Assembly (NCBI RefSeq): GCF_002222055.1
Contig: NZ_MUGS01000004.1
Location: 186,001-250,000 of the forward strand
DNA: 64,000 bases
Direction of reading: 5' to 3'
Source: Flavobacterium araucananum
GTDB taxonomy: Bacteria; Bacteroidota; Bacteroidia; Flavobacteriales; Flavobacteriaceae
Below, in pieces: positions 1 to 64,000 of this stretch; within the stretch, counting starts at the first letter, position 1, and each line of letters starts with the position of its first letter. The notes beneath the pieces were generated by a model. That model saw nothing but the letters and a program-made list of their open reading frames with translations. It was not told the origin of the DNA and ran no database searches. The translations under genes were made by a program, and so were the position numbers.

Positions 1-825
1 CTTAAAGACGGTGTTATTGCAGATTTTGATGCATCAGAAAAAATGATCAGCTGGTTTATAAATAATATACCGGAAATAAAGAAAAATTTATTCAAACCCG
101 CATTGCGCATGGTTGTATGTATACCCAGTGGTATTACCGAAGTAGAAATGAGAGCCGTAAAAGAATCCTGCGAACGCGTAAACGGGAAAGAAGTATTCCT
201 GATTCATGAACCTATGGCTGCCGCCATTGGGATAGGGTTGGATGTGATGCTGCCCAAAGGAAATATCATAGTAGATATTGGGGGCGGAACTACAGAAATT
301 GCTGTTATCGCCCTTGGAGGGATTATTTGCGATAAATCGATAAAAATTGCCGGAGATGTTTTTACCAGTGATATTTTATTTTATATGCGAACACATCATA
401 ATTTATACATTGGTGAAGCCTCCGGAGAGCGCATAAAAATTGAGGTTGGCGCTGCACTCGAAGAACTCGAATATGCGCCTGATGATATCACCGTTCAGGG
501 AAGAGATTTACTTACCGGAAAACCAAAAGAGATCAAGGTCAACTTTAGAGAAATTGCAAGGGCATTAGATAAATCGATACAAAGAATCGAAGATGCTATT
601 ATGGTAACCCTGGCATCGACACCTCCGGAACTCGCAGCAGATATTTACAATACAGGATTGTATCTCGCAGGAGGTGGCGCAATGCTACGGGGTCTTGATA
701 AAAGAATTTCACAAAAGACAGATCTGCCGGTCTATATTGCAGATGATCCTTTGAGAGCTGTAGTAAGAGGTACGGGAATCGTCCTGAAAGATATCGCCAG
801 ATACAAAAGAGTAGTCATAAAATAA
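1..825 (+). CDS. mreB: Rod shape-determining protein MreB, 5'-truncated by window edge
   Basis: Actin-like cytoskeletal ATPase that positions cell-wall synthesis along the lateral wall. The frame is open from base 1, and codons before the first ATG (base 43) read LKDGVIADFDASEKMI, a conserved MreB stretch, so the gene starts upstream of the window. Visible actin-fold motifs are the phosphate-binding segment IIVDIGGGTTEIAVIALGG and the adenosine-binding segment LYLAGGGAMLRGLDK, with HEPMAAAIGIG between them. A strong hairpin terminator follows at once. Flavobacterium species often carry more than one MreB-like gene, so it could be a paralogue of the main mreB. Confidence 0.93.
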   Translation, partial: LKDGVIADFDASEKMISWFINNIPEIKKNLFKPALRMVVCIPSGITEVEMRAVKESCERVNGKEVFLIHEPMAAAIGIGLDVMLPKGNIIVDIGGGTTEIAVIALGGIICDKSIKIAGDVFTSDILFYMRTHHNLYIGEASGERIKIEVGAALEELEYAPDDITVQGRDLLTGKPKEIKVNFREIARALDKSIQRIEDAIMVTLASTPPELAADIYNTGLYLAGGGAMLRGLDKRISQKTDLPVYIADDPLRAVVRGTGIVLKDIARYKRVVIK

Positions 826-849
826 CGGTTGTTGTTGTGCTAAAAGCAA

Positions 850-882
850 AAAGCGCTGAATTGATAAATTCAGCGCTTTTTT
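850..882. terminator. Rho-independent terminator after mreB
   Basis: A 13-bp perfect stem (AAAGCGCTGAATT and its complement) with loop GATA is followed by a T run. It lies between the mreB stop and the convergent MFS gene and has A and T runs on both sides, so it may serve both. Confidence 0.9.
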
Positions 883-929
883 AGGTATAATAAGAATTAG
901 TAAGAGACCTTTATTTGTCTTAAAATAAA

Positions 930-2168
930 TTATTTTTGAGTAGTTTTCCTGCTTTCAATATTTGGAAGAAAAGAGGTAAAAATACCTATTAAGGGCAAGA
1001 AAGCACAAACCTTAAAAACATATTCGATACTGGTTGTATCGGCTAATTTTCCCAGTATGGCAGAACCCAGTCCGCCCATACCAAAGGCCAAACCAAAGAA
1101 AAGCCCTGCTATCAAACCTACTTTTCCCGGAACAAGTTCAGTAGCATAAACCAAAATGGCTGAGAAAGCAGACGAGATAATCAAACCAATTAGTACAGAT
1201 AAAATTCCGGTCCAGAAAAGAGAAGCATAAGGCAATAATAATGTAAAAGGAGCTACACCTAATATAGAAATCCAGATAATATATTTTCTGCCAAAACGAT
1301 CTCCTAAGACTCCGCCAAATAAAGTTCCCGCCGCTACAGCAGCCAGAAAAACAAAAAGATAAATCTGAGATTCCTGCACAGACAAGTGAAATTTATCAAT
1401 TAGAAAAAAAGTATAATAATACGTCATACTCGCCATATAAAAGTATTTCGAAAATATAAGTACTAATAAAATACCCAACGAAAAAATGACTTTTTGTTTC
1501 GAAAGCGAATGCTGTTTTACTTCAACAATTGCAGTTTTATTTTTAGCTTTAAGATTTAAATGTTCCTGATACCATTTGGAAACAAACGAAAGAATTACGA
1601 TGCCAATAACAGCAGCAATACAAAACCAGATAATATTTAATTGTCCGTAAGGCACTACAATTATTGCCGCAAGCAAAGGTCCGATAGCACTGCCTGCGTT
1701 TCCGCCTAATTGAAAAATAGATTGTGCCAAACCTCTTTTTCCGCCGGATGCCAGGTGTGCAACCCTTGAAGATTCAGGATGAAATATCGAAGATCCGATA
1801 CCTATTAAACTAACAGCCAGTAAAAGATTTACAAAACTTGAGGCCACTGCTACTGCTGCCAGACCAACCATAGTAAAAACCATTGAAATTGCCAGGGAAT
1901 ATGGGCGGGGCTTTTTATCTGTATAAAAACCAATAAAAGGCTGTAAAATTGAAGCTGTAAGTTGATATGACAAAGTAATTAACCCAATTTGAGTATACGA
2001 CAAATGAAATTTGTCTTTGATAATAGGATATACAGCAGGAACAACAGCCTGCAACATATCGTTGATAAAGTGTGTAAAGCTAATGGTAAACAAAATAGAA
2101 AAAACAGTTTGCTGGACCAATTGCTTCGAGTCAGAACCCGTGCTTGTAAATGTGGTATTTGTTTTCAT
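930..2168 (-). CDS. MFS transporter, fosmidomycin-resistance (Fsr)-like
   Basis: Twelve-helix major facilitator of 412 aa, probably a drug or metabolite exporter of the inner membrane. The N-terminal HFINDMLQAVVPAVYPIIK and the segment SSIFHPESSRVAHLASGGKR are typical of the Fsr/fosmidomycin-resistance family, as is FQLGGNAGSAIGPL. A loop motif between helices 8 and 9 (GGVLGDRFGRKY) matches MFS motif A. It lies 45 bp downstream of a GntR regulator on the same strand, and an 11-bp operator sequence lies between the two, which suggests local control. The substrate is unknown; fosmidomycin itself is only a family-level analogy. Confidence 0.88.
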   Translation of the reverse strand: MKTNTTFTSTGSDSKQLVQQTVFSILFTISFTHFINDMLQAVVPAVYPIIKDKFHLSYTQIGLITLSYQLTASILQPFIGFYTDKKPRPYSLAISMVFTMVGLAAVAVASSFVNLLLAVSLIGIGSSIFHPESSRVAHLASGGKRGLAQSIFQLGGNAGSAIGPLLAAIIVVPYGQLNIIWFCIAAVIGIVILSFVSKWYQEHLNLKAKNKTAIVEVKQHSLSKQKVIFSLGILLVLIFSKYFYMASMTYYYTFFLIDKFHLSVQESQIYLFVFLAAVAAGTLFGGVLGDRFGRKYIIWISILGVAPFTLLLPYASLFWTGILSVLIGLIISSAFSAILVYATELVPGKVGLIAGLFFGLAFGMGGLGSAILGKLADTTSIEYVFKVCAFLPLIGIFTSFLPNIESRKTTQK

Positions 2169-2186
2169 AGTGTAATAATTAATCAG

Positions 2187-2198
2187 ATCATCTGATGA
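2187..2198. promoter_or_regulatory. Putative GntR operator upstream of MFS gene
   Basis: ATCATCTGATGA contains the inverted repeat TCATC-T-GATGA. It lies 19 bp upstream of the MFS start codon. The same 12 bases recur upstream of the gntR gene itself, which makes chance unlikely. Confidence 0.72.
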
Positions 2199-2212
2199 AT
2201 TTTGATAAAAAA

Positions 2213-2875
2213 TTAGTAATTAATATGTCCAATAATTTTTGCAACAGTATTCCATGCTTTTTTAGGATCCTGTGCAATAATGTTATCTAAAAGTTGTTCG
2301 TGTATGGCATAAGTTTCCTGAAAGATTTTAGTATCAGCATAAAGATGCAAAAAACCGGCTTTTAGATGTATCGAAGCAGATTTGTATAAATCGGCAAGAA
2401 TTTCATTTTTTGACGCTTCTGCAATAGCGATATGAAATTGTATATCAGCCTCAATGCATTCTTCGATTAAACCTTTGTTTGCCGCTTTTATTCTCTCTGC
2501 GAGATGTTGTTTCATTGCAATTATATCTTCTTCGGTTCTGTGAATAGCGGCTTTTTCGGCAATCTTAAGTTCTAATAATTGTCTTACTTCATCTAAATCC
2601 TGAACCTTGGCACGCATTAATCTATGATCCATAGGTTCACGCGTACTTCTTACTTCCTGAACAAATGTGCCAACGCCTTGCTGGATTCGTAGTAAGCCTA
2701 AATTAGCAAGCAATTTTGTGGCTTCCCTGATAGAAGATCTGCCAACACCAAAACTTTTCATCAGCTCTGCTTCAATTGGCAATTTGTCATTAATCTTATA
2801 ATGGCCTAAAGAGATTTGCTCCTGTAACTTGGAGGCAACTTCTTCTGCGAGAGATTTTTTATTGATTAATGTCAT
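2213..2875 (-). CDS. FadR/GntR-family transcriptional regulator (FCD type)
   Basis: Metabolite-responsive repressor of 220 aa. Residues about 10-75 form the winged helix-turn-helix (LPIEAELMKSFGVGRSSIREA, then LGLLRIQQGVGTFV), and residues about 90-215 are an all-helical FCD ligand domain with the EADIQFHIAIAEAS motif that usually carries a metal-binding Asp and His. The gene reads into the Fsr-like MFS gene. Identical 12-bp palindromic sites lie just upstream of this gene and upstream of the MFS gene, so autoregulation and control of the exporter are likely. The effector is not evident; FCD regulators usually sense organic acids or sugars. Confidence 0.9.
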   Translation of the reverse strand: MTLINKKSLAEEVASKLQEQISLGHYKINDKLPIEAELMKSFGVGRSSIREATKLLANLGLLRIQQGVGTFVQEVRSTREPMDHRLMRAKVQDLDEVRQLLELKIAEKAAIHRTEEDIIAMKQHLAERIKAANKGLIEECIEADIQFHIAIAEASKNEILADLYKSASIHLKAGFLHLYADTKIFQETYAIHEQLLDNIIAQDPKKAWNTVAKIIGHINY

Positions 2876-3259
2876 AATTCTATTATCATATCATCTGATG
2901 ATTGCAAAAGTATCAAAATATTTTAGGTAATCCCATTTTTTGCCATAAAGTTTTTTAATTACATGGAATCAAAAGATGCAAAATTTACAAAGCTTTATGA
3001 GAATTGTAAGTAGTGCTAATTCGTGCAATTTGTGGCTATAAAAACTATCGCAAAGCAAATAAAGTTATCTGTTTTGCGAATCCTGATAAATCTCGGGGTT
3101 TTACTCTTTGCGGTTAAAAACAAGTTTTAAAGTAAATTATATAACTTTTCTTATAAATTATATAACTACTTTTATTTTAAATTTAACATTTTTGTTTAGT
3201 TCTAAACTTAGAATATTCACAAATTGTAATGAATGTTTAATACATAAAACCCCAAAACT
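2876..3259. other. Intergenic gap, divergent promoter region
   Basis: AT-rich DNA between divergent gntR and the sugar dehydrogenase gene. Apart from the GntR operator it holds degenerate sequence with small inverted repeats (for example TTATAAATTATATAA around 3151-3165). I see no coding capacity. Confidence 0.6.
2890..2901. promoter_or_regulatory. Putative GntR operator upstream of gntR (autoregulation)
   Basis: Second copy of ATCATCTGATGA, 14 bp upstream of the regulator's start codon. Spacing to the start codon is similar to that of the other copy. Confidence 0.72.
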
Positions 3260-4486
3260 ATGAGAAATATTAACCAAATTGCTATTGTTTCGAGTATGCT
3301 GATAACCTTATTAAGCTGCTCTAATGATAAAGATGTTGTTACAAATCCCGGTACAGCTACCAATCCGGTAGAGACCAATGCAGCCAATACAGCATATAAA
3401 CCAGCCTTTGCAGGACAAACCAGAGCTAGTGGCGTACAAACCAATACACCATACGAAGGTGTTGTTCTTGCCACAACCTTAACAAGTCCTTGGGGAATAA
3501 AAACTCTTCCGGATGGTAGATTATTGATTACCGAAAAAACAGGAACAATGCGTATTGCCACTACCGCAGGAGTTTTAAGTGCTGCTATAACAGGTATTCC
3601 TGCCGTAAATTCTGGCGGGCAAGGAGGTTTATTAGGTTTAACTATTGATCCTGAATTTGCAACTAATCGTATGATTTACTGGGTTTTTGCTGAAGCTTCG
3701 ACCGGAGGAAACAACACCGCAGTTGCAAAAGGAAAACTAGCCGCTGATGAGAAAACGATCGAAGGTGCAACCGTAATTTACAGAGCAAAACCAGCCAATG
3801 CAAGTACGCTTCATTATGGAGGACGTATTCTTTTTGATAAATCTGGTTTTCTGGTAGTAAGTACCGGAGAACGTTCTGTATTAGAGACAAGACCATTGGC
3901 ACAATCTGTTGCAACAGGTTTGGGAAAAGTCGTTCGAATCACCAAAGACGGGCAACCGGCAACCGGAAATCCAACTTTTACACAAACCGGAGCTTTGCCG
4001 GAATTGTATACTATTGGCCACAGAAATCCACAGGGTTTAGCGCTTAATCCTACTACAGGCGAAATATGGCTGGCAGAACATGGACCACGCGGAGGTGACG
4101 AAATTAACCGTCTAAAAGCCGGATCTAATTACGGATGGCCTACCATTACGTACGGAATCGAATATAGCGGAGAAAAAATTGGAGCAGGAATCCAGCAACA
4201 AGATGGCTTAGAACAACCTGTTTATTATTGGGATCCTGTAGTTTCGCCAAGCGGGATGACGTTCTATACCGGTAATCGTGTTCCGGAATGGCAAAATAAT
4301 CTTTTTATAGGGGCTTTAAGCGGAATGCATATTGTACGTCTTGCCATAAAAGACAATAAAGTAATTGGAGAAGAAAGACTACTTGCGTCAGAAAATCAAC
4401 GTTTTAGGGATGTTACCCAAGGAAACGACGGAGCTTTGTACGCTGTTACTGATGGCGGAAGACTTTACAAAATTGACAAAAAATAA
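3260..4486 (+). CDS. PQQ-dependent sugar dehydrogenase lipoprotein (soluble aldose dehydrogenase family)
   Basis: Periplasmic or surface quinoprotein predicted to oxidise aldoses. A lipoprotein signal (LITLLSC, lipobox cysteine near residue 21) precedes a 340-aa beta-propeller. Family signatures are LTSPWGIKTLPDGRLLITEKTG near the N-terminus, GGQGGLLGLTIDPEF, IGHRNPQGLALNPTTGEIW and AEHGPRGGDEINRL-KAGSNYGWP, the last matching the PQQ/calcium loop region of the E. coli YliI (Asd) group. The 408-aa length fits. It is a single-gene unit closed by a hairpin terminator, and no PQQ biosynthesis genes are visible, so the cofactor may be scavenged. Confidence 0.9.
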   Translation: MRNINQIAIVSSMLITLLSCSNDKDVVTNPGTATNPVETNAANTAYKPAFAGQTRASGVQTNTPYEGVVLATTLTSPWGIKTLPDGRLLITEKTGTMRIATTAGVLSAAITGIPAVNSGGQGGLLGLTIDPEFATNRMIYWVFAEASTGGNNTAVAKGKLAADEKTIEGATVIYRAKPANASTLHYGGRILFDKSGFLVVSTGERSVLETRPLAQSVATGLGKVVRITKDGQPATGNPTFTQTGALPELYTIGHRNPQGLALNPTTGEIWLAEHGPRGGDEINRLKAGSNYGWPTITYGIEYSGEKIGAGIQQQDGLEQPVYYWDPVVSPSGMTFYTGNRVPEWQNNLFIGALSGMHIVRLAIKDNKVIGEERLLASENQRFRDVTQGNDGALYAVTDGGRLYKIDKK

Positions 4487-4528
4487 AAATCAATTCCTAT
4501 ATATATTCTTTAGATGCTAAAGAATACA

Positions 4529-4558
4529 AAAAATGGCGCTATACAGTGCCATTTTTTT
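4529..4558 (+). terminator. Terminator after sugar dehydrogenase gene
   Basis: Stem AAATGGC / GCCATTT (4531-4537 with 4548-4554) followed by a T7 run, 43 bp after the stop codon. Confidence 0.8.
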
Positions 4559-4610
4559 GTTATCCAAAAAAGTGTTAACTATATTTGATAGCGCTTAAAA
4601 AAAACGACAA

Positions 4611-5474
4611 TTGAAAAATAAAATTACAACATACTCGCTCGCACACCACAAGAGTTTGTTTAATGACGTTGATAATAAAAACGATTATTTTTATATTCAG
4701 GCGCAAGATCATCCCTATATCAGCGAACCTTACCGGGCAGAAAGTTATGCGATAGAATTTTTAAGAAAAGGCAGTATTGTCATGCAAACCAAACTTAAAA
4801 AAGTGGTCATTCATGCTCCGGCAATTCTCACGCTTGGGCCTTCGGTAATTAGAAGTTTTACAAAATACAGCGACGAAATTTTAATTGATATTATCTTTTT
4901 CAAACCACAATTTTTTCTACACAATCAAGCCAATGTTTTTTTTCTGTCTCAATATGAATTTTTCGAGAATAGCGAAAAGCATGTATTTAATCTCGAGAAG
5001 AAAAATAAAACGAAGTTTGAGCAAATTTTTTCTTTGCTCATACAATCACTCGAGAATAATTCGAACCATCAGCCCGCTATTTTCAGGGCTTATCTCTATA
5101 TTTTGATATATGAACTTGATTTTATAAAACAAACAATTCCCGACAGTACAACTCAAAATCCATTGTTCGAAAAATTTAAAGAAATTCTTTTTAGAGATTT
5201 TTCAAAACAAAGATCCGTGCAATATTATGCAGACAATCTAAATGTTACACGCAAATACCTGTCTGAAGTTATTAAAAATAACAGCGGAAAAACGGCAAGC
5301 AACTGGATAGAAGATATCGTAATTCTTGAAGCCAAAGTATTGCTTCAAAATCAAGAACTAACCATCAATCAGATAAGCGATATGCTAAACTTTCAGAATC
5401 AATCCGGATTTGGAAGATTCTTTAAAAAATGCGAAGGAATTTCTCCCTTAGAATATCGAAGAAAGAAGGTTTAG
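4611..5474 (+). CDS. AraC-family transcriptional regulator
   Basis: One-component regulator of 287 aa. Residues about 1-160 are a cupin-like sensing domain, and residues about 185-285 hold the double helix-turn-helix (YADNLNVTRKYLSEVIKNNS, then INQISDMLNFQNQSGFGRFFKK and the closing GISPLEYR). The start is TTG; no in-frame ATG precedes the conserved sensing domain, so TTG is favoured. It stands alone downstream of the sugar dehydrogenase terminator and upstream of a noncoding structured element, so its targets are not clear from context. Its upstream region lacks the GTCCGTTTC direct repeats found elsewhere in the window. Confidence 0.88.
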   Translation: MKNKITTYSLAHHKSLFNDVDNKNDYFYIQAQDHPYISEPYRAESYAIEFLRKGSIVMQTKLKKVVIHAPAILTLGPSVIRSFTKYSDEILIDIIFFKPQFFLHNQANVFFLSQYEFFENSEKHVFNLEKKNKTKFEQIFSLLIQSLENNSNHQPAIFRAYLYILIYELDFIKQTIPDSTTQNPLFEKFKEILFRDFSKQRSVQYYADNLNVTRKYLSEVIKNNSGKTASNWIEDIVILEAKVLLQNQELTINQISDMLNFQNQSGFGRFFKKCEGISPLEYRRKKV

Positions 5475-5507
5475 TATATTTAAAAGTATACGTAATTATA
5501 CTTTGGG

Positions 5508-5626
5508 CGAGTCACCATCCCGATACGAGGGCAAATCTACTATGCGCTTATACGCCCTCTTATCGGAATGCTGTCGGGCTCTCCGCGCTACTTCGGTAGC
5601 TTGCTTCTATCCCTCTCGCGAGTGAC
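5508..5626. other. GC-rich structured intergenic element (RNA-like or dispersed repeat)
   Basis: About 120 bp clearly richer in G+C than its surroundings. It contains a bipartite stem, CCGATA-C-GAGGGC (5520-5532) pairing with GCCCTC-T-TATCGG (5554-5566), and a perfect tetraloop hairpin GCTAC-TTCG-GTAGC (5587-5600). On the minus strand that loop reads CGAA. The self-complementary CTCGCGAG (5615-5622) lies near one edge. No reading frame is apparent. It may be a structured RNA such as a Flavo-1-like motif, which occurs in this group, or a dispersed repeat; the sequence alone does not decide. Confidence 0.5.
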
Positions 5627-5712
5627 AATACAATACTATTATGTTTAAACGAATAAAATTGTTAGTATATATATATGCATTTGTAAAGTTGCTACTATTG
5701 CGTTTTATTCAA

Positions 5713-5760
5713 AGTGAAACGCCTTTTTTAAGCGATAAAAAAACTATGTTTCTATGTGTG
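5713..5760 (-). repeat. Half copy of the 141-bp dispersed element
   Basis: The sequence AGTGAAACGCC...CTATGTTTCTATGTGT matches the end of the full elements at 37216-37356 and 59885-60025. The opposite terminal repeat is missing, so this is a partial copy. Together with the structured element it fills the gap between the AraC gene and the GNAT-like gene. Confidence 0.7.
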
Positions 5761-5871
5761 AAAAAAATCCCCAATCCAACTCCCGACTTTTCGAACAAAC
5801 TACAAGACATTTAGCTCTTTTCTGATCAATTAAATCCGCTCAACTTTGCATGAAATAAAAAAATAGAAAAT

Positions 5872-6375
5872 ATGTCTAAAGTCGCAAAATTCGTAGTAAT
5901 CATAAATGATAATGTTGTCTGGATGGAAGAGAAAGCCCTGAAATTCTATTCGGATTTATTTGGATCAGAGAAAGAAATAGGAGAGAAGTATGCTCAGGAA
6001 AACCTTTCGAGTCAAAAGTTATTCAAAATCCAGAATGATTTTTCGGTCGAGATGTTAATGGCTTACGAAGGCGAAAACCCGTTGTCTTTTATGAAACTGA
6101 ATTCCTCCCGGTTAGTCAATCAAAATCTTGGCGCAAATAAACCAATCAGTGTAAATCATATTGTTTATTTCGATCCCGAAGATTTAGTGGTACTTTTTAA
6201 GCGTGCCGAAGAAGTAGCAATGCAAAGAAAACACGACCTGATTTGGGTAAAAGTTTTTGAAATAGATAGTATTTTAATCCAAACTTTAAACTCTCTCGGA
6301 TATCAAAAATTCGATTATGAAAATGAATCTGAACAAGAAATTCAGAAACAACTTTATTTTAAAAAATCAGTTTAG
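5872..6375 (+). CDS. GNAT-like N-acetyltransferase, divergent
   Basis: A 167-aa cytoplasmic protein. The order of segments resembles GNAT acetyltransferases: an N-terminal helix pair with FYSDLFG, a central strand PLSFMKLNSSR (beta4 position), then a helix and the closing HDLIWVKVFEID...SLGYQKFDYE, like the GNAT beta5-alpha4-beta6 segment where a residue pair precedes LGF. The acetyl-CoA pyrophosphate loop (R/Q-x-x-G-x-G/A) is not clearly recognisable, so activity is uncertain. The gene converges on, and overlaps by nine bases, the pdeM gene on the other strand. Confidence 0.6.
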   Translation: MSKVAKFVVIINDNVVWMEEKALKFYSDLFGSEKEIGEKYAQENLSSQKLFKIQNDFSVEMLMAYEGENPLSFMKLNSSRLVNQNLGANKPISVNHIVYFDPEDLVVLFKRAEEVAMQRKHDLIWVKVFEIDSILIQTLNSLGYQKFDYENESEQEIQKQLYFKKSV

Positions 6376-7002
6376 TTTTACCATAACAACATCCTGATTG
6401 GCAATTGCATACACCACATCATTTTGTTTGGGTTTTATAATATGCTTTCCGGTAAATTCGCCAAAAGCAGCCAGAATCATCTGATCTTCCTTTTGATAAA
6501 AACAAGGTAGTTTTAAGGATTGAGCACCAAAACCGCGCAGGATTATTCCGGGATGGATGTGACCTGAAAAATTAAAAAAACCTTTTTTTACAGTAGGATG
6601 ATGGGTTAGCAAAAAGGAATCTATTTCTATTGATTCTACAACATCGATATTAATTTTAGTGTAATGTTGGGGATTGATAATATCATGATTTCCTGCAACA
6701 AGGATAATTTTATTGGTACAACAAGCGACCCATTTTTCGAATAACTCCCACTCAGAATTCATTGAACTATGAAATAAATCACCAAGAAAAATAATTTTTT
6801 CAGGATTAAAATGTTCTGTAACAGCAGTCAAACGATTAAAATTTTCCGAAACCACATTGTTGGGAATCGCTACGCCGTGTTTTCTAAAATGCGATACTTT
6901 ACCTAAATGTACATCAGAAATGAGAAGCAATTTTCTGGTTTCCCAAAACAAAGCCCCGCTTGAATGCAAAACAAACGTTTGATCTTGTATTTTAATTTTC
7001 AT
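6367..7002 (-). CDS. pdeM: Ligase-associated DNA damage response endonuclease PdeM
   Basis: Calcineurin-like metallophosphoesterase of 211 aa. All metal-binding blocks are present in order: SDVHLGK (about residue 30), GDLFHS (about 75), GNHD (about 104), HHP (about 133) and GHIHPG (about 147). PdeM proteins are nucleases or phosphoesterases tied to the ligase-associated repair module. The start lies 5 bp after the stop of the upstream helicase gene, so both are read from one transcript. This is the last gene of the four-gene module in this window. Confidence 0.92.
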   Translation of the reverse strand: MKIKIQDQTFVLHSSGALFWETRKLLLISDVHLGKVSHFRKHGVAIPNNVVSENFNRLTAVTEHFNPEKIIFLGDLFHSSMNSEWELFEKWVACCTNKIILVAGNHDIINPQHYTKINIDVVESIEIDSFLLTHHPTVKKGFFNFSGHIHPGIILRGFGAQSLKLPCFYQKEDQMILAAFGEFTGKHIIKPKQNDVVYAIANQDVVMVKLN

Positions 7003-7007
7003 AAATT

Positions 7008-9467
7008 TTACTTCATATACGAAGCCGTCATTTTTTTAATTCGTTCTGCCAAGGTCTCGCTCGATAACTTTTCTCTCAATCGGTCTGTAATCAGCGGGAA
7101 ACTAAAAGGAGTTGGTTTAAGACATTGTTTCCAGATAATTTCCTGATTGTTTATTCGTTCCAGAGCCATAATCAAACGGCCTTCTTCCAATTGATGTTCA
7201 AAGGTTTCACGATACGCTTGCAGAAACAATAGATTGTCAGGTTCATAATCCCTAAAAACTTCAAACAACAATTGCGAACCACTTTGCAAATGTTTTGTCT
7301 TCACCATTTTTCCGGGAAAACCGGTAAAAACCAAACCTGCAATTACGGCAATATCCCTGAATTTTCGTCGTGCCATTTCTGTAGCATTCAGACTTTTTTG
7401 CAAATCGTGATGTACATATTCAGTCGAAAATAGATTATTATCTAAAACATTCTGCATATCAATTTCCTGATCAGAGAGCAATTCGAATCCGTAATCATTA
7501 TAAGCCAGAGAAAAACTAATAGGCAAAAGTAAACTAATTCTGTACGCCAGTAAACTTGCCAGCGCTTCATGCACAAACCGGCCTTCAAAAGGATAAAAAA
7601 TAGCATGATAACCTTCTCTAGTTTTAAAAGTTTCAATCAAAAACTGATCGTCTCCGGGAACAATAGATTCTTTTCTTTGTCTGACAAACAAAGGTTGTAA
7701 TGCTTTTAGTTCCGGCGATAAATCATCTGTATTGGCGCGATACAATTCCTGGCGCAGCAATTCGCTCATTTGTGCAGATAACGCCATTCGACCGCCCATC
7801 CAGCTTACTACCTTAGATTTCTTTTTAGCATCAGCCTTTCGTACCAAAACCTGCATATTTCTAATCCTGAACAACTCGAGTTGTTTACCCGCAAAAATAA
7901 AAGTATCTCCGGGTTTTAATTTCGATACAAACCATTCCTCAATAGTGCCAATATAGCCGCCGCTCATAAATTTTACATTCAAAACAGCATCACCAACAAT
8001 AGTTCCAATTTGCATTCTATGATGCATCGCAATCAATCTACTGTTAATTTTATAACGCCCGTCCTCGTCAATTTCAACCTTTTTATATTCATCATACGCC
8101 TGTAAACTTTGGCTGCCGTTTGAAATAAAATTCAAAACCCAGTTCCAGTTTTCCTCCGTCATAGCCTGATAACAAAATGTAGTTTTAACCTCTTTAAAAA
8201 TTTCATCCGGAAGAAATCCGTCCGAAACCGCCAGAGTATTTAAGTATTGCACCAAAACATCCCAACTGTTTAAATACGGAACGCGATCCTCGATTACACT
8301 ATTTTCGACCGCTTTTTTAAGTGCCGATGCTTCGATTAATTCGATCGCATGTGTTGCCAGAAAATAGATTACACTCTCTTTCCCTGGTTGATGTCCGCTT
8401 CGTCCCGCTCTTTGCAAAAAACGTGCAACACCTTTAGGACCACCAACCTGAATAATAGTTTCTACAGGCGCAAAATCGACTCCAAGATCCAGACTCGAAG
8501 TACAAACAACCACTTTTAGCTCTTCGTTGCGAATAGCATTTTCGACCCAAAGTCTCGTTTCGCGATCAATACTGCCGTGATGCATCGCCATTTCTCCCGC
8601 AAACTCAGGATATTTTTCCAGCAATCGCTGAAACCAGATTTCACAAGCCGAACGAACATTCGTAAAAATCAAAGTCGTTTTGCTCGCTTTTACAATTTTG
8701 GCCACTTCATCAATAAGATGCAAACCCATGTGTCCGCGCCACGGATACGTTTCCATTTTATCCGGAATAATCGAAATAACCTTTATTTTTTTATGAATCT
8801 GAGCCTTTATCAAAACCGAGTTATGATACGCTTCTGAATCTATCCCCAGTAAAACTTCCTGTGCTTGTTGCAAATTGCCAATTGTTGCCGATATTCCCCA
8901 AATTCGCATCTTGGGCGCAATGGTTTTTAATCTCGACAAAGCCAGTTCTGTTTGAACGCCTCGTTTTGTACCCAATAATTCATGCCATTCGTCAATAACA
9001 ATTGCCGTACAATTGCCAAATATTTTGTCGTAACCTTTGGTTGCCAAAAGCAGTTGCAAACTCTCCGGAGTTGTAATTAATAAATCGGGCATTTTTCCTT
9101 TTTGCTTTGCTCTTTCGCTGGCTGATGTATCTCCGGACCTAATTCCAACCGTCATTTTAGTACCTAAATCATTAACTACTCTTTCTGCTGCTTGTTTTAT
9201 TTCGACCGAAAGAGAACGTAAGGGTGTAATCCAGATTGCTTTAAGTCCGGGATTGTGTTTTGTTTTATAATTTGGATTATTTTTTATGTAGTTTAAAACA
9301 ATAGGCAACCAGAGCGCATAGGTTTTCCCGCTTCCGGTGGGAGCGTTTAGTAAACCATTTTTTCCTTGCAAAAAAGCAGTCCACGTTTGGGTCTGAAACG
9401 GAAATGGTTTCCAGCCCTGATCCTGAAACCAGTTATTTGCTACCGCAAAAAGTTGCTCTTTATTCAT
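7008..9467 (-). CDS. Ligase-associated DNA damage response DEXH box helicase (Lhr-like)
   Basis: Superfamily 2 helicase of 819 aa, close to the usual length for Lhr-core helicases of this module. Motif I is APTGSGKT (about residues 40-47), motif Ia TPLRSL, motif II DEWHE, motif III SATIG, and motifs IV to VI include TSSLDLGVDF and QRAGRSGHQPG. The C-terminal Lhr extension follows. These enzymes translocate 3' to 5' on single-stranded DNA. The gene is separated from the upstream ligase gene by a 658-bp block of tandem repeats, unusual inside a repair operon, and it abuts pdeM. Confidence 0.93.
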   Translation of the reverse strand: MNKEQLFAVANNWFQDQGWKPFPFQTQTWTAFLQGKNGLLNAPTGSGKTYALWLPIVLNYIKNNPNYKTKHNPGLKAIWITPLRSLSVEIKQAAERVVNDLGTKMTVGIRSGDTSASERAKQKGKMPDLLITTPESLQLLLATKGYDKIFGNCTAIVIDEWHELLGTKRGVQTELALSRLKTIAPKMRIWGISATIGNLQQAQEVLLGIDSEAYHNSVLIKAQIHKKIKVISIIPDKMETYPWRGHMGLHLIDEVAKIVKASKTTLIFTNVRSACEIWFQRLLEKYPEFAGEMAMHHGSIDRETRLWVENAIRNEELKVVVCTSSLDLGVDFAPVETIIQVGGPKGVARFLQRAGRSGHQPGKESVIYFLATHAIELIEASALKKAVENSVIEDRVPYLNSWDVLVQYLNTLAVSDGFLPDEIFKEVKTTFCYQAMTEENWNWVLNFISNGSQSLQAYDEYKKVEIDEDGRYKINSRLIAMHHRMQIGTIVGDAVLNVKFMSGGYIGTIEEWFVSKLKPGDTFIFAGKQLELFRIRNMQVLVRKADAKKKSKVVSWMGGRMALSAQMSELLRQELYRANTDDLSPELKALQPLFVRQRKESIVPGDDQFLIETFKTREGYHAIFYPFEGRFVHEALASLLAYRISLLLPISFSLAYNDYGFELLSDQEIDMQNVLDNNLFSTEYVHHDLQKSLNATEMARRKFRDIAVIAGLVFTGFPGKMVKTKHLQSGSQLLFEVFRDYEPDNLLFLQAYRETFEHQLEEGRLIMALERINNQEIIWKQCLKPTPFSFPLITDRLREKLSSETLAERIKKMTASYMK

Positions 9468-10125
9468 TGTTTTTTTTTTATGCCATTACTATATCGCTCC
9501 TCTGGAGCTTTTTTTCGGATTTTTTCTTGATTTCTATAAATATTTTGCTCCGCTGGAGCCTTAGATAAAAAAACAAAAATCCGCGCCTATCCGCGTTTTC
9601 GCTTGCGAATCCGTGTCATCCGCGTGTCCTTTCTCCGCTATCAAAACCCCAGCGAGATACCTATTTTGCGGATCAATTAGAAATTAATATATCACTCCTC
9701 TGGAGCTTTTTTCCGGATTTTTTCTTGATTTCTATAAATATTTTGCTCCGCTGGAGCCTTAGATAAAAAAACAAAAATCCGCGCCCATCCGTGTTTTCGC
9801 TTTAGCGAATCCGTGTCATCCGTGTGCCATTTCTCCGCTATCAAAACCCCAGCGAGGCACCTATTTTGCGTATCAATTAGAAATTACTATATCGCTTCTC
9901 TGGAGCTTTTTTCCGGATTTCTTCTTGATTTCTATAAATATTTTGCTCCGCTGGAGCCTTAGATAAAAAAATAAAAATCCGCGTCCATCCGTGTTTTCGC
10001 TTGCGAATCCGTGTCATCCGCGTGCCATTTCTCTGCTATCAAAACCCCACGCAATGACAAAAAACCCGCATCCATCCGTGTTTTCGCTTGCGAATCCGTT
10101 TCATCCGCGTGCCATTTCCCCAACA
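9468..10125. repeat. Tandem repeat of about 200 bp, three copies plus a fragment
   Basis: Unit 1 is 9492-9689 (198 bp), unit 2 is 9690-9889 (200 bp), unit 3 begins at 9890 and is cut short near 10050, followed by a partial copy of the CATCCGTGTTTTCGCTTGCG module to about 10118. Each unit holds small palindromes (GCTCCGCTGGAGC) and the phrases GCGAATCCGTGTCATCCG and CAAAACCCCAGCGAG. Copies differ by scattered substitutions, so the array is a recent local amplification. No reading frame is conserved. It fills the whole gap between the ligase and helicase genes. Confidence 0.9.
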
Positions 10126-11727
10126 TCATAAAATCATACTTTTCAAATCGTCAATAGAATTGGCTTCCTCTATTTTTTTATCATGACGCCATCTTAAAAT
10201 CCTCGGAAACCGGGTAGCGATTCCGCTTTTATGTCGTTTGGAAAGTGCAATACCTTCAAAACCAATTTCAAAAACCAATTGAGGCGTTACGCTTCGAACG
10301 GGACCAAATCTTTCTAAGGTATTTTTCTTGATCCAATTGTCCACCATCCTGAATTCGGCATCTGTTAAACCTGAATAGGCTTTTGCAAATGTCACCAGTT
10401 CACGTTCGTTACTTTCGTTATTCTGCCATAAGGCAAAAGTATAATCCGTAAAAAGATTCGAGCGTCGTCCGTGTCCGCGCATCGCATACGTGAGAACAGC
10501 ATCGATCACCAAAGGTTCAATTTTCCATTTCCACCAATCGCCTTTTTTTCTTCCTACCAGATAGGGCGAATCTTTTCGTTTGATCATTAAACCTTCGCTT
10601 TTCATTTCGCGGGAGCGCAATCTTTCTGTCGTTAATTCTTCCCAGGTCGAAAATTTTATCCTTTCAGAAAGTTGCAGCGGAATGTCGTGATGTTTTATGT
10701 TTTCAAATAATTGTTCTAATAAGATACGTCTTTCTTCAAAACGAAGATTTCGAATATCCTGACCTTTCCATTCTAATAAATCGTAGGCTTTTATAATGAC
10801 AGGCGCTTTTTTGAGGATCGCTGCCGAGACCGTTTTTCGTCCAATTCGGGTTTGGAGATCATTAAAAGTTCCAATTTCGTTTTCGATATAAGGAAGAATT
10901 TCTCCATCGATGACGGTTCCATCCGGAATAACACCAATAAAAGAAGCAAATTCAGGATATTTATCGGTAACCAATTCTTCGCCGCGACTCCAGATAAAAA
11001 TCTCATTATCGCGTATAATGGTTTGCGACCGGATTCCGTCCCATTTGTGTTCTGCGCTCCAATCTTCAGGATTGCCCAAATTCGATGGTTCGCCTTCGAT
11101 GGGATAAGCGAGATAAAACGGAAAGGGTTTAGATAAATAATCGCTATTTTTTTCGTCCAAAATTAATTCCTGAAACGTGATCGTATTTGGATTCCAATCG
11201 CCCATTAATTTGTGTGCCAGAGCATCTTCGTCAATATTTTCGGTTTTAGAAAGTGCTCGTGTCATTAATTTTTGACTTACACCAATCCTAAAACTTCCGG
11301 TAATTAGTTTGGTAAAGACAAAACGTTCGTAGTAATTGAGAGCGAGCCAGTTTTCGTGCAGATATTCCTTTTTCTCGATGTCGGTTTTCTTTTTCAGGGC
11401 AATAATTTCCTGAAGATATTCCGTTAAACTTTTATCAGAATGTTCTTTAGTAGTAGGGATTATCAGCGCAATTGTTTCGGCAAGATCGCCTACAATATGA
11501 TAGCTTTCTTCAAACAACCAAAGCGGAATATTAGCGAGTTCATTTGCCCACAGACGCAATAAAGTTGTATTTACAGGTCGGGGAGGACGGCGATGCGAGA
11601 GAATAGCAATGGTCCAGACTTTATCTTCGTTACTGGCATTGATAAAATAATGGGTCAAAGCATCTACTTTTACCGAAGTTTTATTAGAACTGTCAAGTGC
11701 TTTTATAAGTTCGGCAAAGTTTTTCAT
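10126..11727 (-). CDS. ATP-dependent DNA ligase (ligase-associated repair module)
   Basis: A 533-aa nick-sealing ligase. An N-terminal helical DNA-binding domain (about 1-190) is followed by the adenylation domain with motif I KWDGIR (nucleophile Lys228), motif III region IWSRGEELV...PE, DGEIL, motif IV EGLMIKR and motif V GDWWKWK; the C-terminal OB fold ends with IALSKRHKSGIATRFPRI-RWR, typical of ligases in this cluster. Ku and the LigD polymerase and phosphoesterase domains are absent, so this is not a classical end-joining ligase. It lies between the exonuclease and helicase genes of the same module. Confidence 0.93.
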   Translation of the reverse strand: MKNFAELIKALDSSNKTSVKVDALTHYFINASNEDKVWTIAILSHRRPPRPVNTTLLRLWANELANIPLWLFEESYHIVGDLAETIALIIPTTKEHSDKSLTEYLQEIIALKKKTDIEKKEYLHENWLALNYYERFVFTKLITGSFRIGVSQKLMTRALSKTENIDEDALAHKLMGDWNPNTITFQELILDEKNSDYLSKPFPFYLAYPIEGEPSNLGNPEDWSAEHKWDGIRSQTIIRDNEIFIWSRGEELVTDKYPEFASFIGVIPDGTVIDGEILPYIENEIGTFNDLQTRIGRKTVSAAILKKAPVIIKAYDLLEWKGQDIRNLRFEERRILLEQLFENIKHHDIPLQLSERIKFSTWEELTTERLRSREMKSEGLMIKRKDSPYLVGRKKGDWWKWKIEPLVIDAVLTYAMRGHGRRSNLFTDYTFALWQNNESNERELVTFAKAYSGLTDAEFRMVDNWIKKNTLERFGPVRSVTPQLVFEIGFEGIALSKRHKSGIATRFPRILRWRHDKKIEEANSIDDLKSMIL

Positions 11728-11790
11728 CTTCGTGACGTTAAAAGTTATTTATTAGATGTTAAAAGTTTATTCTCATTGAATTTAATATTT

Positions 11791-11880
11791 AAACACATAG
11801 AAACATAGCTTTTGGACTGAAAACTAGGCGTTTCACTTATTCTGAATTCACATAGTTGTTTGTGTATCCGCTATGTGTTT
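11791..11880. repeat. Short copy of dispersed element with perfect 10-bp terminal inverted repeats
   Basis: The 90-bp segment starts with AAACACATAG and ends with CTATGTGTTT. Its left half (ACATAGAAACATAGCTTTTGG, then AGGCGTTTCACTT) matches the 141-bp elements near 37.2 and 59.9 kb, so it looks like an internally deleted relative. It lies between the exonuclease and ligase genes. Confidence 0.75.
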
Positions 11881-12030
11881 CTTTTAAAGAGAAGCTAGAA
11901 AATAGAGTATAAAGAAAACACTATAGAGAATAGAGTATAGATAAAAGAAAAAAAGACAGAACATAAAATCTAAATTCTATTCTCTTTATTCTATTTTCTT
12001 GCATCTTTCTCTTTCTTCTAGCTTCTTTCA

Positions 12031-12114
12031 TCTATTCTCTATATTCTATTCTCTATATTCTATTCTCTATATTCTATTCTCTATTTTCTATTCTCTATTT
12101 TCTATTCTCTATTT
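12031..12114. repeat. Microsatellite, six 14-bp units
   Basis: Three units of TCTATTCTCTATAT followed by three of TCTATTCTCTATTT without interruption. The last unit overlaps the stop codon of the exonuclease gene. An inverse-complement copy of the unit (TATAGAGAATAGA, 11922-11934) lies upstream in the same gap, so the transcript could fold. With the element at 11791-11880 this explains most of the 381-bp gap. Confidence 0.9.
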
Positions 12115-13116
12115 TCTTTCTTCTCTTTCCTCTATTTCTCCTTCATATTGTGTGTTTGCCGTTCTTGCATCGTAACCAATTTCCTGAAGGTATTTTGAGA
12201 ATATATCCGAGTATCCGTGTGTGCAAATTATCTTTTCGGCTCCGGTTGCTTTTATGCTTTCAAGTAAACCAGTCCAATCGCAATGATCGCTTAAAACAAA
12301 ACCACGATCTACGGCACGACGGCGTCTGGCACCCCGAAAAGTCATCCAACCGCTGGCAGAACCCGTAACAAAAGGTGTCATTTTGCGGATCCAGGTGCTT
12401 CCGTGCGCACTGGGTGGTGCGAGCACAATGCTGCCTGATAAATCTTCTTTTTTAGTTTCAGCAGTTACTCTTGTCGTAGGCGGAAAATCAACCATTGGAC
12501 GCAAAACTTCGGTCATGTTTTCGATTGCTCCGTGGGTGTAAATTTTTCCGATATCCGTATTAAGGTATTTCAATAAACGTTGGGCTTTTCCTAACGAATA
12601 CCCAAAGAGAACAGATGTTTTTCCTTCGGCACGATTTTCTGCCCACCAATTATTAATATCAGTCATAACTTCGGCTTGTGGCGTCCATTTAAAAGCGGGT
12701 AATCCAAACGTACATTCGGTTATAAAAGCATTACATTTTACGACTTCATAAGGAGTAGAAATTCCATCATCTTCCGTTTTATAATCACCCGTAAAAACCC
12801 AGACTTCCCCTTTGTATTCGACTCGTATTTGTGCAGAACCAATGACGTGACCGGCAGGATGTAGCGAAAATTTTACACCGTTTACAGTAAACGTTTCGTT
12901 CCAGTTTTTTCCGGTAACATTTATATCGCCAAGACGGTGTTTTATGATAGGTACATTGTCATGGTGTGTTATATAATTTTGGTGTCCCCAACGGGCATGA
13001 TCAGAGTGTCCGTGAGTGATAATAGCGTTTGTAACCGGACGCCACGGATCAAGATATACATCTGCCTGCTGGCAATATATTCCTTTATCATTAAAGGCTA
13101 AGAGGGGCGTAGTCAT
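12109..13116 (-). CDS. Ligase-associated DNA damage response exonuclease (MBL fold)
   Basis: A 335-aa metallo-beta-lactamase/beta-CASP nuclease of the ligase-associated module. The metal motif HGHSDHARWG (about residue 35) is intact, followed by HPAGHVIGSAQI and FTGDYK, and by the C-terminal SDHCDW and ICTHGYSD. The tail EIEEREERK is charged and its last codons run into the downstream microsatellite. It is the first gene of the module in transcription order, 9 bp after an unidentified gene with which it probably shares a transcript. Confidence 0.92.
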   Translation of the reverse strand: MTTPLLAFNDKGIYCQQADVYLDPWRPVTNAIITHGHSDHARWGHQNYITHHDNVPIIKHRLGDINVTGKNWNETFTVNGVKFSLHPAGHVIGSAQIRVEYKGEVWVFTGDYKTEDDGISTPYEVVKCNAFITECTFGLPAFKWTPQAEVMTDINNWWAENRAEGKTSVLFGYSLGKAQRLLKYLNTDIGKIYTHGAIENMTEVLRPMVDFPPTTRVTAETKKEDLSGSIVLAPPSAHGSTWIRKMTPFVTGSASGWMTFRGARRRRAVDRGFVLSDHCDWTGLLESIKATGAEKIICTHGYSDIFSKYLQEIGYDARTANTQYEGEIEEREERK

Positions 13117-13125
13117 AACTTTATA

Positions 13126-13737
13126 TTAAGCTATTTGAGCGATTCGGGCACTTTTATACAACGGATAGGTATGCATAAAATCTGATACATGATCTTTCAT
13201 TTTGTCAAAAGACTGCCCGTAAAAATACAAACCTGTTGTTGTATTTCCTTTCCAGTATCTCTCTGTATATTGTGAAGTATTGGTTCTTTTTGAAATTTCG
13301 GACTGAATAAAATCGATATTATACTCGTCTTCGTTTTTTCTGTCTGGATTTTCTTCGTCAAGATAAATAGCAATTCCTTCGTTTTTACCAAACGGAATTT
13401 CCTGATGTGTTTTTTCTATGATTATTTTAGAACCTTTGGGCGCACCACAATCTTCTAGATAAGTTATGATATTTTCTAAAACAGCGATAGTGATTTCTTC
13501 CTTAAAAAGTTTAATATGAATATCGCAAAAAATAATTTCACCGGGCTCTTCCTTAAGTATTCCGCCACCGGAAATCTCGCCATAATTGTTTTGGGATAAA
13601 AAATCGTTTAAGGGCAACAGATAAAGATTTCGCTTATCTGCAGGTGCAACTTTATCATTAATCTGAACCACAATATCGTACTGATTCTGATCCGGTTCAT
13701 CGCTTTCAAATAATTTCGAGATAAATTGTAGTAGCAT
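13126..13737 (-). CDS. Hypothetical protein, acidic, cytoplasmic
   Basis: I do not recognise this 203-aa protein. It has no signal peptide or membrane segment. It is rich in acidic residues, with an N-terminal LFESDEPDQNQYDIVVQIND, a central GGGILKEEPGEIIFCDIHI and a helix near LENIITYLEDCGAPKGSKI. The last 40 residues contain TGLYFYGQSFDKMKDHVSDF. It sits 9 bp upstream of the repair exonuclease gene, so it may be the lead gene of that operon, but nothing in its sequence links it to DNA repair. Confidence 0.75.
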   Translation of the reverse strand: MLLQFISKLFESDEPDQNQYDIVVQINDKVAPADKRNLYLLPLNDFLSQNNYGEISGGGILKEEPGEIIFCDIHIKLFKEEITIAVLENIITYLEDCGAPKGSKIIIEKTHQEIPFGKNEGIAIYLDEENPDRKNEDEYNIDFIQSEISKRTNTSQYTERYWKGNTTTGLYFYGQSFDKMKDHVSDFMHTYPLYKSARIAQIA

Positions 13738-13847
13738 AGCAATTAAGGTTTTAGTGGTAAAAAACTTTACTCAAAGTTAGGTATTGAATAAAGTTTATGA
13801 TTTATACTTTTTTCCTTAAATGTTACATGATTTCTAATTATAATGCC

Positions 13848-14225
13848 TTAAAGTATGCCATCGAGCGTGCTCACCAATTCCTGAAAATTGTTGGGTTTCG
13901 TAAATATTTTTACAGCACTAAATTCGTTGGTTAATTTTTTTAACGTGTCGTGCGAATGCGATGAATAAACCACAACCTGAATAGAACTAAGCTCAGGAAT
14001 TTGTCGCAATTGCTGTATAAATTCGGCCCCGCTTAAGTAGGGCATCTGCATATCTAGAAATATAAAGTCAGGCAATGCAGTAGCAACTTTCAAATTATTT
14101 AAAGCTTCTAATGAATTATTCGAGATTGTAGTGAGAATATTTTTGTTTAAAGAAGCGATTGCTGCGATAAATAATTCGCAGTCATCTTCGTCGTCATCTA
14201 CCAATAAAATTACTGTATTTTTCAT
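13848..14225 (-). CDS. Single-domain response regulator (receiver only)
   Basis: A 125-aa CheY-like receiver without an output domain. The acidic pocket is VDDDEDD (residues about 9-15), the phospho-acceptor is Asp58 in FIFLDMQMP, and the conserved Lys is Lys110 in FTKPN. It resembles Rcp1-type stand-alone receivers. It lies 72 bp downstream of a sensor kinase gene on the same strand, so that kinase or a hybrid elsewhere may phosphorylate it. A role as phosphate relay or protein-interaction switch is inferred. Confidence 0.9.
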   Translation of the reverse strand: MKNTVILLVDDDEDDCELFIAAIASLNKNILTTISNNSLEALNNLKVATALPDFIFLDMQMPYLSGAEFIQQLRQIPELSSIQVVVYSSHSHDTLKKLTNEFSAVKIFTKPNNFQELVSTLDGIL

Positions 14226-14297
14226 TCCATGAAATTATTTTAAAATTGGGAGTTTTTGGTTATATAATTTTACGGGTATGTTATATAATATAAATGT

Positions 14298-15632
14298 TTA
14301 ACTGTCAACGAGGCAAATTTCAAAAGTAGTTTTGCCCTCTTCGTTTTTGTGCGTAATATAACCACCGTGTGCTTCAATAATATTTTTGGATAATGTTAAG
14401 CCAATTCCTGCGCCTTCTGGTCTTGTGGTAAAAAAAGGAAGGAATATTTTGTGCTCTATTTCTTTTTCGATTCCGTTTCCAGTATCTGTTATTTTAAGGA
14501 AGATTCGGTTTTCTTTGGCTTCCGCCGAAATATAAATTTGTTTTTGCACGGTATCTTTTAGCGCATAAAAACTATTGGTTAAGAGATTAAGGAGCACCTG
14601 TTCTATCTGTTGCGAATCGATATTTATGATACGTTTAAAAGTTATTGTATTGACCACTTCAATATTTTTTTCTTTAAACAAAGAATGCATAACCCTGAGA
14701 CAATTATCGATTAAATGGTGGAGTTCTGTTTTTTCTTTTTTAGGCGAAGGCAACATGGCGAGTTTGCGATATCCTTCGACAAATTTTTGCAAATGATCAC
14801 TGCGCCTTAACATGGTTTCGACACTATTTTTTACATCTTCTAAATCTTCATCTGATAGAGAATCCTGTTCGACCAAATCCTGCAAATTCTGGCAAATAGA
14901 ACGAATAGGTGTAATCGAATTCAAAAGTTCATGCGAGATTACCTTCATGAGATTTACCCATGCTTCTTTTTCTTTTTTCTCTACTACGTTCTGAATCGAA
15001 TCTAAAAGAACTATAAAATAATCCGACTCAAAAATCTCTGCTCTTGAAGCCTGCAATACAAATGTCTGCCTTTGCTGTTCTTTAATACTAATTTCCAGGG
15101 CTGTTTTTATTTCCTGAAAATCATCTTGTTCGATAATCTCGCATAATGCCGGTAATTGGTTTTTAAGGTATTTCCATTTAGATACTTTTGGGACATTAAA
15201 ATGTGTCGAAAAATAATCATTCATTAAAAAGATATTCCAATCATGATCTTGCTTTTGCAGTATTATAATTCCGGTTTCGATGTTGTTCAAGATAGAGCGA
15301 TAGATGATATCTCTTGAAATCTGTTCGTTTTGTTTGCTCTTTAAACTGTCATATAAATTAAAAAGGTCATTGTAATTTTTGTTTAATTTATGCTTCGAAA
15401 AATCAGAACTAAAATCATTTTGCAATATCGAAGCGATTGTTTTATTGTAGATCAAAACAAAATTACGAACGTAAAAATAGAGTTCGCGCAAGAGCAGAAA
15501 AACAATAAAAAGCCCAAATATCGCGGTAAACAATAAATCTTTTTTAAAAAAGAAAACAGAAACTTCGATTGCTGCGACAATTATTATTAATCTCAGAAAT
15601 ATAAGTTTGTATGTTTTATAGGATTGAAACAT
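14298..15632 (-). CDS. Sensor histidine kinase, NtrB/AtoS-like
   Basis: A 444-aa membrane kinase. Two helices (about 10-27 and 34-56) anchor a short extracytoplasmic turn, then come a PAS-like region (about 110-215) and the HisKA domain with H-box VISHELLNSITPIRS (His234). The ATPase domain has the N box NLLTNSFYAL, G1 DTGNGIE and G2 GAGIGLTLSKNII. It lies directly downstream of an NtrC-type regulator gene on the same strand and is almost certainly its partner. Because its sensory loop is so short, it may sense the membrane or a cytoplasmic ligand. Confidence 0.93.
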   Translation of the reverse strand: MFQSYKTYKLIFLRLIIIVAAIEVSVFFFKKDLLFTAIFGLFIVFLLLRELYFYVRNFVLIYNKTIASILQNDFSSDFSKHKLNKNYNDLFNLYDSLKSKQNEQISRDIIYRSILNNIETGIIILQKQDHDWNIFLMNDYFSTHFNVPKVSKWKYLKNQLPALCEIIEQDDFQEIKTALEISIKEQQRQTFVLQASRAEIFESDYFIVLLDSIQNVVEKKEKEAWVNLMKVISHELLNSITPIRSICQNLQDLVEQDSLSDEDLEDVKNSVETMLRRSDHLQKFVEGYRKLAMLPSPKKEKTELHHLIDNCLRVMHSLFKEKNIEVVNTITFKRIINIDSQQIEQVLLNLLTNSFYALKDTVQKQIYISAEAKENRIFLKITDTGNGIEKEIEHKIFLPFFTTRPEGAGIGLTLSKNIIEAHGGYITHKNEEGKTTFEICLVDS

Positions 15633-15714
15633 ATTTTAAGAATTTAAAATTGAGAATTAGAAATTAAAATTTTTCGAAACCATAATTTTTCTCCTAACGA
15701 TGTGATTTATTTTA

Positions 15715-15761
15715 AGTGAAACGCCTTTTCAAACGATGCAAAACGAAGTCTCTATGTGTTA
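15715..15761 (-). repeat. Half copy of the dispersed AAGTGAAACGCC / TCTATGTGTT element
   Basis: Begins AAGTGAAACGCC and ends TCTATGTGTTA, matching one end of the 141-bp element, with the inner terminal repeat degraded. It lies between the NtrC-type gene and the kinase gene. Confidence 0.55.
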
Positions 15762-15768
15762 CAATAAA

Positions 15769-17124
15769 TTACAAACTATCACTTTTAATATTATATTTTT
15801 CCAGACGACGATATAAAGCGCCTCTGGATAAACCCAGTTCTTCGGCTGTTTTGCTAATATTATTATTGTTTTTGAGTAATGCTCTTTCAACTGCTGCTTT
15901 CTCTACCGTTGAAAGCTGACTATCATCCGGATTTTCTTCGTATGTTGTTAGGGTTTCCAGATCTAAATCTGCAACTGTAATTTTATTGTTTTCGCAAAGA
16001 ATAACAGCGCGTTCGATCTTATTTTCCATCTCGCGAATGTTTCCGTTCCAGGCGTGTTTCCCGATTTGTTCCCCTACTTTTTTATCAAAAGTAATAGGAC
16101 CACGTTCGTATTTTTCGATCATTTTATCCAGTAGATATTCTGCCAGCGGAATTTTATCTTCATTGCGTTCTCTTAAAGCGGGCAAAATAATCTCCATTGT
16201 ATTAATACGGTAATACAAATCTTCTCTAAAATTTTTGTCTGCAACTTCCCGTTTCAGGTTTAAGTTGGTTGCCGTAATAATCCTAACGTTTAGAGGTCTT
16301 GCTTTTGTTTCGCCCAATCTGGTTACCGTTTTGGTCTGGATAACCTGCAACAATTTCGATTGCAAATGCAGCGGAACATTACCAATTTCGTCCAAAAATA
16401 TCGTTCCGTTCTGCGCCATTTCAAAACGTCCCGGAGTATCTGTTTTAGCATCTGTAAAAGCTCCTTTGACATAACCAAACAATTCGCTTTCGAAAATATT
16501 CGAGTTTAAAGAACCTAAATCAACGGTAATGAAAGGATTGTTTTTTCTCTCGGATTGTTTAAAAATATGATGTGCCAGAACAAATTTTCCCGTTCCGTTT
16601 TCGCCCAATATCAAAACATTAGCATCGGTTTTAGCGACTTTGTCAGCGAGGGAATAGGCTTTTTTTATAATCTCAGAGGTACCAATAAAAAAGTTGTTTT
16701 CAATTTCGACATTTTTTTCCTTCTTCTGTTCTTTACGCGATTTTTCGACAGCCTGTTTTACAGATTCCAGTAGTTTTTTATTTTCCCACGGTTTTAAGAT
16801 ATAATCAAAAGCACCCGATTTTAAACCTTCAACAGCAGTTTCGACTTTACCAAAAGCGGTCATTAAAATCACAACAGTTTTTGGCGAAAGTATTTTTATT
16901 TCTTTCAATAGATACAAACCTTCTTTTCCGTCTTCAAAACCTATCCTGTAATTCATGTCGAGCAAAACAACATCAATGCTTTTTTTTGATAATAGTTCGA
17001 CAATATTTTTTGGATTATTGAGCGTATAAATGTCTTCAAAATACTTTTTCAGGTACACTTTCGACGCAAAAAGGATGTCTTCCTGATCGTCTATGATTAA
17101 AATTGAGGCATTTGTCTTTTTCAT
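15769..17124 (-). CDS. Sigma-54-dependent response regulator, NtrC family
   Basis: A 451-aa activator. The receiver has Asp56 (VVLLDMN); the AAA+ domain shows Walker A GENGTGK, GAFTDA in place of the sigma-54-contacting GAFTGA loop, Walker B GTIFLDEIG and the arginine-finger region FREDLYYRIN; the C-terminus is a Fis-type helix-turn-helix (ISKTAEELGLSRGALYRRLEKY). It is divergent from a MacB-type ABC transporter, the usual arrangement in Bacteroidota, and a palindrome suited to an enhancer site lies in between. The GAFTDA variant is worth noting because the loop Gly is normally conserved, though related variants exist. Confidence 0.94.
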   Translation of the reverse strand: MKKTNASILIIDDQEDILFASKVYLKKYFEDIYTLNNPKNIVELLSKKSIDVVLLDMNYRIGFEDGKEGLYLLKEIKILSPKTVVILMTAFGKVETAVEGLKSGAFDYILKPWENKKLLESVKQAVEKSRKEQKKEKNVEIENNFFIGTSEIIKKAYSLADKVAKTDANVLILGENGTGKFVLAHHIFKQSERKNNPFITVDLGSLNSNIFESELFGYVKGAFTDAKTDTPGRFEMAQNGTIFLDEIGNVPLHLQSKLLQVIQTKTVTRLGETKARPLNVRIITATNLNLKREVADKNFREDLYYRINTMEIILPALRERNEDKIPLAEYLLDKMIEKYERGPITFDKKVGEQIGKHAWNGNIREMENKIERAVILCENNKITVADLDLETLTTYEENPDDSQLSTVEKAAVERALLKNNNNISKTAEELGLSRGALYRRLEKYNIKSDSL

Positions 17125-17148
17125 TTTTGTTCGGTTTTGGACGAAAGC

Positions 17149-17164
17149 TGTCCATTATTGGACA
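17149..17164. promoter_or_regulatory. Candidate enhancer (UAS) palindrome for the NtrC-type regulator
   Basis: TGTCCA-TTAT-TGGACA is a perfect 6+4+6 inverted repeat in the divergent region between the NtrC-type gene (24 bp away) and the ABC genes. The adjacent TTGGAC at 17137-17142 gives a further half site. Confidence 0.55.
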
Positions 17165-17225
17165 CTTTATAATTCTCTTAGATAATAAAAAATTTAAAAT
17201 AAGACAGTTACAGATTTTAAATTTT

Positions 17226-17241
17226 TGGCATAAAAATCACA
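17226..17241 (+). promoter_or_regulatory. Weak sigma-54 promoter candidate
   Basis: TGGCATAAAAATCACA keeps the -24 TGGCA, but the -12 element has AC where GC is expected. It lies 62 bp downstream of the palindrome and upstream of the ABC genes, a plausible geometry for sigma-54 control. Confidence 0.3.
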
Positions 17242-17404
17242 TTACTGTTAGTAAATCATCAAGTATGAGAATCATTATTGCTGGTAAATGTAACAAAAAT
17301 AGATATTTATAGATTATGTTATCAATTATCTTAATTTAGGAGCTGTTTTTTACTTCGGCAATATGATTCTTAGCAAGAAAAACAAACATCAAAAAGAAAT
17401 TATT

Positions 17405-18118
17405 ATGATTAAAATTAAAAAGCTTTCTAAAATTTTTAGAACCGAAGAAGTAGAAACAAAAGCTTTAAGCGAAATTTCGTTAACCGTAAACGAAGGTGAC
17501 TTTATATCGATCATGGGACCATCCGGCAGCGGAAAATCAACTTTATTAAACATCATCGGATTATTAGACAGTGCTTCGGGCGGTAGCTATGAATTGTTGG
17601 GACAGGAAATGATTGGGCTTAAAGAGCAACTAAAATCAAAAGCCAGAAAAGAAAACATTGGATTTATTTTTCAGAATTTTAATTTAATCGATGAATTATC
17701 GGTTTATGATAATATCGAATTGCCGCTCATTTACAATAATGTTCCGGCATCAGACCGAAAGAAAAAGGTACAGGAAATTGCAACTATATTAGGGATTTCG
17801 CATCGTTTGAAACATTATCCGCAGCAACTTTCAGGCGGACAACAACAGCGTGTAGCCGTTGCTAGAGCTTTAATCAACGATCCTAAAATTATTCTTGCCG
17901 ATGAACCTACGGGAAATCTGGACAGTAAAAATGGCAATGAAGTTATGGAGTTATTGACAGATCTTCATGCTGGTGGCGCCACAATTTTGATGGTTACACA
18001 CTCTGATTATGATGCTTCGTTTTCGCAAAAAACGATTTTAATGAAAGACGGCATTATCCTTTCAGAGAAAATGAACAATAGAAATGTAGATGTTTTAGTT
18101 ACTAATTCTAATAACTAA
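17405..18118 (+). CDS. ABC transporter ATP-binding protein, MacB/LolD type
   Basis: A 237-aa ATPase with Walker [11 protein letters not shown]-loop FIFQNFN, signature [15 protein letters not shown], Walker [13 protein letters not shown] and H-loop MVTHS. I chose the ATG at 17405 (MIKIKKLSK), since the upstream in-frame ATG at 17363 adds 14 non-conserved residues. It is followed four bases later by the FtsX-type permease gene. The pair forms a mechanotransducing ABC module, which couples ATP hydrolysis to periplasmic conformational work such as efflux or lipoprotein handling. Confidence 0.93.
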
Positions 18119-18122
18119 AATT

Positions 18123-20546
18123 ATGCTAAAGAACTGGATCAACATATTTATTTATCACATCAAAAACAATAAGCTTTTTACGGCTTTGAATGTTTTGGGG
18201 TTGAGTATTGGAATTGCAGGATTAATTTTTGCCACGTTGTATTGGAACGATGAACATTCGTATGATCAGTGGAACCCAAATAAAGACAAGATTTTTTTGG
18301 TAGCCAATAAAATGAATCCCACGACTTACTGGTCTGCAGGTTCAGCAGCAGTAGGATCTGCAATACAAGCTATAAGCCCTGAAGTCGAATCTTTTTGTTA
18401 TTTAAGCGGAAATTATGATGATGAAATACTTTATTCTAATACTAAAAAAGTGCAATCTGACAGGATTGTTGCAGCACAAAAAAACTTTTTTGATTATTTT
18501 CCGTATGAGTTTACAGAGGGAAATCGAAATGGGGCATTACCGGATGTAAGCAGTATTTGCTTGTCGCAAGATCTGGCTTTTAAGCTTTTTGGAAATGAAG
18601 CTGCTCTGGGTAAAAAAATAGTGTTGCAAAAACAAGTTTTGATTGTTAGAGGGGTTTATAAACTGGACAAAAAATCAGCCTATAATCCTTCTTGTGTAGT
18701 CAATTTTATGGATCAGCAAATAAAGGCTAATATAGAGTATTGGGGAAATTTTAATTTTGTCTTATTGCTGAAATTAAAACATGTCGAAGATCAAAAACGA
18801 GTAATTAATAATTTAGAGAAGTTATACCTGGAAAACCTGACACTTCGCCGTGCAAAAGAGCAAGGTGTTAGTCCTCAGGAATTTATTAAAAAATTTGGCT
18901 TGGTACATCCTGTTTTAGAATCGTTATCATCACTTCGCTTACATACCAAAACCGGTGGTTTGATAGAGGGAAAAGGTAATCTTCAATTTTTACTTATTAT
19001 GGTTGGATTATCCGTTTTAATCTTGCTGTTATCCATTGTTAATTATGTCAATTCTGCTACGGCAAATGCTATAAAAAGAGCCAAAGAAGTTGGAGTTCGA
19101 AAAATCATAGGAGCCTCAAAATTCTCCATCATTCAACAGTTTATTTTTGAAACCGCTATAATTTCGATGTTTTCAATTTTAATAGCACTTGTTATTGTCG
19201 AGATTTCCTTGCCTTATTATAATTCTTTTTTAGAAAAATCGCTTGTTTTACAAAGTAGCCAGTTTTACCTGCAGCTTGTTGTTATATTTTTTATAACAGT
19301 AGTATTGGCAGGAATATTTCCGGCTGTATATGTAGCTAATTTTGAGCCGCTAAAAGTTTTAAAAGGAAACTTTGGACGCAGTAAAAGCGGCATTTGGCTT
19401 CGAAACGGAATGTTGATATTTCAATTTGGCGTAGCTGCTTTCTTTATCATTGGTTCTTATATTGTTTATCAGCAAATTGAGTACATGAACTCAAGAGATT
19501 TAGGTTTTAATGGCAAACAAGTTTTAAACATCTCCTACAAGAATATCTACGGCGAAAAAATTACGGATAAAGACCGATTTGAGAGATATAGTATTATCAA
19601 AAATCAATTGCTGCACATAAAAGGGGTTAAAGAAGTTTCCGGTGGTGGTTTTATTTTAGGAAACGGTTCAAAATCTGTTATAAAATATGAATATAAAGAT
19701 AAAAGCGTTGACGGAAACAATATTCCAATAGACTTTGGACTGCTGGAAATGCTGAAAATAAAAATGGTAAAAGGACGTTATCTGAGCCCAAAATTTGCTC
19801 AGGATACCATCAATTCCATTTTGATTAACGAAGCAGCTTTAAAGTTATTAAACGAAAAAGATCCAATAGGTAAAAAAGTAAACTGGAACGGTAAAGAGGC
19901 AATTATTGTAGGGATTGTAAAAGATTTTAATCTTCGAAATCCCGGCGAAGAGATTCCGCCAATGTCTTTTCTCCATTTTAAAACTGTGCCGTGGTTTACA
20001 GAACTTTTAAATAATATTTACATAACTGCTGATCCCAAAACGATGCCGCAAACGTTGACAGATATCGAAAATCTCTGGACCAAAAAAGTAGATACAGAAT
20101 ATCCGTTTTCGTATGATTTTGTAGATAAAGGATATAAAAGATCGTATAGTAATTATGTGAAGCAAAAAAATCTGTTCTCTTTGTTGAATGTTATTGTTAT
20201 CATTATTGCTCTCTTCGGGTTATTCGCTCTCGCTTCGTATTCGATTGAACGACGCATGAAAGAAATTGCGATTCGAAAAACATTGGGTGCTGAGACAAAT
20301 GTTTTATTAAAAGAACTTTGTAAACAATATGTCATCTTTAGTATCGTAGGTTTTCTAATGGCGCTATTTCCGGTGTATTATTTACTGGACAAATGGTTAG
20401 AGAATTTTGCTTACAGAATTAGTATTTCTGTTTATCCTTTTATAATCGGGTTTACTGCTTTGTTGGTATTAACGCTATTAGTAGTGCTTACGAGAGCATA
20501 TCAGGCTACCAAAATCGATGTTTTGAAATACTTAAAATACGAATAG
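18123..20546 (+). CDS. ABC transporter permease, MacB/FtsX type, double-module
   Basis: An 807-aa permease. Helix 1 (about 19-42) precedes a periplasmic MacB-type domain; three helices follow with the FtsX signature NAIKRAKEVGVRKIIGAS (about 315-335); a central helix (about 425-450), a second periplasmic domain and a second FtsX block (ERRMKEIAIRKTLGAET) close the protein. This double arrangement is the standard long Bacteroidota form, paired with the ATPase gene just upstream. Expression is probably switched by the divergent two-component system. The substrate cannot be told from sequence. Confidence 0.92.
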   Translation: MLKNWINIFIYHIKNNKLFTALNVLGLSIGIAGLIFATLYWNDEHSYDQWNPNKDKIFLVANKMNPTTYWSAGSAAVGSAIQAISPEVESFCYLSGNYDDEILYSNTKKVQSDRIVAAQKNFFDYFPYEFTEGNRNGALPDVSSICLSQDLAFKLFGNEAALGKKIVLQKQVLIVRGVYKLDKKSAYNPSCVVNFMDQQIKANIEYWGNFNFVLLLKLKHVEDQKRVINNLEKLYLENLTLRRAKEQGVSPQEFIKKFGLVHPVLESLSSLRLHTKTGGLIEGKGNLQFLLIMVGLSVLILLLSIVNYVNSATANAIKRAKEVGVRKIIGASKFSIIQQFIFETAIISMFSILIALVIVEISLPYYNSFLEKSLVLQSSQFYLQLVVIFFITVVLAGIFPAVYVANFEPLKVLKGNFGRSKSGIWLRNGMLIFQFGVAAFFIIGSYIVYQQIEYMNSRDLGFNGKQVLNISYKNIYGEKITDKDRFERYSIIKNQLLHIKGVKEVSGGGFILGNGSKSVIKYEYKDKSVDGNNIPIDFGLLEMLKIKMVKGRYLSPKFAQDTINSILINEAALKLLNEKDPIGKKVNWNGKEAIIVGIVKDFNLRNPGEEIPPMSFLHFKTVPWFTELLNNIYITADPKTMPQTLTDIENLWTKKVDTEYPFSYDFVDKGYKRSYSNYVKQKNLFSLLNVIVIIIALFGLFALASYSIERRMKEIAIRKTLGAETNVLLKELCKQYVIFSIVGFLMALFPVYYLLDKWLENFAYRISISVYPFIIGFTALLVLTLLVVLTRAYQATKIDVLKYLKYE

Positions 20547-20558
20547 ATTATAAAATTT

Positions 20559-20590
20559 AAAACCTCCAAAACAGAACTTTTGGAGGTTTT
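20559..20590. terminator. Bidirectional terminator between ABC permease and SDR genes
   Basis: A perfect 13-bp stem AAAACCTCCAAAA / TTTTGGAGGTTTT with a 6-nt loop between two convergent genes. A and T runs on either flank suit both directions. Confidence 0.9.
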
Positions 20591-20614
20591 AGTTTTAATA
20601 AAAGATTTTTTAAA

Positions 20615-21427
20615 TTAACCGTGAGCTGCTACAGAAACATCTGCCCATTCTTCCCAGGTTGCCAGTTTTTGTTCGTAAGTTTGTTTTGCAAATGGTAATG
20701 CTACTTTTCCTAAAAATAGACGTAAAGGAGGATTTTCTGCTTCAACCAGTTTGATAATTGCAGGTACAGTAGCGCTTGTTTTTCCAAAAGTGTCAGGATC
20801 ATGACCTTCTTCAATAGCTTTTTTAAGTCCGTCATAAGCAGCAATACTTTGGCTGTTAAATCCGTTACCCCAGATATCAGTAACATAACCGTTTGGTTCA
20901 ACCAAAGTAACATTGATTCCAAATTGTTTTACTTCTTGCGCCAGTGTTTCCGTAAGACCTTCTACAGCAAATTTAGAAGCATTGTAAAGCCCTAAATTAG
21001 GCAAAGTTGTTATTCCTAAAATAGAAGAAACCTGAATAATATGACCACTTTTTTGATTTCTCATAATTGGTAAAATGGCTTGAGTTAACCAAAGAGTTCC
21101 AAAAAAATTAGTTTCAAATTGTGCTCTTGCTTCTTTTTCGCTCGCTTCTTCAACAGCACCGTTCAATGCATAACCTGCATTATTAATCAGGATATCGATT
21201 GTACCAAAGTGTTGTTTTACTTTTTCGACTACAGCAAGAGATTCTTCGCGATTGTTTACATCTAGTTTCAAAGGCAAAATAGCGTCTCCGTATTCTGCTT
21301 TTAGGTCGGCTAGGGTATCGATATTTCTGGCTGTTGCAGCTACCTTGTATCCTTTGGCTAAAAATGCTTCTGTCCAGGCTCTTCCAAATCCTTTTGATGC
21401 TCCTGAAATTAAAATTGTTTTTGACAT
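20615..21427 (-). CDS. Short-chain dehydrogenase/reductase (SDR)
   Basis: A classical NAD(P)-dependent SDR of 270 aa. The cofactor loop is GASKGFGRA (residues about 8-16), NNAG occurs near residue 86, and the catalytic set is Ser (QVSSILG), Tyr and Lys (YNASK, about 149-153). Arg at the end of strand 2 (TARN) hints at NADP preference. It lies downstream of a TetR gene, with a TetR-type operator and a 14-bp tandem repeat in the gap, so it is the probable target of that repressor. The substrate is unknown. Confidence 0.9.
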   Translation of the reverse strand: MSKTILISGASKGFGRAWTEAFLAKGYKVAATARNIDTLADLKAEYGDAILPLKLDVNNREESLAVVEKVKQHFGTIDILINNAGYALNGAVEEASEKEARAQFETNFFGTLWLTQAILPIMRNQKSGHIIQVSSILGITTLPNLGLYNASKFAVEGLTETLAQEVKQFGINVTLVEPNGYVTDIWGNGFNSQSIAAYDGLKKAIEEGHDPDTFGKTSATVPAIIKLVEAENPPLRLFLGKVALPFAKQTYEQKLATWEEWADVSVAAHG

Positions 21428-21445
21428 GATTTTTTAATTTTTAAT

Positions 21446-21510
21446 TGTTAATGGTTGATTGTTGATGGTTAATGGTTGATTGTTAATGGTTGATTGTTAA
21501 TGGTTGATTG
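21446..21510. repeat. 14-bp tandem repeat in the SDR leader
   Basis: TGTTAATGGTTGAT occurs perfectly at 21446-21459, 21481-21494 and 21495-21508, with a 21-bp variant between. It separates the TetR operator from the SDR start codon by about 100 bp, so copy-number change would alter the leader length. Confidence 0.85.
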
Positions 21511-21526
21511 ATATTTTTATAATAAA

Positions 21527-21542
21527 ATGACTGATCGGTCAT
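21527..21542. promoter_or_regulatory. TetR operator upstream of SDR gene
   Basis: ATGACTGATCGGTCAT, a near-perfect palindrome that shares 14 of 16 bases with the site upstream of the tetR gene (22177-22192). Confidence 0.8.
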
Positions 21543-21559
21543 TTTTTTAATAAAAAAAA

Positions 21560-22159
21560 TTAGAGTGTGTTTCCCTCTATAATTTTTTTTAAAGTTTTAA
21601 TGATGACTTTCATCTTATTATTATTACCGGACATTCTCGAAATTAAGTGACCGCCTTCCATCATGGCAAACATAACGATTGCAAACTCATCCGCATTCCA
21701 CTCCGGTTTAAACTCTCCGTTGGCAATTCCTTTATTGACACTACCAGCCAACAATTGCTGATTGGCGTTACAACCTTTATTTATTTTTTCTTTTACAACA
21801 GGGTTTGTGTCATCAGCCTCTGTACCAAAATTCAATAAAGGGCAACCTCCCTTAAGAGGCGGGTTTACAGCATTACTAAAGAAGTCGATATAAGTAAAAA
21901 GTTCTTCTTTTGCTGTTTTGCTTTTACTGATTTCCAACAAAAGTTTATCACCCAATACTTTCATATTGTGATCAACTGCGGCACAGGCAAGAACGTCTTT
22001 GTTTTCAAAATGAACATACATACTGCCTTTAGACAACTTGGTAGCCTCCATAATATCACTCATAGCAGTTGCAGCAATGCCTTTTGTATTAAAAATAGGG
22101 GCTGCTTTTTCTATAATGAACTGTCTGGTTTCTTCTCCCTTTGTCATGGTAGTTTTCAT
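21560..22159 (-). CDS. TetR/AcrR-family transcriptional regulator
   Basis: A 199-aa repressor. The N-terminal helix-turn-helix is ETRQFIIEKAAPIFNTKG...SDIMEATKLSKGSMYVHF, ending with FENKDVL (residues about 10-60); the C-terminal domain contains GCPLLNFGTEADDTNP, a feature shared with the second TetR at 38159 and typical of the YxaF/LmrA-like group. Two matching palindromes, one 18 bp upstream of its start and one upstream of the SDR gene, indicate autoregulation and control of the SDR. The ligand is probably a small lipophilic or electrophilic compound; this is inferred from the family. Confidence 0.92.
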   Translation of the reverse strand: MKTTMTKGEETRQFIIEKAAPIFNTKGIAATAMSDIMEATKLSKGSMYVHFENKDVLACAAVDHNMKVLGDKLLLEISKSKTAKEELFTYIDFFSNAVNPPLKGGCPLLNFGTEADDTNPVVKEKINKGCNANQQLLAGSVNKGIANGEFKPEWNADEFAIVMFAMMEGGHLISRMSGNNNKMKVIIKTLKKIIEGNTL

Positions 22160-22176
22160 TTAACGAGTACAAATAT

Positions 22177-22192
22177 ATGACCGATTGGTCAT
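22177..22192. promoter_or_regulatory. TetR operator upstream of tetR (autoregulation)
   Basis: ATGACCGATTGGTCAT, an inverted repeat ATGACC-N4-GGTCAT located 18 bp before the start codon. Confidence 0.82.
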
Positions 22193-22274
22193 AAAAACAA
22201 ACAAATTAATTTTTTTGTGAAAAGTTTCACATTTGAAGTGTGTTTAGTAGTTGCCACAAAGGCGCTAAGTTTTT

Positions 22275-22400
22275 GTTTCACGCAGATTTAGCAGATTCTA
22301 GCTGATTTCAAAAAGATTTTTAAATTATTAATTAAGGCTAAAAGAAAATTAAAAATAATCTGCAACATCAGCTTAAATTTTTTTTAAATCTGCGTGAAAC
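22275..22400. repeat. Palindromic intergenic element with perfect 16-bp ends
   Basis: GTTTCACGCAGATTTA (22275-22290) pairs exactly with TAAATCTGCGTGAAAC (22385-22400). The interior has further partial symmetry around GCAGATT and AATCTGC. Wording of this kind recurs near 32000-32030. It fills the gap between the tetR and GNAT genes and holds no open frame. Confidence 0.8.
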
Positions 22401-22483
22401 ATAAATCTGCAACTTTGCATGAATATTTTGAACAGTCACATAAAACAAACATTTTTTCATCAAATATTTTTATTTATGTATTT

Positions 22484-22498
22484 AACTACGTAGTTTTG
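22484..22498 (+). promoter_or_regulatory. MarR-type operator overlapping a TAnnTTTG promoter
   Basis: The perfect palindrome AACTACGTAGTT (22484-22495) overlaps TAGTTTTG (22491-22498), which fits the Bacteroidota -7 consensus TAnnTTTG. The GNAT-MarR operon starts 20 bp downstream, so a bound repressor would block this promoter. Confidence 0.65.
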
Positions 22499-22518
22499 TA
22501 TAATAAAATTCCGAAGAC

Positions 22519-23010
22519 ATGATACCACAAATTATTCCAATCGAAAATAAATATGCTGATGCTATTGTAGCGCTGATTTTAAACATTCAGCAAAAAGAAT
22601 TTAATGTTGCCATTACGATAGAAGACCAACCGGATTTACTAAATATAACTAACTTTTATTACGGTGGAGGAGGTCATTTTTGGGGTGCTTTTGTCAATGA
22701 CGAATTAGTAGGCACAATTGCTTTAGTGAAATTTGATACTACCCAGGCTGCGATTAGAAAAATGTTTGTAAAGAAGGAATATCGTGGAAAAGAGTTTTCG
22801 ATCGCCCAGAAATTATTGGATACTTTACTGGATTATTGCAGCAAAAATGGAATTGATGATTTATATTTGGGAACAATAACAGTATTAGAAGCTGCTTTGC
22901 GTTTTTATGAAAGAAATCATTTTGTACGAATCGAAAAAGAAACGCTTCCGGATACATTTCCTGTTATGAGTGCCGACAATGTATTTTGTCATTTAAAACT
23001 AAAAAAGTAA
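22519..23010 (+). CDS. GNAT-family N-acetyltransferase
   Basis: A 163-aa acetyltransferase. A central strand pair (FWGAFVNDELVGTIALVKF) is followed by IRKMFVKKEYRGKEFSIAQKLL, where RGKEFSIA takes the place of the acetyl-CoA loop, and by YLGTITVLEAALRFYERNHF, the usual beta5-alpha4 segment. The substrate is unknown. It is the first gene of a two-gene operon with a MarR regulator whose ATG lies 2 bp after its stop, so the regulator likely controls both. Confidence 0.88.
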   Translation: MIPQIIPIENKYADAIVALILNIQQKEFNVAITIEDQPDLLNITNFYYGGGGHFWGAFVNDELVGTIALVKFDTTQAAIRKMFVKKEYRGKEFSIAQKLLDTLLDYCSKNGIDDLYLGTITVLEAALRFYERNHFVRIEKETLPDTFPVMSADNVFCHLKLKK

Positions 23011-23012
23011 CG

Positions 23013-23492
23013 ATGAATATAATTGATGAATCCGGAATTCTGGCCATTTCGACACGATTGCAACGACTAAGCGAGCAATTGCGCAAAGATGGTGCTTTAT
23101 TTTATAAATCATACGGTATTGACTTTGAACCCAAATGGTTTCCGGTAATTTATACCTTGCACTACAAAGAGGTTTTGAGTGTTGTCGAAATTGCAAACGA
23201 AATAGGGTATACGCATCCATCAACCATTAGTTTATTGAAAGAACTTGAAAAACAAAAACTAATTCGTTCAAAAAAAGACAAAGTCGACGAGCGAAAAAGA
23301 CTGATCTCGCTTACGCCAAAAGGACAGGAATTAATAGTAAAAATGAAACCTGTTTGGGATGTAATGTCAAGCGTTCTTACGGATATAGCCAATAACCAAA
23401 ACAATTTATTACAGGCGATTAATGAAGCCGAAAACAAACTGAGACATCAGAGTTTTTTGCAAAGAGCTTTGCAGTTAAAAAGCTTAGAATAG
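23013..23492 (+). CDS. MarR-family transcriptional regulator
   Basis: A 159-aa winged-helix regulator from the ATG at 23013; a longer reading from a TTG at 22986 would overlap the GNAT gene and is less likely. The recognition region is LSVVEIANEIGYTHPSTISLLKELEKQKLI (about 53-82) and the wing is DKVDERKRLISLTPKG (about 87-102). The operator-like palindrome that overlaps the operon promoter suggests autorepression. The ligand is not known. Confidence 0.9.
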   Translation: MNIIDESGILAISTRLQRLSEQLRKDGALFYKSYGIDFEPKWFPVIYTLHYKEVLSVVEIANEIGYTHPSTISLLKELEKQKLIRSKKDKVDERKRLISLTPKGQELIVKMKPVWDVMSSVLTDIANNQNNLLQAINEAENKLRHQSFLQRALQLKSLE

Positions 23493-23679
23493 CTGCAAAG
23501 GTTCAGAGCAAGAAAGGTTCAAAGTTTTTTACTGAAATAACTTATAGACTTTCCCAATTAGAATCTGGAATTTATTTTTTAGAATTTAAAATTACCATTA
23601 GAAATACCCTTTTACTTATTTTTTTGGTTTCATATTACAATTTGAAACAAAGGAAACGCCTGATTACTAGATTTATAAT

Positions 23680-23719
23680 TCCCGTAAACTTAATTTTATA
23701 CACAACAATTTTTACGGGA
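23680..23719. other. Hairpin upstream of the surface lipoprotein gene
   Basis: TCCCGTAAA (23680-23688) pairs with TTTACGGGA (23711-23719) across a 22-nt loop in the leader of the gene at 23770. It could be an operator or an mRNA structure; there is no T run. Confidence 0.35.
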
Positions 23720-23769
23720 TATCGATAAAAATGATTTTTTCAATAAATAGTAATCTAATTTTTTAATTT

Positions 23770-26226
23770 ATGAAAAAGGCTTTTCTAATAATTGTACTCT
23801 GTGTTAGTTCAATTTTTTTCTCATGCAAGAAAGATAAAAATCAGAATCAATTTGCTTCAGATGGAGTTCAGTCTGCTTCTTCTGATTCACTCACCGATGA
23901 TGGCTGGCCACGTGAAACGACAAATAAGGGCACAAAATTGGTTTATTATCAACCTCAGGTCGACGATTGGAAAGACCATAAAGAAATTACAGTAAGACTG
24001 GCCTTTTCGTTGACTCCACAAGGCGGCAAAGAAGTTTTGGGCGTAGCGTCTCTAACAGCCGAGACATTGGTAGATAAAGACAACCGGAACGTGTTTTTTA
24101 AAAATGTTCAGGTAACCGATGTAAGATTTCCGGCCCTCGATGAAAAAAAAGTTCCTGAAATGGAAAAGCTTTTTAAAGAAACATTGCCTAAAGACGGTGA
24201 TCCGGTTTCGGTAGACCGTATTCTGGCAGATTTAAATCAAACCAAAAGTCCGCCGAAAGGAATTGCCGCCAAGAACGATCCCCCTGCTATTTTTTACAGT
24301 ACAAATCCGGCAGTTTTACTTATTGTGCAGGGAGAGCCTGTTTTAGTGCCCGTAGAAAAAACAGATATTCAGTATGTGGTCAATACCAACTGGGATTTGT
24401 TTTTTGATAAAACAACAAAAGACTACTATTTACTGGCAGATAATAGCTGGGTTACCTCAAAACAACTAGACGGAAAATGGGAAAAAACTACCAAACTGCC
24501 TTCTGGTTTGAATAATCTTCCATCAGGTCAAAATTTTGATGATGTAAAAAAAATGATTCCGGCGCCATCAGTAAGTACAACTCCTCAGGTTTTCTACAGC
24601 AATAAACCTGCTGAATTAATTGCAATAAACGGAAACCCAAAATTTATAAAAATAGAAGGAACCAAACTGTTATACATCGATAATACCGAAAATGATATTT
24701 TTGCCAACGAAGGCGATGGACAATATTATGTCTTATTATCCGGAAGATGGTTTAAATCTGTAGCATTGGCGGGACCATGGACATACGCAGGAAATAACCT
24801 CCCGGCTGATTTTGCTAAAATTCCTAAAAATTCTCCAAGAGCAAACGTATTAGCAGCAGTACCGGGAACTCAGGAAGCCCAAGATGCCATAATGTTAGCT
24901 CAGGTTCCTACAACAGCAATTATTAAGAAAGCCAATGCCGAAGCCAAAGCCAAGGTTACGTATGACGGAACACCTCAGTTTAAACCTATCGAGGGCACAA
25001 AAATGCAATACGCAAGCAATACTCAGGATAAGGTAATAAAAGTAGGCGATTTGTATTATTTGTGTTTTCAGGCCGTTTGGTTCATGTCGACAAGCCCTAA
25101 CGGACCCTGGAAAACAGCAGATTCAGTTCCTAAAGAAATTTATACAATTCCGCCAAGTTCTCCAGTATATAATGTAACCTATGTTACACAAACCACAACT
25201 GATACAACAGTACAAAGCAGTACAACAGCCGGTTATTTTGGAGCTTTTATTATTGGTGCCACTGTAGGCGCTATCTTAACTTACGGAACAGGATACTATT
25301 ATCCGCCATATGTGTATTATGGAGGTTTATACCCAATCTATCGCCCTTGGCCTTATACGTACGGAGGCGGGGCAGTCTACAACCCATGGACAGGCGGATG
25401 GGCTGCCGGAAGACGTGTTTACGGGCCTTACGGTGCTGCAGGAACATCAGCCTGGTATAACCCGGCAACAGGAAGATACGGTCGTTCTGCAAGTGTACAA
25501 GGATGGTACGGAGGTCGCACGGCAGCAAGTTCCTATAATCCATGGACAGGAAATTATGCCAGAACCAATCAGGGGCATAATGCGTATGCACAATGGGGAC
25601 ATTCTGCTGCTACAAATGGTCATCAATGGGCACAAACCGGACATATTACTACCAGACTTGGTACGGCAATTGGTTATGAAACTTCCGGAGGTAACAAAGG
25701 TGTAATTACGCATCATCGCGGCGGAGGAACAACCATTCATACCAACAATAATTTATATGCCGGACATGATGGACACGTATACAAAAGAGATGCTAACGGA
25801 AACTGGAGCCATTATAACAACGGCAACGGAGGCTGGACACAAGCAGATAAACTTGGCTCAGCAAAAGGTTCCGGAACAGCTCTACAGCGCGATCGCCCCA
25901 ATCAGGGATTGGGAGCAAATGGGGCAGGAGAGAGAATCCAGCGTGATAATCTAACCAAACCAAATCAAAATCCAGGCGGAGAAAATCGTTTAGGCGACGC
26001 AATCCAGCATGATAACTTACCTAAAGCAGATCAAACTCTCGGACAACGCGATAAACCACTCGGAGAAGCAGGTCATCCTGATATAACAAACGATTTAGAT
26101 CGTTCAGCATTCTCAAGAGATCGCGGCGAATCTCAAACACGGGATTTCCAAAATTTCCAAAGAGAAGGAAACCGTATGGGCGGTGGCAATTTTAGAGGTG
26201 GCGGAGGATTTAGAGGCCGAAGATAA
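23770..26226 (+). CDS. Large surface lipoprotein, annotated in relatives as carbohydrate-binding family V/XII
   Basis: An 818-aa exported protein with lipobox FFSC (Cys near residue 19). Residues about 170-470 hold three related modules, each with a pattern like IFYSTNPAVLLIVQGEPVL...YYLLADNSWV, VFYSNKPAELIAINGNPKF...YYVLLSGRWF and YLCFQAVWFMSTSPNGPWK. A hydrophobic stretch (AFIIGATVGAILTYGTGYY) follows, then a region rich in Gly, Tyr, Pro and Trp with YNPWTGG/YNPWTGN repeats, and a basic, low-complexity C-terminus ending GGGNFRGGGGFRGRR. Similar proteins occur in Proteobacteria. Function is unknown. The gene stands alone, with a terminator behind it. Confidence 0.8.
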   Translation: MKKAFLIIVLCVSSIFFSCKKDKNQNQFASDGVQSASSDSLTDDGWPRETTNKGTKLVYYQPQVDDWKDHKEITVRLAFSLTPQGGKEVLGVASLTAETLVDKDNRNVFFKNVQVTDVRFPALDEKKVPEMEKLFKETLPKDGDPVSVDRILADLNQTKSPPKGIAAKNDPPAIFYSTNPAVLLIVQGEPVLVPVEKTDIQYVVNTNWDLFFDKTTKDYYLLADNSWVTSKQLDGKWEKTTKLPSGLNNLPSGQNFDDVKKMIPAPSVSTTPQVFYSNKPAELIAINGNPKFIKIEGTKLLYIDNTENDIFANEGDGQYYVLLSGRWFKSVALAGPWTYAGNNLPADFAKIPKNSPRANVLAAVPGTQEAQDAIMLAQVPTTAIIKKANAEAKAKVTYDGTPQFKPIEGTKMQYASNTQDKVIKVGDLYYLCFQAVWFMSTSPNGPWKTADSVPKEIYTIPPSSPVYNVTYVTQTTTDTTVQSSTTAGYFGAFIIGATVGAILTYGTGYYYPPYVYYGGLYPIYRPWPYTYGGGAVYNPWTGGWAAGRRVYGPYGAAGTSAWYNPATGRYGRSASVQGWYGGRTAASSYNPWTGNYARTNQGHNAYAQWGHSAATNGHQWAQTGHITTRLGTAIGYETSGGNKGVITHHRGGGTTIHTNNNLYAGHDGHVYKRDANGNWSHYNNGNGGWTQADKLGSAKGSGTALQRDRPNQGLGANGAGERIQRDNLTKPNQNPGGENRLGDAIQHDNLPKADQTLGQRDKPLGEAGHPDITNDLDRSAFSRDRGESQTRDFQNFQREGNRMGGGNFRGGGGFRGRR

Positions 26227-26250
26227 AGTTTAAAACTAATTATAATAAAG

Positions 26251-26294
26251 AATCAGGGACAATATTTAATAATATTCGTTCCTGATTTTTTTTG
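26251..26294 (+). terminator. Terminator after surface lipoprotein gene
   Basis: AATCAGGGAC pairs with GTTCCTGATT around an AT-rich loop that can itself pair, followed by T8. Confidence 0.85.
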
Positions 26295-26648
26295 ATACAA
26301 ACCTATAACCATCATCAATTTAAAGACTTCCCAATTGAAAATTATTTTCCGGAATTTAAGTTTTAATAAGGAGCTATTTCCTGCTTTCCGCTCCAATCTT
26401 TTTATTTTTTAAAGAAAAAAATAAAAAGGATTTCCACTTCAATCAGGGCTAGACATTCGTTTTCATGAAATATAGACCATCCAGGTCTTTTGTCCCTTTG
26501 AACCCCTGCCTCTTTGTTCCTTTGTTCCTCTGAACCTATGTACCTCAAAAGAAAACCTCAGAACCTTAGCACCTCAGAACCTTAGTGTCTTTAAAAAAAA
26601 CCTTTGTACCTTTGTTACTCTCAACCTTTGAAACTCAAAAAGAAAAAA
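26295..26648. other. Low-complexity gap before crp-like gene
   Basis: From about 26480 the sequence is made of degenerate short phrases such as CCTTTGTACC, CCTCAGAACC and CTTTGTTCC. It gives no coding frame. I see no clear promoter. Confidence 0.6.
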
Positions 26649-27221
26649 ATGTCGCCCAAAGAATCCCTCCAGCAACACATTGCCAAAACGGCTGCATTGA
26701 CAGACGGGCAATTCGATTATTTCTTTTCGCATTTTAAACCACAGTCATTCAGGAAAGGGCAAACCGTTATTAGTGCCGGAGATAAAGTCGATTGCGAGTA
26801 TTTTGTAATTTCGGGTTGTTTAAAGGCTTTTTACATAAACGATGAAATCAAAATGTACATTTTGCAATTTGCAATGCCAACGTGGTGGACATCTGATTAC
26901 GATGCTTTATACAATCAGACTACGGCAACGATAAATATCGATTGCATTACAGATGTCGAAGTGCTTAGTCTTTCTAACAGTGATCGCGAAAAATTGTGCA
27001 GTGAATTTCATCAGATAGAACATTTTTTTAGATGGAGAACCAACAAAGGATATATTGCTTCTCAAAAACGACTTTTATCTTTAATGAATAATAATACCAA
27101 AAAGCGTTACGAAGAACTTTTGGCATTATATCCGCAGCTTTACAATTTAGTTCCTAAACATTTAATTGCTGCTTATTTAGGGGTTTCAAGAGAAACTTTA
27201 AGTAGATTATATAATTCATAA
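26649..27221 (+). CDS. Crp/Fnr-family transcriptional regulator
   Basis: A 190-aa regulator; the ATG at 26649 is preferred to a TTG at 26604 lying in low-complexity DNA. The cyclic-nucleotide-binding-like beta roll covers about 20-110 (FRKGQTVISAGDKVDCEYFVISGCLKAFY), and a short C-terminal helix-turn-helix ends with KHLIAAYLGVSRETLSRLY. There is no Fnr-type cysteine cluster. A perfect GTGAT-N4-ATCAC site follows immediately, upstream of the yceI operon, so the downstream genes are its likely targets. Confidence 0.9.
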   Translation: MSPKESLQQHIAKTAALTDGQFDYFFSHFKPQSFRKGQTVISAGDKVDCEYFVISGCLKAFYINDEIKMYILQFAMPTWWTSDYDALYNQTTATINIDCITDVEVLSLSNSDREKLCSEFHQIEHFFRWRTNKGYIASQKRLLSLMNNNTKKRYEELLALYPQLYNLVPKHLIAAYLGVSRETLSRLYNS

Positions 27222-27228
27222 CCCGAAT

Positions 27229-27242
27229 GTGATCTACATCAC
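27229..27242. promoter_or_regulatory. Crp/Fnr-type operator
   Basis: GTGAT-CTAC-ATCAC is a perfect inverted repeat in the 77-bp gap between the crp-like gene and yceI, 57 bp before the yceI start. Half sites resemble the Crp consensus TGTGA. Confidence 0.75.
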
Positions 27243-27298
27243 GTAACCAATTTTTAGAGTCGCCGTTCCTTTGTATTGTACTTTTAAATACAATAAAA

Positions 27299-27853
27299 AT
27301 GGAAACAATAAATTTTAATATCGTAAGCTCAGGAAGCAATATCGATTGGACCGGTAGAAAAGTTACTGGTGCACATAATGGTACAATAGGTATCAAAGAA
27401 GGTCATTTTATTTTGAATGACGGAAAAATAAACGGTGGAAATATTGTCATCAATACATCGTCAATAAAAATTATGGACGTTACAGATCCCGCTACAAAGG
27501 CACAATTTGCTGGACATCTGGCTTCGGATGATTTTTTCTCTATCGAAAAATTCCCAACGGCAAACTTTGAAATTCTTTCTGTAAAAGAAATTTCAAACGG
27601 TAAATATTATCTTGAAGGAAATCTTACTATAAAAGATATTACACATCTTACAGGTTTTGAAACTGAAGTAGAAAATACTAATACTACACTTTCGCTTTCA
27701 GGGAAATTGGTTATTGATCGTACCAAATACGATATCAAATTCCGTTCAGGAAACTTCTTTAAAGATTTGGGAGATACATTGATCTACAACGATTTTGAAT
27801 TGGATTTTAGGATCACTGCCCAAGCTATATTTTCTGCACAGTCTAAAAACTAA
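27299..27853 (+). CDS. YceI-family lipocalin-like protein
   Basis: A 184-aa YceI-domain protein that in other bacteria binds isoprenoid-like lipids. Typical segments are IDWTGRKVTGAHNGTIGIKEG, IVINTSSIKIMD and HLASDDFFSIEKFPTANFEI, then HLTGFETEVE and LVIDRTKYDIKFRSG. Unlike E. coli YceI it has no signal peptide, so it should be cytoplasmic. It heads an operon of stress or detoxification genes below a Crp-type site. Confidence 0.92.
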   Translation: METINFNIVSSGSNIDWTGRKVTGAHNGTIGIKEGHFILNDGKINGGNIVINTSSIKIMDVTDPATKAQFAGHLASDDFFSIEKFPTANFEILSVKEISNGKYYLEGNLTIKDITHLTGFETEVENTNTTLSLSGKLVIDRTKYDIKFRSGNFFKDLGDTLIYNDFELDFRITAQAIFSAQSKN

Positions 27854-27857
27854 AGCC

Positions 27858-28076
27858 ATGCCTTACGTAAAAATCGAATTGACCCGCGAAGGTGTTACCC
27901 GCGAGCAAAAACAGGAATTAATAAGCGGAATTACCAATTTAATTACTGATGTACTGAACAAAGATCCGCATTTGACTCACGTTGTCATTCAGGAAATCGA
28001 ACTCGAAGATTGGGGTTATGCAGGAGTTCAGGTATCTGTATTAAGAGAAAAAGGTATCACAGCCGATAAAAAATAA
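27858..28076 (+). CDS. 4-oxalocrotonate tautomerase family protein
   Basis: A 72-aa enzyme starting at the ATG at 27858 (MPYVKIELTREGVTREQK). After Met removal, the N-terminal Pro is the catalytic base of this superfamily, which supports this start over a longer overlapping one. The central segment PHLTHVVIQEIELEDWGYAG fits the family. It follows yceI by 4 bp and precedes an SDR gene by 5 bp. It probably tautomerises or isomerises a keto-enol substrate. Confidence 0.92.
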   Translation: MPYVKIELTREGVTREQKQELISGITNLITDVLNKDPHLTHVVIQEIELEDWGYAGVQVSVLREKGITADKK

Positions 28077-28081
28077 AGAGC

Positions 28082-28816
28082 ATGAAAAAACAAACAATAA
28101 TCGTTACCGGAGCAGCTTCAGGTATCGGAAAAGGAATCGCCAAATACTTCTTAGACAGAGGTGATAATGTGGTGATAAACTCAGTAACACCAACTGCATT
28201 AGAAAGCACTTACAACGAGTTTGGGGCAGGCGATAATCTGGCAATGTTTGCCGGAGATGTAAGCAGGAAACAAACGGGAGAAGAATTGGTGAAAATTGCT
28301 TTAGAAAAATTTGGTTCTGTAGATGTATTGGTCAACAATGCGGGAATCTTCGACAGTAAACCATTTTTAGAAGTAGATGAAACGTATCTGGATAAATTTC
28401 TGACCACAAACCTAAAAGGGACTTATTTTACCACACAATCGGTTATGCCACAAATGCTCAAACAACAAGACGGTGTTGTAATAAACATTGGAACACCGTT
28501 GGTAAATCACGGTTTAGGCGGTTGGCCAGCTTCGGCCCCCGTAGCAAGCAAAGGCGCTATTCATGCATTAACGATTCAGCTGGCAGCCGAATTTGGGAAA
28601 CAGAACATTCGCATCAATACCGTTGCACCGGGCGTTATTCGTACGCCAATGCATGGCGATAAAGCAGATCAAAGTGCCGGATTGCATTTGCTAAACAGGG
28701 TAGGAGAGATCGATGATGTTGCCCAGATGGTTTAAACTGTTGCCAAAAGCAACTTTATTACAGGTTCTATTATTAATGTTGATGGTGGTAAAGGTGCGGG
28801 ACATAATTTAAACTAA
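28082..28816 (+). pseudogene. SDR-family oxidoreductase with an in-frame stop codon
   Basis: The frame opens with the cofactor loop GAASGIGKG, continues with NNAG and reads to a TAA at 28733-28735. Beyond it the same frame goes on for 26 sense codons, TVAKSNFITGSIINVDGGKGAGHNLN, which is the conserved C-terminal SDR segment (FITG..I.VDGG). Thus either one sense codon became a stop or the base is a sequencing error. The expected catalytic Tyr of YxxxK reads as Val in PVASKGA (around residue 155), so even the full product may be altered. The truncated product would be 217 aa. The next gene begins just 1 bp after the restored stop at 28814-28816. Confidence 0.85.
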
Positions 28817-28817
28817 G

Positions 28818-29267
28818 TTGAAAACTATTTTATTAATTGCTTTTATGCTCTGTATTTTGCAGGGCATAAAAGCTCAAAATAACACTAAAATGGAAAATCA
28901 GGCCAACGTATCAGCAATTACTGATGCGATAGAAAACTATTATTTTAAGGGCATTTATGAAGGTGATGAAATACGCTTGGGAAGCATTTTTTATCCCGGG
29001 ACTTTAGTTTTTGGCGATGTACAGGGACAGCCTTATTTTAAAACAGTAGATCTTTATCTTGATGGCGTAAAAAATAGACAAAGTCCTAAGGATTCGGGAA
29101 AACGCTTTAAAGGAGAAATTCTCAAGATAAATGTAGTAAATTCAATAGCTACAGCCGAAATTAATGTTAAAATGTACGACTTTAATTATCGGGATTTTTT
29201 ATCTTTCCATAAGATTAACGGAAAATGGCTAATCGTCAATAAATTGTTGACAGATATAAGCCAATAA
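28818..29267 (+). CDS. Secreted NTF2-like protein (putative lumazine-binding/SnoaL-like)
   Basis: A 149-aa protein. The TTG at 28818 is taken as start because it yields a clear signal peptide (KTILLIAFMLCILQGIKAQ) and lies 1 bp after the original end of the SDR gene; a later ATG at 28890 would remove the signal. The mature part has the NTF2-like pattern of DAIENYYFKGIYEGD, MYDFNYRDFLSFHKINGKWLIVNKL. These small cone-shaped folds bind ligands or act as isomerases; the specific role here is unknown. Confidence 0.82.
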   Translation: MKTILLIAFMLCILQGIKAQNNTKMENQANVSAITDAIENYYFKGIYEGDEIRLGSIFYPGTLVFGDVQGQPYFKTVDLYLDGVKNRQSPKDSGKRFKGEILKINVVNSIATAEINVKMYDFNYRDFLSFHKINGKWLIVNKLLTDISQ

Positions 29268-29285
29268 ACTTAAAATGGAGAAAGA

Positions 29286-30371
29286 ATGTGGTACACTACA
29301 AAAGCTACAGCATTATTAGGTATTGATTATCCTATAATGCAGGGACCATTTGGTGGTAATTTATCAACGGTAGAATTAACTGCCGCGGTATCAAACGCTG
29401 GCGGACTTGGTGGATACGGTGCTTATACAATGTCGGCTCAGGAGATTTTTGAGGCAGACAAACAATTAAAAGCAGCAACCAATAAACCGTATAATATCAA
29501 TCTTTGGGTTTCAGATCATGATATTTCGCCCTCTGGTTTATCAGATGAAGAATACAACAAAACCGCAGCACTATTTAAACCCTATTTTGATGAAGTTGGG
29601 ATTCCGTTACCGGAAAAACCAGCGCCATTTCAGTCAAGATTTAAAAATCAATTAGAGGTAATTTTAGATATAAAACCAAAAGTTTTCAGTTTTATGTTTG
29701 GCGTTCCTCCTCAGGATGTTTTAGAACAATGTCGCAGATCAGGAATTGTAACGGTCGGGGCAGCGACAACTTTAGACGAAGCTATTTTTCTGGAAGCAGC
29801 GGGTGTAGATATGATTATTGCCTCTGGTTTTGAAGCAGGCGGACACAGACCATCGTTTTTGGCTCCAGCCGAATCATCTTTAACCGGAACTTTTGTATTA
29901 CTACAACTCATTCGCGAAAAGGTAAAAACGCCAATTATCGCTGCGGGCGGAATCGCCAACGGAAAAGGGGTCGCAGCAGCATTAGCTCTAGGCTCAAGTG
30001 CCGCTCAGGTAGGAACAGCGTTTTTAGCCTGCGATGAATCGAATGCATTACCCATTCATAGAGAAATGTTATTTTCTGATGCGGCAAAATACACCACTTT
30101 ATCCCGTGCGTACACAGGACGTTTAGGACGCGGATTAACGAGCAGAATTGCCACGAAAATCTCAGGTGCAGCACAAGATATTCTGCCGTTTCCTTTGCAG
30201 ACTACACTTATATCGCCGTTGCGAAAAGCAGCTCTTGACCAGCAAAAATGGGATATGATCTTATTTTGGGGCGGACAAATTGCTCCAATTTTAAAACATA
30301 CCAAAGCCAAAGAATTGATGCATTCTCTTATAGAAGAAACGAATGCTTATTTTGATGATTTGAAGGGATAA
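29286..30371 (+). CDS. NAD(P)H-dependent flavin oxidoreductase / nitronate monooxygenase
   Basis: A 361-aa FMN TIM-barrel enzyme of the 2-nitropropane dioxygenase family. Signatures are PIMQGPFGGN at the N-terminus, SNAGGLGGYG, MIIASGFEAGGHR (phosphate and catalytic region) and PIIAAGGIANGKGVAAALALGSSAAQVGTAFL. It likely oxidises nitronates or reduces quinones. It is the last gene of the Crp-site operon, and a hairpin terminator follows 20 bp later. Confidence 0.92.
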   Translation: MWYTTKATALLGIDYPIMQGPFGGNLSTVELTAAVSNAGGLGGYGAYTMSAQEIFEADKQLKAATNKPYNINLWVSDHDISPSGLSDEEYNKTAALFKPYFDEVGIPLPEKPAPFQSRFKNQLEVILDIKPKVFSFMFGVPPQDVLEQCRRSGIVTVGAATTLDEAIFLEAAGVDMIIASGFEAGGHRPSFLAPAESSLTGTFVLLQLIREKVKTPIIAAGGIANGKGVAAALALGSSAAQVGTAFLACDESNALPIHREMLFSDAAKYTTLSRAYTGRLGRGLTSRIATKISGAAQDILPFPLQTTLISPLRKAALDQQKWDMILFWGGQIAPILKHTKAKELMHSLIEETNAYFDDLKG

Positions 30372-30391
30372 GATAATTTAATATATTGACG

Positions 30392-30424
30392 AAAGCCTGA
30401 TTGTGTAGATTGGGCTTTTTTTAT
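30392..30424 (+). terminator. Terminator of the yceI-nitronate monooxygenase operon
   Basis: AAAGCC (30392-30397) pairs with GGCTTT (30413-30418) and is followed by further T residues. Confidence 0.7.
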
Positions 30425-30506
30425 GCGTTAATTTTTTATAAATATATAAGTGCAGAACGAAATTTTATTAAACACATAGAAACGTAGAATTTTGAAACTT
30501 CACAAT

Positions 30507-30580
30507 GTCCGTTTCGCCATTTACTTTGCCCGTTTCGCCTATTTACTGATTTTATAGCAGCTGTTATCGCAATACTTTTG
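30507..30580 (+). promoter_or_regulatory. Direct-repeat operator and promoter of the epoxide hydrolase gene
   Basis: Copies of the box GTCCGTTTCGCC (30507) and GCCCGTTTCGCC (30528) are spaced exactly 21 bp, as for AraC-family half sites. The -7 element TACTTTTG (30573-30580) starts 45 bp after the second box. The same geometry recurs upstream of two other genes in the window. A partial copy of the 141-bp element (AACACATAGAAACGTAG, from 30471) lies just before it. Confidence 0.72.
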
Positions 30581-30625
30581 ACGAAGAAATTAACTGATAT
30601 TCAAATAATTTAAAAATCAAAAACA

Positions 30626-31927
30626 ATGAAAATACTTCAAAAAAACAAACGCACTTTTTTGAATGCAATCGCAACAGGAACATTTATGCTGATAGCAGCA
30701 ATTGGATCCGCACAGAAAAATGAGGCAAAAACCAAAACTGATGCCCAAACAATTCGTCCGTATCACATTAGTATTTCGCAAGAAGCCTTAACAGATCTTC
30801 GCAATCGTATCAATGCGACAAGATGGCCGGATAAAGAAACCGTTACAGATCAGTCACAAGGCGTTAAATTGCAACAAATTCAAAACCTTGTACAATATTG
30901 GGGAACTACTTATGACTGGCGTAAAACCGAAGCCAAACTAAATGCTTTGCCTCAATTTGTAACCAATATAGATGGTTTAGACATTCAGTTCATTCACATC
31001 AAATCAAAACATAAAAATGCATTGCCCCTTATAATTACTCACGGTTGGCCGGGATCTTTTTTTGAACTGCTAAAAGTAATAGGACCACTTACAGATCCTA
31101 CCGCTTATGGAGGAAAAGCCGAAGATGCTTTTGATCTTGTAATTCCGTCAATGCCAGGTTATGGTTTCTCAGAAAAACCAACAGGAACGGGTTGGGGACC
31201 GGAAAAAATAGGTAATGCCTGGGATGTTTTAATGAAACGTTTAGGATACAAAAACTATGTATCGCAAGGAGGCGATTGGGGTTCTGTAATTGCAGATGCT
31301 ATGGCGCGCCAGGCTCCGCAAGGATTGTTAGGGATTCATGTAAACATGCCGGCAACAGTTCCTGCTGATATTGCCAAAGCCCTAAAAGACGGAAATCCTG
31401 CGCCAAACGGATTATCGATTAAAGAAAAAGCAGCTTTTGTTTCTCTTAATAAATTATATACCAAAGGCGGTGGTTATGCTGGAATGATGGTAACACGTCC
31501 TCAGACTTTAGGCTACGGACTTACAGATTCTCCAGTTGGATTGGCTTCTTTTTTCTTAGATAAATTCAACGAATGGACCTATAGCGGCGGAAATGCAGAA
31601 AAATCGCTTACCAAAGACGAAATGTTGGATGATATCTCTTTGTATTGGTTAACAAACACAGCAAATACATCGGCACAATTGTATTGGGAGAATAATACGA
31701 ACAACTTTAATGTAGTAGAACAAAAAACAAACGACATAAAAATTCCGGTTGCAGTAACTGTTTTTCCCGGAGAAATTTATCAGGCACCAAAAAGCTGGAC
31801 AGAGAAAAGTTATAAAAACCTCATTTATTTTAATGAAGTATCAAAAGGAGGTCATTTTGCCTCTTGGGAAGAACCACAACTTTTTGCAGAAGAACTTCGT
31901 GCAGCTTTTAAGTCCTTAAGAAAATAA
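30626..31927 (+). CDS. Exported epoxide hydrolase
   Basis: A 433-aa alpha/beta hydrolase. A signal peptide (residues 1-30, LNAIATGTFMLIAAIGSAQ) precedes the epoxide hydrolase N-terminal domain (about 46-155, LRNRINATRWPD, QYWGTTYDWRK). The catalytic domain has the oxyanion HGWP (about 141) and the nucleophile Asp in QGGDWGSVI (about 217-220); the C-terminal GGHFASWEEP supplies the histidine. It should open epoxides in the periplasm. Its promoter matches that of the downstream alpha/beta hydrolase at 32602. Confidence 0.92.
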   Translation: MKILQKNKRTFLNAIATGTFMLIAAIGSAQKNEAKTKTDAQTIRPYHISISQEALTDLRNRINATRWPDKETVTDQSQGVKLQQIQNLVQYWGTTYDWRKTEAKLNALPQFVTNIDGLDIQFIHIKSKHKNALPLIITHGWPGSFFELLKVIGPLTDPTAYGGKAEDAFDLVIPSMPGYGFSEKPTGTGWGPEKIGNAWDVLMKRLGYKNYVSQGGDWGSVIADAMARQAPQGLLGIHVNMPATVPADIAKALKDGNPAPNGLSIKEKAAFVSLNKLYTKGGGYAGMMVTRPQTLGYGLTDSPVGLASFFLDKFNEWTYSGGNAEKSLTKDEMLDDISLYWLTNTANTSAQLYWENNTNNFNVVEQKTNDIKIPVAVTVFPGEIYQAPKSWTEKSYKNLIYFNEVSKGGHFASWEEPQLFAEELRAAFKSLRK

Positions 31928-32063
31928 CTATAAAATATTATGTGTTTAAATTAAATTAAAGTCAAAAATTAAAAGGACTAAAAAGATTAAAAAATAAAAT
32001 CTGCTCAATCTGCCAAATCTGCGAGAAAAATTATTTAACACATAATCTAAAAAACAAACAATA

Positions 32064-32465
32064 ATGAAAACAAATAAAATATACGCAATTATGGTCTTAG
32101 GACTTATGGCATTATTAGCTCCATCGAATGCTCAGGCACAACAAAACGGTATAAAACGAACCAATTTGCAAAAACACGATCTAAGTATTCCGGGCAAAGA
32201 AATGGTTCAGGCACGAATCGATTTTGACGCTCATGCAGCTTTTGGAAAACATGCACATCCGGGAGAAGAAATTATTTATGTCCTTGAGGGTTCCTTGGAA
32301 TATCAAATTGAGGATGAAACTCCTATAACCTTAAAAGCAGGAGAAGTACTTTTTATACCTGCCGGAAAGTTTCACTCCGCAAAAAATAATACCAATACAA
32401 AAGCTTCTGAGTTAGCCACTTATATTGTAGAGAAAGGGAAACCTGTTCTGGTAATGAAAAAATAA
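32064..32465 (+). CDS. Exported cupin-domain protein
   Basis: A 133-aa cupin with signal peptide (IMVLGLMALLAPSNAQA). The metal-binding motifs are intact: HAAFGKHAHPGEEIIYVLEG (motif 1, His, His and Glu) and AGEVLFIPAGKFHSAKN (motif 2, His). The substrate is unknown; single-domain cupins of this type occur as dioxygenases or isomerases. It lies between two exported hydrolases with related promoters and 136 bp behind the first, so it may be read with it. Confidence 0.9.
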   Translation: MKTNKIYAIMVLGLMALLAPSNAQAQQNGIKRTNLQKHDLSIPGKEMVQARIDFDAHAAFGKHAHPGEEIIYVLEGSLEYQIEDETPITLKAGEVLFIPAGKFHSAKNNTNTKASELATYIVEKGKPVLVMKK

Positions 32466-32484
32466 AAAATTCAGGTTTACGTTT

Positions 32485-32558
32485 GTCCGTTTCAGGATTT
32501 ACTTCGTCCGTTTCGACTATTTTCTAATGGTACAACGATCGTTATCGCCATACTTTTG
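32485..32558 (+). promoter_or_regulatory. Direct-repeat operator and promoter of the second hydrolase gene
   Basis: GTCCGTTTC boxes at 32485 and 32506 are 21 bp apart, and TACTTTTG (32551-32558) begins 45 bp after the second box. The stretch CGTTATCGCCATACTTTTGA closely copies the sequence upstream of the epoxide hydrolase. Confidence 0.72.
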
Positions 32559-32601
32559 ACGAAGAAATAAACTAATAATCAAACTATTAAAAATAATAAT
32601 C

Positions 32602-33627
32602 ATGAAAAGAACAGAAAAAAATAAAAGTAGTTTTACAAATAAAACAGCTTCAATAATGGTTTTAGTTGCAGCATTATTTTTTGGATTGACCGCCATAAAT
32701 GCACAATCAAACAAACAAACAGCAGCAGCAGGTTCTCTGGGAACCTTAAAACAAATTAATGCAGGATTATTGAATGTTGGGTATACAGAAGCAGGACCTT
32801 CAACAGGAACACCGGTAATTTTACTTCATGGCTGGCCTTATGATATTCACAGTTATAATGAAGTAGTGCCAATTCTGGTTTCAAAAGGATACAGAGTTCT
32901 TACTCCTTATTTAAGAGGATCAGGAACGACAACTTTCCTCTCAAAAGATACTTTTAGAAACGGACAGCAAGCAGCATTGGCAAGCGATATTATTGCTTTT
33001 ATGGATGCACTAAAAATTGATAAAGCTATTATTGGAGGATTCGATTGGGGAGCAAGAACAGCAGTGGTTATGGCGGCGCTATGGCCAAAACGTTTAGACG
33101 GATTAGTCTCTGTAAGTGGTTACCTTGTAGTAAATCTGGAAGCAAACCTAAAACCGTTGGCTCCTCAAGCCGAATTAGGATGGTGGTATCAGTATTATTT
33201 TGCTACCGAAAGAGGAAAATTGGGTTACAGCCAAAATACCTATGAGTTTAATAAACTGATCTGGAAAACAGCTTCTCCGTTATGGAATTTCGACAAAGCA
33301 ACTTACGATCAAACCGCACAGTCTTTTGATAATCCGGATCACGTAGCAATTGTTATTCATAATTACAGATGGCGTCAATCTCTGGAAGCAGGTGAATCTA
33401 AATATGATAGTTTAGAAAAAAAACTTGCCGAAAGACCAGCAATTAAAGTTCCGACCATCACGATAGCAAGTGATTTTGATGGTGCTAATATAGACGGAAA
33501 AGTATACGCCAGTAAGTTCGCCGGTAAATACCAACACAGAATCCTAAAAGGCATTGGACACAACGTTCCTCAGGAAGATCCAAAAGCATTTGCTCAGGCA
33601 ATTATCGATGTGGATAAGCTTAAATAA
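32602..33627 (+). CDS. Exported alpha/beta hydrolase, epoxide hydrolase / dehalogenase-like
   Basis: A 341-aa hydrolase with a signal peptide ending near AINAQ (residue 35). The oxyanion loop is LLHGWPYD, the nucleophile elbow GGFDWGARTAV has Asp as in epoxide hydrolases and haloalkane dehalogenases, and the C-terminal His lies in GIGHNVPQEDP. It is not closely similar to the neighbouring epoxide hydrolase, yet both share the same promoter architecture, which suggests joint induction against a common class of compounds. Confidence 0.9.
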   Translation: MKRTEKNKSSFTNKTASIMVLVAALFFGLTAINAQSNKQTAAAGSLGTLKQINAGLLNVGYTEAGPSTGTPVILLHGWPYDIHSYNEVVPILVSKGYRVLTPYLRGSGTTTFLSKDTFRNGQQAALASDIIAFMDALKIDKAIIGGFDWGARTAVVMAALWPKRLDGLVSVSGYLVVNLEANLKPLAPQAELGWWYQYYFATERGKLGYSQNTYEFNKLIWKTASPLWNFDKATYDQTAQSFDNPDHVAIVIHNYRWRQSLEAGESKYDSLEKKLAERPAIKVPTITIASDFDGANIDGKVYASKFAGKYQHRILKGIGHNVPQEDPKAFAQAIIDVDKLK

Positions 33628-33722
33628 AATACCCAGGAAAAACACACACTACATCCGTACTCTAAAGCGACAAAAGAAAATATTAACGTAACAATTAATA
33701 TCCTTTACTATTTTAAACTATA

Positions 33723-33750
33723 AAACCTCTTCTGCTCAAGAGGTTTTTTA
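33723..33750 (+). terminator. Terminator after the exported hydrolase gene
   Basis: AAACCTCTT / AAGAGGTTT stem (33723-33731 with 33738-33746) with a T6 run. Confidence 0.88.
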
Positions 33751-33886
33751 GTACTAAAACTTATTTAAGTTTTTATTGAGATAAGGCTATATATTTAGCA
33801 AGTAACCAATTTTTTGCAAGATATAAATATTTTAATAAAAACTTGTTAAATAGAGATGATTGAAAACCTTTATCAAGGACAAAACT

Positions 33887-34000
33887 ATGAAAAAGACAAA
33901 ACTAACACATCAAAGAAAAGATTTGACCTTAAACTTGAATAAACAGGGTTTAAGGACTTGTAAAATAAAGCCTTATAATAGTTTTAAGTTTCCTGGATAA
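33887..34000 (+). CDS. Possible 37-aa basic peptide
   Basis: An ATG at 33887 opens 37 codons (MKKTKLTHQRKDLTLNLNKQ, then GLRTCKIKPYNSFKFPG) ending in TAA. The peptide is strongly basic and has one Cys. The KKTKL...LNLNKQ opening resembles leaders of short Bacteroidota peptides, but no modification enzyme lies nearby. AAGGACA upstream could serve as a weak ribosome site, though Bacteroidota rely little on such sites. Low confidence. Confidence 0.3.
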   Translation: MKKTKLTHQRKDLTLNLNKQGLRTCKIKPYNSFKFPG

Positions 34001-34238
34001 AAATAAAATGAATTTTTGATGTATTCCTAAAAAGGGAATCTTTTTAGGTTAAGGATAAAAAACACAGATTATCATCTTGTTGAGATTAAAATAGATAATA
34101 ATTTCATGTTATTATAATTAAATCAATTAATAGAGAACTATCATATAAAGTATTTATTTAATAAAAAATATCTTTAAAGCTACCATGTAGACACAAGTAA
34201 AAAAAGTAACACGAATTGCACTAATTGTCACTAATTCG

Positions 34239-34262
34239 TTTGTGAAATTAATTTCACAAACA
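34239..34262. repeat. Perfect 24-bp palindrome within a larger inverted repeat
   Basis: Twelve bases GTTTGTGAAATT are followed directly by their exact complement (34239-34262). Flanking it, GAATTGCAC (34214-34222) pairs with GTGCAATTC (34284-34292). The element lies in the 810-bp gap between 33628 and 34437. Apart from this palindrome, the terminator and the small reading frame, I see only AT-rich sequence in that gap. Confidence 0.8.
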
Positions 34263-34400
34263 AGGTTAGCTTATTAAAATTTGTGCAATTCGGGTTCAAA
34301 ATTGATTTATAATATTTATATCCAGACGATAGGTCTTTAAAGCTTTTTTTTATTTGAGAATCAGCTTTATTTTCAAAAGAAAAATACTTCTAAAATATTC

Positions 34401-34408
34401 TATCTTTG
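34401..34408 (+). promoter_or_regulatory. -7 promoter element of the lytS-like operon
   Basis: TATCTTTG matches TAnnTTTG and lies 29 bp before the kinase start. No clear TTG is present at the expected -33 position. Confidence 0.5.
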
Positions 34409-34437
34409 ACAAAGCAGGATTAAAATAAACACAAAAA

Positions 34438-35454
34438 ATGGAAAAAGTAAAACGCTTTCAGGTTTCCCGTAAAGTAATATGGGGAAGTTCTATAGCATTG
34501 GCAATTCTCGCTTCGATACCCAAATTATTTGATGCAGATTCTACTCCCGGCGACATCATTATCAACTCTTCGATCACGTTATTGTTTTCTGTTTTTATAT
34601 GGTATTACAACATTTATAGTTTGCCTAAATTCTCATCGCAACGAACCCATACAAGTTTATTTAATTGGAAACTTTTACTTAGTGTTTTAATGGGGATCCT
34701 TGTAATGGTTATTTTGGTAATAGGACATCAGGAACTTTTTCAGATTTCAAAAATGGATGCTCCCATCATGTTTGAGTTAAGAGGGATTTTGATTAATTTG
34801 ATTGTTTATATGTTCTTGCATTTGCTGTTTCAAAATTATCAGACCCAACAAATGGGAGTAGAGCTCGAACGTACCAAAGCAGTAAACTTAGGCGCACAAT
34901 ACGAACTTCTGAAACAACAGGTAAATCCGCATTTTTTGTTTAATAGCCTCAATACTTTAAAATCGATGGTGGATATTCAGGACCCGCAGAGTTCTGATTT
35001 TATATTAAAATTATCAGATTTTTATCGATTTACACTCGAAAGCCGAAAGCTGGATTTAATACCGTTACGAGAAGAACTTCAAATTCTTGATTCGTATGTT
35101 TATTTGCTAAAAGCCCGTTTTGAGGATGGATTTGTTTTAGAAAATCAAGTCGATCAAAAACAATACGATTCGGCCGTTCCGCCTTTTACCCTGCAATTGC
35201 TCATCGAAAATTGTATCAAACACAATGTGGTGTCGCTTGATAAGCCTTTGTACATTAAATTATATACCGATGGCGATTTTTTAGTAATCGAAAATAAAAT
35301 ACAACTTAAAAGAGGCGTATTATCTACAGGAGTTGGTCTGGACAATATCAACCAACGCTTTATGCATTTGATTCACAAAGAAATTGAAATTGAGAAAAAC
35401 GAAACTATTTTTAAAGTAAAAATACCAATGACCTATGAATATCGTAATAATTGA
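34438..35454 (+). CDS. Sensor histidine kinase, LytS/YehU type
   Basis: A 338-aa kinase with four predicted membrane helices (about 14-30, 40-58, 79-101, 114-134), then the His_kinase domain with QVNPHFLFNSLNTLKSMVD (phospho-acceptor His about 162) and the ATP region with LIENCIKHN. The glycine-rich STGVGLDNINQRF box is intact. It overlaps the following LytTR regulator gene by 20 bp, so the two are translated together and form a pair. The signal is unknown; the sensor is embedded in the membrane without a large extracellular domain. Confidence 0.93.
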   Translation: MEKVKRFQVSRKVIWGSSIALAILASIPKLFDADSTPGDIIINSSITLLFSVFIWYYNIYSLPKFSSQRTHTSLFNWKLLLSVLMGILVMVILVIGHQELFQISKMDAPIMFELRGILINLIVYMFLHLLFQNYQTQQMGVELERTKAVNLGAQYELLKQQVNPHFLFNSLNTLKSMVDIQDPQSSDFILKLSDFYRFTLESRKLDLIPLREELQILDSYVYLLKARFEDGFVLENQVDQKQYDSAVPPFTLQLLIENCIKHNVVSLDKPLYIKLYTDGDFLVIENKIQLKRGVLSTGVGLDNINQRFMHLIHKEIEIEKNETIFKVKIPMTYEYRNN

Positions 35455-36202
35455 AGACGAAGTAAAAACGGCCAAAGCACTTGGTCAGCTTATTTTGAGT
35501 ATCAGACCTGATGCTCAAATTTTATCGTATATACAAAGTATCGATGGTGCAGTGGGGTATTTGTTAGAAAACGACCAGCCCGACCTGATCTTTATGGACA
35601 TTCAGCTGGCAGATGGATTGTGTTTTGAAATTTTTAAAAATGTTGCCGTCGTATCTCCCGTAATATTTTGTACCGCTTTTGATGATTATGCGATCGAAGC
35701 TTTTAAGTCAAACGGAATCGATTATGTGCTAAAACCGTTTTCTAGAGAAAGTATTGCCCAGGCGATTAAAAAAGCAGGAGAGCTAAAAAATTTCTTCCAA
35801 AGGAATAAAAAAGTGATGCCGGATTTTGATTATCTATTGACCAGAACAGGCGAAAATACAGGTAAAAGCAGCTTTTTAGTTTTCAAAAACAATAAGTACC
35901 AAACCGTTCTTACCGAGAATATTGCATTTTTTTTTATTAAAAATGAAACCCCAACAATTATGACATTCGATAAGATCGAATATCAAATCACACAATCTCT
36001 GGATGAGGTGCATAAGCTATTATCGCCAATCCAGTTTTTTAGAACCAACAGACAATATTTGGTTAATTTTTCGGCCATTAGAGAAGCAGAACATTATTTC
36101 TCCCGTAAGCTAATTATCAAATTGACAATCCCAACCGAAGAAAAATTATTGGTTGGCAAAGACAAAGCAACCGCATTTTTGAGCTGGTTAGAGAATAGGT
36201 AG
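35435..36202 (+). CDS. LytTR-family response regulator
   Basis: A 255-aa regulator. The receiver (about 1-120) holds Asp55 in LIFMDIQLADG and Lys105 in YVLKPFS. The LytTR DNA-binding domain covers about 150-255 (FFRTNRQYLVNFSAI), which binds direct repeats upstream of targets. The receiver is followed by an unusually Lys- and Phe-rich linker. Partner of the overlapping LytS-like kinase. Confidence 0.93.
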   Translation: MNIVIIEDEVKTAKALGQLILSIRPDAQILSYIQSIDGAVGYLLENDQPDLIFMDIQLADGLCFEIFKNVAVVSPVIFCTAFDDYAIEAFKSNGIDYVLKPFSRESIAQAIKKAGELKNFFQRNKKVMPDFDYLLTRTGENTGKSSFLVFKNNKYQTVLTENIAFFFIKNETPTIMTFDKIEYQITQSLDEVHKLLSPIQFFRTNRQYLVNFSAIREAEHYFSRKLIIKLTIPTEEKLLVGKDKATAFLSWLENR

Positions 36203-36217
36203 ATTAAAATTTATAAT

Positions 36218-36368
36218 GCCACAGATTAAACGGATTCTTTTTTTGAATCAGTTTCATTTTAAATTAAAAAAAATCTTTAAAATCATTTTAATCTGGGGCA
36301 TAAAAAAATCACTGATCATAGAAATAATAATCAGTGAATATCGGTTTTAATCCGTGTAATCTGTGGGC
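36218..36368. repeat. Imperfect palindromic intergenic element
   Basis: GCCACAGATTAAACGGATT (36218-36236) and AATCCGTGTAATCTGTGGGC (36349-36368) are inverse complements with one mismatch and one gap. A third related phrase (TTTTAATCTGGGGCAT) and a small hairpin (ATCACTGAT / ATCAGTGAA) lie inside. It occupies the gap between the LytTR and DUF1223 genes. Confidence 0.75.
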
Positions 36369-36372
36369 AATT

Positions 36373-37176
36373 CTACATCAAATCAGCTTTGGCTGTAGCA
36401 GAAACTTTCCCAGTCGAAGTATTTTGTATAAATCCAATTACTTCCCAATTTTTAGAATCAAAATCAGATGGTTTCGCAATCGTCAGATTATCTTCTTTTT
36501 CGAGAACAGGAAAACCTTTAAGCTTTCTTACAATCTGAACATGATGTAGCGTGTATCCTTTATTTTCGCCACGTGCCACTTTCGAAATGGCTTCTTTTTG
36601 GACTACAGCAATAAACAAATCTGTGTTTTTTTGAATCTGATTTGTTTTAAAATGTATGTTTAATGAATTTTTATCACCACTTTTCACTGTAAGTTCCAGA
36701 CTGGAATTTTGTTTTATCGCTAAAACATCAGAAATCTTTTTAGAAAGACCTACTTCATTATAACCTGCAAATTCTGTAGTTCCGTTTATAATAAACTGCG
36801 GCGTATACATGACATACAAATTCAGCCAGTTTTGATATTGTTGTTGGCGATTTGTAAATTCGTGTGAACTAAACTGATCTTTCCATCCCAAACGATCCCA
36901 ATAATCGACATGATAAGCCAGAAAATAAATGTTTTGATCTTTGGTTTCGCTCTGTAATTTTGCCATCAATCCATCGGCAGGAGGACAGCTGGAACATCCT
37001 TCAGAAGTAAAAAGTTCTACAACAGCAAATCCGTTTGAGTTCGCAGTTTGTATGGTGTTTTTTTGTGTTTTAGATTTTGCGGTAATTTCAGTGGCATTTT
37101 CTGGAAACATGAAACAACTCAGGAAAAAGAGTGACGAAAGTGCAATAGCGACCGTTATTAAAAATGTATTTTTCAT
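36373..37176 (-). CDS. DUF1223-family exported protein (thioredoxin-like)
   Basis: A 267-aa protein. A hydrophobic N-terminus with FFLSCF gives a signal peptide, possibly a lipoprotein one. The family signature VVELFTSEGCSSCPPADGLMAKL (about 52-74) has the two closely spaced cysteines of a redox-active thioredoxin fold, and HVDYWDRLGWKD-F follows. Function is unknown; a periplasmic thiol-redox role is inferred. It has its own transcript, flanked by two repeat elements. Confidence 0.9.
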   Translation of the reverse strand: MKNTFLITVAIALSSLFFLSCFMFPENATEITAKSKTQKNTIQTANSNGFAVVELFTSEGCSSCPPADGLMAKLQSETKDQNIYFLAYHVDYWDRLGWKDQFSSHEFTNRQQQYQNWLNLYVMYTPQFIINGTTEFAGYNEVGLSKKISDVLAIKQNSSLELTVKSGDKNSLNIHFKTNQIQKNTDLFIAVVQKEAISKVARGENKGYTLHHVQIVRKLKGFPVLEKEDNLTIAKPSDFDSKNWEVIGFIQNTSTGKVSATAKADLM

Positions 37177-37196
37177 ATTGTTTTATTTTAAATAAC

Positions 37197-37410
37197 CCGT
37201 TGGTTGTAATTAATTTTAACACATAGAAACATAGCTTTTGGACCTTTAAAAAAGGCGTTTCACTTGTTTAAAATGAACATAGCCTAGCGATGTGAAAGAA
37301 ATGTATTTCTTTTTGCATTCTTTTTAGCTGGAAAAATCTATGTTTCTATGTGTTAAATATATATTTTTGACTCTAGCGAAACGCACAGACGAAGTAATTA
37401 CACCCAACGG
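37197..37410. repeat. Dispersed element, full copy 1, with 19-bp terminal inverted repeats and an outer inverted repeat
   Basis: The 141-bp core (37216-37356) begins TTAACACATAGAAACATAG and ends with its exact complement. The interior carries AAAAAAGGCGTTTCACTTG and GAAAGAAATGTATTTC. An outer pair CCGTTGGTTGTAATTA (37197) and TAATTACACCCAACGG (37395) encloses it with one indel or mismatch. No transposase gene is present. Copy 2 lies at 59885-60025 in inverse orientation. This occupies most of the gap upstream of the DUF1223 gene. Confidence 0.88.
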
Positions 37411-37495
37411 TTTTTAGATAGTATTGTAGTATCCAATAATGCCTAAGAAAGTTTCTTAAGCATTTTTGTTTGTGTTTATTTTAGAAGATAAGAAC

Positions 37496-37885
37496 TTAAT
37501 TTATTGCACTATAACTTGCTGTGTACAATTTTCTAAACATACTATAGGTTATGCTCACCATTATAAAAGCGATAATTGCATCGATGGTTGCAGGACAACC
37601 CAGTACTGTAAATTTAGAAAAGAAAGCAAAGATGATGTCGAAAAATATACCTGCAAATACCCATTCTTTCAATCGTAATAGTTTATTGGGGAGCAAAAGT
37701 GTAATGACACCGCTGACTTTCATTACGCCAAGCAAATAAATAAAATGTTCCGGATAACCTAATTGTTGGGTAATTTGCCAAACGATTGGATTTTTTGTTA
37801 GTTCAAAAAAACCGCTGGCACCAAACCATAAAGAGGTTAATACGATTCCTGTCCAGTAAATAATTTTTGTTGTTTTTACATTCAT
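37496..37885 (-). CDS. DoxX-family membrane protein
   Basis: A 129-aa protein with four helices (about 8-25, 48-64, 74-93, 98-117). The phrase QLGYPEHFIYLLGVMKVSGVITLL is characteristic of small DoxX-like proteins. DoxX members support thiol or quinone redox reactions at the membrane or detoxification. Its upstream region carries the GTCCGTTTC direct-repeat promoter shared with the two exported hydrolases, and an AraC gene remnant lies directly behind it. Confidence 0.9.
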   Translation of the reverse strand: MNVKTTKIIYWTGIVLTSLWFGASGFFELTKNPIVWQITQQLGYPEHFIYLLGVMKVSGVITLLLPNKLLRLKEWVFAGIFFDIIFAFFSKFTVLGCPATIDAIIAFIMVSITYSMFRKLYTASYSAIN

Positions 37886-37916
37886 GATTTCTAATTTTTT
37901 TAGTTGATTTATAGGG

Positions 37917-37990
37917 CAAATTTGCGCTATAAGTCTTTAATCCTAAATTGAAATTATGCCGAAACGGACAATTTAAACTCTAAAAGAGAC
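37917..37990 (-). promoter_or_regulatory. Direct-repeat operator and promoter of the doxX-like gene
   Basis: Read on the minus strand, a degenerate box GTCTCTTTT (37990-37982) is followed 21 bp later by GTCCGTTTC (37969-37961) and, 45 bp after that box begins, by CAAATTTG (37924-37917) at the -7 position. Box spacing and distance equal those of the two hydrolase promoters. Confidence 0.62.
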
Positions 37991-38113
37991 AATCTGTAAG
38001 TTGATGTAATTGCTCTGATTTTTTCTGAAGGCTGATGGAGTAGTGCCACGATGTTTTTTGAATATTTTATTGAGTTGACTTTCATCATTAAAAGAAATGT
38101 TAAAATAGTTGTA
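37973..38113 (-). pseudogene. Remnant of an AraC-family regulator gene (C-terminal helix-turn-helix only)
   Basis: About 46 codons encode NYFNISFNDESQLNKIFKKH, then RGTTPSAFRKNQ, the recognisable second helix-turn-helix and end of an AraC protein. The residues before it do not match the family, and the first helix-turn-helix and sensing domain are absent. The rest is replaced by the operator and start of the tetR gene on the opposite strand, so the gene was cut by a rearrangement. Its last codons overlap the direct-repeat operator of the doxX-like gene, the type of site an AraC protein would bind. Confidence 0.72.
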
Positions 38114-38118
38114 TTTTA

Positions 38119-38132
38119 AGACCGAACGGTCT
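38119..38132. promoter_or_regulatory. TetR operator upstream of tetR
   Basis: AGACCG-AA-CGGTCT, a perfect 6+2+6 palindrome 26 bp before the start codon. Confidence 0.82.
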
Positions 38133-38158
38133 AAATTTGTTCGCTCAAATAAAAAGCG

Positions 38159-38740
38159 ATGAGAAAAGCAGAGAGAACCAGACAATTTATTATTGAAGCA
38201 TCGGCACCTATAATCAACAAAAAGGGAATGGCAGGAACTTCAATGAGTGATATTATGGAAGCTACAAAATTGGCAAAAGGCGGTATTTATGGGAATTTCG
38301 AGAGCAAAGAAGAAATTTGTACAGAATCGTTTCTTTATCTGAGATCTCAATTGTCTACAAAATTAAATACTGCTGTAGCAATAGGAAAATCGGCCAAAGA
38401 AAAATTATCTAATTTATTGAATGTTTATGCCAACGACATAAATACAGAAGACGGTTGCCCTATTTTGAACTTTGGAGCAGAGGCTGATGATACCAATCCG
38501 GTTATAAAAGAATTGGTAAAGAAAGCAATTCGCTCTGCTCAAAATAGATTTTTTACTCTGGCAGAAGAAGGAATTGCCGCAAAAGAATTATCGCCGGCTT
38601 TAAATCCCGAACATTTTAGTATTAAAGTTTTTGCCCTGATTGAAGGAGCAATTTTATGTAGAAAAATTTTAGGTACAGAGGATCAAATGAAAATTATTCT
38701 GGACAGTATCAAAACCGAATTTGAAAGCTATTTGATATAG
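38159..38740 (+). CDS. TetR/AcrR-family regulator of the adjacent MFS gene
   Basis: A 193-aa repressor with N-terminal helix-turn-helix ERTRQFIIEASAPIINKKG...SDIMEATKLAKGGIYGNF (about 5-50) and the C-terminal CPILNFGAEADDTNP motif, related to the TetR at 21560. Palindromes with the same arms (AGACCG/CGGTCT) lie before this gene and before the MFS gene 59 bp downstream of its stop, so it likely represses both until a ligand binds. Its start region replaced part of an AraC gene. Confidence 0.92.
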   Translation: MRKAERTRQFIIEASAPIINKKGMAGTSMSDIMEATKLAKGGIYGNFESKEEICTESFLYLRSQLSTKLNTAVAIGKSAKEKLSNLLNVYANDINTEDGCPILNFGAEADDTNPVIKELVKKAIRSAQNRFFTLAEEGIAAKELSPALNPEHFSIKVFALIEGAILCRKILGTEDQMKIILDSIKTEFESYLI

Positions 38741-38758
38741 TTTTTTTTTGAACTTTTT

Positions 38759-38774
38759 TAGACCGTTCGGTCTA
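38759..38774. promoter_or_regulatory. TetR operator upstream of MFS gene
   Basis: TAGACCGTTCGGTCTA, same arms as the site at 38119, 25 bp before the MFS start. Confidence 0.82.
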
Positions 38775-38799
38775 TTTTGTTAATTGTTAATTTAAAAAA

Positions 38800-40011
38800 A
38801 TGAGAAATTTAAAAGAAAATCATAAGGGCTTTAGTACCTTATTGGCCTTGTCCCTTATCCCGTTATCCGGATTTGCAACAGATATTTATTTGCCTTCGCT
38901 TCCTGCTATGGCAAAAGATCTTCACGTTTCTGCAGGAGCTATTCAGCTTTCGCTTGTGTTCTTTATGTTTAGTCTGGGGGTTAGCCAGATTTTTATAGGC
39001 AGTATATTGGATAGTTTCGGGCGTTTTAAAATTAGTATTGCCTCGCTTGCGGTATTTTCTGCAACAAGTTTTGTTATTGCTTTAGTACCTGATCTTTATG
39101 TTATTTATGCCATGCGTATCATTCAGGGCATCGCGATTGCGTTTATTGTAATTGCAAAACGAGCCTATTTTGTAGATCTCTACACAGGCGAAAAACTCAA
39201 GAGCTATATTAGTTTATTTTCTATAATCTGGTCTTGTGCACCCATTATGGCGCCATTTCTGGGAGGTTATTTAGAGCATAGTTTTGGGTGGCGATCTAAT
39301 TTTTATTTCCTTGGCGGATTATCCTTGCTTTTTCTGGTTTTAGAATTATTGTATAGCGGAGAATCGCTCAAATATTTTCATCCTTTTAAACTAAAAACCA
39401 TTGCACAAACGTATTCAGGAATGCTCAAATCTGGAGATTTTACCTTAGGCGTATTAATTTTGGCAATCTGTTTTGGGCTTGTCGTAGTTTATAGTTTAGC
39501 CAGTCCTTTTATTGTAGAACGTGTATTGGGATATACCGCAATTACCACAGGTTACAGTTCTTTATTGTCCGGTTTAGCGGTTATGACCGGAGGTATAATT
39601 GCAAAATCTCTTATTGATAAACCTTTGGCAAAAAAAGTTACCATAGCCGTTACCGTACAATTGATCCTGGTATTGTTGATGATTTCGACATCTTCTATAA
39701 CAAGTAATATCTATACGCTAATAGGTTTTACGATGGGAATTAATATCTGTGGAGGTTTTATTTTTAATAATATTTACGGGTATTGTCTGAGTCGTTTTTC
39801 TAAAAATGCCGGAGTTGCCAGTGGTCTTACCGGCGGAGGAACCTATATGTTAAGTTCCATACTGAGCTATGGATTTGTTAATTTGTATGCTGTAAAAAGT
39901 CAGTTATTATTAGGGTTTGCAAATATTTCATTAGTCTTTATCGCTGTTATTGTTTTTATGATTTTCAACAGATACAGTGTACTGAGCCTGCGAACAGTTC
40001 CTGTCAAATAA
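38800..40011 (+). CDS. MFS drug exporter, Bcr/CflA type
   Basis: A 403-aa 12-helix transporter. The N-terminal FATDIYLPSLPAMAKDLHVS with the Asp-Tyr-Pro signature of Bcr/CflA drug:H+ antiporters, SLGVSQIFIGSILDSFGRF (motif A region) and MRIIQGIAIAFIVIAKRAYFVDL are seen. It is controlled by the adjacent TetR. A long hairpin terminator follows the gene. It likely exports a toxic amphiphilic compound that also serves as the TetR ligand. Confidence 0.92.
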   Translation: MRNLKENHKGFSTLLALSLIPLSGFATDIYLPSLPAMAKDLHVSAGAIQLSLVFFMFSLGVSQIFIGSILDSFGRFKISIASLAVFSATSFVIALVPDLYVIYAMRIIQGIAIAFIVIAKRAYFVDLYTGEKLKSYISLFSIIWSCAPIMAPFLGGYLEHSFGWRSNFYFLGGLSLLFLVLELLYSGESLKYFHPFKLKTIAQTYSGMLKSGDFTLGVLILAICFGLVVVYSLASPFIVERVLGYTAITTGYSSLLSGLAVMTGGIIAKSLIDKPLAKKVTIAVTVQLILVLLMISTSSITSNIYTLIGFTMGINICGGFIFNNIYGYCLSRFSKNAGVASGLTGGGTYMLSSILSYGFVNLYAVKSQLLLGFANISLVFIAVIVFMIFNRYSVLSLRTVPVK

Positions 40012-40037
40012 TAAAGCTTAGAACCTAAATAAAAGAA

Positions 40038-40078
40038 ATTCCGGATTCCAGTTAAATACTGGAATTCGGAATTTTTTA
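40038..40078 (+). terminator. Terminator after MFS gene
   Basis: AAATTCCGGATTCCAG pairs with CTGGAATTCGGAATTT with few mismatches around a 7-nt loop, followed by T residues. Confidence 0.85.
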
Positions 40079-40175
40079 TTTGAAATTTTATGGGGTTCAA
40101 TTGACCCGATTTTTTAGAAAGTATGGTGCTTTTGGTTTAAATTTGTATGTCAAAATTATAAAAACTACAGCCCGG

Positions 40176-41639
40176 ATGTTGCCATACAAATCTTTAATTC
40201 AAATTGATAGAAACGCTTCGATAAACCTTTACATTCAGGTATGTACTAATTTTATTTCCCTGATTACCAACGGTACACTTCAGCCTTCGGATGTATTGCC
40301 AAGTTCTCGTGTTCTTGCAGAACTAATAGGTATCAATAGAAATACGGTAAAACTGGCTTATGAGGAATTAATTAGTCAGGGTTGGGCAGAATCTGTAGAA
40401 CGAAAAGGCGTTTTTGTATTGTCGAAATTGCCGGTAATTTCCAAAAGTAAAATTCCTGTACGGGATAAAAATAATACCGAAGAGGAATCTTTTATCTGGA
40501 CTAATAATTTTAAACACAAAGTTTCCGGAAGAAATTTTCAGGAATCAGTTCTCACCATCGATCCGGGTTTTCCGGATGTTCGCCTGGCTCCCGTAGATCA
40601 GTTAATGCGGGAATACCGAAGCCTTTCTAGAAAATTTTACGGAAAAAATTTCCTCAAATACGGCAGCTCAAAAGGTTCAGAGCATCTTAGGGTTTCAATT
40701 TCAAATTATCTCGCCAATACCAGAGGTTTAGTAGTTTCGTCTGATAATATTGTAATTACAAAAGGCAGCCAGATGGGAATTTATCTCGCATCGCAATTGC
40801 TTCTAAATACAGGTGATCTTGTGGCAGTTGGAACTTCAAATTATAGTTTTTCTGAAGATACGTTCAAACATGCAGGAGCAAAATTATTGCGTATTCCTGT
40901 AGACGACAATGGTATGGATATCGATTATCTGGAAAATATTTTGCTGCAACAAACCATAAAAGTAGTCTATATTATACCGCATCATCACTTTCCTACAACG
41001 GTAACGTTGAGTATGGAACGCAGATTAAAATTATTAAATCTGGCAAGACAATATCGGTTTGCGATTATTGAAGACGATTATGATTTTGATTTTCATTACG
41101 ATAACAAACCCTATTTGCCATTGGCGAGTATTGATCATCATCATAATGTGATCTACATAGGTTCTATTTCAAAGACCTTTGCTCCGGCACTTAGAATTGG
41201 ATTTATGTCGGGACCTCCTGCATTTATTGATGCCGCAGCATCGTTAAGACAATTGATAGACAAACAGGGAGATACGCTTCTTGAAGATGCATTTTCGGTA
41301 TTATTTGATAATGGCGACATGGAAAGACATTTTCGAAAATCCTTAAAAATTTACAAACAACGCCGGAATTTATTTTGCGAAGTGCTTCAGTCTGATTTTA
41401 AGGAGGTAATACAATTCGAAATACCGGATGGTGGCTTAGCCGTCTGGACTGTTTTTGACAAAAGCATTGATTTAATCAGATTGTCCCAAAACACACTAAA
41501 AAATGGGTTGTATATTGATGATACCAATTTTTATAAAAATGAATCTTTTGATACCAATTCGATGCGAATGGGTTTTGCTTCGCTGGATGAAAATGAAATA
41601 GAGAAAGCATTTTTGATCCTTAAAAAAAGTATGGATTAG
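40176..41639 (+). CDS. MocR/PdxR-family regulator (GntR helix-turn-helix fused to aminotransferase fold)
   Basis: From the ATG at 40176 the product is 487 aa; a TTG at 40080 would begin in the preceding terminator and is rejected. The GntR winged helix (LPSSRVLAELIGINRNTVKLAYEEL, about 40-75) is followed by a fold-type I aminotransferase domain with IIEDDYDFDF and the PLP-lysine motif YIGSISKTFAPALRIG. MocR proteins are PLP-responsive regulators, not active transaminases. The AhpD-like gene 145 bp downstream is the probable target. Confidence 0.92.
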   Translation: MLPYKSLIQIDRNASINLYIQVCTNFISLITNGTLQPSDVLPSSRVLAELIGINRNTVKLAYEELISQGWAESVERKGVFVLSKLPVISKSKIPVRDKNNTEEESFIWTNNFKHKVSGRNFQESVLTIDPGFPDVRLAPVDQLMREYRSLSRKFYGKNFLKYGSSKGSEHLRVSISNYLANTRGLVVSSDNIVITKGSQMGIYLASQLLLNTGDLVAVGTSNYSFSEDTFKHAGAKLLRIPVDDNGMDIDYLENILLQQTIKVVYIIPHHHFPTTVTLSMERRLKLLNLARQYRFAIIEDDYDFDFHYDNKPYLPLASIDHHHNVIYIGSISKTFAPALRIGFMSGPPAFIDAAASLRQLIDKQGDTLLEDAFSVLFDNGDMERHFRKSLKIYKQRRNLFCEVLQSDFKEVIQFEIPDGGLAVWTVFDKSIDLIRLSQNTLKNGLYIDDTNFYKNESFDTNSMRMGFASLDENEIEKAFLILKKSMD

Positions 41640-41697
41640 ATTTTCTGGGCTAGTGTTTATTTTAAAATTGGTATATTTTTCATCCAGTATGTTGCGC

Positions 41698-41705
41698 TAA
41701 TTTTG
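41698..41705 (+). promoter_or_regulatory. -7 promoter element of the AhpD-like gene
   Basis: TAATTTTG fits TAnnTTTG and lies 80 bp before the start codon in the gap behind the MocR gene. Confidence 0.45.
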
Positions 41706-41784
41706 TATTGAAGAAATTTAGACAAGCGGTTTTCTTAAACCTCATGTTAATAGAAAACAATAATAATTTAAAAAAATATAAAAG

Positions 41785-42219
41785 ATGAAAACGAGAATTA
41801 AGATTGACCAAATAGAGCCAGCAGGATACAATGCCGTTCTTGGACTTGAAAAATTTATTGAAAACTCCTCTCTGACAAGAACACACAAAGAGTTAATAAA
41901 AATAAGGGCTTCACAAATAAACGGTTGTGCTTTTTGTATTAATATGCATACCAAAGATGCTCGCAAAGCCGGCGAAACAGAGCAGCGTATCTATGCTTTG
42001 AATGCCTGGCGTGATACCCCATATTTTACAGAAGAAGAAAGAGCAATATTAGCGTTGACAGAAGAAATTACCTTAATAAGCAATCATGTAAAAGAGGAAA
42101 CCTATGAGCAGGCTGCCAAAGTTCTCGATGAAAAATATCTTGCTCAGGTAATTTTAGCCATTATAACAATCAATGTCTGGAACAGAATTGGTATTTCGAC
42201 AAATCTTATACCGTCATAA
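41785..42219 (+). CDS. Carboxymuconolactone decarboxylase / AhpD-like protein
   Basis: A 144-aa all-helical protein with the redox motif NGCAFCINMHTKDARKAGE: CxxC followed by His, as in AhpD-type peroxidase reductants. The remainder (DTPYFTEEERAILALTEEIT) fits the family. It is likely a thiol-dependent antioxidant enzyme and the target of the MocR regulator upstream. A hairpin terminator follows. Confidence 0.92.
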   Translation: MKTRIKIDQIEPAGYNAVLGLEKFIENSSLTRTHKELIKIRASQINGCAFCINMHTKDARKAGETEQRIYALNAWRDTPYFTEEERAILALTEEITLISNHVKEETYEQAAKVLDEKYLAQVILAIITINVWNRIGISTNLIPS

Positions 42220-42263
42220 AATAAAATTGATCCGGATGAATCAATTAGAATAGTGTGATAATG

Positions 42264-42300
42264 AAATCCCTCAATATTTGTATTGAGGGATTTTGTTTTT
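42264..42300. terminator. Terminator between the AhpD-like and META genes
   Basis: A perfect 13-bp stem AAATCCCTCAATA / TATTGAGGGATTT with loop TTTG, T-rich on its right. The convergent gene META ends 44 bp further. Confidence 0.9.
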
Positions 42301-42343
42301 TTGCTTTAGAACCAGCAATTATTTGAAGATAAAGGGGGTAAAA

Positions 42344-42778
42344 TTATTTCGTTACTTTTTTAAATCGCATCATTGGAACATCGTTAAGCAATAAATTAAG
42401 TTTACCGTCTTTATCGATCGAATAAGCATTGATTTTTTTAATGATTTGCAAGAAAGTTTGTTCTCCGCCACCTTCACAGTACATTAAAGTAGCCGGACCC
42501 TGTTCGCCAAAAGTTAACGATTTTCCTTTCAAGGTATAGGGTGCACTATATCCGTTACATCCTGCATTTCCAAATACCTGGCCAGTTGCCTGATCAAATT
42601 TAATATATGGTTTTTTATCCGGATACAATCCCTCAAAAGCAATACGCGGACCAGAAATATAGTCTAATTCCCAAGAGGTATTATAAAGATCAGCAGTTTT
42701 GGATGTGTCTTTCATTGGTGTACAAGAAGTAAAAGATAATGCTAAAACAGAAACAATTAGTACGATGTAATTTTTCAT
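42344..42778 (-). CDS. META-domain (HslJ-like) lipoprotein
   Basis: A 144-aa lipoprotein with signal and lipobox SFTSC (Cys about residue 19). The META domain shows NTSWELDYI near the N-terminus, a central VFGNAGCNGYSAPY and ATLMYCEGGGEQTFLQIIKKINAYSID. Two additional cysteines (GCNGY and YCEGG) are typical of HslJ proteins. Members are linked to heat and novobiocin tolerance, but the precise role is unknown. It stands alone. Confidence 0.92.
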   Translation of the reverse strand: MKNYIVLIVSVLALSFTSCTPMKDTSKTADLYNTSWELDYISGPRIAFEGLYPDKKPYIKFDQATGQVFGNAGCNGYSAPYTLKGKSLTFGEQGPATLMYCEGGGEQTFLQIIKKINAYSIDKDGKLNLLLNDVPMMRFKKVTK

Positions 42779-42992
42779 AAAATAAGATTTTAGAACATAA
42801 ATTTAAAGATTTTTACTAGAATTTAGTCCATAAATCTGACTTTTTTTAAGTAGGAAGATTTTAAAATATATTGTAACATCAACCTTCTTAAGTTTTAATA
42901 TATAAAGAAATAATATTTTAATATCTCAACACATGTAAAGGGTAATGTTTATTTTTAAGATGAATTTTGCGTCATCATTAAAAATAATAAAG

Positions 42993-43054
42993 ATGAAAAC
43001 ATTACTTCACACAGCTGCAAAAAACCTGTTTCTTTAGAGGGACAGGTTTTTTAA
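42993..43054 (+). other. Short leader frame followed by a terminator-like hairpin
   Basis: ATG at 42993 opens a 14-codon frame (MKTLLHTAAKNLFL) whose end overlaps a hairpin AAACCTGT / ACAGGTTT (about 43021-43050) with a T6 run. It may be a small RNA terminator or a leader peptide with attenuator upstream of the AraC gene. In the 438-bp gap 42779-43216 I see only this and the promoter at 43108. Confidence 0.35.
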
Positions 43055-43107
43055 TTTTAAGATAATCAGTAGAGTTTGATGAGCGTAAAATATAAAATTA
43101 GGTTTGG

Positions 43108-43137
43108 TTGCATCTCAAATAATCTTTATTAAATTTG
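43108..43137 (+). promoter_or_regulatory. Bacteroidota-type promoter of the araC-like gene
   Basis: TTG (43108-43110), 19 bp spacer, TAAATTTG (43130-43137): an exact fit to TTG-N17-23-TAnnTTTG. The start codon follows 79 bp later. Confidence 0.65.
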
Positions 43138-43216
43138 ATCCGTTATTATCTTCAAATGATAGTATAAATGGCTATAATAACAGAGAAAAATATTTGAATC
43201 AATCAAAAAGTAACTA

Positions 43217-44083
43217 TTGAAAAAGAAATCGAATATAGAACTTCACACAGGAGAATTGGATGGCTTTGGTATTGAGGTCATAAAAATTGAAGACAATAAT
43301 GTAGACTTTAGTTCTCATTTGAACAAAGCGCACAGAGACGACCATTATGTTTTTTATATTCAGGAAAAAGGATTAATAGCACTCATGATTGATTTTAAGG
43401 ATTATGTCGTAAAAGATAATGCCTTGTTTTTTATTGCTCCCGGTCAGGTACATTATTATACCAAACAATTGGATTCTAAAGGTTATTTTATCTTCTTGGA
43501 ATCTCATAATTTGCAAAATATACATCGAAATATTTTTGATAGTTATCAAAACATTTCTCAGGTTACAGCTATTGAAAACACCTTTTTATTTGATACCGTT
43601 TTATTGGTTTTTAACCAAATTACAGAAGATATTGGAGAAATTCAAAAAAGTATTGTTCGATCTCTCATTGATGGTTTAATGGGAATGATGATTTTGGAGC
43701 TTCTAAAAAAAGAGCAATCTCCTGAAATTGGAACCGATAGAAAAACAGAAATTACTTCCAGGTTTAGACAATTGGTACAAAAACATTTTTTAGAATTAAA
43801 AAGACCCAAAGACTATGCTGCCTTATTGCATATTTCTGTACCTTATTTAAACGAAATTGTCAAGGAACAAACCGGATATGCCTCGAGCTACTGGATACAA
43901 CATGAAATTTTGCTGGAAGCCAAGCGATTGCTTTTTCATACACAATTGAACACAAAAGAGATTGCTTTTTCGTTGCGATATGAAGATTATACTTATTTCT
44001 CCAGATTTTTCAAAAAAAATGAAGGCATTACCCCTTTAGAATTTAGAAAAAACTACTGCGATTTGTCCAATCAAAACTCTTAG
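43217..44083 (+). CDS. AraC-family transcriptional regulator
   Basis: A 288-aa regulator with cupin-like N-terminal domain (ALFFIAPGQVHYY, about 70-85) and C-terminal double helix-turn-helix (YAALLHISVPYLNEIVKEQTG, then TKEIAFSLRYEDYTYFSRFFKK and GITPLEFR). The start is TTG; the first ATG lies too late. An MFS gene follows on the same strand after 64 bp and is the likely target. Confidence 0.9.
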   Translation: MKKKSNIELHTGELDGFGIEVIKIEDNNVDFSSHLNKAHRDDHYVFYIQEKGLIALMIDFKDYVVKDNALFFIAPGQVHYYTKQLDSKGYFIFLESHNLQNIHRNIFDSYQNISQVTAIENTFLFDTVLLVFNQITEDIGEIQKSIVRSLIDGLMGMMILELLKKEQSPEIGTDRKTEITSRFRQLVQKHFLELKRPKDYAALLHISVPYLNEIVKEQTGYASSYWIQHEILLEAKRLLFHTQLNTKEIAFSLRYEDYTYFSRFFKKNEGITPLEFRKNYCDLSNQNS

Positions 44084-44147
44084 TTCTCCATTTTAAGTAC
44101 TTTATGAAGCCTGTTACTTTGTACTCGTAATTTTTAAACAAAAAAAT

Positions 44148-45323
44148 ATGAGTAGAATATTAGAAAAAGGACAAACAATTGATTTTTACAAAGCAACCGT
44201 ACCCATTATTTTATCGGTGTTTGCTATTTACCTTACGATAGGGCTAACTTTAGGTATCGTACCACAGTTTGTACAAAATGATTTAAAATTTAGTAGTTTG
44301 ATTGTTGGTCTGGTAATAGGTTTACAACCCTTAACAACACTTTTGACCCGCGCTTATTTTGGCAAACTCACCGATACACGGGGTGCTAAGAAATCTAAGC
44401 TCGCAGGAATACTTTTTGTAATGGTTGCAGGGATAATCTATGTACTTGCAGCGTTATTTTCTGCCTATCCTTTAGCAGCTTTGCTACTGCTTCTATTGGC
44501 AAGAATCGTTCATGGTATCGCAGAGAGTTTGTTAGTAATTGGTGCTTTGACCTGGGGGATTGGTTTAGTAGGACCTGAAAAATCCGGTAAAGTAATGACC
44601 TGGAACGGTATTGCAATGTATGGCGGAATCGCTGTTGGAGCACCTTTGAGTATCTGGATGACCCAAGAGTACGGTATTGTATATGCTTTGGCAATGATCG
44701 TAATATTACCAGTTGCAAGCTGGATTTCGACTATCAAACTACCAGCAATTCCGGTTGACCCGGCACATATACGAACACCGTTTTATAAAGTACTGGGAAC
44801 AATTGCGAAACAAGGGCTAACATTAGCTTTTTCTTCTATAGCATTTGGATGTATTGCTTCGTTTATCGCTTTGTTTTTTACAGAGAAAAACTGGGGAGAT
44901 GCGTCTTTGGCATTTATGATTTTTGGAATATCTTATATCCTTACAAGGGTGTTTTTTGCTTCTTTTCCCGATAAATATGGTGGTTATAAAATCGCTGTGA
45001 TTTCATTACTAATAGAGATAGCAGGACAGTTTCTTATTTATACTTCCTTTAGTAAGGAAATGGCTTTATTAGGTTGTGGGTTAACCGGCATAGGTTTTTC
45101 ACTTATTTTTCCGTCATTGGGAGTCTTGGCAATCAAAAAAGTGACGCCTCAAATGCGAGGAACTGCTTTGGGAGCTTATGCCGCTTTTTTTGATCTTTCG
45201 CTTGGTTTAGCAGGACCTTTGGCTGGATTAATTGCGGGTTGGTTTAGTTATCAGGACATTTATTTATTTGGGAGCATTAGCTGTTTATTGGCTTTATTGA
45301 CCCTGCTATTTAAACGAGATTAA
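44148..45323 (+). CDS. MFS transporter (arabinose-efflux-like)
   Basis: A 391-aa 12-helix transporter. MFS motif A is YFGKLTDTRGAKKSK between helices 2 and 3, and PGLVIGL-like motif VIGLQPLTTLLTRA precedes it; LARIVHGIAESLLVIGALTWGIG lines the next helices. It resembles YhhS/YfcJ exporters. Located behind an AraC gene that likely controls it, and upstream of an oxyR-like gene on the same strand. Confidence 0.9.
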   Translation: MSRILEKGQTIDFYKATVPIILSVFAIYLTIGLTLGIVPQFVQNDLKFSSLIVGLVIGLQPLTTLLTRAYFGKLTDTRGAKKSKLAGILFVMVAGIIYVLAALFSAYPLAALLLLLLARIVHGIAESLLVIGALTWGIGLVGPEKSGKVMTWNGIAMYGGIAVGAPLSIWMTQEYGIVYALAMIVILPVASWISTIKLPAIPVDPAHIRTPFYKVLGTIAKQGLTLAFSSIAFGCIASFIALFFTEKNWGDASLAFMIFGISYILTRVFFASFPDKYGGYKIAVISLLIEIAGQFLIYTSFSKEMALLGCGLTGIGFSLIFPSLGVLAIKKVTPQMRGTALGAYAAFFDLSLGLAGPLAGLIAGWFSYQDIYLFGSISCLLALLTLLFKRD

Positions 45324-45396
45324 GCCGTAAAATAATTTGATTATGTTATAACTAAAATAAGTTTCTTGTCTATCTTTATAAAATAATTTTATAATT

Positions 45397-46368
45397 ATGA
45401 CAATACAACAATTAAAATATATTGTAGCATTAGACGAAGAACGCCATTTTGCCAGAGCCGCAGACGTTTGCATGGTTACACAACCCGGACTTACGATCCA
45501 GCTAAAAAATCTGGAAGAAGAGATAGGAATCAAAATTTTTGATCGAAATAAAGTTCCGTTAACACCCACAAAATTGGGTATCGAGATTATAAACAAAGCC
45601 AGGAAAATCTTGCGTGAAGCCGATGAAATTCGGGATTTTGTAGTCAACGAAAAAAACCTGTTAGAAGGAGAATTAAAACTGGGAATTATCTCAACGTTAT
45701 CGCCTTATCTTATTCCGTTGTTTATTAAAGCAATGAAAGAAGTGGCCCCAAAAGTTCATTTTATTATCCGGGAAGCCAATACCGGACAATTGATGAATGA
45801 TGTAGAAACCGGAGCACTGGATGTTGCTATTATGGCAACGCCTACAGGCAACGCAAATCTAATAGAACATCCTATTTTTAAAGAGCCTTTTGTGGCGTAT
45901 CTGAATCAATTGCATCCAATGGCAAATGATGCGTTTTATGAACTGCAACCCGGAGATAAAACGGAGTTATTGTTGCTGCATCACGAATTTTGTTATAATG
46001 CTCAGCTTTTGGATATTTGCGGTTTAAAGTCGGCGGATAAAATCAAAGAACAATTTACGTATGATATCAGTTCGATCGAAACCCTCAAGAATTTGGTTCG
46101 CGCACAATTAGGCTTTGCCATTATACCGGAACTTTCTATAATGAACGAAAAAGATTTAGGACTTTTTAAACCGTTTAAAGAGCCAAAACCCGTTAGAGAA
46201 ATCAGCCTTGTGGTTTCTGATTCATTTTCAAAAAAATTATTACTGGAAAAAATGAACGAAGCCATCTGGAACTGCCTTCCTGAGTCGCTCAAAAAAGACT
46301 TTGCATACCGCAAAATCCGATGGAACGATTCGCCTTATTTTTTCAAATCAGTAAGTAAGTTTATGTAA
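45397..46368 (+). CDS. OxyR-type LysR-family regulator
   Basis: A 323-aa peroxide sensor. The N-terminal helix-turn-helix is AADVCMVTQPGLTIQLKNLEEEIG. The regulatory domain contains HHEFCYNAQLLDICGL, putting cysteines at 199 and 208, the same positions and spacing as the redox pair of E. coli OxyR. It faces an esterase gene and an osmC gene on the opposite strand across a shared terminator; OsmC is a usual peroxide-stress gene. It also could regulate the upstream MFS gene. Confidence 0.93.
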   Translation: MTIQQLKYIVALDEERHFARAADVCMVTQPGLTIQLKNLEEEIGIKIFDRNKVPLTPTKLGIEIINKARKILREADEIRDFVVNEKNLLEGELKLGIISTLSPYLIPLFIKAMKEVAPKVHFIIREANTGQLMNDVETGALDVAIMATPTGNANLIEHPIFKEPFVAYLNQLHPMANDAFYELQPGDKTELLLLHHEFCYNAQLLDICGLKSADKIKEQFTYDISSIETLKNLVRAQLGFAIIPELSIMNEKDLGLFKPFKEPKPVREISLVVSDSFSKKLLLEKMNEAIWNCLPESLKKDFAYRKIRWNDSPYFFKSVSKFM

Positions 46369-46371
46369 TAC

Positions 46372-46403
46372 AAAAAAGCCTGACGGTTAAGTCAGGCTTT
46401 TTT
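46372..46403. terminator. Bidirectional terminator between oxyR-like and esterase genes
   Basis: AAAAAAGCCTGAC / GTCAGGCTTTTTT, perfect 13-bp stem with a 6-nt loop between convergent genes. Confidence 0.92.
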
Positions 46404-46421
46404 ATGATCTATGTTTTGTAA

Positions 46422-47210
46422 TTATTTAGATGCTTCAATAATCACTTTTGAAACTGCTTCAGGCTGTGACATAAATACAACATGACTTCCTTTTATTTCT
46501 GTAATTTTTGCTTTAGAACGTTTGTACATGGCGCGTTCAATTTCAGGTGCTATACTTTTGTCTTCTGTAGCAACGATTCCGTATGATGGTTTGTCTCTCC
46601 ATGCTGCTTTTGTAACCGGTGTTCCAAATCCTTTTGCATAAAATGCACCTTGAGAAGCATACATAAAATCAGCTTGTTCTTTGCTTAAATCTGCGGCAAA
46701 GCCAGCATGAAATTTTGCTTTGTCATAATAAACAATTCCTTTATCATCTGGTGCTGTTACACCATTTTCAGGAGCTGGTGGAGCAGTTTGTAACCATTGT
46801 ACAGTTGTTTCGCCATTATCAGGCTGAAAAGCAGCGATATAAACTAATGCCGCAACTTTATGATGATTTCCGGCTTCTGTAATTACAGTTCCACCCCAGG
46901 AGTGTCCTACCAAAATCGTTGGACCGTCTTGTTTGTCTAATGCCAGATTTGTTGCTCTGACATCGTCTTCAAGAGAGCTCAAAGGATTTTGAACGACCGT
47001 AACATTGTATCCTTTTTTGCTCAAAATATCATAAAGAGCTCTGTATCCTGAACCGTCTGCAAAGGCACCGTGTACCAATACGACATTTTTAATTTTTGGT
47101 GCAGTAGCTTTTTGGGCGTTTGCAGTAGTAGTTGCGAATAAGAAACTAAAAATTAGTGCTGCGAACATGAAATAACGATTCAATTGTTCTTTTAAAAATG
47201 TTGTTTTCAT
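46422..47210 (-). CDS. Exported alpha/beta hydrolase (EstC-like esterase)
   Basis: A 262-aa hydrolase with signal peptide ending near TTANAQ (residue 33). The oxyanion segment is VLVHGAFADGSGY, the nucleophile Ser104 lies in VGHSWGGTVI, and the His is in IKGSHVVFMSQP. Similar enzymes include salicylate-type esterases. It lies 40 bp downstream of osmC on the same strand, so both may be induced together. Confidence 0.9.
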   Translation of the reverse strand: MKTTFLKEQLNRYFMFAALIFSFLFATTTANAQKATAPKIKNVVLVHGAFADGSGYRALYDILSKKGYNVTVVQNPLSSLEDDVRATNLALDKQDGPTILVGHSWGGTVITEAGNHHKVAALVYIAAFQPDNGETTVQWLQTAPPAPENGVTAPDDKGIVYYDKAKFHAGFAADLSKEQADFMYASQGAFYAKGFGTPVTKAAWRDKPSYGIVATEDKSIAPEIERAMYKRSKAKITEIKGSHVVFMSQPEAVSKVIIEASK

Positions 47211-47250
47211 TTGATTAATTTTTTAATAGTGGTGATGTTATAAGGTTTAA

Positions 47251-47670
47251 TTATGCGATTAATGTTACTGATAATGTAATTTCGGTATTCAATAATTTTG
47301 AAATTGGACAGATCTCTTTTGCTTTTTGTGCTGCTTTCTGAAAATCTTCTTCTGAAATTCCGGGAACTTTTCCGTTAAGGATTAATTGAATTAAAGTAAT
47401 TGTTCCGTCTTCAAAAGAAACTTTAGCTTCTGTATTTAAATCTTCCGGAACGAATCCCGCTTCAGAAAGTAAAAAACTTAGCTGCATTGTAAAACAGCCT
47501 GAATGTGCTGCTGCGATTAATTCTTCAGGATTTGTTCCTACACCTTCCTCAAAACGGGTTTTAAAAGATAGTTGGGCATTGTCTAGTGTAGTACTTTGTG
47601 TACTGATAGTTCCTTTTCCTTCCATTCCTGTACCTTTCCAATTTGCGTTTGCTCTTCTTGTAAATTTCAT
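47251..47670 (-). CDS. OsmC-family peroxiredoxin
   Basis: A 139-aa thiol peroxidase of the OsmC subgroup. The peroxidatic Cys59 (AAHSGCFTM) and resolving Cys121 (KEICPISKLL) are present, as is the N-terminal RRANANWKGTGMEGKGTIS. It reduces organic hydroperoxides. It lies near oxyR on the opposite strand, with an exported esterase downstream. Confidence 0.94.
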   Translation of the reverse strand: MKFTRRANANWKGTGMEGKGTISTQSTTLDNAQLSFKTRFEEGVGTNPEELIAAAHSGCFTMQLSFLLSEAGFVPEDLNTEAKVSFEDGTITLIQLILNGKVPGISEEDFQKAAQKAKEICPISKLLNTEITLSVTLIA

Positions 47671-47934
47671 GATCTTAATTTTTTAATAGTTATTTATTTT
47701 AGGACTCAAATTATTTGTTCTTATTTGATGAGACAAATTTATGGCAACACTTCTTATTAATCAAATTAATAATTTTTAGTGCTTATAAAAATAATTTATA
47801 ACTATGTAATGATTAAGTTTATTATGAAATCAAATTGTTGAGACAAAGCCTGATCGCATTGCTTTTTTTGGAGAAAGATTATAGTGCAGATTATAAGCTG
47901 TAATTGTAAAATTATTTTTGCAAACCACTAGGTG

Positions 47935-47968
47935 ATCTGGAAAATTCAGCAATATATATTTTCCAGAT
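47935..47968. other. Inverted repeat in the gap upstream of osmC
   Basis: ATCTGGAAAA pairs with TTTTCCAGAT across 14 bases in the 449-bp gap 47671-48119. There is no T run on the right, so a regulatory palindrome is as likely as a terminator. I see no gene in this gap. Confidence 0.45.
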
Positions 47969-48119
47969 TGATATATTGTACCAGAAAGTTAGGTTAGATA
48001 GTACTTTAAAACCGTTTAATTAGGTTTTTTATTTCAATCTGGTTTATTAGGTATACTTAATTGTTATTTGAAGTTTTTAGTTTAATTATAAAAACTACAA
48101 GATTCAATAAAAAAAGCTC

Positions 48120-48692
48120 TTAATTGTTAACTTCATTTAAAGTATTCATTAGAGGTCTAAGATCATAATACATTTGTCTGGTATCTTTTCCTTTATCAGT
48201 TTCAGACAGAAACTCAAAACCTATTTTTTTATAAAAGCCAAGCGATTCATCATAGGCATCTACCGTCAATAATTGACATGCACATTTGCTATTTTGCTCT
48301 AGTGCTAAATCAATAACGAAGTTTACAAGAGCTTTACCAATCCCTTTTCTTTCTTTTTTTGTAGTCTCACAAACTGCTAGTCGGCCTATTTTTATAGCTG
48401 GAAATTGTCTCAAGTGTCGTTTAGGATGACTAATAATTTCTTTTATCCATCTCTTAAATGCTGTTTTAGACGCAAAATTATTTTCTTGAACAGCTAATGC
48501 ATCATTATAAATACTTAAATAGGCAATAGTTTTATTATTGCTTTCAAGTATATAAGTAGTAGCTAATAAATCTTTTTTATATGGAATTGCTTTATCATTT
48601 AAGAAACTATTCAAATCACTGTCTCCACATTCAAAAGGTTTAATATTTGTTGTAGAATGCAATTCGAAAAACGAAAATCCTGTAAAAGGCAT
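48120..48692 (-). CDS. GNAT toxin-like N-acetyltransferase
   Basis: A 190-aa GNAT protein with the opening FECGDSDLNSFLNDKA that marks GNAT toxins and their relatives (TacT/AtaT group), the strand IKIGRLAVCETTKKERKGIGKALVNFVIDLA with acetyl-CoA loop RKGIGKA, and VDAYDESLGFYKKIGFEFLSE. Its ATG shares one base with the stop of a 53-aa upstream gene (TAATG), typical of an antitoxin-toxin pair. The partner lacks a clear ribbon-helix-helix, so the classification is inferred. Confidence 0.85.
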   Translation of the reverse strand: MPFTGFSFFELHSTTNIKPFECGDSDLNSFLNDKAIPYKKDLLATTYILESNNKTIAYLSIYNDALAVQENNFASKTAFKRWIKEIISHPKRHLRQFPAIKIGRLAVCETTKKERKGIGKALVNFVIDLALEQNSKCACQLLTVDAYDESLGFYKKIGFEFLSETDKGKDTRQMYYDLRPLMNTLNEVNN

Positions 48693-48853
48693 TAATTAAC
48701 TTTTAGTAGTTCCTTTAATTTGTCCGCATCAGATCGAATTGCGGTCAAAGAATCTACACTAACTTTTTTATCTCTATTTAAATCAATCGTTTTATAAAAG
48801 CTAATTGCTTCTTTACCTTTTAAAACTGGAGTATTTTTAATTGGCTTTGCCAT
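48692..48853 (-). CDS. Small protein, candidate antitoxin partner of the GNAT protein
   Basis: A 53-aa gene starting at 48853: MAKPIKNTPVLKGKEAISFY, then KTIDLNRDKKVSVDSLTAIR and SDADKLKELLKVN. It overlaps the GNAT start by one base, so the two are translationally coupled. MAKPI..TPVLKGKEA resembles openings of short proteins found beside GNAT genes in Bacteroidota. It is mostly helical and basic at the start. Confidence 0.78.
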   Translation of the reverse strand: MAKPIKNTPVLKGKEAISFYKTIDLNRDKKVSVDSLTAIRSDADKLKELLKVN

Positions 48854-49121
48854 GATTCGTCTGTTATATGTAAAAATTATCTAGTAAGATTTAAAACTTA
48901 AAAGTCTAGATATTGTTAGTTTGTTTTGTATTAAAGCAATTTTTTTTAAGAAGATTGTTTTTAATTTGTTTCAAAAATACGAACAAAACACATTAAATCA
49001 ATGCTTTAAATTCAAAAAAAATAAAAATGTTTACATCTATTAATGAAAGTCAAGAATTAAAAAGTAAATAATTTAGATAAAAAATCTATCTATTGTATTT
49101 AATTTGACTCTTCATGACAAA

Positions 49122-49643
49122 TTAGAATTCGGTTTCAGATAGTACCTTAATAGTAACTACTTTTTCAAAACGTCCGTGGTGACTAACAGAAACATCTTTT
49201 GCTATTTTTAAGGTAGAATTAGACAAGTAGGGAATACCATTTGGATCTTTAAAAATATCTTTTTTTTCAATTTCAATCACATCATCGAGCTGATTAAAAC
49301 ACACAACAGCGATGGTATGAATATGTTCCGGAGTAATAACGCTTTTTGTATGATAAACATTCTCACCACAAATAACGTGACCTGTACTCCAAGTATCCTT
49401 TTTTGAGATTATGGTACACGTTAGTTTTTTAGGGATATATTCCCTTATTTTAGTTTGTCGGTTATGGATTTTATAGGCGGCTTCTTTCATACTCCAAAGC
49501 AGCCACACCATAGTTTCGGTATCTGATGTTTCCGATATTAATAATTGTTCAGAAAGCGTAAAGAGCTTTTGGAGAAAACCTTTACGCCGCCAGTTGCTTT
49601 CGTTGCGGGATTGCAGGATATCGATGACATCATTGCCAATCAT
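49122..49643 (-). CDS. 4'-phosphopantetheinyl transferase, AcpS-like
   Basis: A 173-aa enzyme that loads the phosphopantetheine arm onto carrier proteins. MIGNDVIDILQ (metal-binding Asp), then WLLWSMKEAAYK with the Glu-Lys pair mark the family; the length suits single-domain AcpS-like members. Its start overlaps the acyl carrier protein gene by 4 bp, which implies that it activates that carrier. It is the last gene of the polyketide operon. A second transferase of the Sfp type occurs at 61916. Confidence 0.9.
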   Translation of the reverse strand: MIGNDVIDILQSRNESNWRRKGFLQKLFTLSEQLLISETSDTETMVWLLWSMKEAAYKIHNRQTKIREYIPKKLTCTIISKKDTWSTGHVICGENVYHTKSVITPEHIHTIAVVCFNQLDDVIEIEKKDIFKDPNGIPYLSNSTLKIAKDVSVSHHGRFEKVVTIKVLSETEF

Positions 49644-49894
49644 TTTGCTGCGAGCTTGGTTTCTATGATTTCTACCGCAGTCTTTACATCCAGCATTCGT
49701 TCCATATCTGTATTGTCAATTACAATATCAAATGCCTCTTCTATATCAAGTACAATATCTACCAAATTAGCCGAATTAATACTTAGATCGTTTATAAAAT
49801 CGGTGTTTTCGGTTAGGTTATCATACGCTTCGGTATTGGTTGTATAAGGCTTTATGATTACTTTTAGCTGGGCAATAAGTTCGTCTTTGTTCAT
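49640..49894 (-). CDS. Acyl carrier protein
   Basis: An 84-aa acidic helical protein. The attachment serine is Ser41 in INSANLVDIVLDIEEAF, aligning with the DSL motif of ACPs although Asp-Leu are replaced by Asn and Ala, a variation that suggests a dedicated partner set. It begins 1 bp after the ketosynthase gene and overlaps the phosphopantetheinyl transferase gene. It probably carries the acyl starter for the type III polyketide synthase. Confidence 0.9.
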   Translation of the reverse strand: MNKDELIAQLKVIIKPYTTNTEAYDNLTENTDFINDLSINSANLVDIVLDIEEAFDIVIDNTDMERMLDVKTAVEIIETKLAAK

Positions 49895-49895
49895 A

Positions 49896-51170
49896 TTAGT
49901 TTTCGAATTTTTTAAAAATTATACAGGCATTTACATCACCAAAACCAAAACTTGCTTTGGCAATTATTGTGAGATTTGTATGGATTGTTTTAAGCGGAAC
50001 TTTTGCGGGATCAATAAGTGCAGTAATTTCCGGATGCAGATCTTCGCAATTGCTATTGCCAAACAAAAAACCTTCATGAAGTTGCAAGACCGCAGCGACA
50101 CTTTCGATGCTTCCGGCAGCGCTAAGGCAATGTCCGGTCATACTTTTTAGAGAATTAATATACGGGAAATTATTTCCGCTTCTGTTCAGTGCTTTTGTCC
50201 AGTTTTCAATTTCCAGGCTGTCTTTTGTAGTTGCGGTAAGATGACCGTTTATGGCATCGATATCAGCTGCTGAAATTCCGGCACTTTTTATTGCAGTAGT
50301 AATGCATCGTTGTACAGCATCACTGTTTGGGGCAGTCATGCTTCCGGTTCCGCGTTGTCCGCCAGAATTTACAGCACCGCCCAATATTTCGGCATAAATT
50401 GTAGCACCTCGTTCCAGAGCACTCTCAAGTTCTTCGACCACCAAAGCTCCGGCACCGCTACCGGGGACAAAACCTGCTGCGGTTGCACTCATGGGGCGTG
50501 AACCTTGCTCTGGAGTATCATTATATTTTGCACTGCAAACACGAAGTGCATCAAAACCCGCCCAGATATAAGGGCCGCTATCTCCGGTACTTCCGGCAAG
50601 AATACGTTTTGCCTGTCCGGATTGTATGCGGTCATACGCCATAATAATAGCTTCGGTTCCGGTCGCGCAGGCAGATGAATTTGTCGTAACCTGATTTCCT
50701 AAACCCAATTTACCCCCCAGGTAGGCACTAATACCGCTGTTCATGGTTTGTGCCACAACGGTGCTGCCTAATCTTCGCACTTGCAATTCGTCTATTTTAT
50801 AAATGCTTTCGCGAAATTTATCGATTCCGGAAGTACCGGATCCAAAAATGGTTCCGCTGTCCCAATCCGGTTCGTGGTTTATTTCTATCGCTAATCCGGC
50901 ATTTTTCCAGGCTTCGATTCCGGCGATTACGCCATACAAAATTCCTGTACTGTTAAACCCGCGAAGCTCAAGCTCAGTGAAATACTGCGATTTTAATTCG
51001 TCAGATATTTGTGGCTGACCGGCAATCTGACACGAAAACTGTAACTTTTCCAGCTCAGCATCATGACGAATTCCCGAAATGCCGTTTTTTAGCGAATGCT
51101 TAAACGCAGGAATTCCAACCCCATTAGGAGCCGCTACGCCAAGACCTGTTATTACAACTCTCTTTTTCAT
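49896..51170 (-). CDS. Beta-ketoacyl-ACP synthase, KASII-like
   Basis: A 424-aa condensing enzyme. The Cys-His-His triad is Cys168 (NSSACATG), His310 (INGHLTATTKD) and His347 (SMTGHCLSAAG). It starts with VVITGLGVAAPNGVG. The gene overlaps the FabZ-like gene by 4 bp and precedes the ACP gene by 1 bp, so it belongs to one translation-coupled operon. It likely elongates a dedicated acyl chain that primes the type III synthase. Confidence 0.93.
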   Translation of the reverse strand: MKKRVVITGLGVAAPNGVGIPAFKHSLKNGISGIRHDAELEKLQFSCQIAGQPQISDELKSQYFTELELRGFNSTGILYGVIAGIEAWKNAGLAIEINHEPDWDSGTIFGSGTSGIDKFRESIYKIDELQVRRLGSTVVAQTMNSGISAYLGGKLGLGNQVTTNSSACATGTEAIIMAYDRIQSGQAKRILAGSTGDSGPYIWAGFDALRVCSAKYNDTPEQGSRPMSATAAGFVPGSGAGALVVEELESALERGATIYAEILGGAVNSGGQRGTGSMTAPNSDAVQRCITTAIKSAGISAADIDAINGHLTATTKDSLEIENWTKALNRSGNNFPYINSLKSMTGHCLSAAGSIESVAAVLQLHEGFLFGNSNCEDLHPEITALIDPAKVPLKTIHTNLTIIAKASFGFGDVNACIIFKKFEN

Positions 51171-51604
51171 AATTTTGTTGTGATCATGCCGGCTACAATG
51201 CCTTTGCAGACTTCTTTTCCAGCTTCATTTTTCATAACAACATCGCATTTAAGCTTGCCAAACCTGAAAAATATTTTTTGAGAAGTTACTGTAACTTTTT
51301 CATTAGGATAAACAGGTTTTAAAAATTGCATATCGGCAGATGTAAAAGCCACGACAGTATCTTTTTTCAAATTATCGTTGAGCAAATAAATACCAAGACA
51401 AACCATGCCAATCTGCGCCATAGTTTCGGTCAAAATAACACCCGGGGTAACAGGATTATTCTTAAAATGACCTTTATAAAAAGCAAGATCTTCATTGTAG
51501 GTATAAGTTCCGCTAATACCATTTTCATCAGCATGCAACAACTCGTCTACAAATAAAAAAGGCTTGCTGTAGGGTAACTGTGCAATAATGTCGTTTAATT
51601 CCAT
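51167..51604 (-). CDS. 3-hydroxyacyl-ACP dehydratase, FabZ-like hotdog
   Basis: A 145-aa hotdog enzyme. YSKPFLFVDEL, the catalytic GHFKNNPVTPGVILTETMAQ with His46 and Glu60 (spacing 14 as in FabZ), support the assignment. It lies between the type III polyketide synthase and the ketosynthase genes. No ketoreductase or enoyl reductase is seen in the operon, so these would come from the housekeeping fatty-acid system. Confidence 0.9.
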   Translation of the reverse strand: MELNDIIAQLPYSKPFLFVDELLHADENGISGTYTYNEDLAFYKGHFKNNPVTPGVILTETMAQIGMVCLGIYLLNDNLKKDTVVAFTSADMQFLKPVYPNEKVTVTSQKIFFRFGKLKCDVVMKNEAGKEVCKGIVAGMITTKL

Positions 51605-51622
51605 TGTTTTTTTATCTGATAA

Positions 51623-52675
51623 TTACCATTGCAATAAAACCCGTTGTGCCGAAAAGCCCGGACCAAAACTTAGCATTAATCCTTTTTCTCCAGCTGTTGG
51701 ATTTTGATCCATAATACGTTCTAAAACATATAATACAGTTGCACTCGACATGTTGCCGTATTGTTTAAGTACTGCTTTTGTATCATCTATATTTTTACCT
51801 AATCCTGAAAAAAGTGACTCGACTGTAGTAATGATTTTTTTTCCACCGGGATGAAATATCATGTAATCAATTGCTGCGATTTCGAGCTTATTTTTTTGAA
51901 GGAACGGATGTATAATATCTCCAAAATGAGAAGCAATCGTATCCGGAACTTCAATGTCTAATACCATTTGCAAACCGCTATTGGTGAGTTTAAACCCCAT
52001 CATGTGCTCAGCATCATAAAAATGATACATTTCTTCGGCTATGATTTCAGGGCCATAATCTTCATCATAAGAGGATAAAAGACAGCAAGCGGCTCCATCG
52101 CCAAAAATTGCTGCACTGACTATATTGGGCATCGAAAAATCATCTAGCTGAAATGTTGCTGTAGGCGATTCTACCGCTATCACAGCAGCACGTTTGCCGG
52201 GATTTGCTTTCAGGAAATTTTTGGCATATATAATACCCGATATTCCGGCAGCACAGCCCATTTCGGTTACGGGCAAGCGAACGATATCCTGCCTTAATTT
52301 CATTTTATTAATAAGATATGCATCGAGCGACGGAATCATAATACCGGTACAACTTACCGTAATAATGTAATCGAGCGTTTGTGGTTCCCAACCTGCTTTA
52401 AGCAATGCTTTTTCTAACACTTGTTCGCCCAGAATAATTACTTCACGGCTGTAGATATCGTTTTTTTCTTCAAAGGATGTAGCTGTAAAAACTTCTGAGG
52501 GATCCATTATAGAGTACCGTTTATCAACAGCAGCACCTTCAAAAATCTTTTTTACTTTTTTTATAAAACGCTCGTCCTGTCCCTGTAGCCATCCGTCTAA
52601 CATTGGGAGAATATCTGCCGTAGTGCGCGAATATTTGGGGAGTTGCTTAGCAACAGTTATTATTTTTACACTCAT
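51623..52675 (-). CDS. Type III polyketide synthase
   Basis: A 350-aa chalcone-synthase-like enzyme. The full triad is visible: Cys141 (VTEMGCAAGISG), His275 (MIFHPGG) and Asn308 (YGNMSSATVL). The closing MLSFGPGFSAQRVLLQW is typical (GPGF). It condenses an acyl starter with malonyl-CoA to give alkylresorcinol or alkylpyrone products. It overlaps the methyltransferase gene by 4 bp and is followed by a FabZ-like gene after 18 bp. The product chemistry cannot be read from sequence. Confidence 0.95.
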   Translation of the reverse strand: MSVKIITVAKQLPKYSRTTADILPMLDGWLQGQDERFIKKVKKIFEGAAVDKRYSIMDPSEVFTATSFEEKNDIYSREVIILGEQVLEKALLKAGWEPQTLDYIITVSCTGIMIPSLDAYLINKMKLRQDIVRLPVTEMGCAAGISGIIYAKNFLKANPGKRAAVIAVESPTATFQLDDFSMPNIVSAAIFGDGAACCLLSSYDEDYGPEIIAEEMYHFYDAEHMMGFKLTNSGLQMVLDIEVPDTIASHFGDIIHPFLQKNKLEIAAIDYMIFHPGGKKIITTVESLFSGLGKNIDDTKAVLKQYGNMSSATVLYVLERIMDQNPTAGEKGLMLSFGPGFSAQRVLLQW

Positions 52676-53385
52676 TTTTTAGCAATTATCCATTGGTAAC
52701 GAAAAGCCCATTTCCAGTTTATGGTATAGTTTTTTAAATTCAGTTTTTTAGAGAAATCCTCTAATTCTTTTTTCTTAAATCCTCTTAAAATAGATACAAG
52801 TCCATCTTCACGCGTCATTTTGCTCAAATTAAAAACAACACAGACCATTTCGAAAAGGCGATAAGCTATTTTATTGCGATGCAAATCATTAATTATAATC
52901 CCCGTATGCGCATTGTTATTAAAGATAGTAATTATATTTAATACTTGTTCGTTGGTAAAATGATGTAATGTAAGCGTACACAAAACAATATCGTATGGCA
53001 TGGCAGCGAAATCAGGACTAAAAATATCGATACATTGATAGTCAATATTCGAAAAGTCTTTCGATAATGTTTTGGCATAATTGATCGTAAAAGCATTTGC
53101 ATCTATACCAATAAGTTTAAAATTCAGTTTATTTTCCAGACCGTATTTTGCCAGCATACGCAACATATCGCCGTTGCCACAGCCAATATCTGCAATTACG
53201 ATTGTTTTTGTAAGATCAGATTTTTTTAATAATATTTTTAACCCGTGCAGCGTAAGTTTGTTACCACCCAGTAGCTTATTGATACTGGCAATTTTGTCCA
53301 GAGCATCCTGTAATTCTTTTCCTTCCAGAAAAAAATCATCCATAATCTCCGTTTCCTGTGTTCTGTATTTAGTGGTTATTGCCAT
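52672..53385 (-). CDS. Class I SAM-dependent methyltransferase
   Basis: A 237-aa methyltransferase. Motif I is IADIGCGNGDMLRML (about 64-78), and motif II/post II is DIVLCTLTLHHFTNEQVL, typical of small-molecule C- or O-methyltransferases. In the analogous srsABC operon the second gene methylates the resorcinol ring. It lies between the flavoprotein and polyketide synthase genes with 0 and 4-bp junctions. Confidence 0.93.
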   Translation of the reverse strand: MAITTKYRTQETEIMDDFFLEGKELQDALDKIASINKLLGGNKLTLHGLKILLKKSDLTKTIVIADIGCGNGDMLRMLAKYGLENKLNFKLIGIDANAFTINYAKTLSKDFSNIDYQCIDIFSPDFAAMPYDIVLCTLTLHHFTNEQVLNIITIFNNNAHTGIIINDLHRNKIAYRLFEMVCVVFNLSKMTREDGLVSILRGFKKKELEDFSKKLNLKNYTINWKWAFRYQWIIAKK

Positions 53386-54522
53386 TTAGTTGATAACGAT
53401 TGTTTTACCGTGCGTTTGTTTAATTATTTTAGGGAGCAAAGCAGGTAATGCAACCGTAATGGCAACCAAGCCGGAAGTGATGGTTTTATTTTTTAAGATT
53501 TTTGCCAAAATTCTCCCCATACGTAAGCGTTTACCAAAATTCTTTTTCCATTGTTGTGCATAGTTTTTTTCCAGTGCTTCGCGGGATACTATTTTGCCCG
53601 AGTAGTAATCGAGTACCAACTCTGAAGCTATTTTTGCACTATGTATCGCCATTGCCATTCCGTTACCACACAAAGGGTGAATAAGTCCTGCTGTGTCACC
53701 AATCATTAGAATATGGTTTTCTACGGGCTTTTTTTTATCAAAAGAAACCTGGCTTATCGTGAGCGGATTATCAAAAAGTGGCGTGCTGTTCTCGAAAATA
53801 GTTTTGAGATGTTGGTTTTTGTAAAGCACATTACGCTGGTATTCTTCAATGTTTTTATAAGGCTTGAAAGTAGCATAATCTGCCAGATAACAAATGTTTA
53901 TAATATTGTTTTCGACTTTAGAAATGCCGCAATAACCACCTTTAAAATTATGAAGTGCCACAAGATCATCATCAAATGTGCCATTATAATGCCCTTTGAC
54001 AGCTAACCACGGTGATTTTTTAGAAAAAAAACTCCGCGATAAAACCTGATCGATATTAGAGCGTTTACCAAAAGCGCCCAACACTATTTTGGCAGATAAA
54101 AACTCGTTTGGGGTTGTTATTGTAAAAGTATCATCACTAAAAAAAACATCAGTTACAGTTTCATTAATGACGATACAACCGTTTGTTAATGCTTTTTGGT
54201 ATAAAAAATGATCCAGTTTGTACCTGCTTATCCCAAAACCCCCTAACGGTAGATTTGCCAGAGCCGTTTTGCCCTTGTTTGTCGAAAATTCAAATTTGGA
54301 TATATGGGTAGGATGTAAGCCTGAAATATCAATGTCCAGCCATTTAAGATAAGGCAGGATCTCGTTCGAAACATATTCGCCACAGACTTTATGTCGGGGA
54401 AAGCTTGATTTTTCGATTAATGTTACCGTTAATCCTTTCTGAGATAAGTGTATAGCACCCGTTAATCCAGCCAGACCACCGCCAATAATAACTACATCTG
54501 AGTTTGTTTTCATACTAAGCAA
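53386..54522 (-). CDS. FAD-dependent oxidoreductase (geranylgeranyl-reductase-like monooxygenase)
   Basis: A 378-aa flavoprotein. The dinucleotide fold VVIIGGGLAGLTGAIHL (about 10-26) is followed by PRHKVCGEYVSNEILPYL, a motif of the geranylgeranyl-reductase/flavin monooxygenase group, and ILMIGDTAGLIHPLCGNGMAMAIHS (about 271-295). The alternative ATG three codons later would also fit. It is the first gene of the operon; the neighbouring methyltransferase begins directly at its stop. By analogy with SrsC it would hydroxylate the phenolic lipid to a quinol or quinone. Confidence 0.92.
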   Translation of the reverse strand: MLSMKTNSDVVIIGGGLAGLTGAIHLSQKGLTVTLIEKSSFPRHKVCGEYVSNEILPYLKWLDIDISGLHPTHISKFEFSTNKGKTALANLPLGGFGISRYKLDHFLYQKALTNGCIVINETVTDVFFSDDTFTITTPNEFLSAKIVLGAFGKRSNIDQVLSRSFFSKKSPWLAVKGHYNGTFDDDLVALHNFKGGYCGISKVENNIINICYLADYATFKPYKNIEEYQRNVLYKNQHLKTIFENSTPLFDNPLTISQVSFDKKKPVENHILMIGDTAGLIHPLCGNGMAMAIHSAKIASELVLDYYSGKIVSREALEKNYAQQWKKNFGKRLRMGRILAKILKNKTITSGLVAITVALPALLPKIIKQTHGKTIVIN

Positions 54523-54772
54523 TTTAGCTATTATATCTCAAATATTTATTGTGTTTTATATTAAAATTGCTTCAAATTTTTAACAATAAAACTGTTCGGT
54601 TTAAGAATGTTCAGCACAAAGATCAAAAACTTATTAAATCTTTAATTACATAATTTTATTTCTTTCTTATACAATTACAGTACAATTTTGTTGCGGTTTT
54701 TATAAGAATAAGAATTAAAATTAAAATTCTTTAAAATAACAAGCAAAAAAAAGATTGAATTTTGAGAATTCC

Positions 54773-54814
54773 AACATTAGAATTTAATTTCAAATTGGGG
54801 CAAATTCTAATGTT
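54773..54814. promoter_or_regulatory. 13-bp perfect inverted repeat in the divergent polyketide-exporter region
   Basis: AACATTAGAATTT (54773-54785) and AAATTCTAATGTT (54802-54814) form a 13-bp perfect inverted repeat with a 16-bp spacer; a third half (ATTCTAATGT) follows at 54815. The site lies between the divergent polyketide operon and the exporter operon, so it could be a common operator. Outside it I see only AT-rich sequence in the gap 54523-54937. Confidence 0.5.
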
Positions 54815-54937
54815 ATTCTAATGTAGCGCTAAAAATTTAGTTTTAAATTGCGCAAATTATAAAACGGTAAAAATAGTTTTGGTCAAAACAGGATTTTTAG
54901 TGCTTTTATAGTTACTGTAACCAATTGTTTTTTAGTG

Positions 54938-55342
54938 ATGCTGAACAAAATTAAAAATAGTTTTTTATGCAAATGCCTTCAGGTGTTACTAATTGGCTAC
55001 TTTTTATTGAGCAGTATTAATATCTCCGGCACGATAGGCCGAATCCTGAATAATCGTACAGAAGTACATTCTGTAAAAGGAATGGCTTGCGATTTCCTGA
55101 AAAAAATATTCAAGTGCGACGCAATTCCGGAAGAACTTGATGACTACAAAACAAAAGACAGTAAAACGACAAAACTGGCAAAAGGAACTCCCTTACTGGA
55201 TTATTTAGTACCACTGGATGCATCAGTTCCGGGATTGTATTTTGAACTCGAAACTAAAAGTAAAAACTACATCAGTAACCCAATCTTCTTTTTTGGGTTT
55301 CATGGCAAAATTCATTTGCGACCTCCTCAATTTATAGTATAA
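54938..55342 (+). CDS. Small membrane-anchored or exported protein of unknown function
   Basis: I do not recognise this 134-aa protein. An N-terminal hydrophobic segment (CLQVLLIGYFLLSSINISGTIG, about 14-34) is followed by a soluble acidic and basic domain with a Cys pair (MACDFLKKIFKCDAIP) and a C-terminus ending HLRPPQFIV. The frame may start at the GTG one codon earlier. It is the first gene of the exporter operon, so it might be an accessory component or a small exported factor. Confidence 0.8.
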   Translation: MLNKIKNSFLCKCLQVLLIGYFLLSSINISGTIGRILNNRTEVHSVKGMACDFLKKIFKCDAIPEELDDYKTKDSKTTKLAKGTPLLDYLVPLDASVPGLYFELETKSKNYISNPIFFFGFHGKIHLRPPQFIV

Positions 55343-55442
55343 ATACTTATTTTTTTGTGGATTAGAAGAAATTCTATTCTGCCGGATAGGGCTTTGCCGT
55401 ATCTAAAATCTATTTATTCATCTTGTATTTATATATAAATTC

Positions 55443-57098
55443 ATGACACCATTAAAACGCTTTTTTAATTTACTTGCGCTGGATAAGCGCGATGTATATC
55501 AAATTATATTTTATGCCGCTTTTGCCGGCCTTGTCAATCTTTCTCTCCCATTGGGAATTCAGGCGATTATTAATTTTATCCAGAGCGGGCAGCTTAGTGT
55601 TTCCTGGATTGTTCTGGTTTTTCTGGTTACTGTAGGAGTTGGTTTTGGCGGAGTTCTCACTATTTTGCAATTAAGAATTGTAGAAAACCTTCAGCAACGA
55701 ATTTTTGTTCGTTCCTCATTTGAGTTTGCATACAGAATGCCGCTGATCAAGTTCAAAGAACTATACTCTGAATATGCTCCTGAAAAAGCCAACCGTTTTT
55801 TTGATACACTTATGGTTCAAAAAGGGACGGCAAAACTTCTGTTAGACTTTTGCGCTGCTTTTTTGCAGGTTGGTCTCGGGATTATACTATTGGTTTTATA
55901 CCATTCGTTTTTTACTGTAATTGGTCTTTTGTTTATCGTTATTTTATATGTCATTTTTAAATTTTCGTACAAAGACGGTCTCGAAACAAGCCTTAACGAA
56001 TCAAAGTTTAAATATAAAGTTGCAGCATGGATTCAGGAAATTGCCCGCAATCGCGAAAGTTTCCGCAAAAAAGGAAGCTTTGAATATGCATTAGACCGAA
56101 ACGATGGTTATGTAAGCGAATATGTCAATTATCGGGAGAAACATTTTCTGGTAATGAAAAAGCAATACATACAACTTACTATTTTCAAAGTGCTGGTTAC
56201 AGCTGCCTTATTGTCGATTGGTGGTTTTCTGGTAATTCATCATCAAATGAATATCGGGCAGTTTGTAGCAGCCGAAATCGTGATTGTATTGCTTATAAAT
56301 TCTGTCGAAAAAATAATCTTCGGGCTTGAATCTTTTTATGATGTTCTTACCTCTGTCGAAAAAATTGGTCAGATTACTGATCTGGAAATTTCATGTGTTC
56401 CTAAAACATCTGAGATAACAGAGACAGGTATTAATATCGAAACAGAAAGCATCGCTTACAATTATCCGGGGTATAATAAAAAGTCGCTTAAAAATATCAA
56501 TCTGAAAATCGCTCAGGGCGAAAAAATATTGGTAAGAGGAACAAATGGTGCCGGAAAAAGTACCCTATTGCGTTTGCTGTCCGGTTTGCTTGAGCCTGAG
56601 AGTGGCGCCATGTATGTAACCGACAATTATATGAACCGTCTTGACGAGGATGCCTACAGAGCTCAAGGAGGTACTTTCCTGCAAGGTGATACCCTTTTTG
56701 CCGGAACAATTAGAGAAAATGTTCTTTTTGGAAACAGTGCCATAAACAGCGATGATCTCAAATGGGCTCTTGATAATGTTTGTCTAACGCCTTATATCAA
56801 AACATTCCCTAACGGACTTGAAAATCAGGTTCATCCCGGTGGCAGTGAACTATCTGCATCCGATGTACAGAAAATTTTGCTTGCCCGAAGCATCGTTCAC
56901 AAACCTAATATATTGTTTCTTGAAGATCCTGTTGATAAAATGGATGAACTGACTTCTGGTAAAATAGTCGATTTTTTACTCTCTGAACAAAATAACTGGA
57001 CGGTGGTTGTAACTTCTAAAAGTGACATCTGGAAAAGCAAATGCGACCGTATGATAACGATCGATGACGGAAAAATTATTAACGACATAAAGCTTTAA
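55443..57098 (+). CDS. ABC transporter (HlyB-like) with degenerate nucleotide-binding domain
   Basis: A 551-aa membrane-spanning ABC half-transporter without a peptidase domain: membrane helices about 20-40, 55-75, 140-172 and 245-290, then the ATPase. Walker A GTNGAGKST (366-374) and Q-loop Gln414 are present, but the signature reads LSASD instead of LSGGQ (470-474), Walker B ends ED instead of DE (494-495) and the H-loop His is replaced (VVVTSKSD, 521-527). Activity as an ATPase is therefore doubtful or altered. It overlaps no gene but is followed after 2 bp by hlyD. Confidence 0.92.
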   Translation: MTPLKRFFNLLALDKRDVYQIIFYAAFAGLVNLSLPLGIQAIINFIQSGQLSVSWIVLVFLVTVGVGFGGVLTILQLRIVENLQQRIFVRSSFEFAYRMPLIKFKELYSEYAPEKANRFFDTLMVQKGTAKLLLDFCAAFLQVGLGIILLVLYHSFFTVIGLLFIVILYVIFKFSYKDGLETSLNESKFKYKVAAWIQEIARNRESFRKKGSFEYALDRNDGYVSEYVNYREKHFLVMKKQYIQLTIFKVLVTAALLSIGGFLVIHHQMNIGQFVAAEIVIVLLINSVEKIIFGLESFYDVLTSVEKIGQITDLEISCVPKTSEITETGINIETESIAYNYPGYNKKSLKNINLKIAQGEKILVRGTNGAGKSTLLRLLSGLLEPESGAMYVTDNYMNRLDEDAYRAQGGTFLQGDTLFAGTIRENVLFGNSAINSDDLKWALDNVCLTPYIKTFPNGLENQVHPGGSELSASDVQKILLARSIVHKPNILFLEDPVDKMDELTSGKIVDFLLSEQNNWTVVVTSKSDIWKSKCDRMITIDDGKIINDIKL

Positions 57099-57100
57099 TC

Positions 57101-58453
57101 ATGCTCAATATATCCAAAGATAACAACATACTTATAACTCCGGGAAAATATGCTTCGATAACGAGTGTTGCCCGAAGACCACACTATAAAATTCTAAATA
57201 AGATAATTGTTGGTTTTTTAGTGTTTGCTATTGCATGCCTTTTTCTTCCGTGGACTCAAAATATTTCCGGAAGTGGTTCTGTGACTACTTTAAAACCCGA
57301 CCAAAGACCACAAACGGTTCATAATGCCATTGCAGGAAGGATCGAAAAATGGTTTGTAAAAGAAGGTGATTATGTAAAAAAAGGAGATACGATTCTTTTT
57401 ATTTCCGAAATAAAAGAAGATTATTTTGATCCCAATCTGGTTAAAAATACCAAAGAGCAGGTCGATGCAAAAAAAATGGCATTAGAATCCTATGGCGATA
57501 AAGTGAGTTCTCTTGATACTCAGGCACAATCTCTGGGTACAGAGCGACAATTGAAACTGCAACAGGCTCAAAATAAAATAAGACAGGCCCATCTAAAAAT
57601 TAAGAGCGACAGCATGGATCTCGTTGCAGTAAGAACGCAGCTTAGAATTGCGCAAACACAATTTGCCCGTTCGACTACGCTCAACAAAGAGGGTTTGAAA
57701 CCTCTGACAGATGTAGAGCAAAAAAGGCTAAAACTACAAGAATCCGAAGCTTATATTATTACGCAGGAAAACAAACTTTTGAGCAGTAAAAATGAACTCA
57801 TCAATGCCAAAGTAGAGATAAATCGTATTACAGCAGAGTATGCTGAGAAAATTTCTAAATCCAGAAGCGATAAATTTACTGCCTTAAGCACGCAATATGA
57901 TACAGAAGCACAGGTCAATAAACTGCAAAATCAGTATGTAAATTACAGCATCAGGAACGGTTTGTATTATATTACAGCTCCTCAAAGCGGTTATGTAAAC
58001 CGTGCTTTACTGGCAGGTCTTGGCGAAACAATCAAAGAGGGAACTCCGGTAATAAGCATTATGCCATCGAGTTATGATATTGCAGTAGAAACTTATGTAA
58101 ATCCTATCGATTTGCCTTTGGTACATCGTGGTGCCAAAGTGCGTGTTTGGTTTGACGGATGGCCAAGAATTGTGTTTTCTGGCTGGCCGGGATTATCCTA
58201 CGGAACTTTTGGCGGAAGGGTAGTAGCAATCGAAAATTTTATAAGTGCCAATGGAAAATACAGAGTGCTTATCGCGCCGGATGGCAAAGATCATAAATGG
58301 CCTAAAGAACTTAGTATTGGTGCCGGTGCACAAAGTATTGCCTTGCTGGAAACGGTTTCTGTAGGGTATGAAATATGGCGTAACTTAAACGGTTTTCCTC
58401 CCAATTATTATAAATCAGATGAAAAGGAAGCTAAAGGAAAGGAGAAAAAATAA
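57101..58453 (+). CDS. HlyD-family membrane fusion protein
   Basis: A 450-aa periplasmic adaptor. One helix (about 33-50) precedes the biotinyl/lipoyl half motif (VHNAIAGRIEKWFVKEGDYVKKGDTILFI, about 70-98), a coiled-coil of about 110-265 (KLQQAQNKIRQAHLKIK) and the second lipoyl half (ITAPQSGYVNRALLAGLGETIKEG). It bridges the inner-membrane ABC protein and the TolC-type channel. Neighbours on both sides are the two other parts of this system. Confidence 0.94.
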   Translation: MLNISKDNNILITPGKYASITSVARRPHYKILNKIIVGFLVFAIACLFLPWTQNISGSGSVTTLKPDQRPQTVHNAIAGRIEKWFVKEGDYVKKGDTILFISEIKEDYFDPNLVKNTKEQVDAKKMALESYGDKVSSLDTQAQSLGTERQLKLQQAQNKIRQAHLKIKSDSMDLVAVRTQLRIAQTQFARSTTLNKEGLKPLTDVEQKRLKLQESEAYIITQENKLLSSKNELINAKVEINRITAEYAEKISKSRSDKFTALSTQYDTEAQVNKLQNQYVNYSIRNGLYYITAPQSGYVNRALLAGLGETIKEGTPVISIMPSSYDIAVETYVNPIDLPLVHRGAKVRVWFDGWPRIVFSGWPGLSYGTFGGRVVAIENFISANGKYRVLIAPDGKDHKWPKELSIGAGAQSIALLETVSVGYEIWRNLNGFPPNYYKSDEKEAKGKEKK

Positions 58454-58454
58454 A

Positions 58455-59852
58455 ATGAGAAATAGTATAAAATTATTTTCTTTTTTATTTCTATTCGGCT
58501 TTTTTAGTGTTTACAGTCAGGATTTTAATAAAGAAGAACTAAGTTATAGTGAGTTTTTGGGTTATGTAAAAAAATACCATCCGCTGGTTAAACAAGCCAA
58601 TCTTGAAGTCAGTACGGCACAGGCTAAACTGATGGTGGCACGCGGAGGATTTGATCCAAAAATTGAGGTAGATTACAATAAAAAAGAGTTTAAAGGCACA
58701 GAGTATTATTCGCTGCTTAACAGTAGTTTTAAAATTCCGACCTGGTATGGTGTCGAGATAAAAGCGGGTTTTGATGCGACCGAGGGACAATATTATAACC
58801 CTCAAAATCGTACGCCGGATGCCGGATTAACGTCTCTTGGTATTAGTGTTGCTTTAGGACAAGGGATGTTTATAAACCAGCGTATGGCTGATGTAAGAGA
58901 AGGAAAATTGCAGCTAAAACTAAGTGATGCACAACGTAAACTAAGAGCAATCGAGGTTTTGTATAAAGCAAGCGAAGCTTATTTTGAGTGGAGAAAAAGT
59001 TTTAACGAAGCCGAATTGTACAAGCGTTATTTAGGGTTTGCGAGTACCCGTTTTAAAGGAGTTAAAAAACTAATCGAAGTTGGTGACTCTCCCGCTATCG
59101 ATAGTGTCGAAGCCAGAATAACGGTACGCAACAGGGAATTGAATGTCGAAAACGGAAACCTGAAACTGACAAAGGCAAAACTGAATCTGTCTAATTATTT
59201 ATGGATCGAAAACGTACCGGTAGAAGTAGATGATACCGTAAAACCGGAGCTAAATTTAATGGATACTCTCGAAGAAACTCTCAAAACATCTGCTATGATG
59301 GTCAGTGTCGAAACTCTCGAGGCACATCCTAAAATACAGGCTTTAGAAACAAAACTGTCTATGCTGGAAATCAACAGGCAGCTTAAAGCAAATTTATTGC
59401 TGCCAAAGGTAAATGTGGGGTACAATTATATTTCTGAACCTGTTTATTTTGATTCTTTTAATACGGATGATTATAAGTTTAATATCGATTTTAGTATTCC
59501 GATTTTTTTGAGAAAAGAACGCGGAAATTTAAAGGTGGCAAAACTTAAAATTCAGGATTTAAAATTTGATATCGATCAGCAAAGACTGGAACTTAAAAAC
59601 AAAATAAAAGCACAACAAACAGAAATTGCCTCATTGAAAAGGCAAAAAAATGTAATAGACAATCTGGTCAAGGATTATCTTACCATGTTGAGTTCTGAAG
59701 AGAAGTTGTTTTCGTTTGGCGAAAGCTCTATATTTTTAATGAACTCGAGAGAGAATAATCTGGTGAGTGCCAAACTATCTCAAATTAGTATCGAGAATCA
59801 GTTTTATGTTTCAAACGCCGAATTGTATAAAATACTGGCAAATCCGGATTGA
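58455..59852 (+). CDS. TolC-family outer-membrane efflux protein
   Basis: A 465-aa outer-membrane channel; the ATG at 58455 gives a proper signal peptide (FLFLFGFFSVYSQ) and lies 1 bp after the hlyD stop, whereas a longer start at 58419 would overlap hlyD. Long helices (AKLMVARGGFDPKI, ASEAYFEWRKSFNEAELYKRY, RQLKANLLLPKVNVGY) match the two OEP repeats. It completes a type-I-like exporter. Confidence 0.93.
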   Translation: MRNSIKLFSFLFLFGFFSVYSQDFNKEELSYSEFLGYVKKYHPLVKQANLEVSTAQAKLMVARGGFDPKIEVDYNKKEFKGTEYYSLLNSSFKIPTWYGVEIKAGFDATEGQYYNPQNRTPDAGLTSLGISVALGQGMFINQRMADVREGKLQLKLSDAQRKLRAIEVLYKASEAYFEWRKSFNEAELYKRYLGFASTRFKGVKKLIEVGDSPAIDSVEARITVRNRELNVENGNLKLTKAKLNLSNYLWIENVPVEVDDTVKPELNLMDTLEETLKTSAMMVSVETLEAHPKIQALETKLSMLEINRQLKANLLLPKVNVGYNYISEPVYFDSFNTDDYKFNIDFSIPIFLRKERGNLKVAKLKIQDLKFDIDQQRLELKNKIKAQQTEIASLKRQKNVIDNLVKDYLTMLSSEEKLFSFGESSIFLMNSRENNLVSAKLSQISIENQFYVSNAELYKILANPD

Positions 59853-59884
59853 TTGTAGTACTCAAAAACGGCATAATTTTTTTA

Positions 59885-60025
59885 TTTAGACATAGAAACA
59901 TAGATTTTTTTAGCTAAAAGGAATGCCAAAAGAAATACATTTCTTTCACATAACCAGGCTATGTGCATTTTAAACAAGTGAAACGCCTTTTTTAAAGATC
60001 CAAAAGCTATGTTTCTATGTGTTAA
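59885..60025. repeat. Dispersed element, full copy 2 (inverse orientation)
   Basis: A 141-bp element, the inverse complement of 37216-37356 with few differences. Its right terminal repeat CTATGTTTCTATGTGTTAA (60007-60025) is exact; the left one (TTTAGACATAGAAACATAG) differs at two bases. It lies between the TolC stop and the convergent dioxygenase gene. Confidence 0.88.
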
Positions 60026-60031
60026 AATTAA

Positions 60032-60955
60032 TTACACCCATTCTCCTGATGATTCATAATCATCGGGCAAATAGGTAAGATATTGTACCATTCTGGGGTT
60101 TGTACCTTTGTTGGGTGTTGCACAATGTGGTAATTTATTATTCCAGATGATAAAATCGCCTGCATTACCTGTTATTGCTTCTCCTTTTAGTGTTTCAATA
60201 ACTTTATCTCTTGGGTTTTCGTGAGGTTCAAGGTTATCAAGCCATTGTTCTATGGTATTATGAAATCCCGGAACACAATGAAAAGCACCATCAGCAGCAC
60301 CACAATCGGTTAGGTAAAGTAATCCCTGAAGACCAAACGGAATTGGTTGCTTGAGACTGGTATCCCAATGTAGCGGACTTCCCAGAAAAGTAAACGTAGC
60401 ATTCTCAGGAGGATTAAAACTTACTTTGTCGATCGTTTTGTATATTTTGGTTGTATTGTAAAGTTGCTCGTATGCTTTTTTTATTTTTGGAGAAAATCGG
60501 TTGTTATTCAAGGTGTCGTGATCAGAGAAATTAAGCATTAAGCCTTTCTGATCCTCATGTTTGTTGTACCAGGTTTCTTTTTTGTTGGGATCCATTTCCA
60601 GGTATTCCCAGATTGCCTGCTGCGTAGCTTCGCACTCTTGTTTCGTAAGGGCATTTTTTACAATAATATATCCATTTTTATCCCAAAATTCAAGATCTTC
60701 TTTTGTGAGTACATTTTCTGCAAAATCTTCTGTTTCTGTTACCTTATTTCGCTGTCTTTTTGTAATCCAGATTTTAAAGTTTTCGAAGTCAGGTTTTTCA
60801 AAATATAAATACTGTAACGTATCTTCGAGGCTAATACCCAATTGGTATAAGGTTTTGGTTTCGTTGTCCCAATCATTTGTATGGTCAGCACTGGTACTTC
60901 CGGAAGGATTTACTGTACGTTTCCATAAGTTTTCAAGAATGTAATTTGTTGCCAT
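60032..60955 (-). CDS. Phytanoyl-CoA dioxygenase family protein (Fe(II)/2-oxoglutarate)
   Basis: A 307-aa non-haem iron oxygenase. The metal triad is likely LHWDTS (HxD) and LPHCATPN (distal His), with 2-oxoglutarate held by NPRMVQYL. GAFHCVPGFHN and the N-terminal WDKNGYIIVKNAL are family hallmarks. The first 85 residues, rich in charged and aromatic residues, are not part of the usual catalytic core. It probably hydroxylates a small metabolite. It stands alone, convergent with the TolC gene. Confidence 0.9.
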   Translation of the reverse strand: MATNYILENLWKRTVNPSGSTSADHTNDWDNETKTLYQLGISLEDTLQYLYFEKPDFENFKIWITKRQRNKVTETEDFAENVLTKEDLEFWDKNGYIIVKNALTKQECEATQQAIWEYLEMDPNKKETWYNKHEDQKGLMLNFSDHDTLNNNRFSPKIKKAYEQLYNTTKIYKTIDKVSFNPPENATFTFLGSPLHWDTSLKQPIPFGLQGLLYLTDCGAADGAFHCVPGFHNTIEQWLDNLEPHENPRDKVIETLKGEAITGNAGDFIIWNNKLPHCATPNKGTNPRMVQYLTYLPDDYESSGEWV

Positions 60956-61175
60956 AGTATACTTTGGGGTTATTTATAGAGTAATAAATCGTAGAAATAC
61001 AACTCAAAAATACGCATTTATAGTTCATGTATTAAGGTATAAATACCTGTTTTTATGTGCTAAAAAGAATTGTGGAAAACAGGTTTATTTATTTTGTTTT
61101 ATAGCATGAAAAACTAATATTTTTCTTATTTTCGTTAGGTAATAATCCTTGTATTTATTTGAAAAACAAACCAAT

Positions 61176-61931
61176 ATGCTGTCAGAACGAACATTGCCTT
61201 TTAGAAAAAAAGTTAAATTTAATTTTCTTAAGTATTTCCTGAAAGGAAAAAATGTAGAATGCTCTATTTGCGAGCAAAAATACATGACTTTTCTTCCGTT
61301 TGGAGTAAAGCACAAACGGTCAAATGCGCTTTGTCTGAATTGTTTCTCTCTGGAACGTCACAGGCTTGTTTGGCTGTTTATAAAAAATAAAACAACTTTA
61401 TTAAATTCGAAGTCAAGAGTAAAATTATTTCATGTGGCACCGGAATCTGCTTTTTTTAAACATTTTAGAAAAAACAAAATGATCGATTATTATCCGGTAG
61501 ATCTTTTTGAGGAGGGTTATTCCTATCCAAAAGGAACGATCAATATGGATATTACGGCTATAAATTATGACAATGAATCTTTTGATGTGGTGATTTGCAA
61601 TCATGTATTAGAGCATATTCCTGACGACAAAAAGGCTTTGAGTGAGCTTTACAGAATTCTTAAAAAAGACGGTTGGGCCATATTGCTCGTACCTATAGAA
61701 AAAGACCTGGAACATACTTTTGAAGATCCATCGATAACAGACTCAAAGGGCAGGGAAGAGGCTTATGGACAAAGTGATCACGTGCGACAATATGGTAGGG
61801 ATTATGCATCCAGACTTGAAAATTCAGGATTTAAGGTTACCGTAAATAAATTTAACGATACTTTTTCGAGAGATGAAAAATTCAGGTACGGCTTGCCTAA
61901 AGACACAGATATTTATTATTGCACGAAATAA
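61176..61931 (+). CDS. SAM-dependent methyltransferase with N-terminal zinc ribbon
   Basis: A 251-aa protein; the ATG at 61176 is taken over a TTG at 61149. Two Cys pairs, CSICEQKY (C-x2-C) and ALCLNCFSLERHRLVW (C-x2-C), form a zinc-ribbon-like module at about 30-60, followed by the methyltransferase domain (FHVAPESAFFKHF and FDVVICNHVLEHIPDDKKAL). Proteins with this fusion are found in polysaccharide clusters. It converges with, and overlaps by 16 bp, the Sfp-type transferase gene. Confidence 0.9.
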   Translation: MLSERTLPFRKKVKFNFLKYFLKGKNVECSICEQKYMTFLPFGVKHKRSNALCLNCFSLERHRLVWLFIKNKTTLLNSKSRVKLFHVAPESAFFKHFRKNKMIDYYPVDLFEEGYSYPKGTINMDITAINYDNESFDVVICNHVLEHIPDDKKALSELYRILKKDGWAILLVPIEKDLEHTFEDPSITDSKGREEAYGQSDHVRQYGRDYASRLENSGFKVTVNKFNDTFSRDEKFRYGLPKDTDIYYCTK

Positions 61932-62674
61932 ATAACAGCCAGATAAAAATGTTCTGCAATACGAATGCTGAAACCGGAATGGGCTAAAAGGCAAAACGGA
62001 TTCATAAATCCTATTTCATCTACAGATAAATTGCTCAGGTCCGGTATTTCTTTGAGCTGCATGATCGAATTTCCTTTTGCTTTAATGTATGCTTCTTTTA
62101 TGGTCCAGTATTTATAAAAGAGGTAATAAACTTCATCGTCTTTTTTTGAAGTTATAAGGGCTGATTCTGTTGGCAAGAAGAAACTTGTGGCAATATTGTG
62201 AACCTGTTTATGGTTTGGCGAGACATTTTCGATATCGATACCAATTTCATTTTTTGTGCCAATGATACAGGCAAAATATCCGTTGGAATGGGATAGATTG
62301 AACGTAATCTTTTTTTTATTTTGATGTTCAGCCAGATGTGGTTTGCCATTTATGCCGTATACAAATTCTATATCGGCAGCAGGAATTTTTGTGTAAAGCG
62401 AAAGCAGATAGCGAAGTAATGATCGCGAATAAATGAAATTCCGGCGCTGTTTTTCGAACTTAAATTTTTGAGCTCTTTCTTTTTCCTCACTATTTAGATA
62501 ATCGATAAATTGATCTTCTGGTTCCTCTGGTTTTGCTATCCATAAATGCAGGTAATCGTCTGTATTTAAATTGCTGTTTTTGGGGTCAACCCAAAAGTCC
62601 TCAAGATTTGCCGTATTTTCTAAAATAGCGGGAATTTTATAATAGCTGATATTTTTGGAGGAAGAAAAAAACAT
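61916..62674 (-). CDS. 4'-phosphopantetheinyl transferase, Sfp type
   Basis: A 252-aa pseudo-dimeric transferase that activates carrier proteins of polyketide or nonribosomal systems. Signatures are GKPHLAE...FNLSHSNGYFACII, GIDIENV (metal-binding Asp and Glu) and YKYWTIKEAYIKAKG. Its ATG shares one base with the stop of the glycosyltransferase gene (TAATG), so both are coupled. No cognate carrier protein is visible within the window beyond the one at 49640, so its substrate probably lies in the flanking DNA. Confidence 0.93.
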   Translation of the reverse strand: MFFSSSKNISYYKIPAILENTANLEDFWVDPKNSNLNTDDYLHLWIAKPEEPEDQFIDYLNSEEKERAQKFKFEKQRRNFIYSRSLLRYLLSLYTKIPAADIEFVYGINGKPHLAEHQNKKKITFNLSHSNGYFACIIGTKNEIGIDIENVSPNHKQVHNIATSFFLPTESALITSKKDDEVYYLFYKYWTIKEAYIKAKGNSIMQLKEIPDLSNLSVDEIGFMNPFCLLAHSGFSIRIAEHFYLAVIYFVQ

Positions 62675-63849
62675 TAGGACACTTTCGTTAGTATTTCTTC
62701 AGCAAATATATGATTTAATAATAGTCTTGTATTCTCGGCACCATCCATATCTATTGTAACTTGCCGGGGACGAAACTCAAAAGTTTTTCTGATTTCGGCA
62801 GCTAGTATTTCCGGCGTAATCGCATTGGCATAAAGTGTTCTCACGAGGGATCGTTTTTCCAGTTGTTTTGCCCTGATAATCTGCTCGCTGTTTTGTTCGT
62901 TTTCGTAGGGTATAAGCAAAGCAGGAATACCATTGCATAAAAGTTCAATGGCTGTGTTGTAACCGCATTGGCTTATCGAGACTTCTGCCAGAGCCATTTC
63001 CTGGGTAAGATTGCTTACTTGTTTTATTAGGGTAATACCGGGAATCTGGTTTACAATGTCTTCAAGCAATTTAAATTCGAGAGTATCAAACAAAGGACCT
63101 GCAATAATCCTGAGTGTTTTTTGATCTCCAAAACCAAAATCTTTATAAGCATTGATAAGATCATAGATCAACTGATTACTGGCACCGCCACCACCAAAAG
63201 AAGCGATAACACCATTGCCTTGTTCTCGGGTTGTTTTAAGTTTTTTCTGCGAGGTTACATATCCCGTATAATGCACCGGAACTTCTATTTTGCCAATATG
63301 GTCAATTGTGTCTTCGAGTTTACAAATTTGAGCATCGGCATGCAAAAATATTCCAGTATAATAACTGTTTACTATTGAAAAAGCAAAGTCTCTAAAAAGT
63401 TTTTTTCCGGCTGTAGACGGTTCTACAATATCCCGTAAACTGCAAAAAATAAGTGTTTTTTTATCTCCGTTTTTTGCCAGTTTAAGGATTGGCATAATCT
63501 CACCAATAAACTGCATGCGCCCAAACGGAAAGAGTTCTGTTATAATAATATCCGGCAAAGTAGCCTTGTAGATTGTTTTTATCATTGTGGTGCGTTCTGC
63601 CATAATGTTGCTTATGGGATCATTGCCTGTAGCATCGATAAGGGTTGTATTTTCGGCAAGACGTACAGCAGGTAATTGATAAAACAGAACTCCCGAAGGA
63701 ATATGAACTCCTTCTGGATATTTGCCTCCCGAGATAAAGGTAATAGTATAATCTTCGCGCAGGGAATCTATAATAGCGAGTGATCGTACCAGATGCCCAA
63801 TACCTACAGAGTGGTGGCAATACATTAGTAAGGAAGGTTTATGCTTCAT
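62674..63849 (-). CDS. Glycosyltransferase, GT28/MurG-like (COG4671-type)
   Basis: A 391-aa GT-B enzyme. The N-terminal YCHHSVGIGHLVRSLAIID (HxxGxGH motif for acceptor binding) and the C-terminal SISQCGYNTAIELLCNGIPALLIPYENEQNSEQIIRAKQLEKR are the donor-binding hallmarks. GVIASFGGGGASNQL lies between. It overlaps the upstream glycosyltransferase end by 11 bp and the PPTase start by one base, forming a coupled operon. Confidence 0.9.
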   Translation of the reverse strand: MKHKPSLLMYCHHSVGIGHLVRSLAIIDSLREDYTITFISGGKYPEGVHIPSGVLFYQLPAVRLAENTTLIDATGNDPISNIMAERTTMIKTIYKATLPDIIITELFPFGRMQFIGEIMPILKLAKNGDKKTLIFCSLRDIVEPSTAGKKLFRDFAFSIVNSYYTGIFLHADAQICKLEDTIDHIGKIEVPVHYTGYVTSQKKLKTTREQGNGVIASFGGGGASNQLIYDLINAYKDFGFGDQKTLRIIAGPLFDTLEFKLLEDIVNQIPGITLIKQVSNLTQEMALAEVSISQCGYNTAIELLCNGIPALLIPYENEQNSEQIIRAKQLEKRSLVRTLYANAITPEILAAEIRKTFEFRPRQVTIDMDGAENTRLLLNHIFAEEILTKVS

Positions 63850-64000
63850 TCTCTTTTAATTTAAGTTCCTGTTTGCCGGTTATTTTTAGAAACAATTCGT
63901 TGAATGTTTTTGCTTCATGTTCCGGAGTTTTTATACTAATGCGGGCATTTTTTCCTATCTCATCATCATTATACAAAAGCCTGTTGGTTAGGGCTAATTT
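63839..64000 (-). CDS. Glycosyltransferase C-terminus, partial at window edge
   Basis: The minus-strand frame ends with 53 codons (KLALTNRLLYNDDEIGKNAR, then ISIKTPEHEAKTFNELFLKI and TGKQELKLKENEA). LTNRLLYNDDE-GKNAR resembles the closing helix of GT4 glycosyltransferases (LL.D.E....G.NAR). The stop lies inside the following glycosyltransferase gene's start region. Confidence 0.7.
   Translation of the reverse strand, partial: KLALTNRLLYNDDEIGKNARISIKTPEHEAKTFNELFLKITGKQELKLKENEA

Follow-up and report, generated by a model that had tools for sequence, protein, structure and literature searches.

A conserved type III polyketide synthase operon of Flavobacterium and its relatives with linked dehydratase, ketosynthase, and acyl carrier protein genes

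The window analyzed here, a stretch of 64,000 nucleotides from Flavobacterium araucananum, carries on its minus strand a run of seven open reading frames (positions 49122–54522) that read, in the order of transcription, FAD-dependent oxidoreductase (FAD), methyltransferase (MT), type III polyketide synthase (T3PKS), dehydratase (DH), ketosynthase (KS), acyl carrier protein (ACP), and phosphopantetheinyl transferase (PPTase) (Table 1). The frames and their Pfam matches confirm the set described in the original prediction; for each of the seven proteins, at least one fitting family scores at or above its gathering cut-off, and all junctions overlap or lie within 20 bp, as predicted (gaps from FAD to PPTase of 0, −4, 18, −4, 1, and −4 bases). 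The dN/dS ratios against five relatives range from 0.010 to 0.262 across the seven genes, values that are rough because dS is high (0.74–2.06). The reading frames are genuine and uninterrupted, lie close together, and evolve under purifying selection. In the FAD gene, the ATG at 54513 is a likelier start than the listed TTG at 54522.

Table 1. Genes and spacer of the type III polyketide synthase operon
Feature	Position	Strand	Supporting evidence
FAD-dependent oxidoreductase, predicted ring hydroxylase	53386..54522	-	FAD-type Pfam domains
Class I SAM-dependent methyltransferase (MT)	52672..53385	-	Methyltransf_25
Type III polyketide synthase (T3PKS)	51623..52675	-	Chal_sti_synt_N + _C
T3PKS-DH spacer, 18 bases; site of the ENR gene in relatives	51605..51622	-	Locus comparison
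FabZ-like 3-hydroxyacyl-ACP dehydratase (DH)	51167..51604	-	FabA-like domain
FabF/FabB-like ketosynthase (KS), own clade	49896..51170	-	ketoacyl-synt N + C
Acyl carrier protein (ACP)	49640..49894	-	PP-binding
4'-Phosphopantetheinyl transferase (PPTase)	49122..49643	-	ACPS superfamily

Because scans for promoters and terminators gave no excess over shuffled sequences (25 sigma-70-like sites versus 25.6; 4 terminators versus 5.5), the seven genes are presumed to be co-transcribed. The Bacteroidota-type promoter TTG-N15-25-TAnnTTTG is absent from positions 54495–54960, where a single TAnnTTTG occurs at 54953, 432 bases from the FAD start codon. The view of the operon as self-contained proved too strong, because a ketoreductase, a malonyl transferase, and an initiating KS are all missing from the seven genes. 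Genes of an ABC/HlyD/TolC exporter at 55443–59852 were rejected as part of the cluster because their presence next to the operon is not conserved across 80 named relatives, which represent the best 80 of 457 loci and are thus biased toward near kin.

The gene set represents a conserved operon family that is common in Flavobacterium and its relatives. Of 201 loci examined (20 distant loci were hand-picked from homology matches; matches weaker than 1e-25 for ENR, 1e-60 for KS, 1e-10 for MT, and 1e-20 for FAD were ignored), 176 bear a KS, and nearly all of these keep the order FAD-MT-T3PKS-(ENR)-DH-KS-ACP, where ENR denotes an enoyl-ACP reductase; the neighborhood comparison proposed as a check bears out the set. 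The host's family was sampled with 299 genomes, of which 103 have a T3PKS ortholog (genome G366 was removed from an initial 104, because its match of 2e-47 misses the 1e-100 threshold set for orthologs); the KS ortholog is also present in 101 of these, T3PKS occurs alone in two, KS alone in none, and 196 genomes have neither. Since the genes of an operon are gained and lost jointly, this co-occurrence by itself says little. Four genomes have a T3PKS locus that lacks a KS; in three of them the KS lies at another site within a DH-KS-ACP(-PPTase) block, and genome G430 retains T3PKS-ENR and has no KS ortholog; the relocated blocks number just three cases. Co-occurrence and relocated blocks support that DH, KS, and ACP are tied to the T3PKS well beyond mere adjacency, which agrees with the dedicated partnership that had been predicted.

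Gene order alone does not fix the order of the reactions, and T3PKS and ENR are adjacent without a KS in four loci. It is nevertheless very improbable that the T3PKS product is loaded onto the ACP and then processed by KS and DH, because the operon holds no loading enzyme and because, in the systems described in the available text of a review, type III products are released free, whether pyrones or resorcinols (PMC6274091).

The catalytic residues of DH (His46 and Glu60) and KS (Cys168-His310-His347) are kept in 176 of 176 loci. The DH scores below cut-off with FabZ models, and its PDB matches are FabZ-type. The KS is not a FabF equivalog (270.5 bits with TIGR03150, below the cut-off of 493.75), which is exceeded by two other KSs of the host genome (597.3 and 550.5). 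The T3PKS-linked KSs compared form a single clade apart from the FabF copies of the genome and the KSs of flexirubin clusters (17 versus 7 rows). The ACP comprises 84 residues, matches PP-binding marginally (20.8 bits; cut-off 20.8), and carries Asn40-Ser41-Ala42, with Asn in 174, Ser in 176, and Ala in 172 of the 176 loci. The Asn-Ser-Ala site, rightly singled out in the original prediction, is therefore a near-invariant signature of the family, unusual yet conserved, and no quirk. The PPTase matches the ACPS superfamily with 39.0 bits (cut-off 25), one of seven such matches in the host genome; its profile matches a neighbor gene in 123 of the 176 KS-bearing loci.

Many type III PKSs use CoA starters, and the T3PKS might likewise take an ordinary fatty acyl-CoA, with DH, KS, and ACP making a second acyl group that is joined to the phenol later or serves the membrane. 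Such a union of two lines in one pigment is documented in the accessible account of flexirubin, in which an aryl-polyene acid is esterified to a dialkylresorcinol (PMC3992019), and the host itself has a flexirubin-type cluster with FlxB over its cut-off. Nonetheless, we consider a second acyl group unlikely, because the conserved set contains no acyltransferase or ligase gene, the KS falls outside the flexirubin KSs compared, and the DH-KS-ACP block accompanies the T3PKS through 101 of 103 genomes.

The T3PKS is recognized by both chalcone/stilbene synthase Pfam domains, each over cut-off, and by the triad Cys141-His275-Asn308, which is intact in 176 of 176 KS-bearing loci; its best PDB match is Pks11 (4jao; E 2.7e-47). 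Met237 is present in 172 of the 176 loci, and CylI has Asn at the aligned position. According to the available text of a cyanobacterial survey, the position of CHS Phe265 holds Gln or Asn in the CylI clade and Met in the HidC clade, and HidC is predicted to use acyl-ACP and to give alkylresorcinols; this counts in favor of the scheme outlined below, but the authors of the survey doubt that this site determines substrate specificity (PMC8086630). All 176 loci have Phe228, a position occupied by Trp in Pks11 and by Leu in CylI. Trp281 of ArsB has been linked to resorcinol formation in the review text available (PMC6274091). Phe228 alone was not used to assign the ring type, because Pks11, with Trp at this position, is named as a pyrone enzyme.

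The FAD protein has Lycopene_cycl, FAD_binding_3, and Trp_halogenase-type FAD domains and 43 weak, mixed PDB matches (halogenases, monooxygenases, and reductases). Its best NCBIfam model, the geranylgeranyl reductase family (116.8 bits; below the cut-off of 158.8), counts against a role as hydroxylase; the role of a comparable oxidoreductase of Gimesia maris is left open in the text available (PMC10896814). The MT scores 121.8 bits with PRK06202, below the cut-off of 243. Homologous FAD-MT-T3PKS trios occur in the distant loci L104–L110 (34–43% identity). Plasmid-borne type III PKSs reach at best 33% identity; the three of 221 records that were inspected contain an isoprenylcysteine-type methyltransferase, and neither KS nor ACP is found among the annotated neighbors in an incomplete gene table.

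The presence of an ENR gene in the operon of relatives is a new observation of this analysis. It lies between T3PKS and DH in 77 of the 176 KS-bearing loci and is carried by most relatives outside Flavobacterium. In the Flavobacterium group, it is absent from all 89 KS-bearing loci examined, and no ENR ortholog is located elsewhere in 18 reductase-less genomes. Ser154, Tyr164, and Lys171, including the Tyr-x6-Lys motif, are kept in 77 of 77 proteins, and the best PDB match is the NADPH enoyl-ACP reductase 3oic. The product is classified only as FabL-like, as the FabL model NF005975 is the best model for each of six proteins yet scores below its cut-off of 328 in all six (127.9–148.0 bits). On the T3PKS tree, which includes 18 Flavobacterium-group loci and excludes L287 (broken T3PKS frame) and the contig-edge locus L042, the ENR state changes at least nine times, or four times if only starred branches are counted; the gene was secondarily lost in at least one lineage.

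The ENR in most relatives outside Flavobacterium leads us to expect a saturated tail there, so that the dedicated unsaturated starter of the original prediction does not hold as a general rule and is conceivable for reductase-less members alone, the window included. Flavobacterium might have remodeled an older operon by discarding its dedicated ENR; the T3PKS might then be primed with an enoyl- or polyenyl-ACP and give a conjugated alkenyl or polyene resorcinol, which hydroxylation and methylation would turn into a colored, redox-active membrane quinone, with saturated products in related genera. This elaboration is rather speculative; if it is true, the presence or absence of a single operon gene would set tail saturation.

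A saturated tail also in Flavobacterium is quite possible, although somewhat short of an even chance: the fatty-acid set may do no more than bring chains from the primary pool to a single length by elongation or exchange, with the ENR made redundant by a housekeeping enzyme. The repeated changes of ENR state are consistent with a dispensable gene, and no other gene was visibly lost along with it. By contrast, neutral loss would not require that ENR be gone from every KS-bearing locus examined in the Flavobacterium group. In a search for the housekeeping ENR of the host, NF005717 gave no hit above its cut-off in the host and likewise none in any of 14 controls, and a motif scan of 16 frames gave a single, ambiguous Tyr-x6-Lys, compatible with Tyr-x3-Lys as well.

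It appears reasonably probable that the operon yields a decorated phenolic lipid, with a dedicated type II acyl-ACP priming the T3PKS and the FAD enzyme and MT tailoring the product. The operon's PPTase would activate the ACP, on which KS and DH, together with a housekeeping ketoreductase and malonyl transferase, would build or extend an acyl chain, joined in most relatives outside Flavobacterium by the FabL-like ENR. The lipid tail is probably made to order by the operon's own small fatty-acid kit. The acyl-ACP would pass its chain to Cys141 of the T3PKS, which would add malonyl units and cyclize the product to an alkyl- or alkenylresorcinol, a pyrone being less likely; the FAD enzyme may then hydroxylate the ring and the MT methylate it, possibly forming a membrane quinone. 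It counts against this scheme that a PPTase neighbor is found in just 123 of the 176 loci and that no locus examined has a ketoreductase by the profiles used.

Type III PKSs make up 9% of the antiSMASH clusters of Flavobacteriaceae and are among their commonest specialized-metabolite loci (PMC7440613), with a cluster in every Aquimarina genome examined (PMC9323603), according to the portions available; no assigned product for those of Flavobacteriaceae was found in the literature accessible to us. A discrete, separable acyl-ACP donor to a type III PKS would offer one testable scheme for many such clusters. If true, it would provide a small model for the docking of ACP and type III PKS, assign a class of lipids to a large family whose members live in soil and water, and show by a natural experiment how ENR loss alters the lipid tail.

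Among known systems, the aryl polyene and flexirubin clusters of Bacteroidota likewise dedicate a type II KS, DH, and ACP to a specialized acyl chain, but the operon differs from them in its separate KS clade, its T3PKS core, and the absence of ketoreductase and aryl-starter genes among the seven. As in arsABCD of Azotobacter vinelandii (alkylresorcinols and alkylpyrones), which includes its own PPTase (PMC4824345), a T3PKS is co-encoded with fatty-acid machinery and PPTase. There the starter is delivered from an ACP, and by analogy the same hand-over is proposed here; precedents in the review text available are ArsA with ArsB/ArsC and hexanoyl-ACP for GCS and SCO7671 (PMC6274091). Unlike the large ArsA, which is a type I fatty acid synthase, KS, DH, ACP, and the ENR of relatives are separate, type II-like proteins, so the operon would work like arsABCD without being a member. 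A tailoring MT or FAD gene, present here, is not named for arsABCD in the texts available. MT, FAD oxidoreductase, and T3PKS, which stand together in the window as in almost every KS-bearing locus, are likened by description to cyanobacterial hidABC and the three-gene operons of Planctomycetota, which form alkylresorcinols (PMC8086630, PMC10896814); their order is MT-FAD-T3PKS rather than FAD-MT-T3PKS, and the accounts available mention no dedicated KS, DH, ACP, or PPTase. The likeness to Streptomyces srsABC that was originally predicted also holds, by gene logic only: the trio matches hidABC, srs of Streptomyces griseus, and pkqABC of Mycobacterium smegmatis, the latter two described in the context of polyketide quinones as electron carriers. 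The available descriptions of srs and pkqABC give three-gene sets without the fatty-acid enzymes present here, and draw the Streptomyces pathway with CoA units. The operon is best read, by analogy, as following the logic of arsABCD with discrete enzymes, combined with tailoring of the hid/srs/pkq type.

The seven-gene operon of F. araucananum is real, widespread, and orphan. On one contig of the 5.9-Mb host genome, its genes for an FAD oxidoreductase, a SAM methyltransferase (MT), a type III polyketide synthase (T3PKS), a FabZ-like dehydratase (DH), a ketosynthase (KS), an acyl carrier protein (ACP), and a PPTase follow each other on the minus strand with gaps of 0, -4, 18, -4, 1, and -4 bases. 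All seven have dN/dS values of 0.010–0.262 against five relatives, at high dS. The closest relatives at the locus among the matches listed are Flavobacterium species (T3PKS identity 91–93%). No description of the gene set or its product was found in the parts covered of the open-licence literature searched (PMC10896814, PMC7440613, PMC8086630, PMC10752948, PMC6498172, PMC6274091, PMC4824345, PMC12565237, PMC9323603, PMC9927152, PMC3098273, PMC9100364), which is weak evidence of novelty.

The gene-neighbourhood comparison proposed with the original prediction reveals a conserved operon family. Among 201 T3PKS-holding loci (the window, the best 80 of 457 T3PKS matches, and 120 stretches from other genomes), profile scoring of the seven operon proteins and one more placed a KS with the T3PKS in 176, and 92 of these have exactly the gene order of the host. 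Of 299 genomes drawn evenly from the host's family, 103 have a T3PKS ortholog (E <= 1e-100) and 101 a KS ortholog; the two occur together in 101, T3PKS alone in two (G430 and the 76% complete G584), KS alone in none, and neither in 196, a joint count that is weak on its own because linked genes travel together. Stronger evidence of coupling comes from four genomes with a KS-less T3PKS locus, three of which hold a KS ortholog elsewhere (65–67% identity), within a DH-KS-ACP or DH-KS-ACP-PPTase block. Not every genome has the operon: of the 24 genomes in the phylum sample that share the host's genus, 7 lack a T3PKS match at 1e-40.

The family is bounded. By profile scoring, none of 20 hand-picked distant T3PKS loci (27–38% identity) has the KS, DH, or ACP of the operon family; the T3PKS stands alone in 16 and with MT and FAD oxidoreductase in four. 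The trio is therefore a wider theme, to which the fatty-acid set was added in one clade. A FastTree phylogeny groups the T3PKSs of this clade, with full support, to the exclusion of the distant enzymes. L287 (genome G442), where profiles detect two frames each for the FAD oxidoreductase and the T3PKS, perhaps through breakage or duplication of a gene, was left out of this tree. A UbiA-family gene at one trio-type locus hints at prenylated relatives. Different-branch T3PKSs, at L127 and L128 and on plasmids (L338–L340), adjoin an isoprenylcysteine-type methyltransferase instead of a class I enzyme.

All catalytic residues originally listed were found in the operon proteins. T3PKS Cys141, His275, and Asn308, KS Cys168, His310, and His347, and DH His46 and Glu60 are each invariant in the 176 KS-bearing loci. 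The odd Asn-Ser-Ala ACP site, already singled out in the host, is near-invariant (Asn40 in 174, Ser41 in 176, Ala42 in 172 of 176) and thus characteristic of the family. Position 237 of the T3PKS, Met in 172 of 176 loci and Ile in four, aligns with an Asn of CylI. At chalcone synthase Phe265, the CylI clade is described as having Gln or Asn and the clade of HidC, which is predicted to take acyl-ACP, as having Met; the same authors doubt the site as a specificity determinant (PMC8086630, in part). The operon KS reaches 270.5 bits on the FabF model against a cut-off of 493.75, which two other host KSs exceed (597.3 and 550.5 bits). In a 24-row tree, one branch (100/99) separates 17 T3PKS-linked KSs from FabF copies, two flexirubin-cluster KSs, and others, within the limits of long branches and few comparison rows.

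Of the 176 KS-bearing loci, 77 have an eighth gene between T3PKS and DH, a short-chain reductase of about 262 codons, as do four loci with relocated or missing KS. The top NCBIfam model of all six reductases tested is enoyl-ACP reductase FabL (127.9–148.0 bits, under the curated 328), and Ser154, Tyr164, and Lys171 (Tyr-x6-Lys motif) are present in 77 of 77. The best PDB match is 3oic, an NADPH enoyl-ACP reductase that we take to be Bacillus subtilis FabL. By profile scoring, none of the 89 KS-bearing Flavobacterium-group loci has the gene (the window, 79 of the 80 best-hit loci, among which are a Myroides and a few entries labelled no further than Flavobacteriaceae, and nine further same-genus stretches); it is also missing from L120 and L121, which belong to another family, and from eight scattered KS-bearing loci. 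No ortholog occurs elsewhere in 18 reductase-less genomes (best other match 1.7e-26, 32% identity; positive control G579, 5.8e-175). Presence and absence imply at least nine state changes on the T3PKS tree (four counting starred branches only), and the earliest branch of the operon family (four loci, another taxonomic family) has the reductase. At the scattered reductase-less locus L282, a 33-codon remnant (61% identity) persists where the gene would be expected, so there at least the reductase was lost rather than never gained. The dropped enoyl reductase is a new handle on the operon: in Flavobacterium, the chain handed over may be an enoyl one, or a housekeeping enoyl reductase may equally have replaced the lost one. 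A motif scan of 16 host frames for such a housekeeping enzyme gave one ambiguous Tyr-x6-Lys. Repeat-rich inserts of 147–596 bases (including 40 bases of DH) occupy the exact site of the relatives' reductase gene in 15 of the 80 best-hit loci, here of the Flavobacterium group; insert-like sequence recurs elsewhere in L001, L069, L070, and L056.

Outside Flavobacterium, genes for a lipocalin-like lipoprotein (47 loci) and an OmpA-family protein (46 loci) lie upstream in the same orientation, with Pfam confirming a single example of each; these neighbours agree with a lipid destined for the outer membrane, yet are no evidence of one.

Coordinates of the window and of side features (L, examined locus; G000:C, contig of the host genome)
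Feature	Position	Strand	Remark
Window	G000:C74:186001-250000		
Exporter set	window 54935-59852	+	divergent small frame, then ABC transporter, HlyD-like, TolC-like genes; conservation beside the operon not found in relatives' loci compared
Second PPTase match	window about 62021-62245 (G000:C74:248021-248245)	-	close to more PKS frames of the contig
Flexirubin-type cluster (L316, L317)	G000:C73:13704-31837		FlxB model over cut-off; several KS frames
Large modular PKS cluster	G000:C71:43815-89099		13 KS matches in frames of 1718-4340 codons
UbiA-family prenyltransferase	L125:6137-7069	-	adjoins T3PKS-MT-FAD locus of another family
Isoprenylcysteine-type methyltransferase	L127:4345-4836	-	not class I; adjoins different-branch T3PKS; Pfam-confirmed
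Isoprenylcysteine-type methyltransferase	L128:4083-4574	-	beside different-branch T3PKS; likened to L127 by eye only
Spacer insert	L004:9062-9578		three copies at 180-base spacing
Spacer insert	L016:9128-9409		13 other loci besides these two

The gene set, coupling, and conserved active sites are observations; the hand-over, ring type, tailoring, and role are inferences. Most likely, the PPTase would load ACP Ser41, KS and DH would build a chain on this dedicated ACP with shared ketoreductase and malonyl transferase, and the acyl-ACP would prime T3PKS Cys141 for ring formation, followed by tailoring by the FAD oxidoreductase and MT. The central idea of the original prediction, acyl-ACP delivery to the type III enzyme, has good support from comparative genomics and is chemically unproven. 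In the parts of the papers covered, the ars system offers precedents both for ACP hand-over, as fatty acids on the ArsA ACP domain go directly to ArsB and ArsC (PMC6274091), and for an own PPTase, ArsD of arsABCD (PMC4824345); it has already been noted as a case of a type III PKS supplied by a fatty-acid synthase (PMC3098273), and hexanoyl-ACP is accepted by GCS and SCO7671 (PMC6274091). The tailoring genes have precedents in the hierridin (PMC8086630) and planctomycete (PMC10896814) operons and in mycobacterial and Streptomyces polyketide quinones, which are electron carriers.
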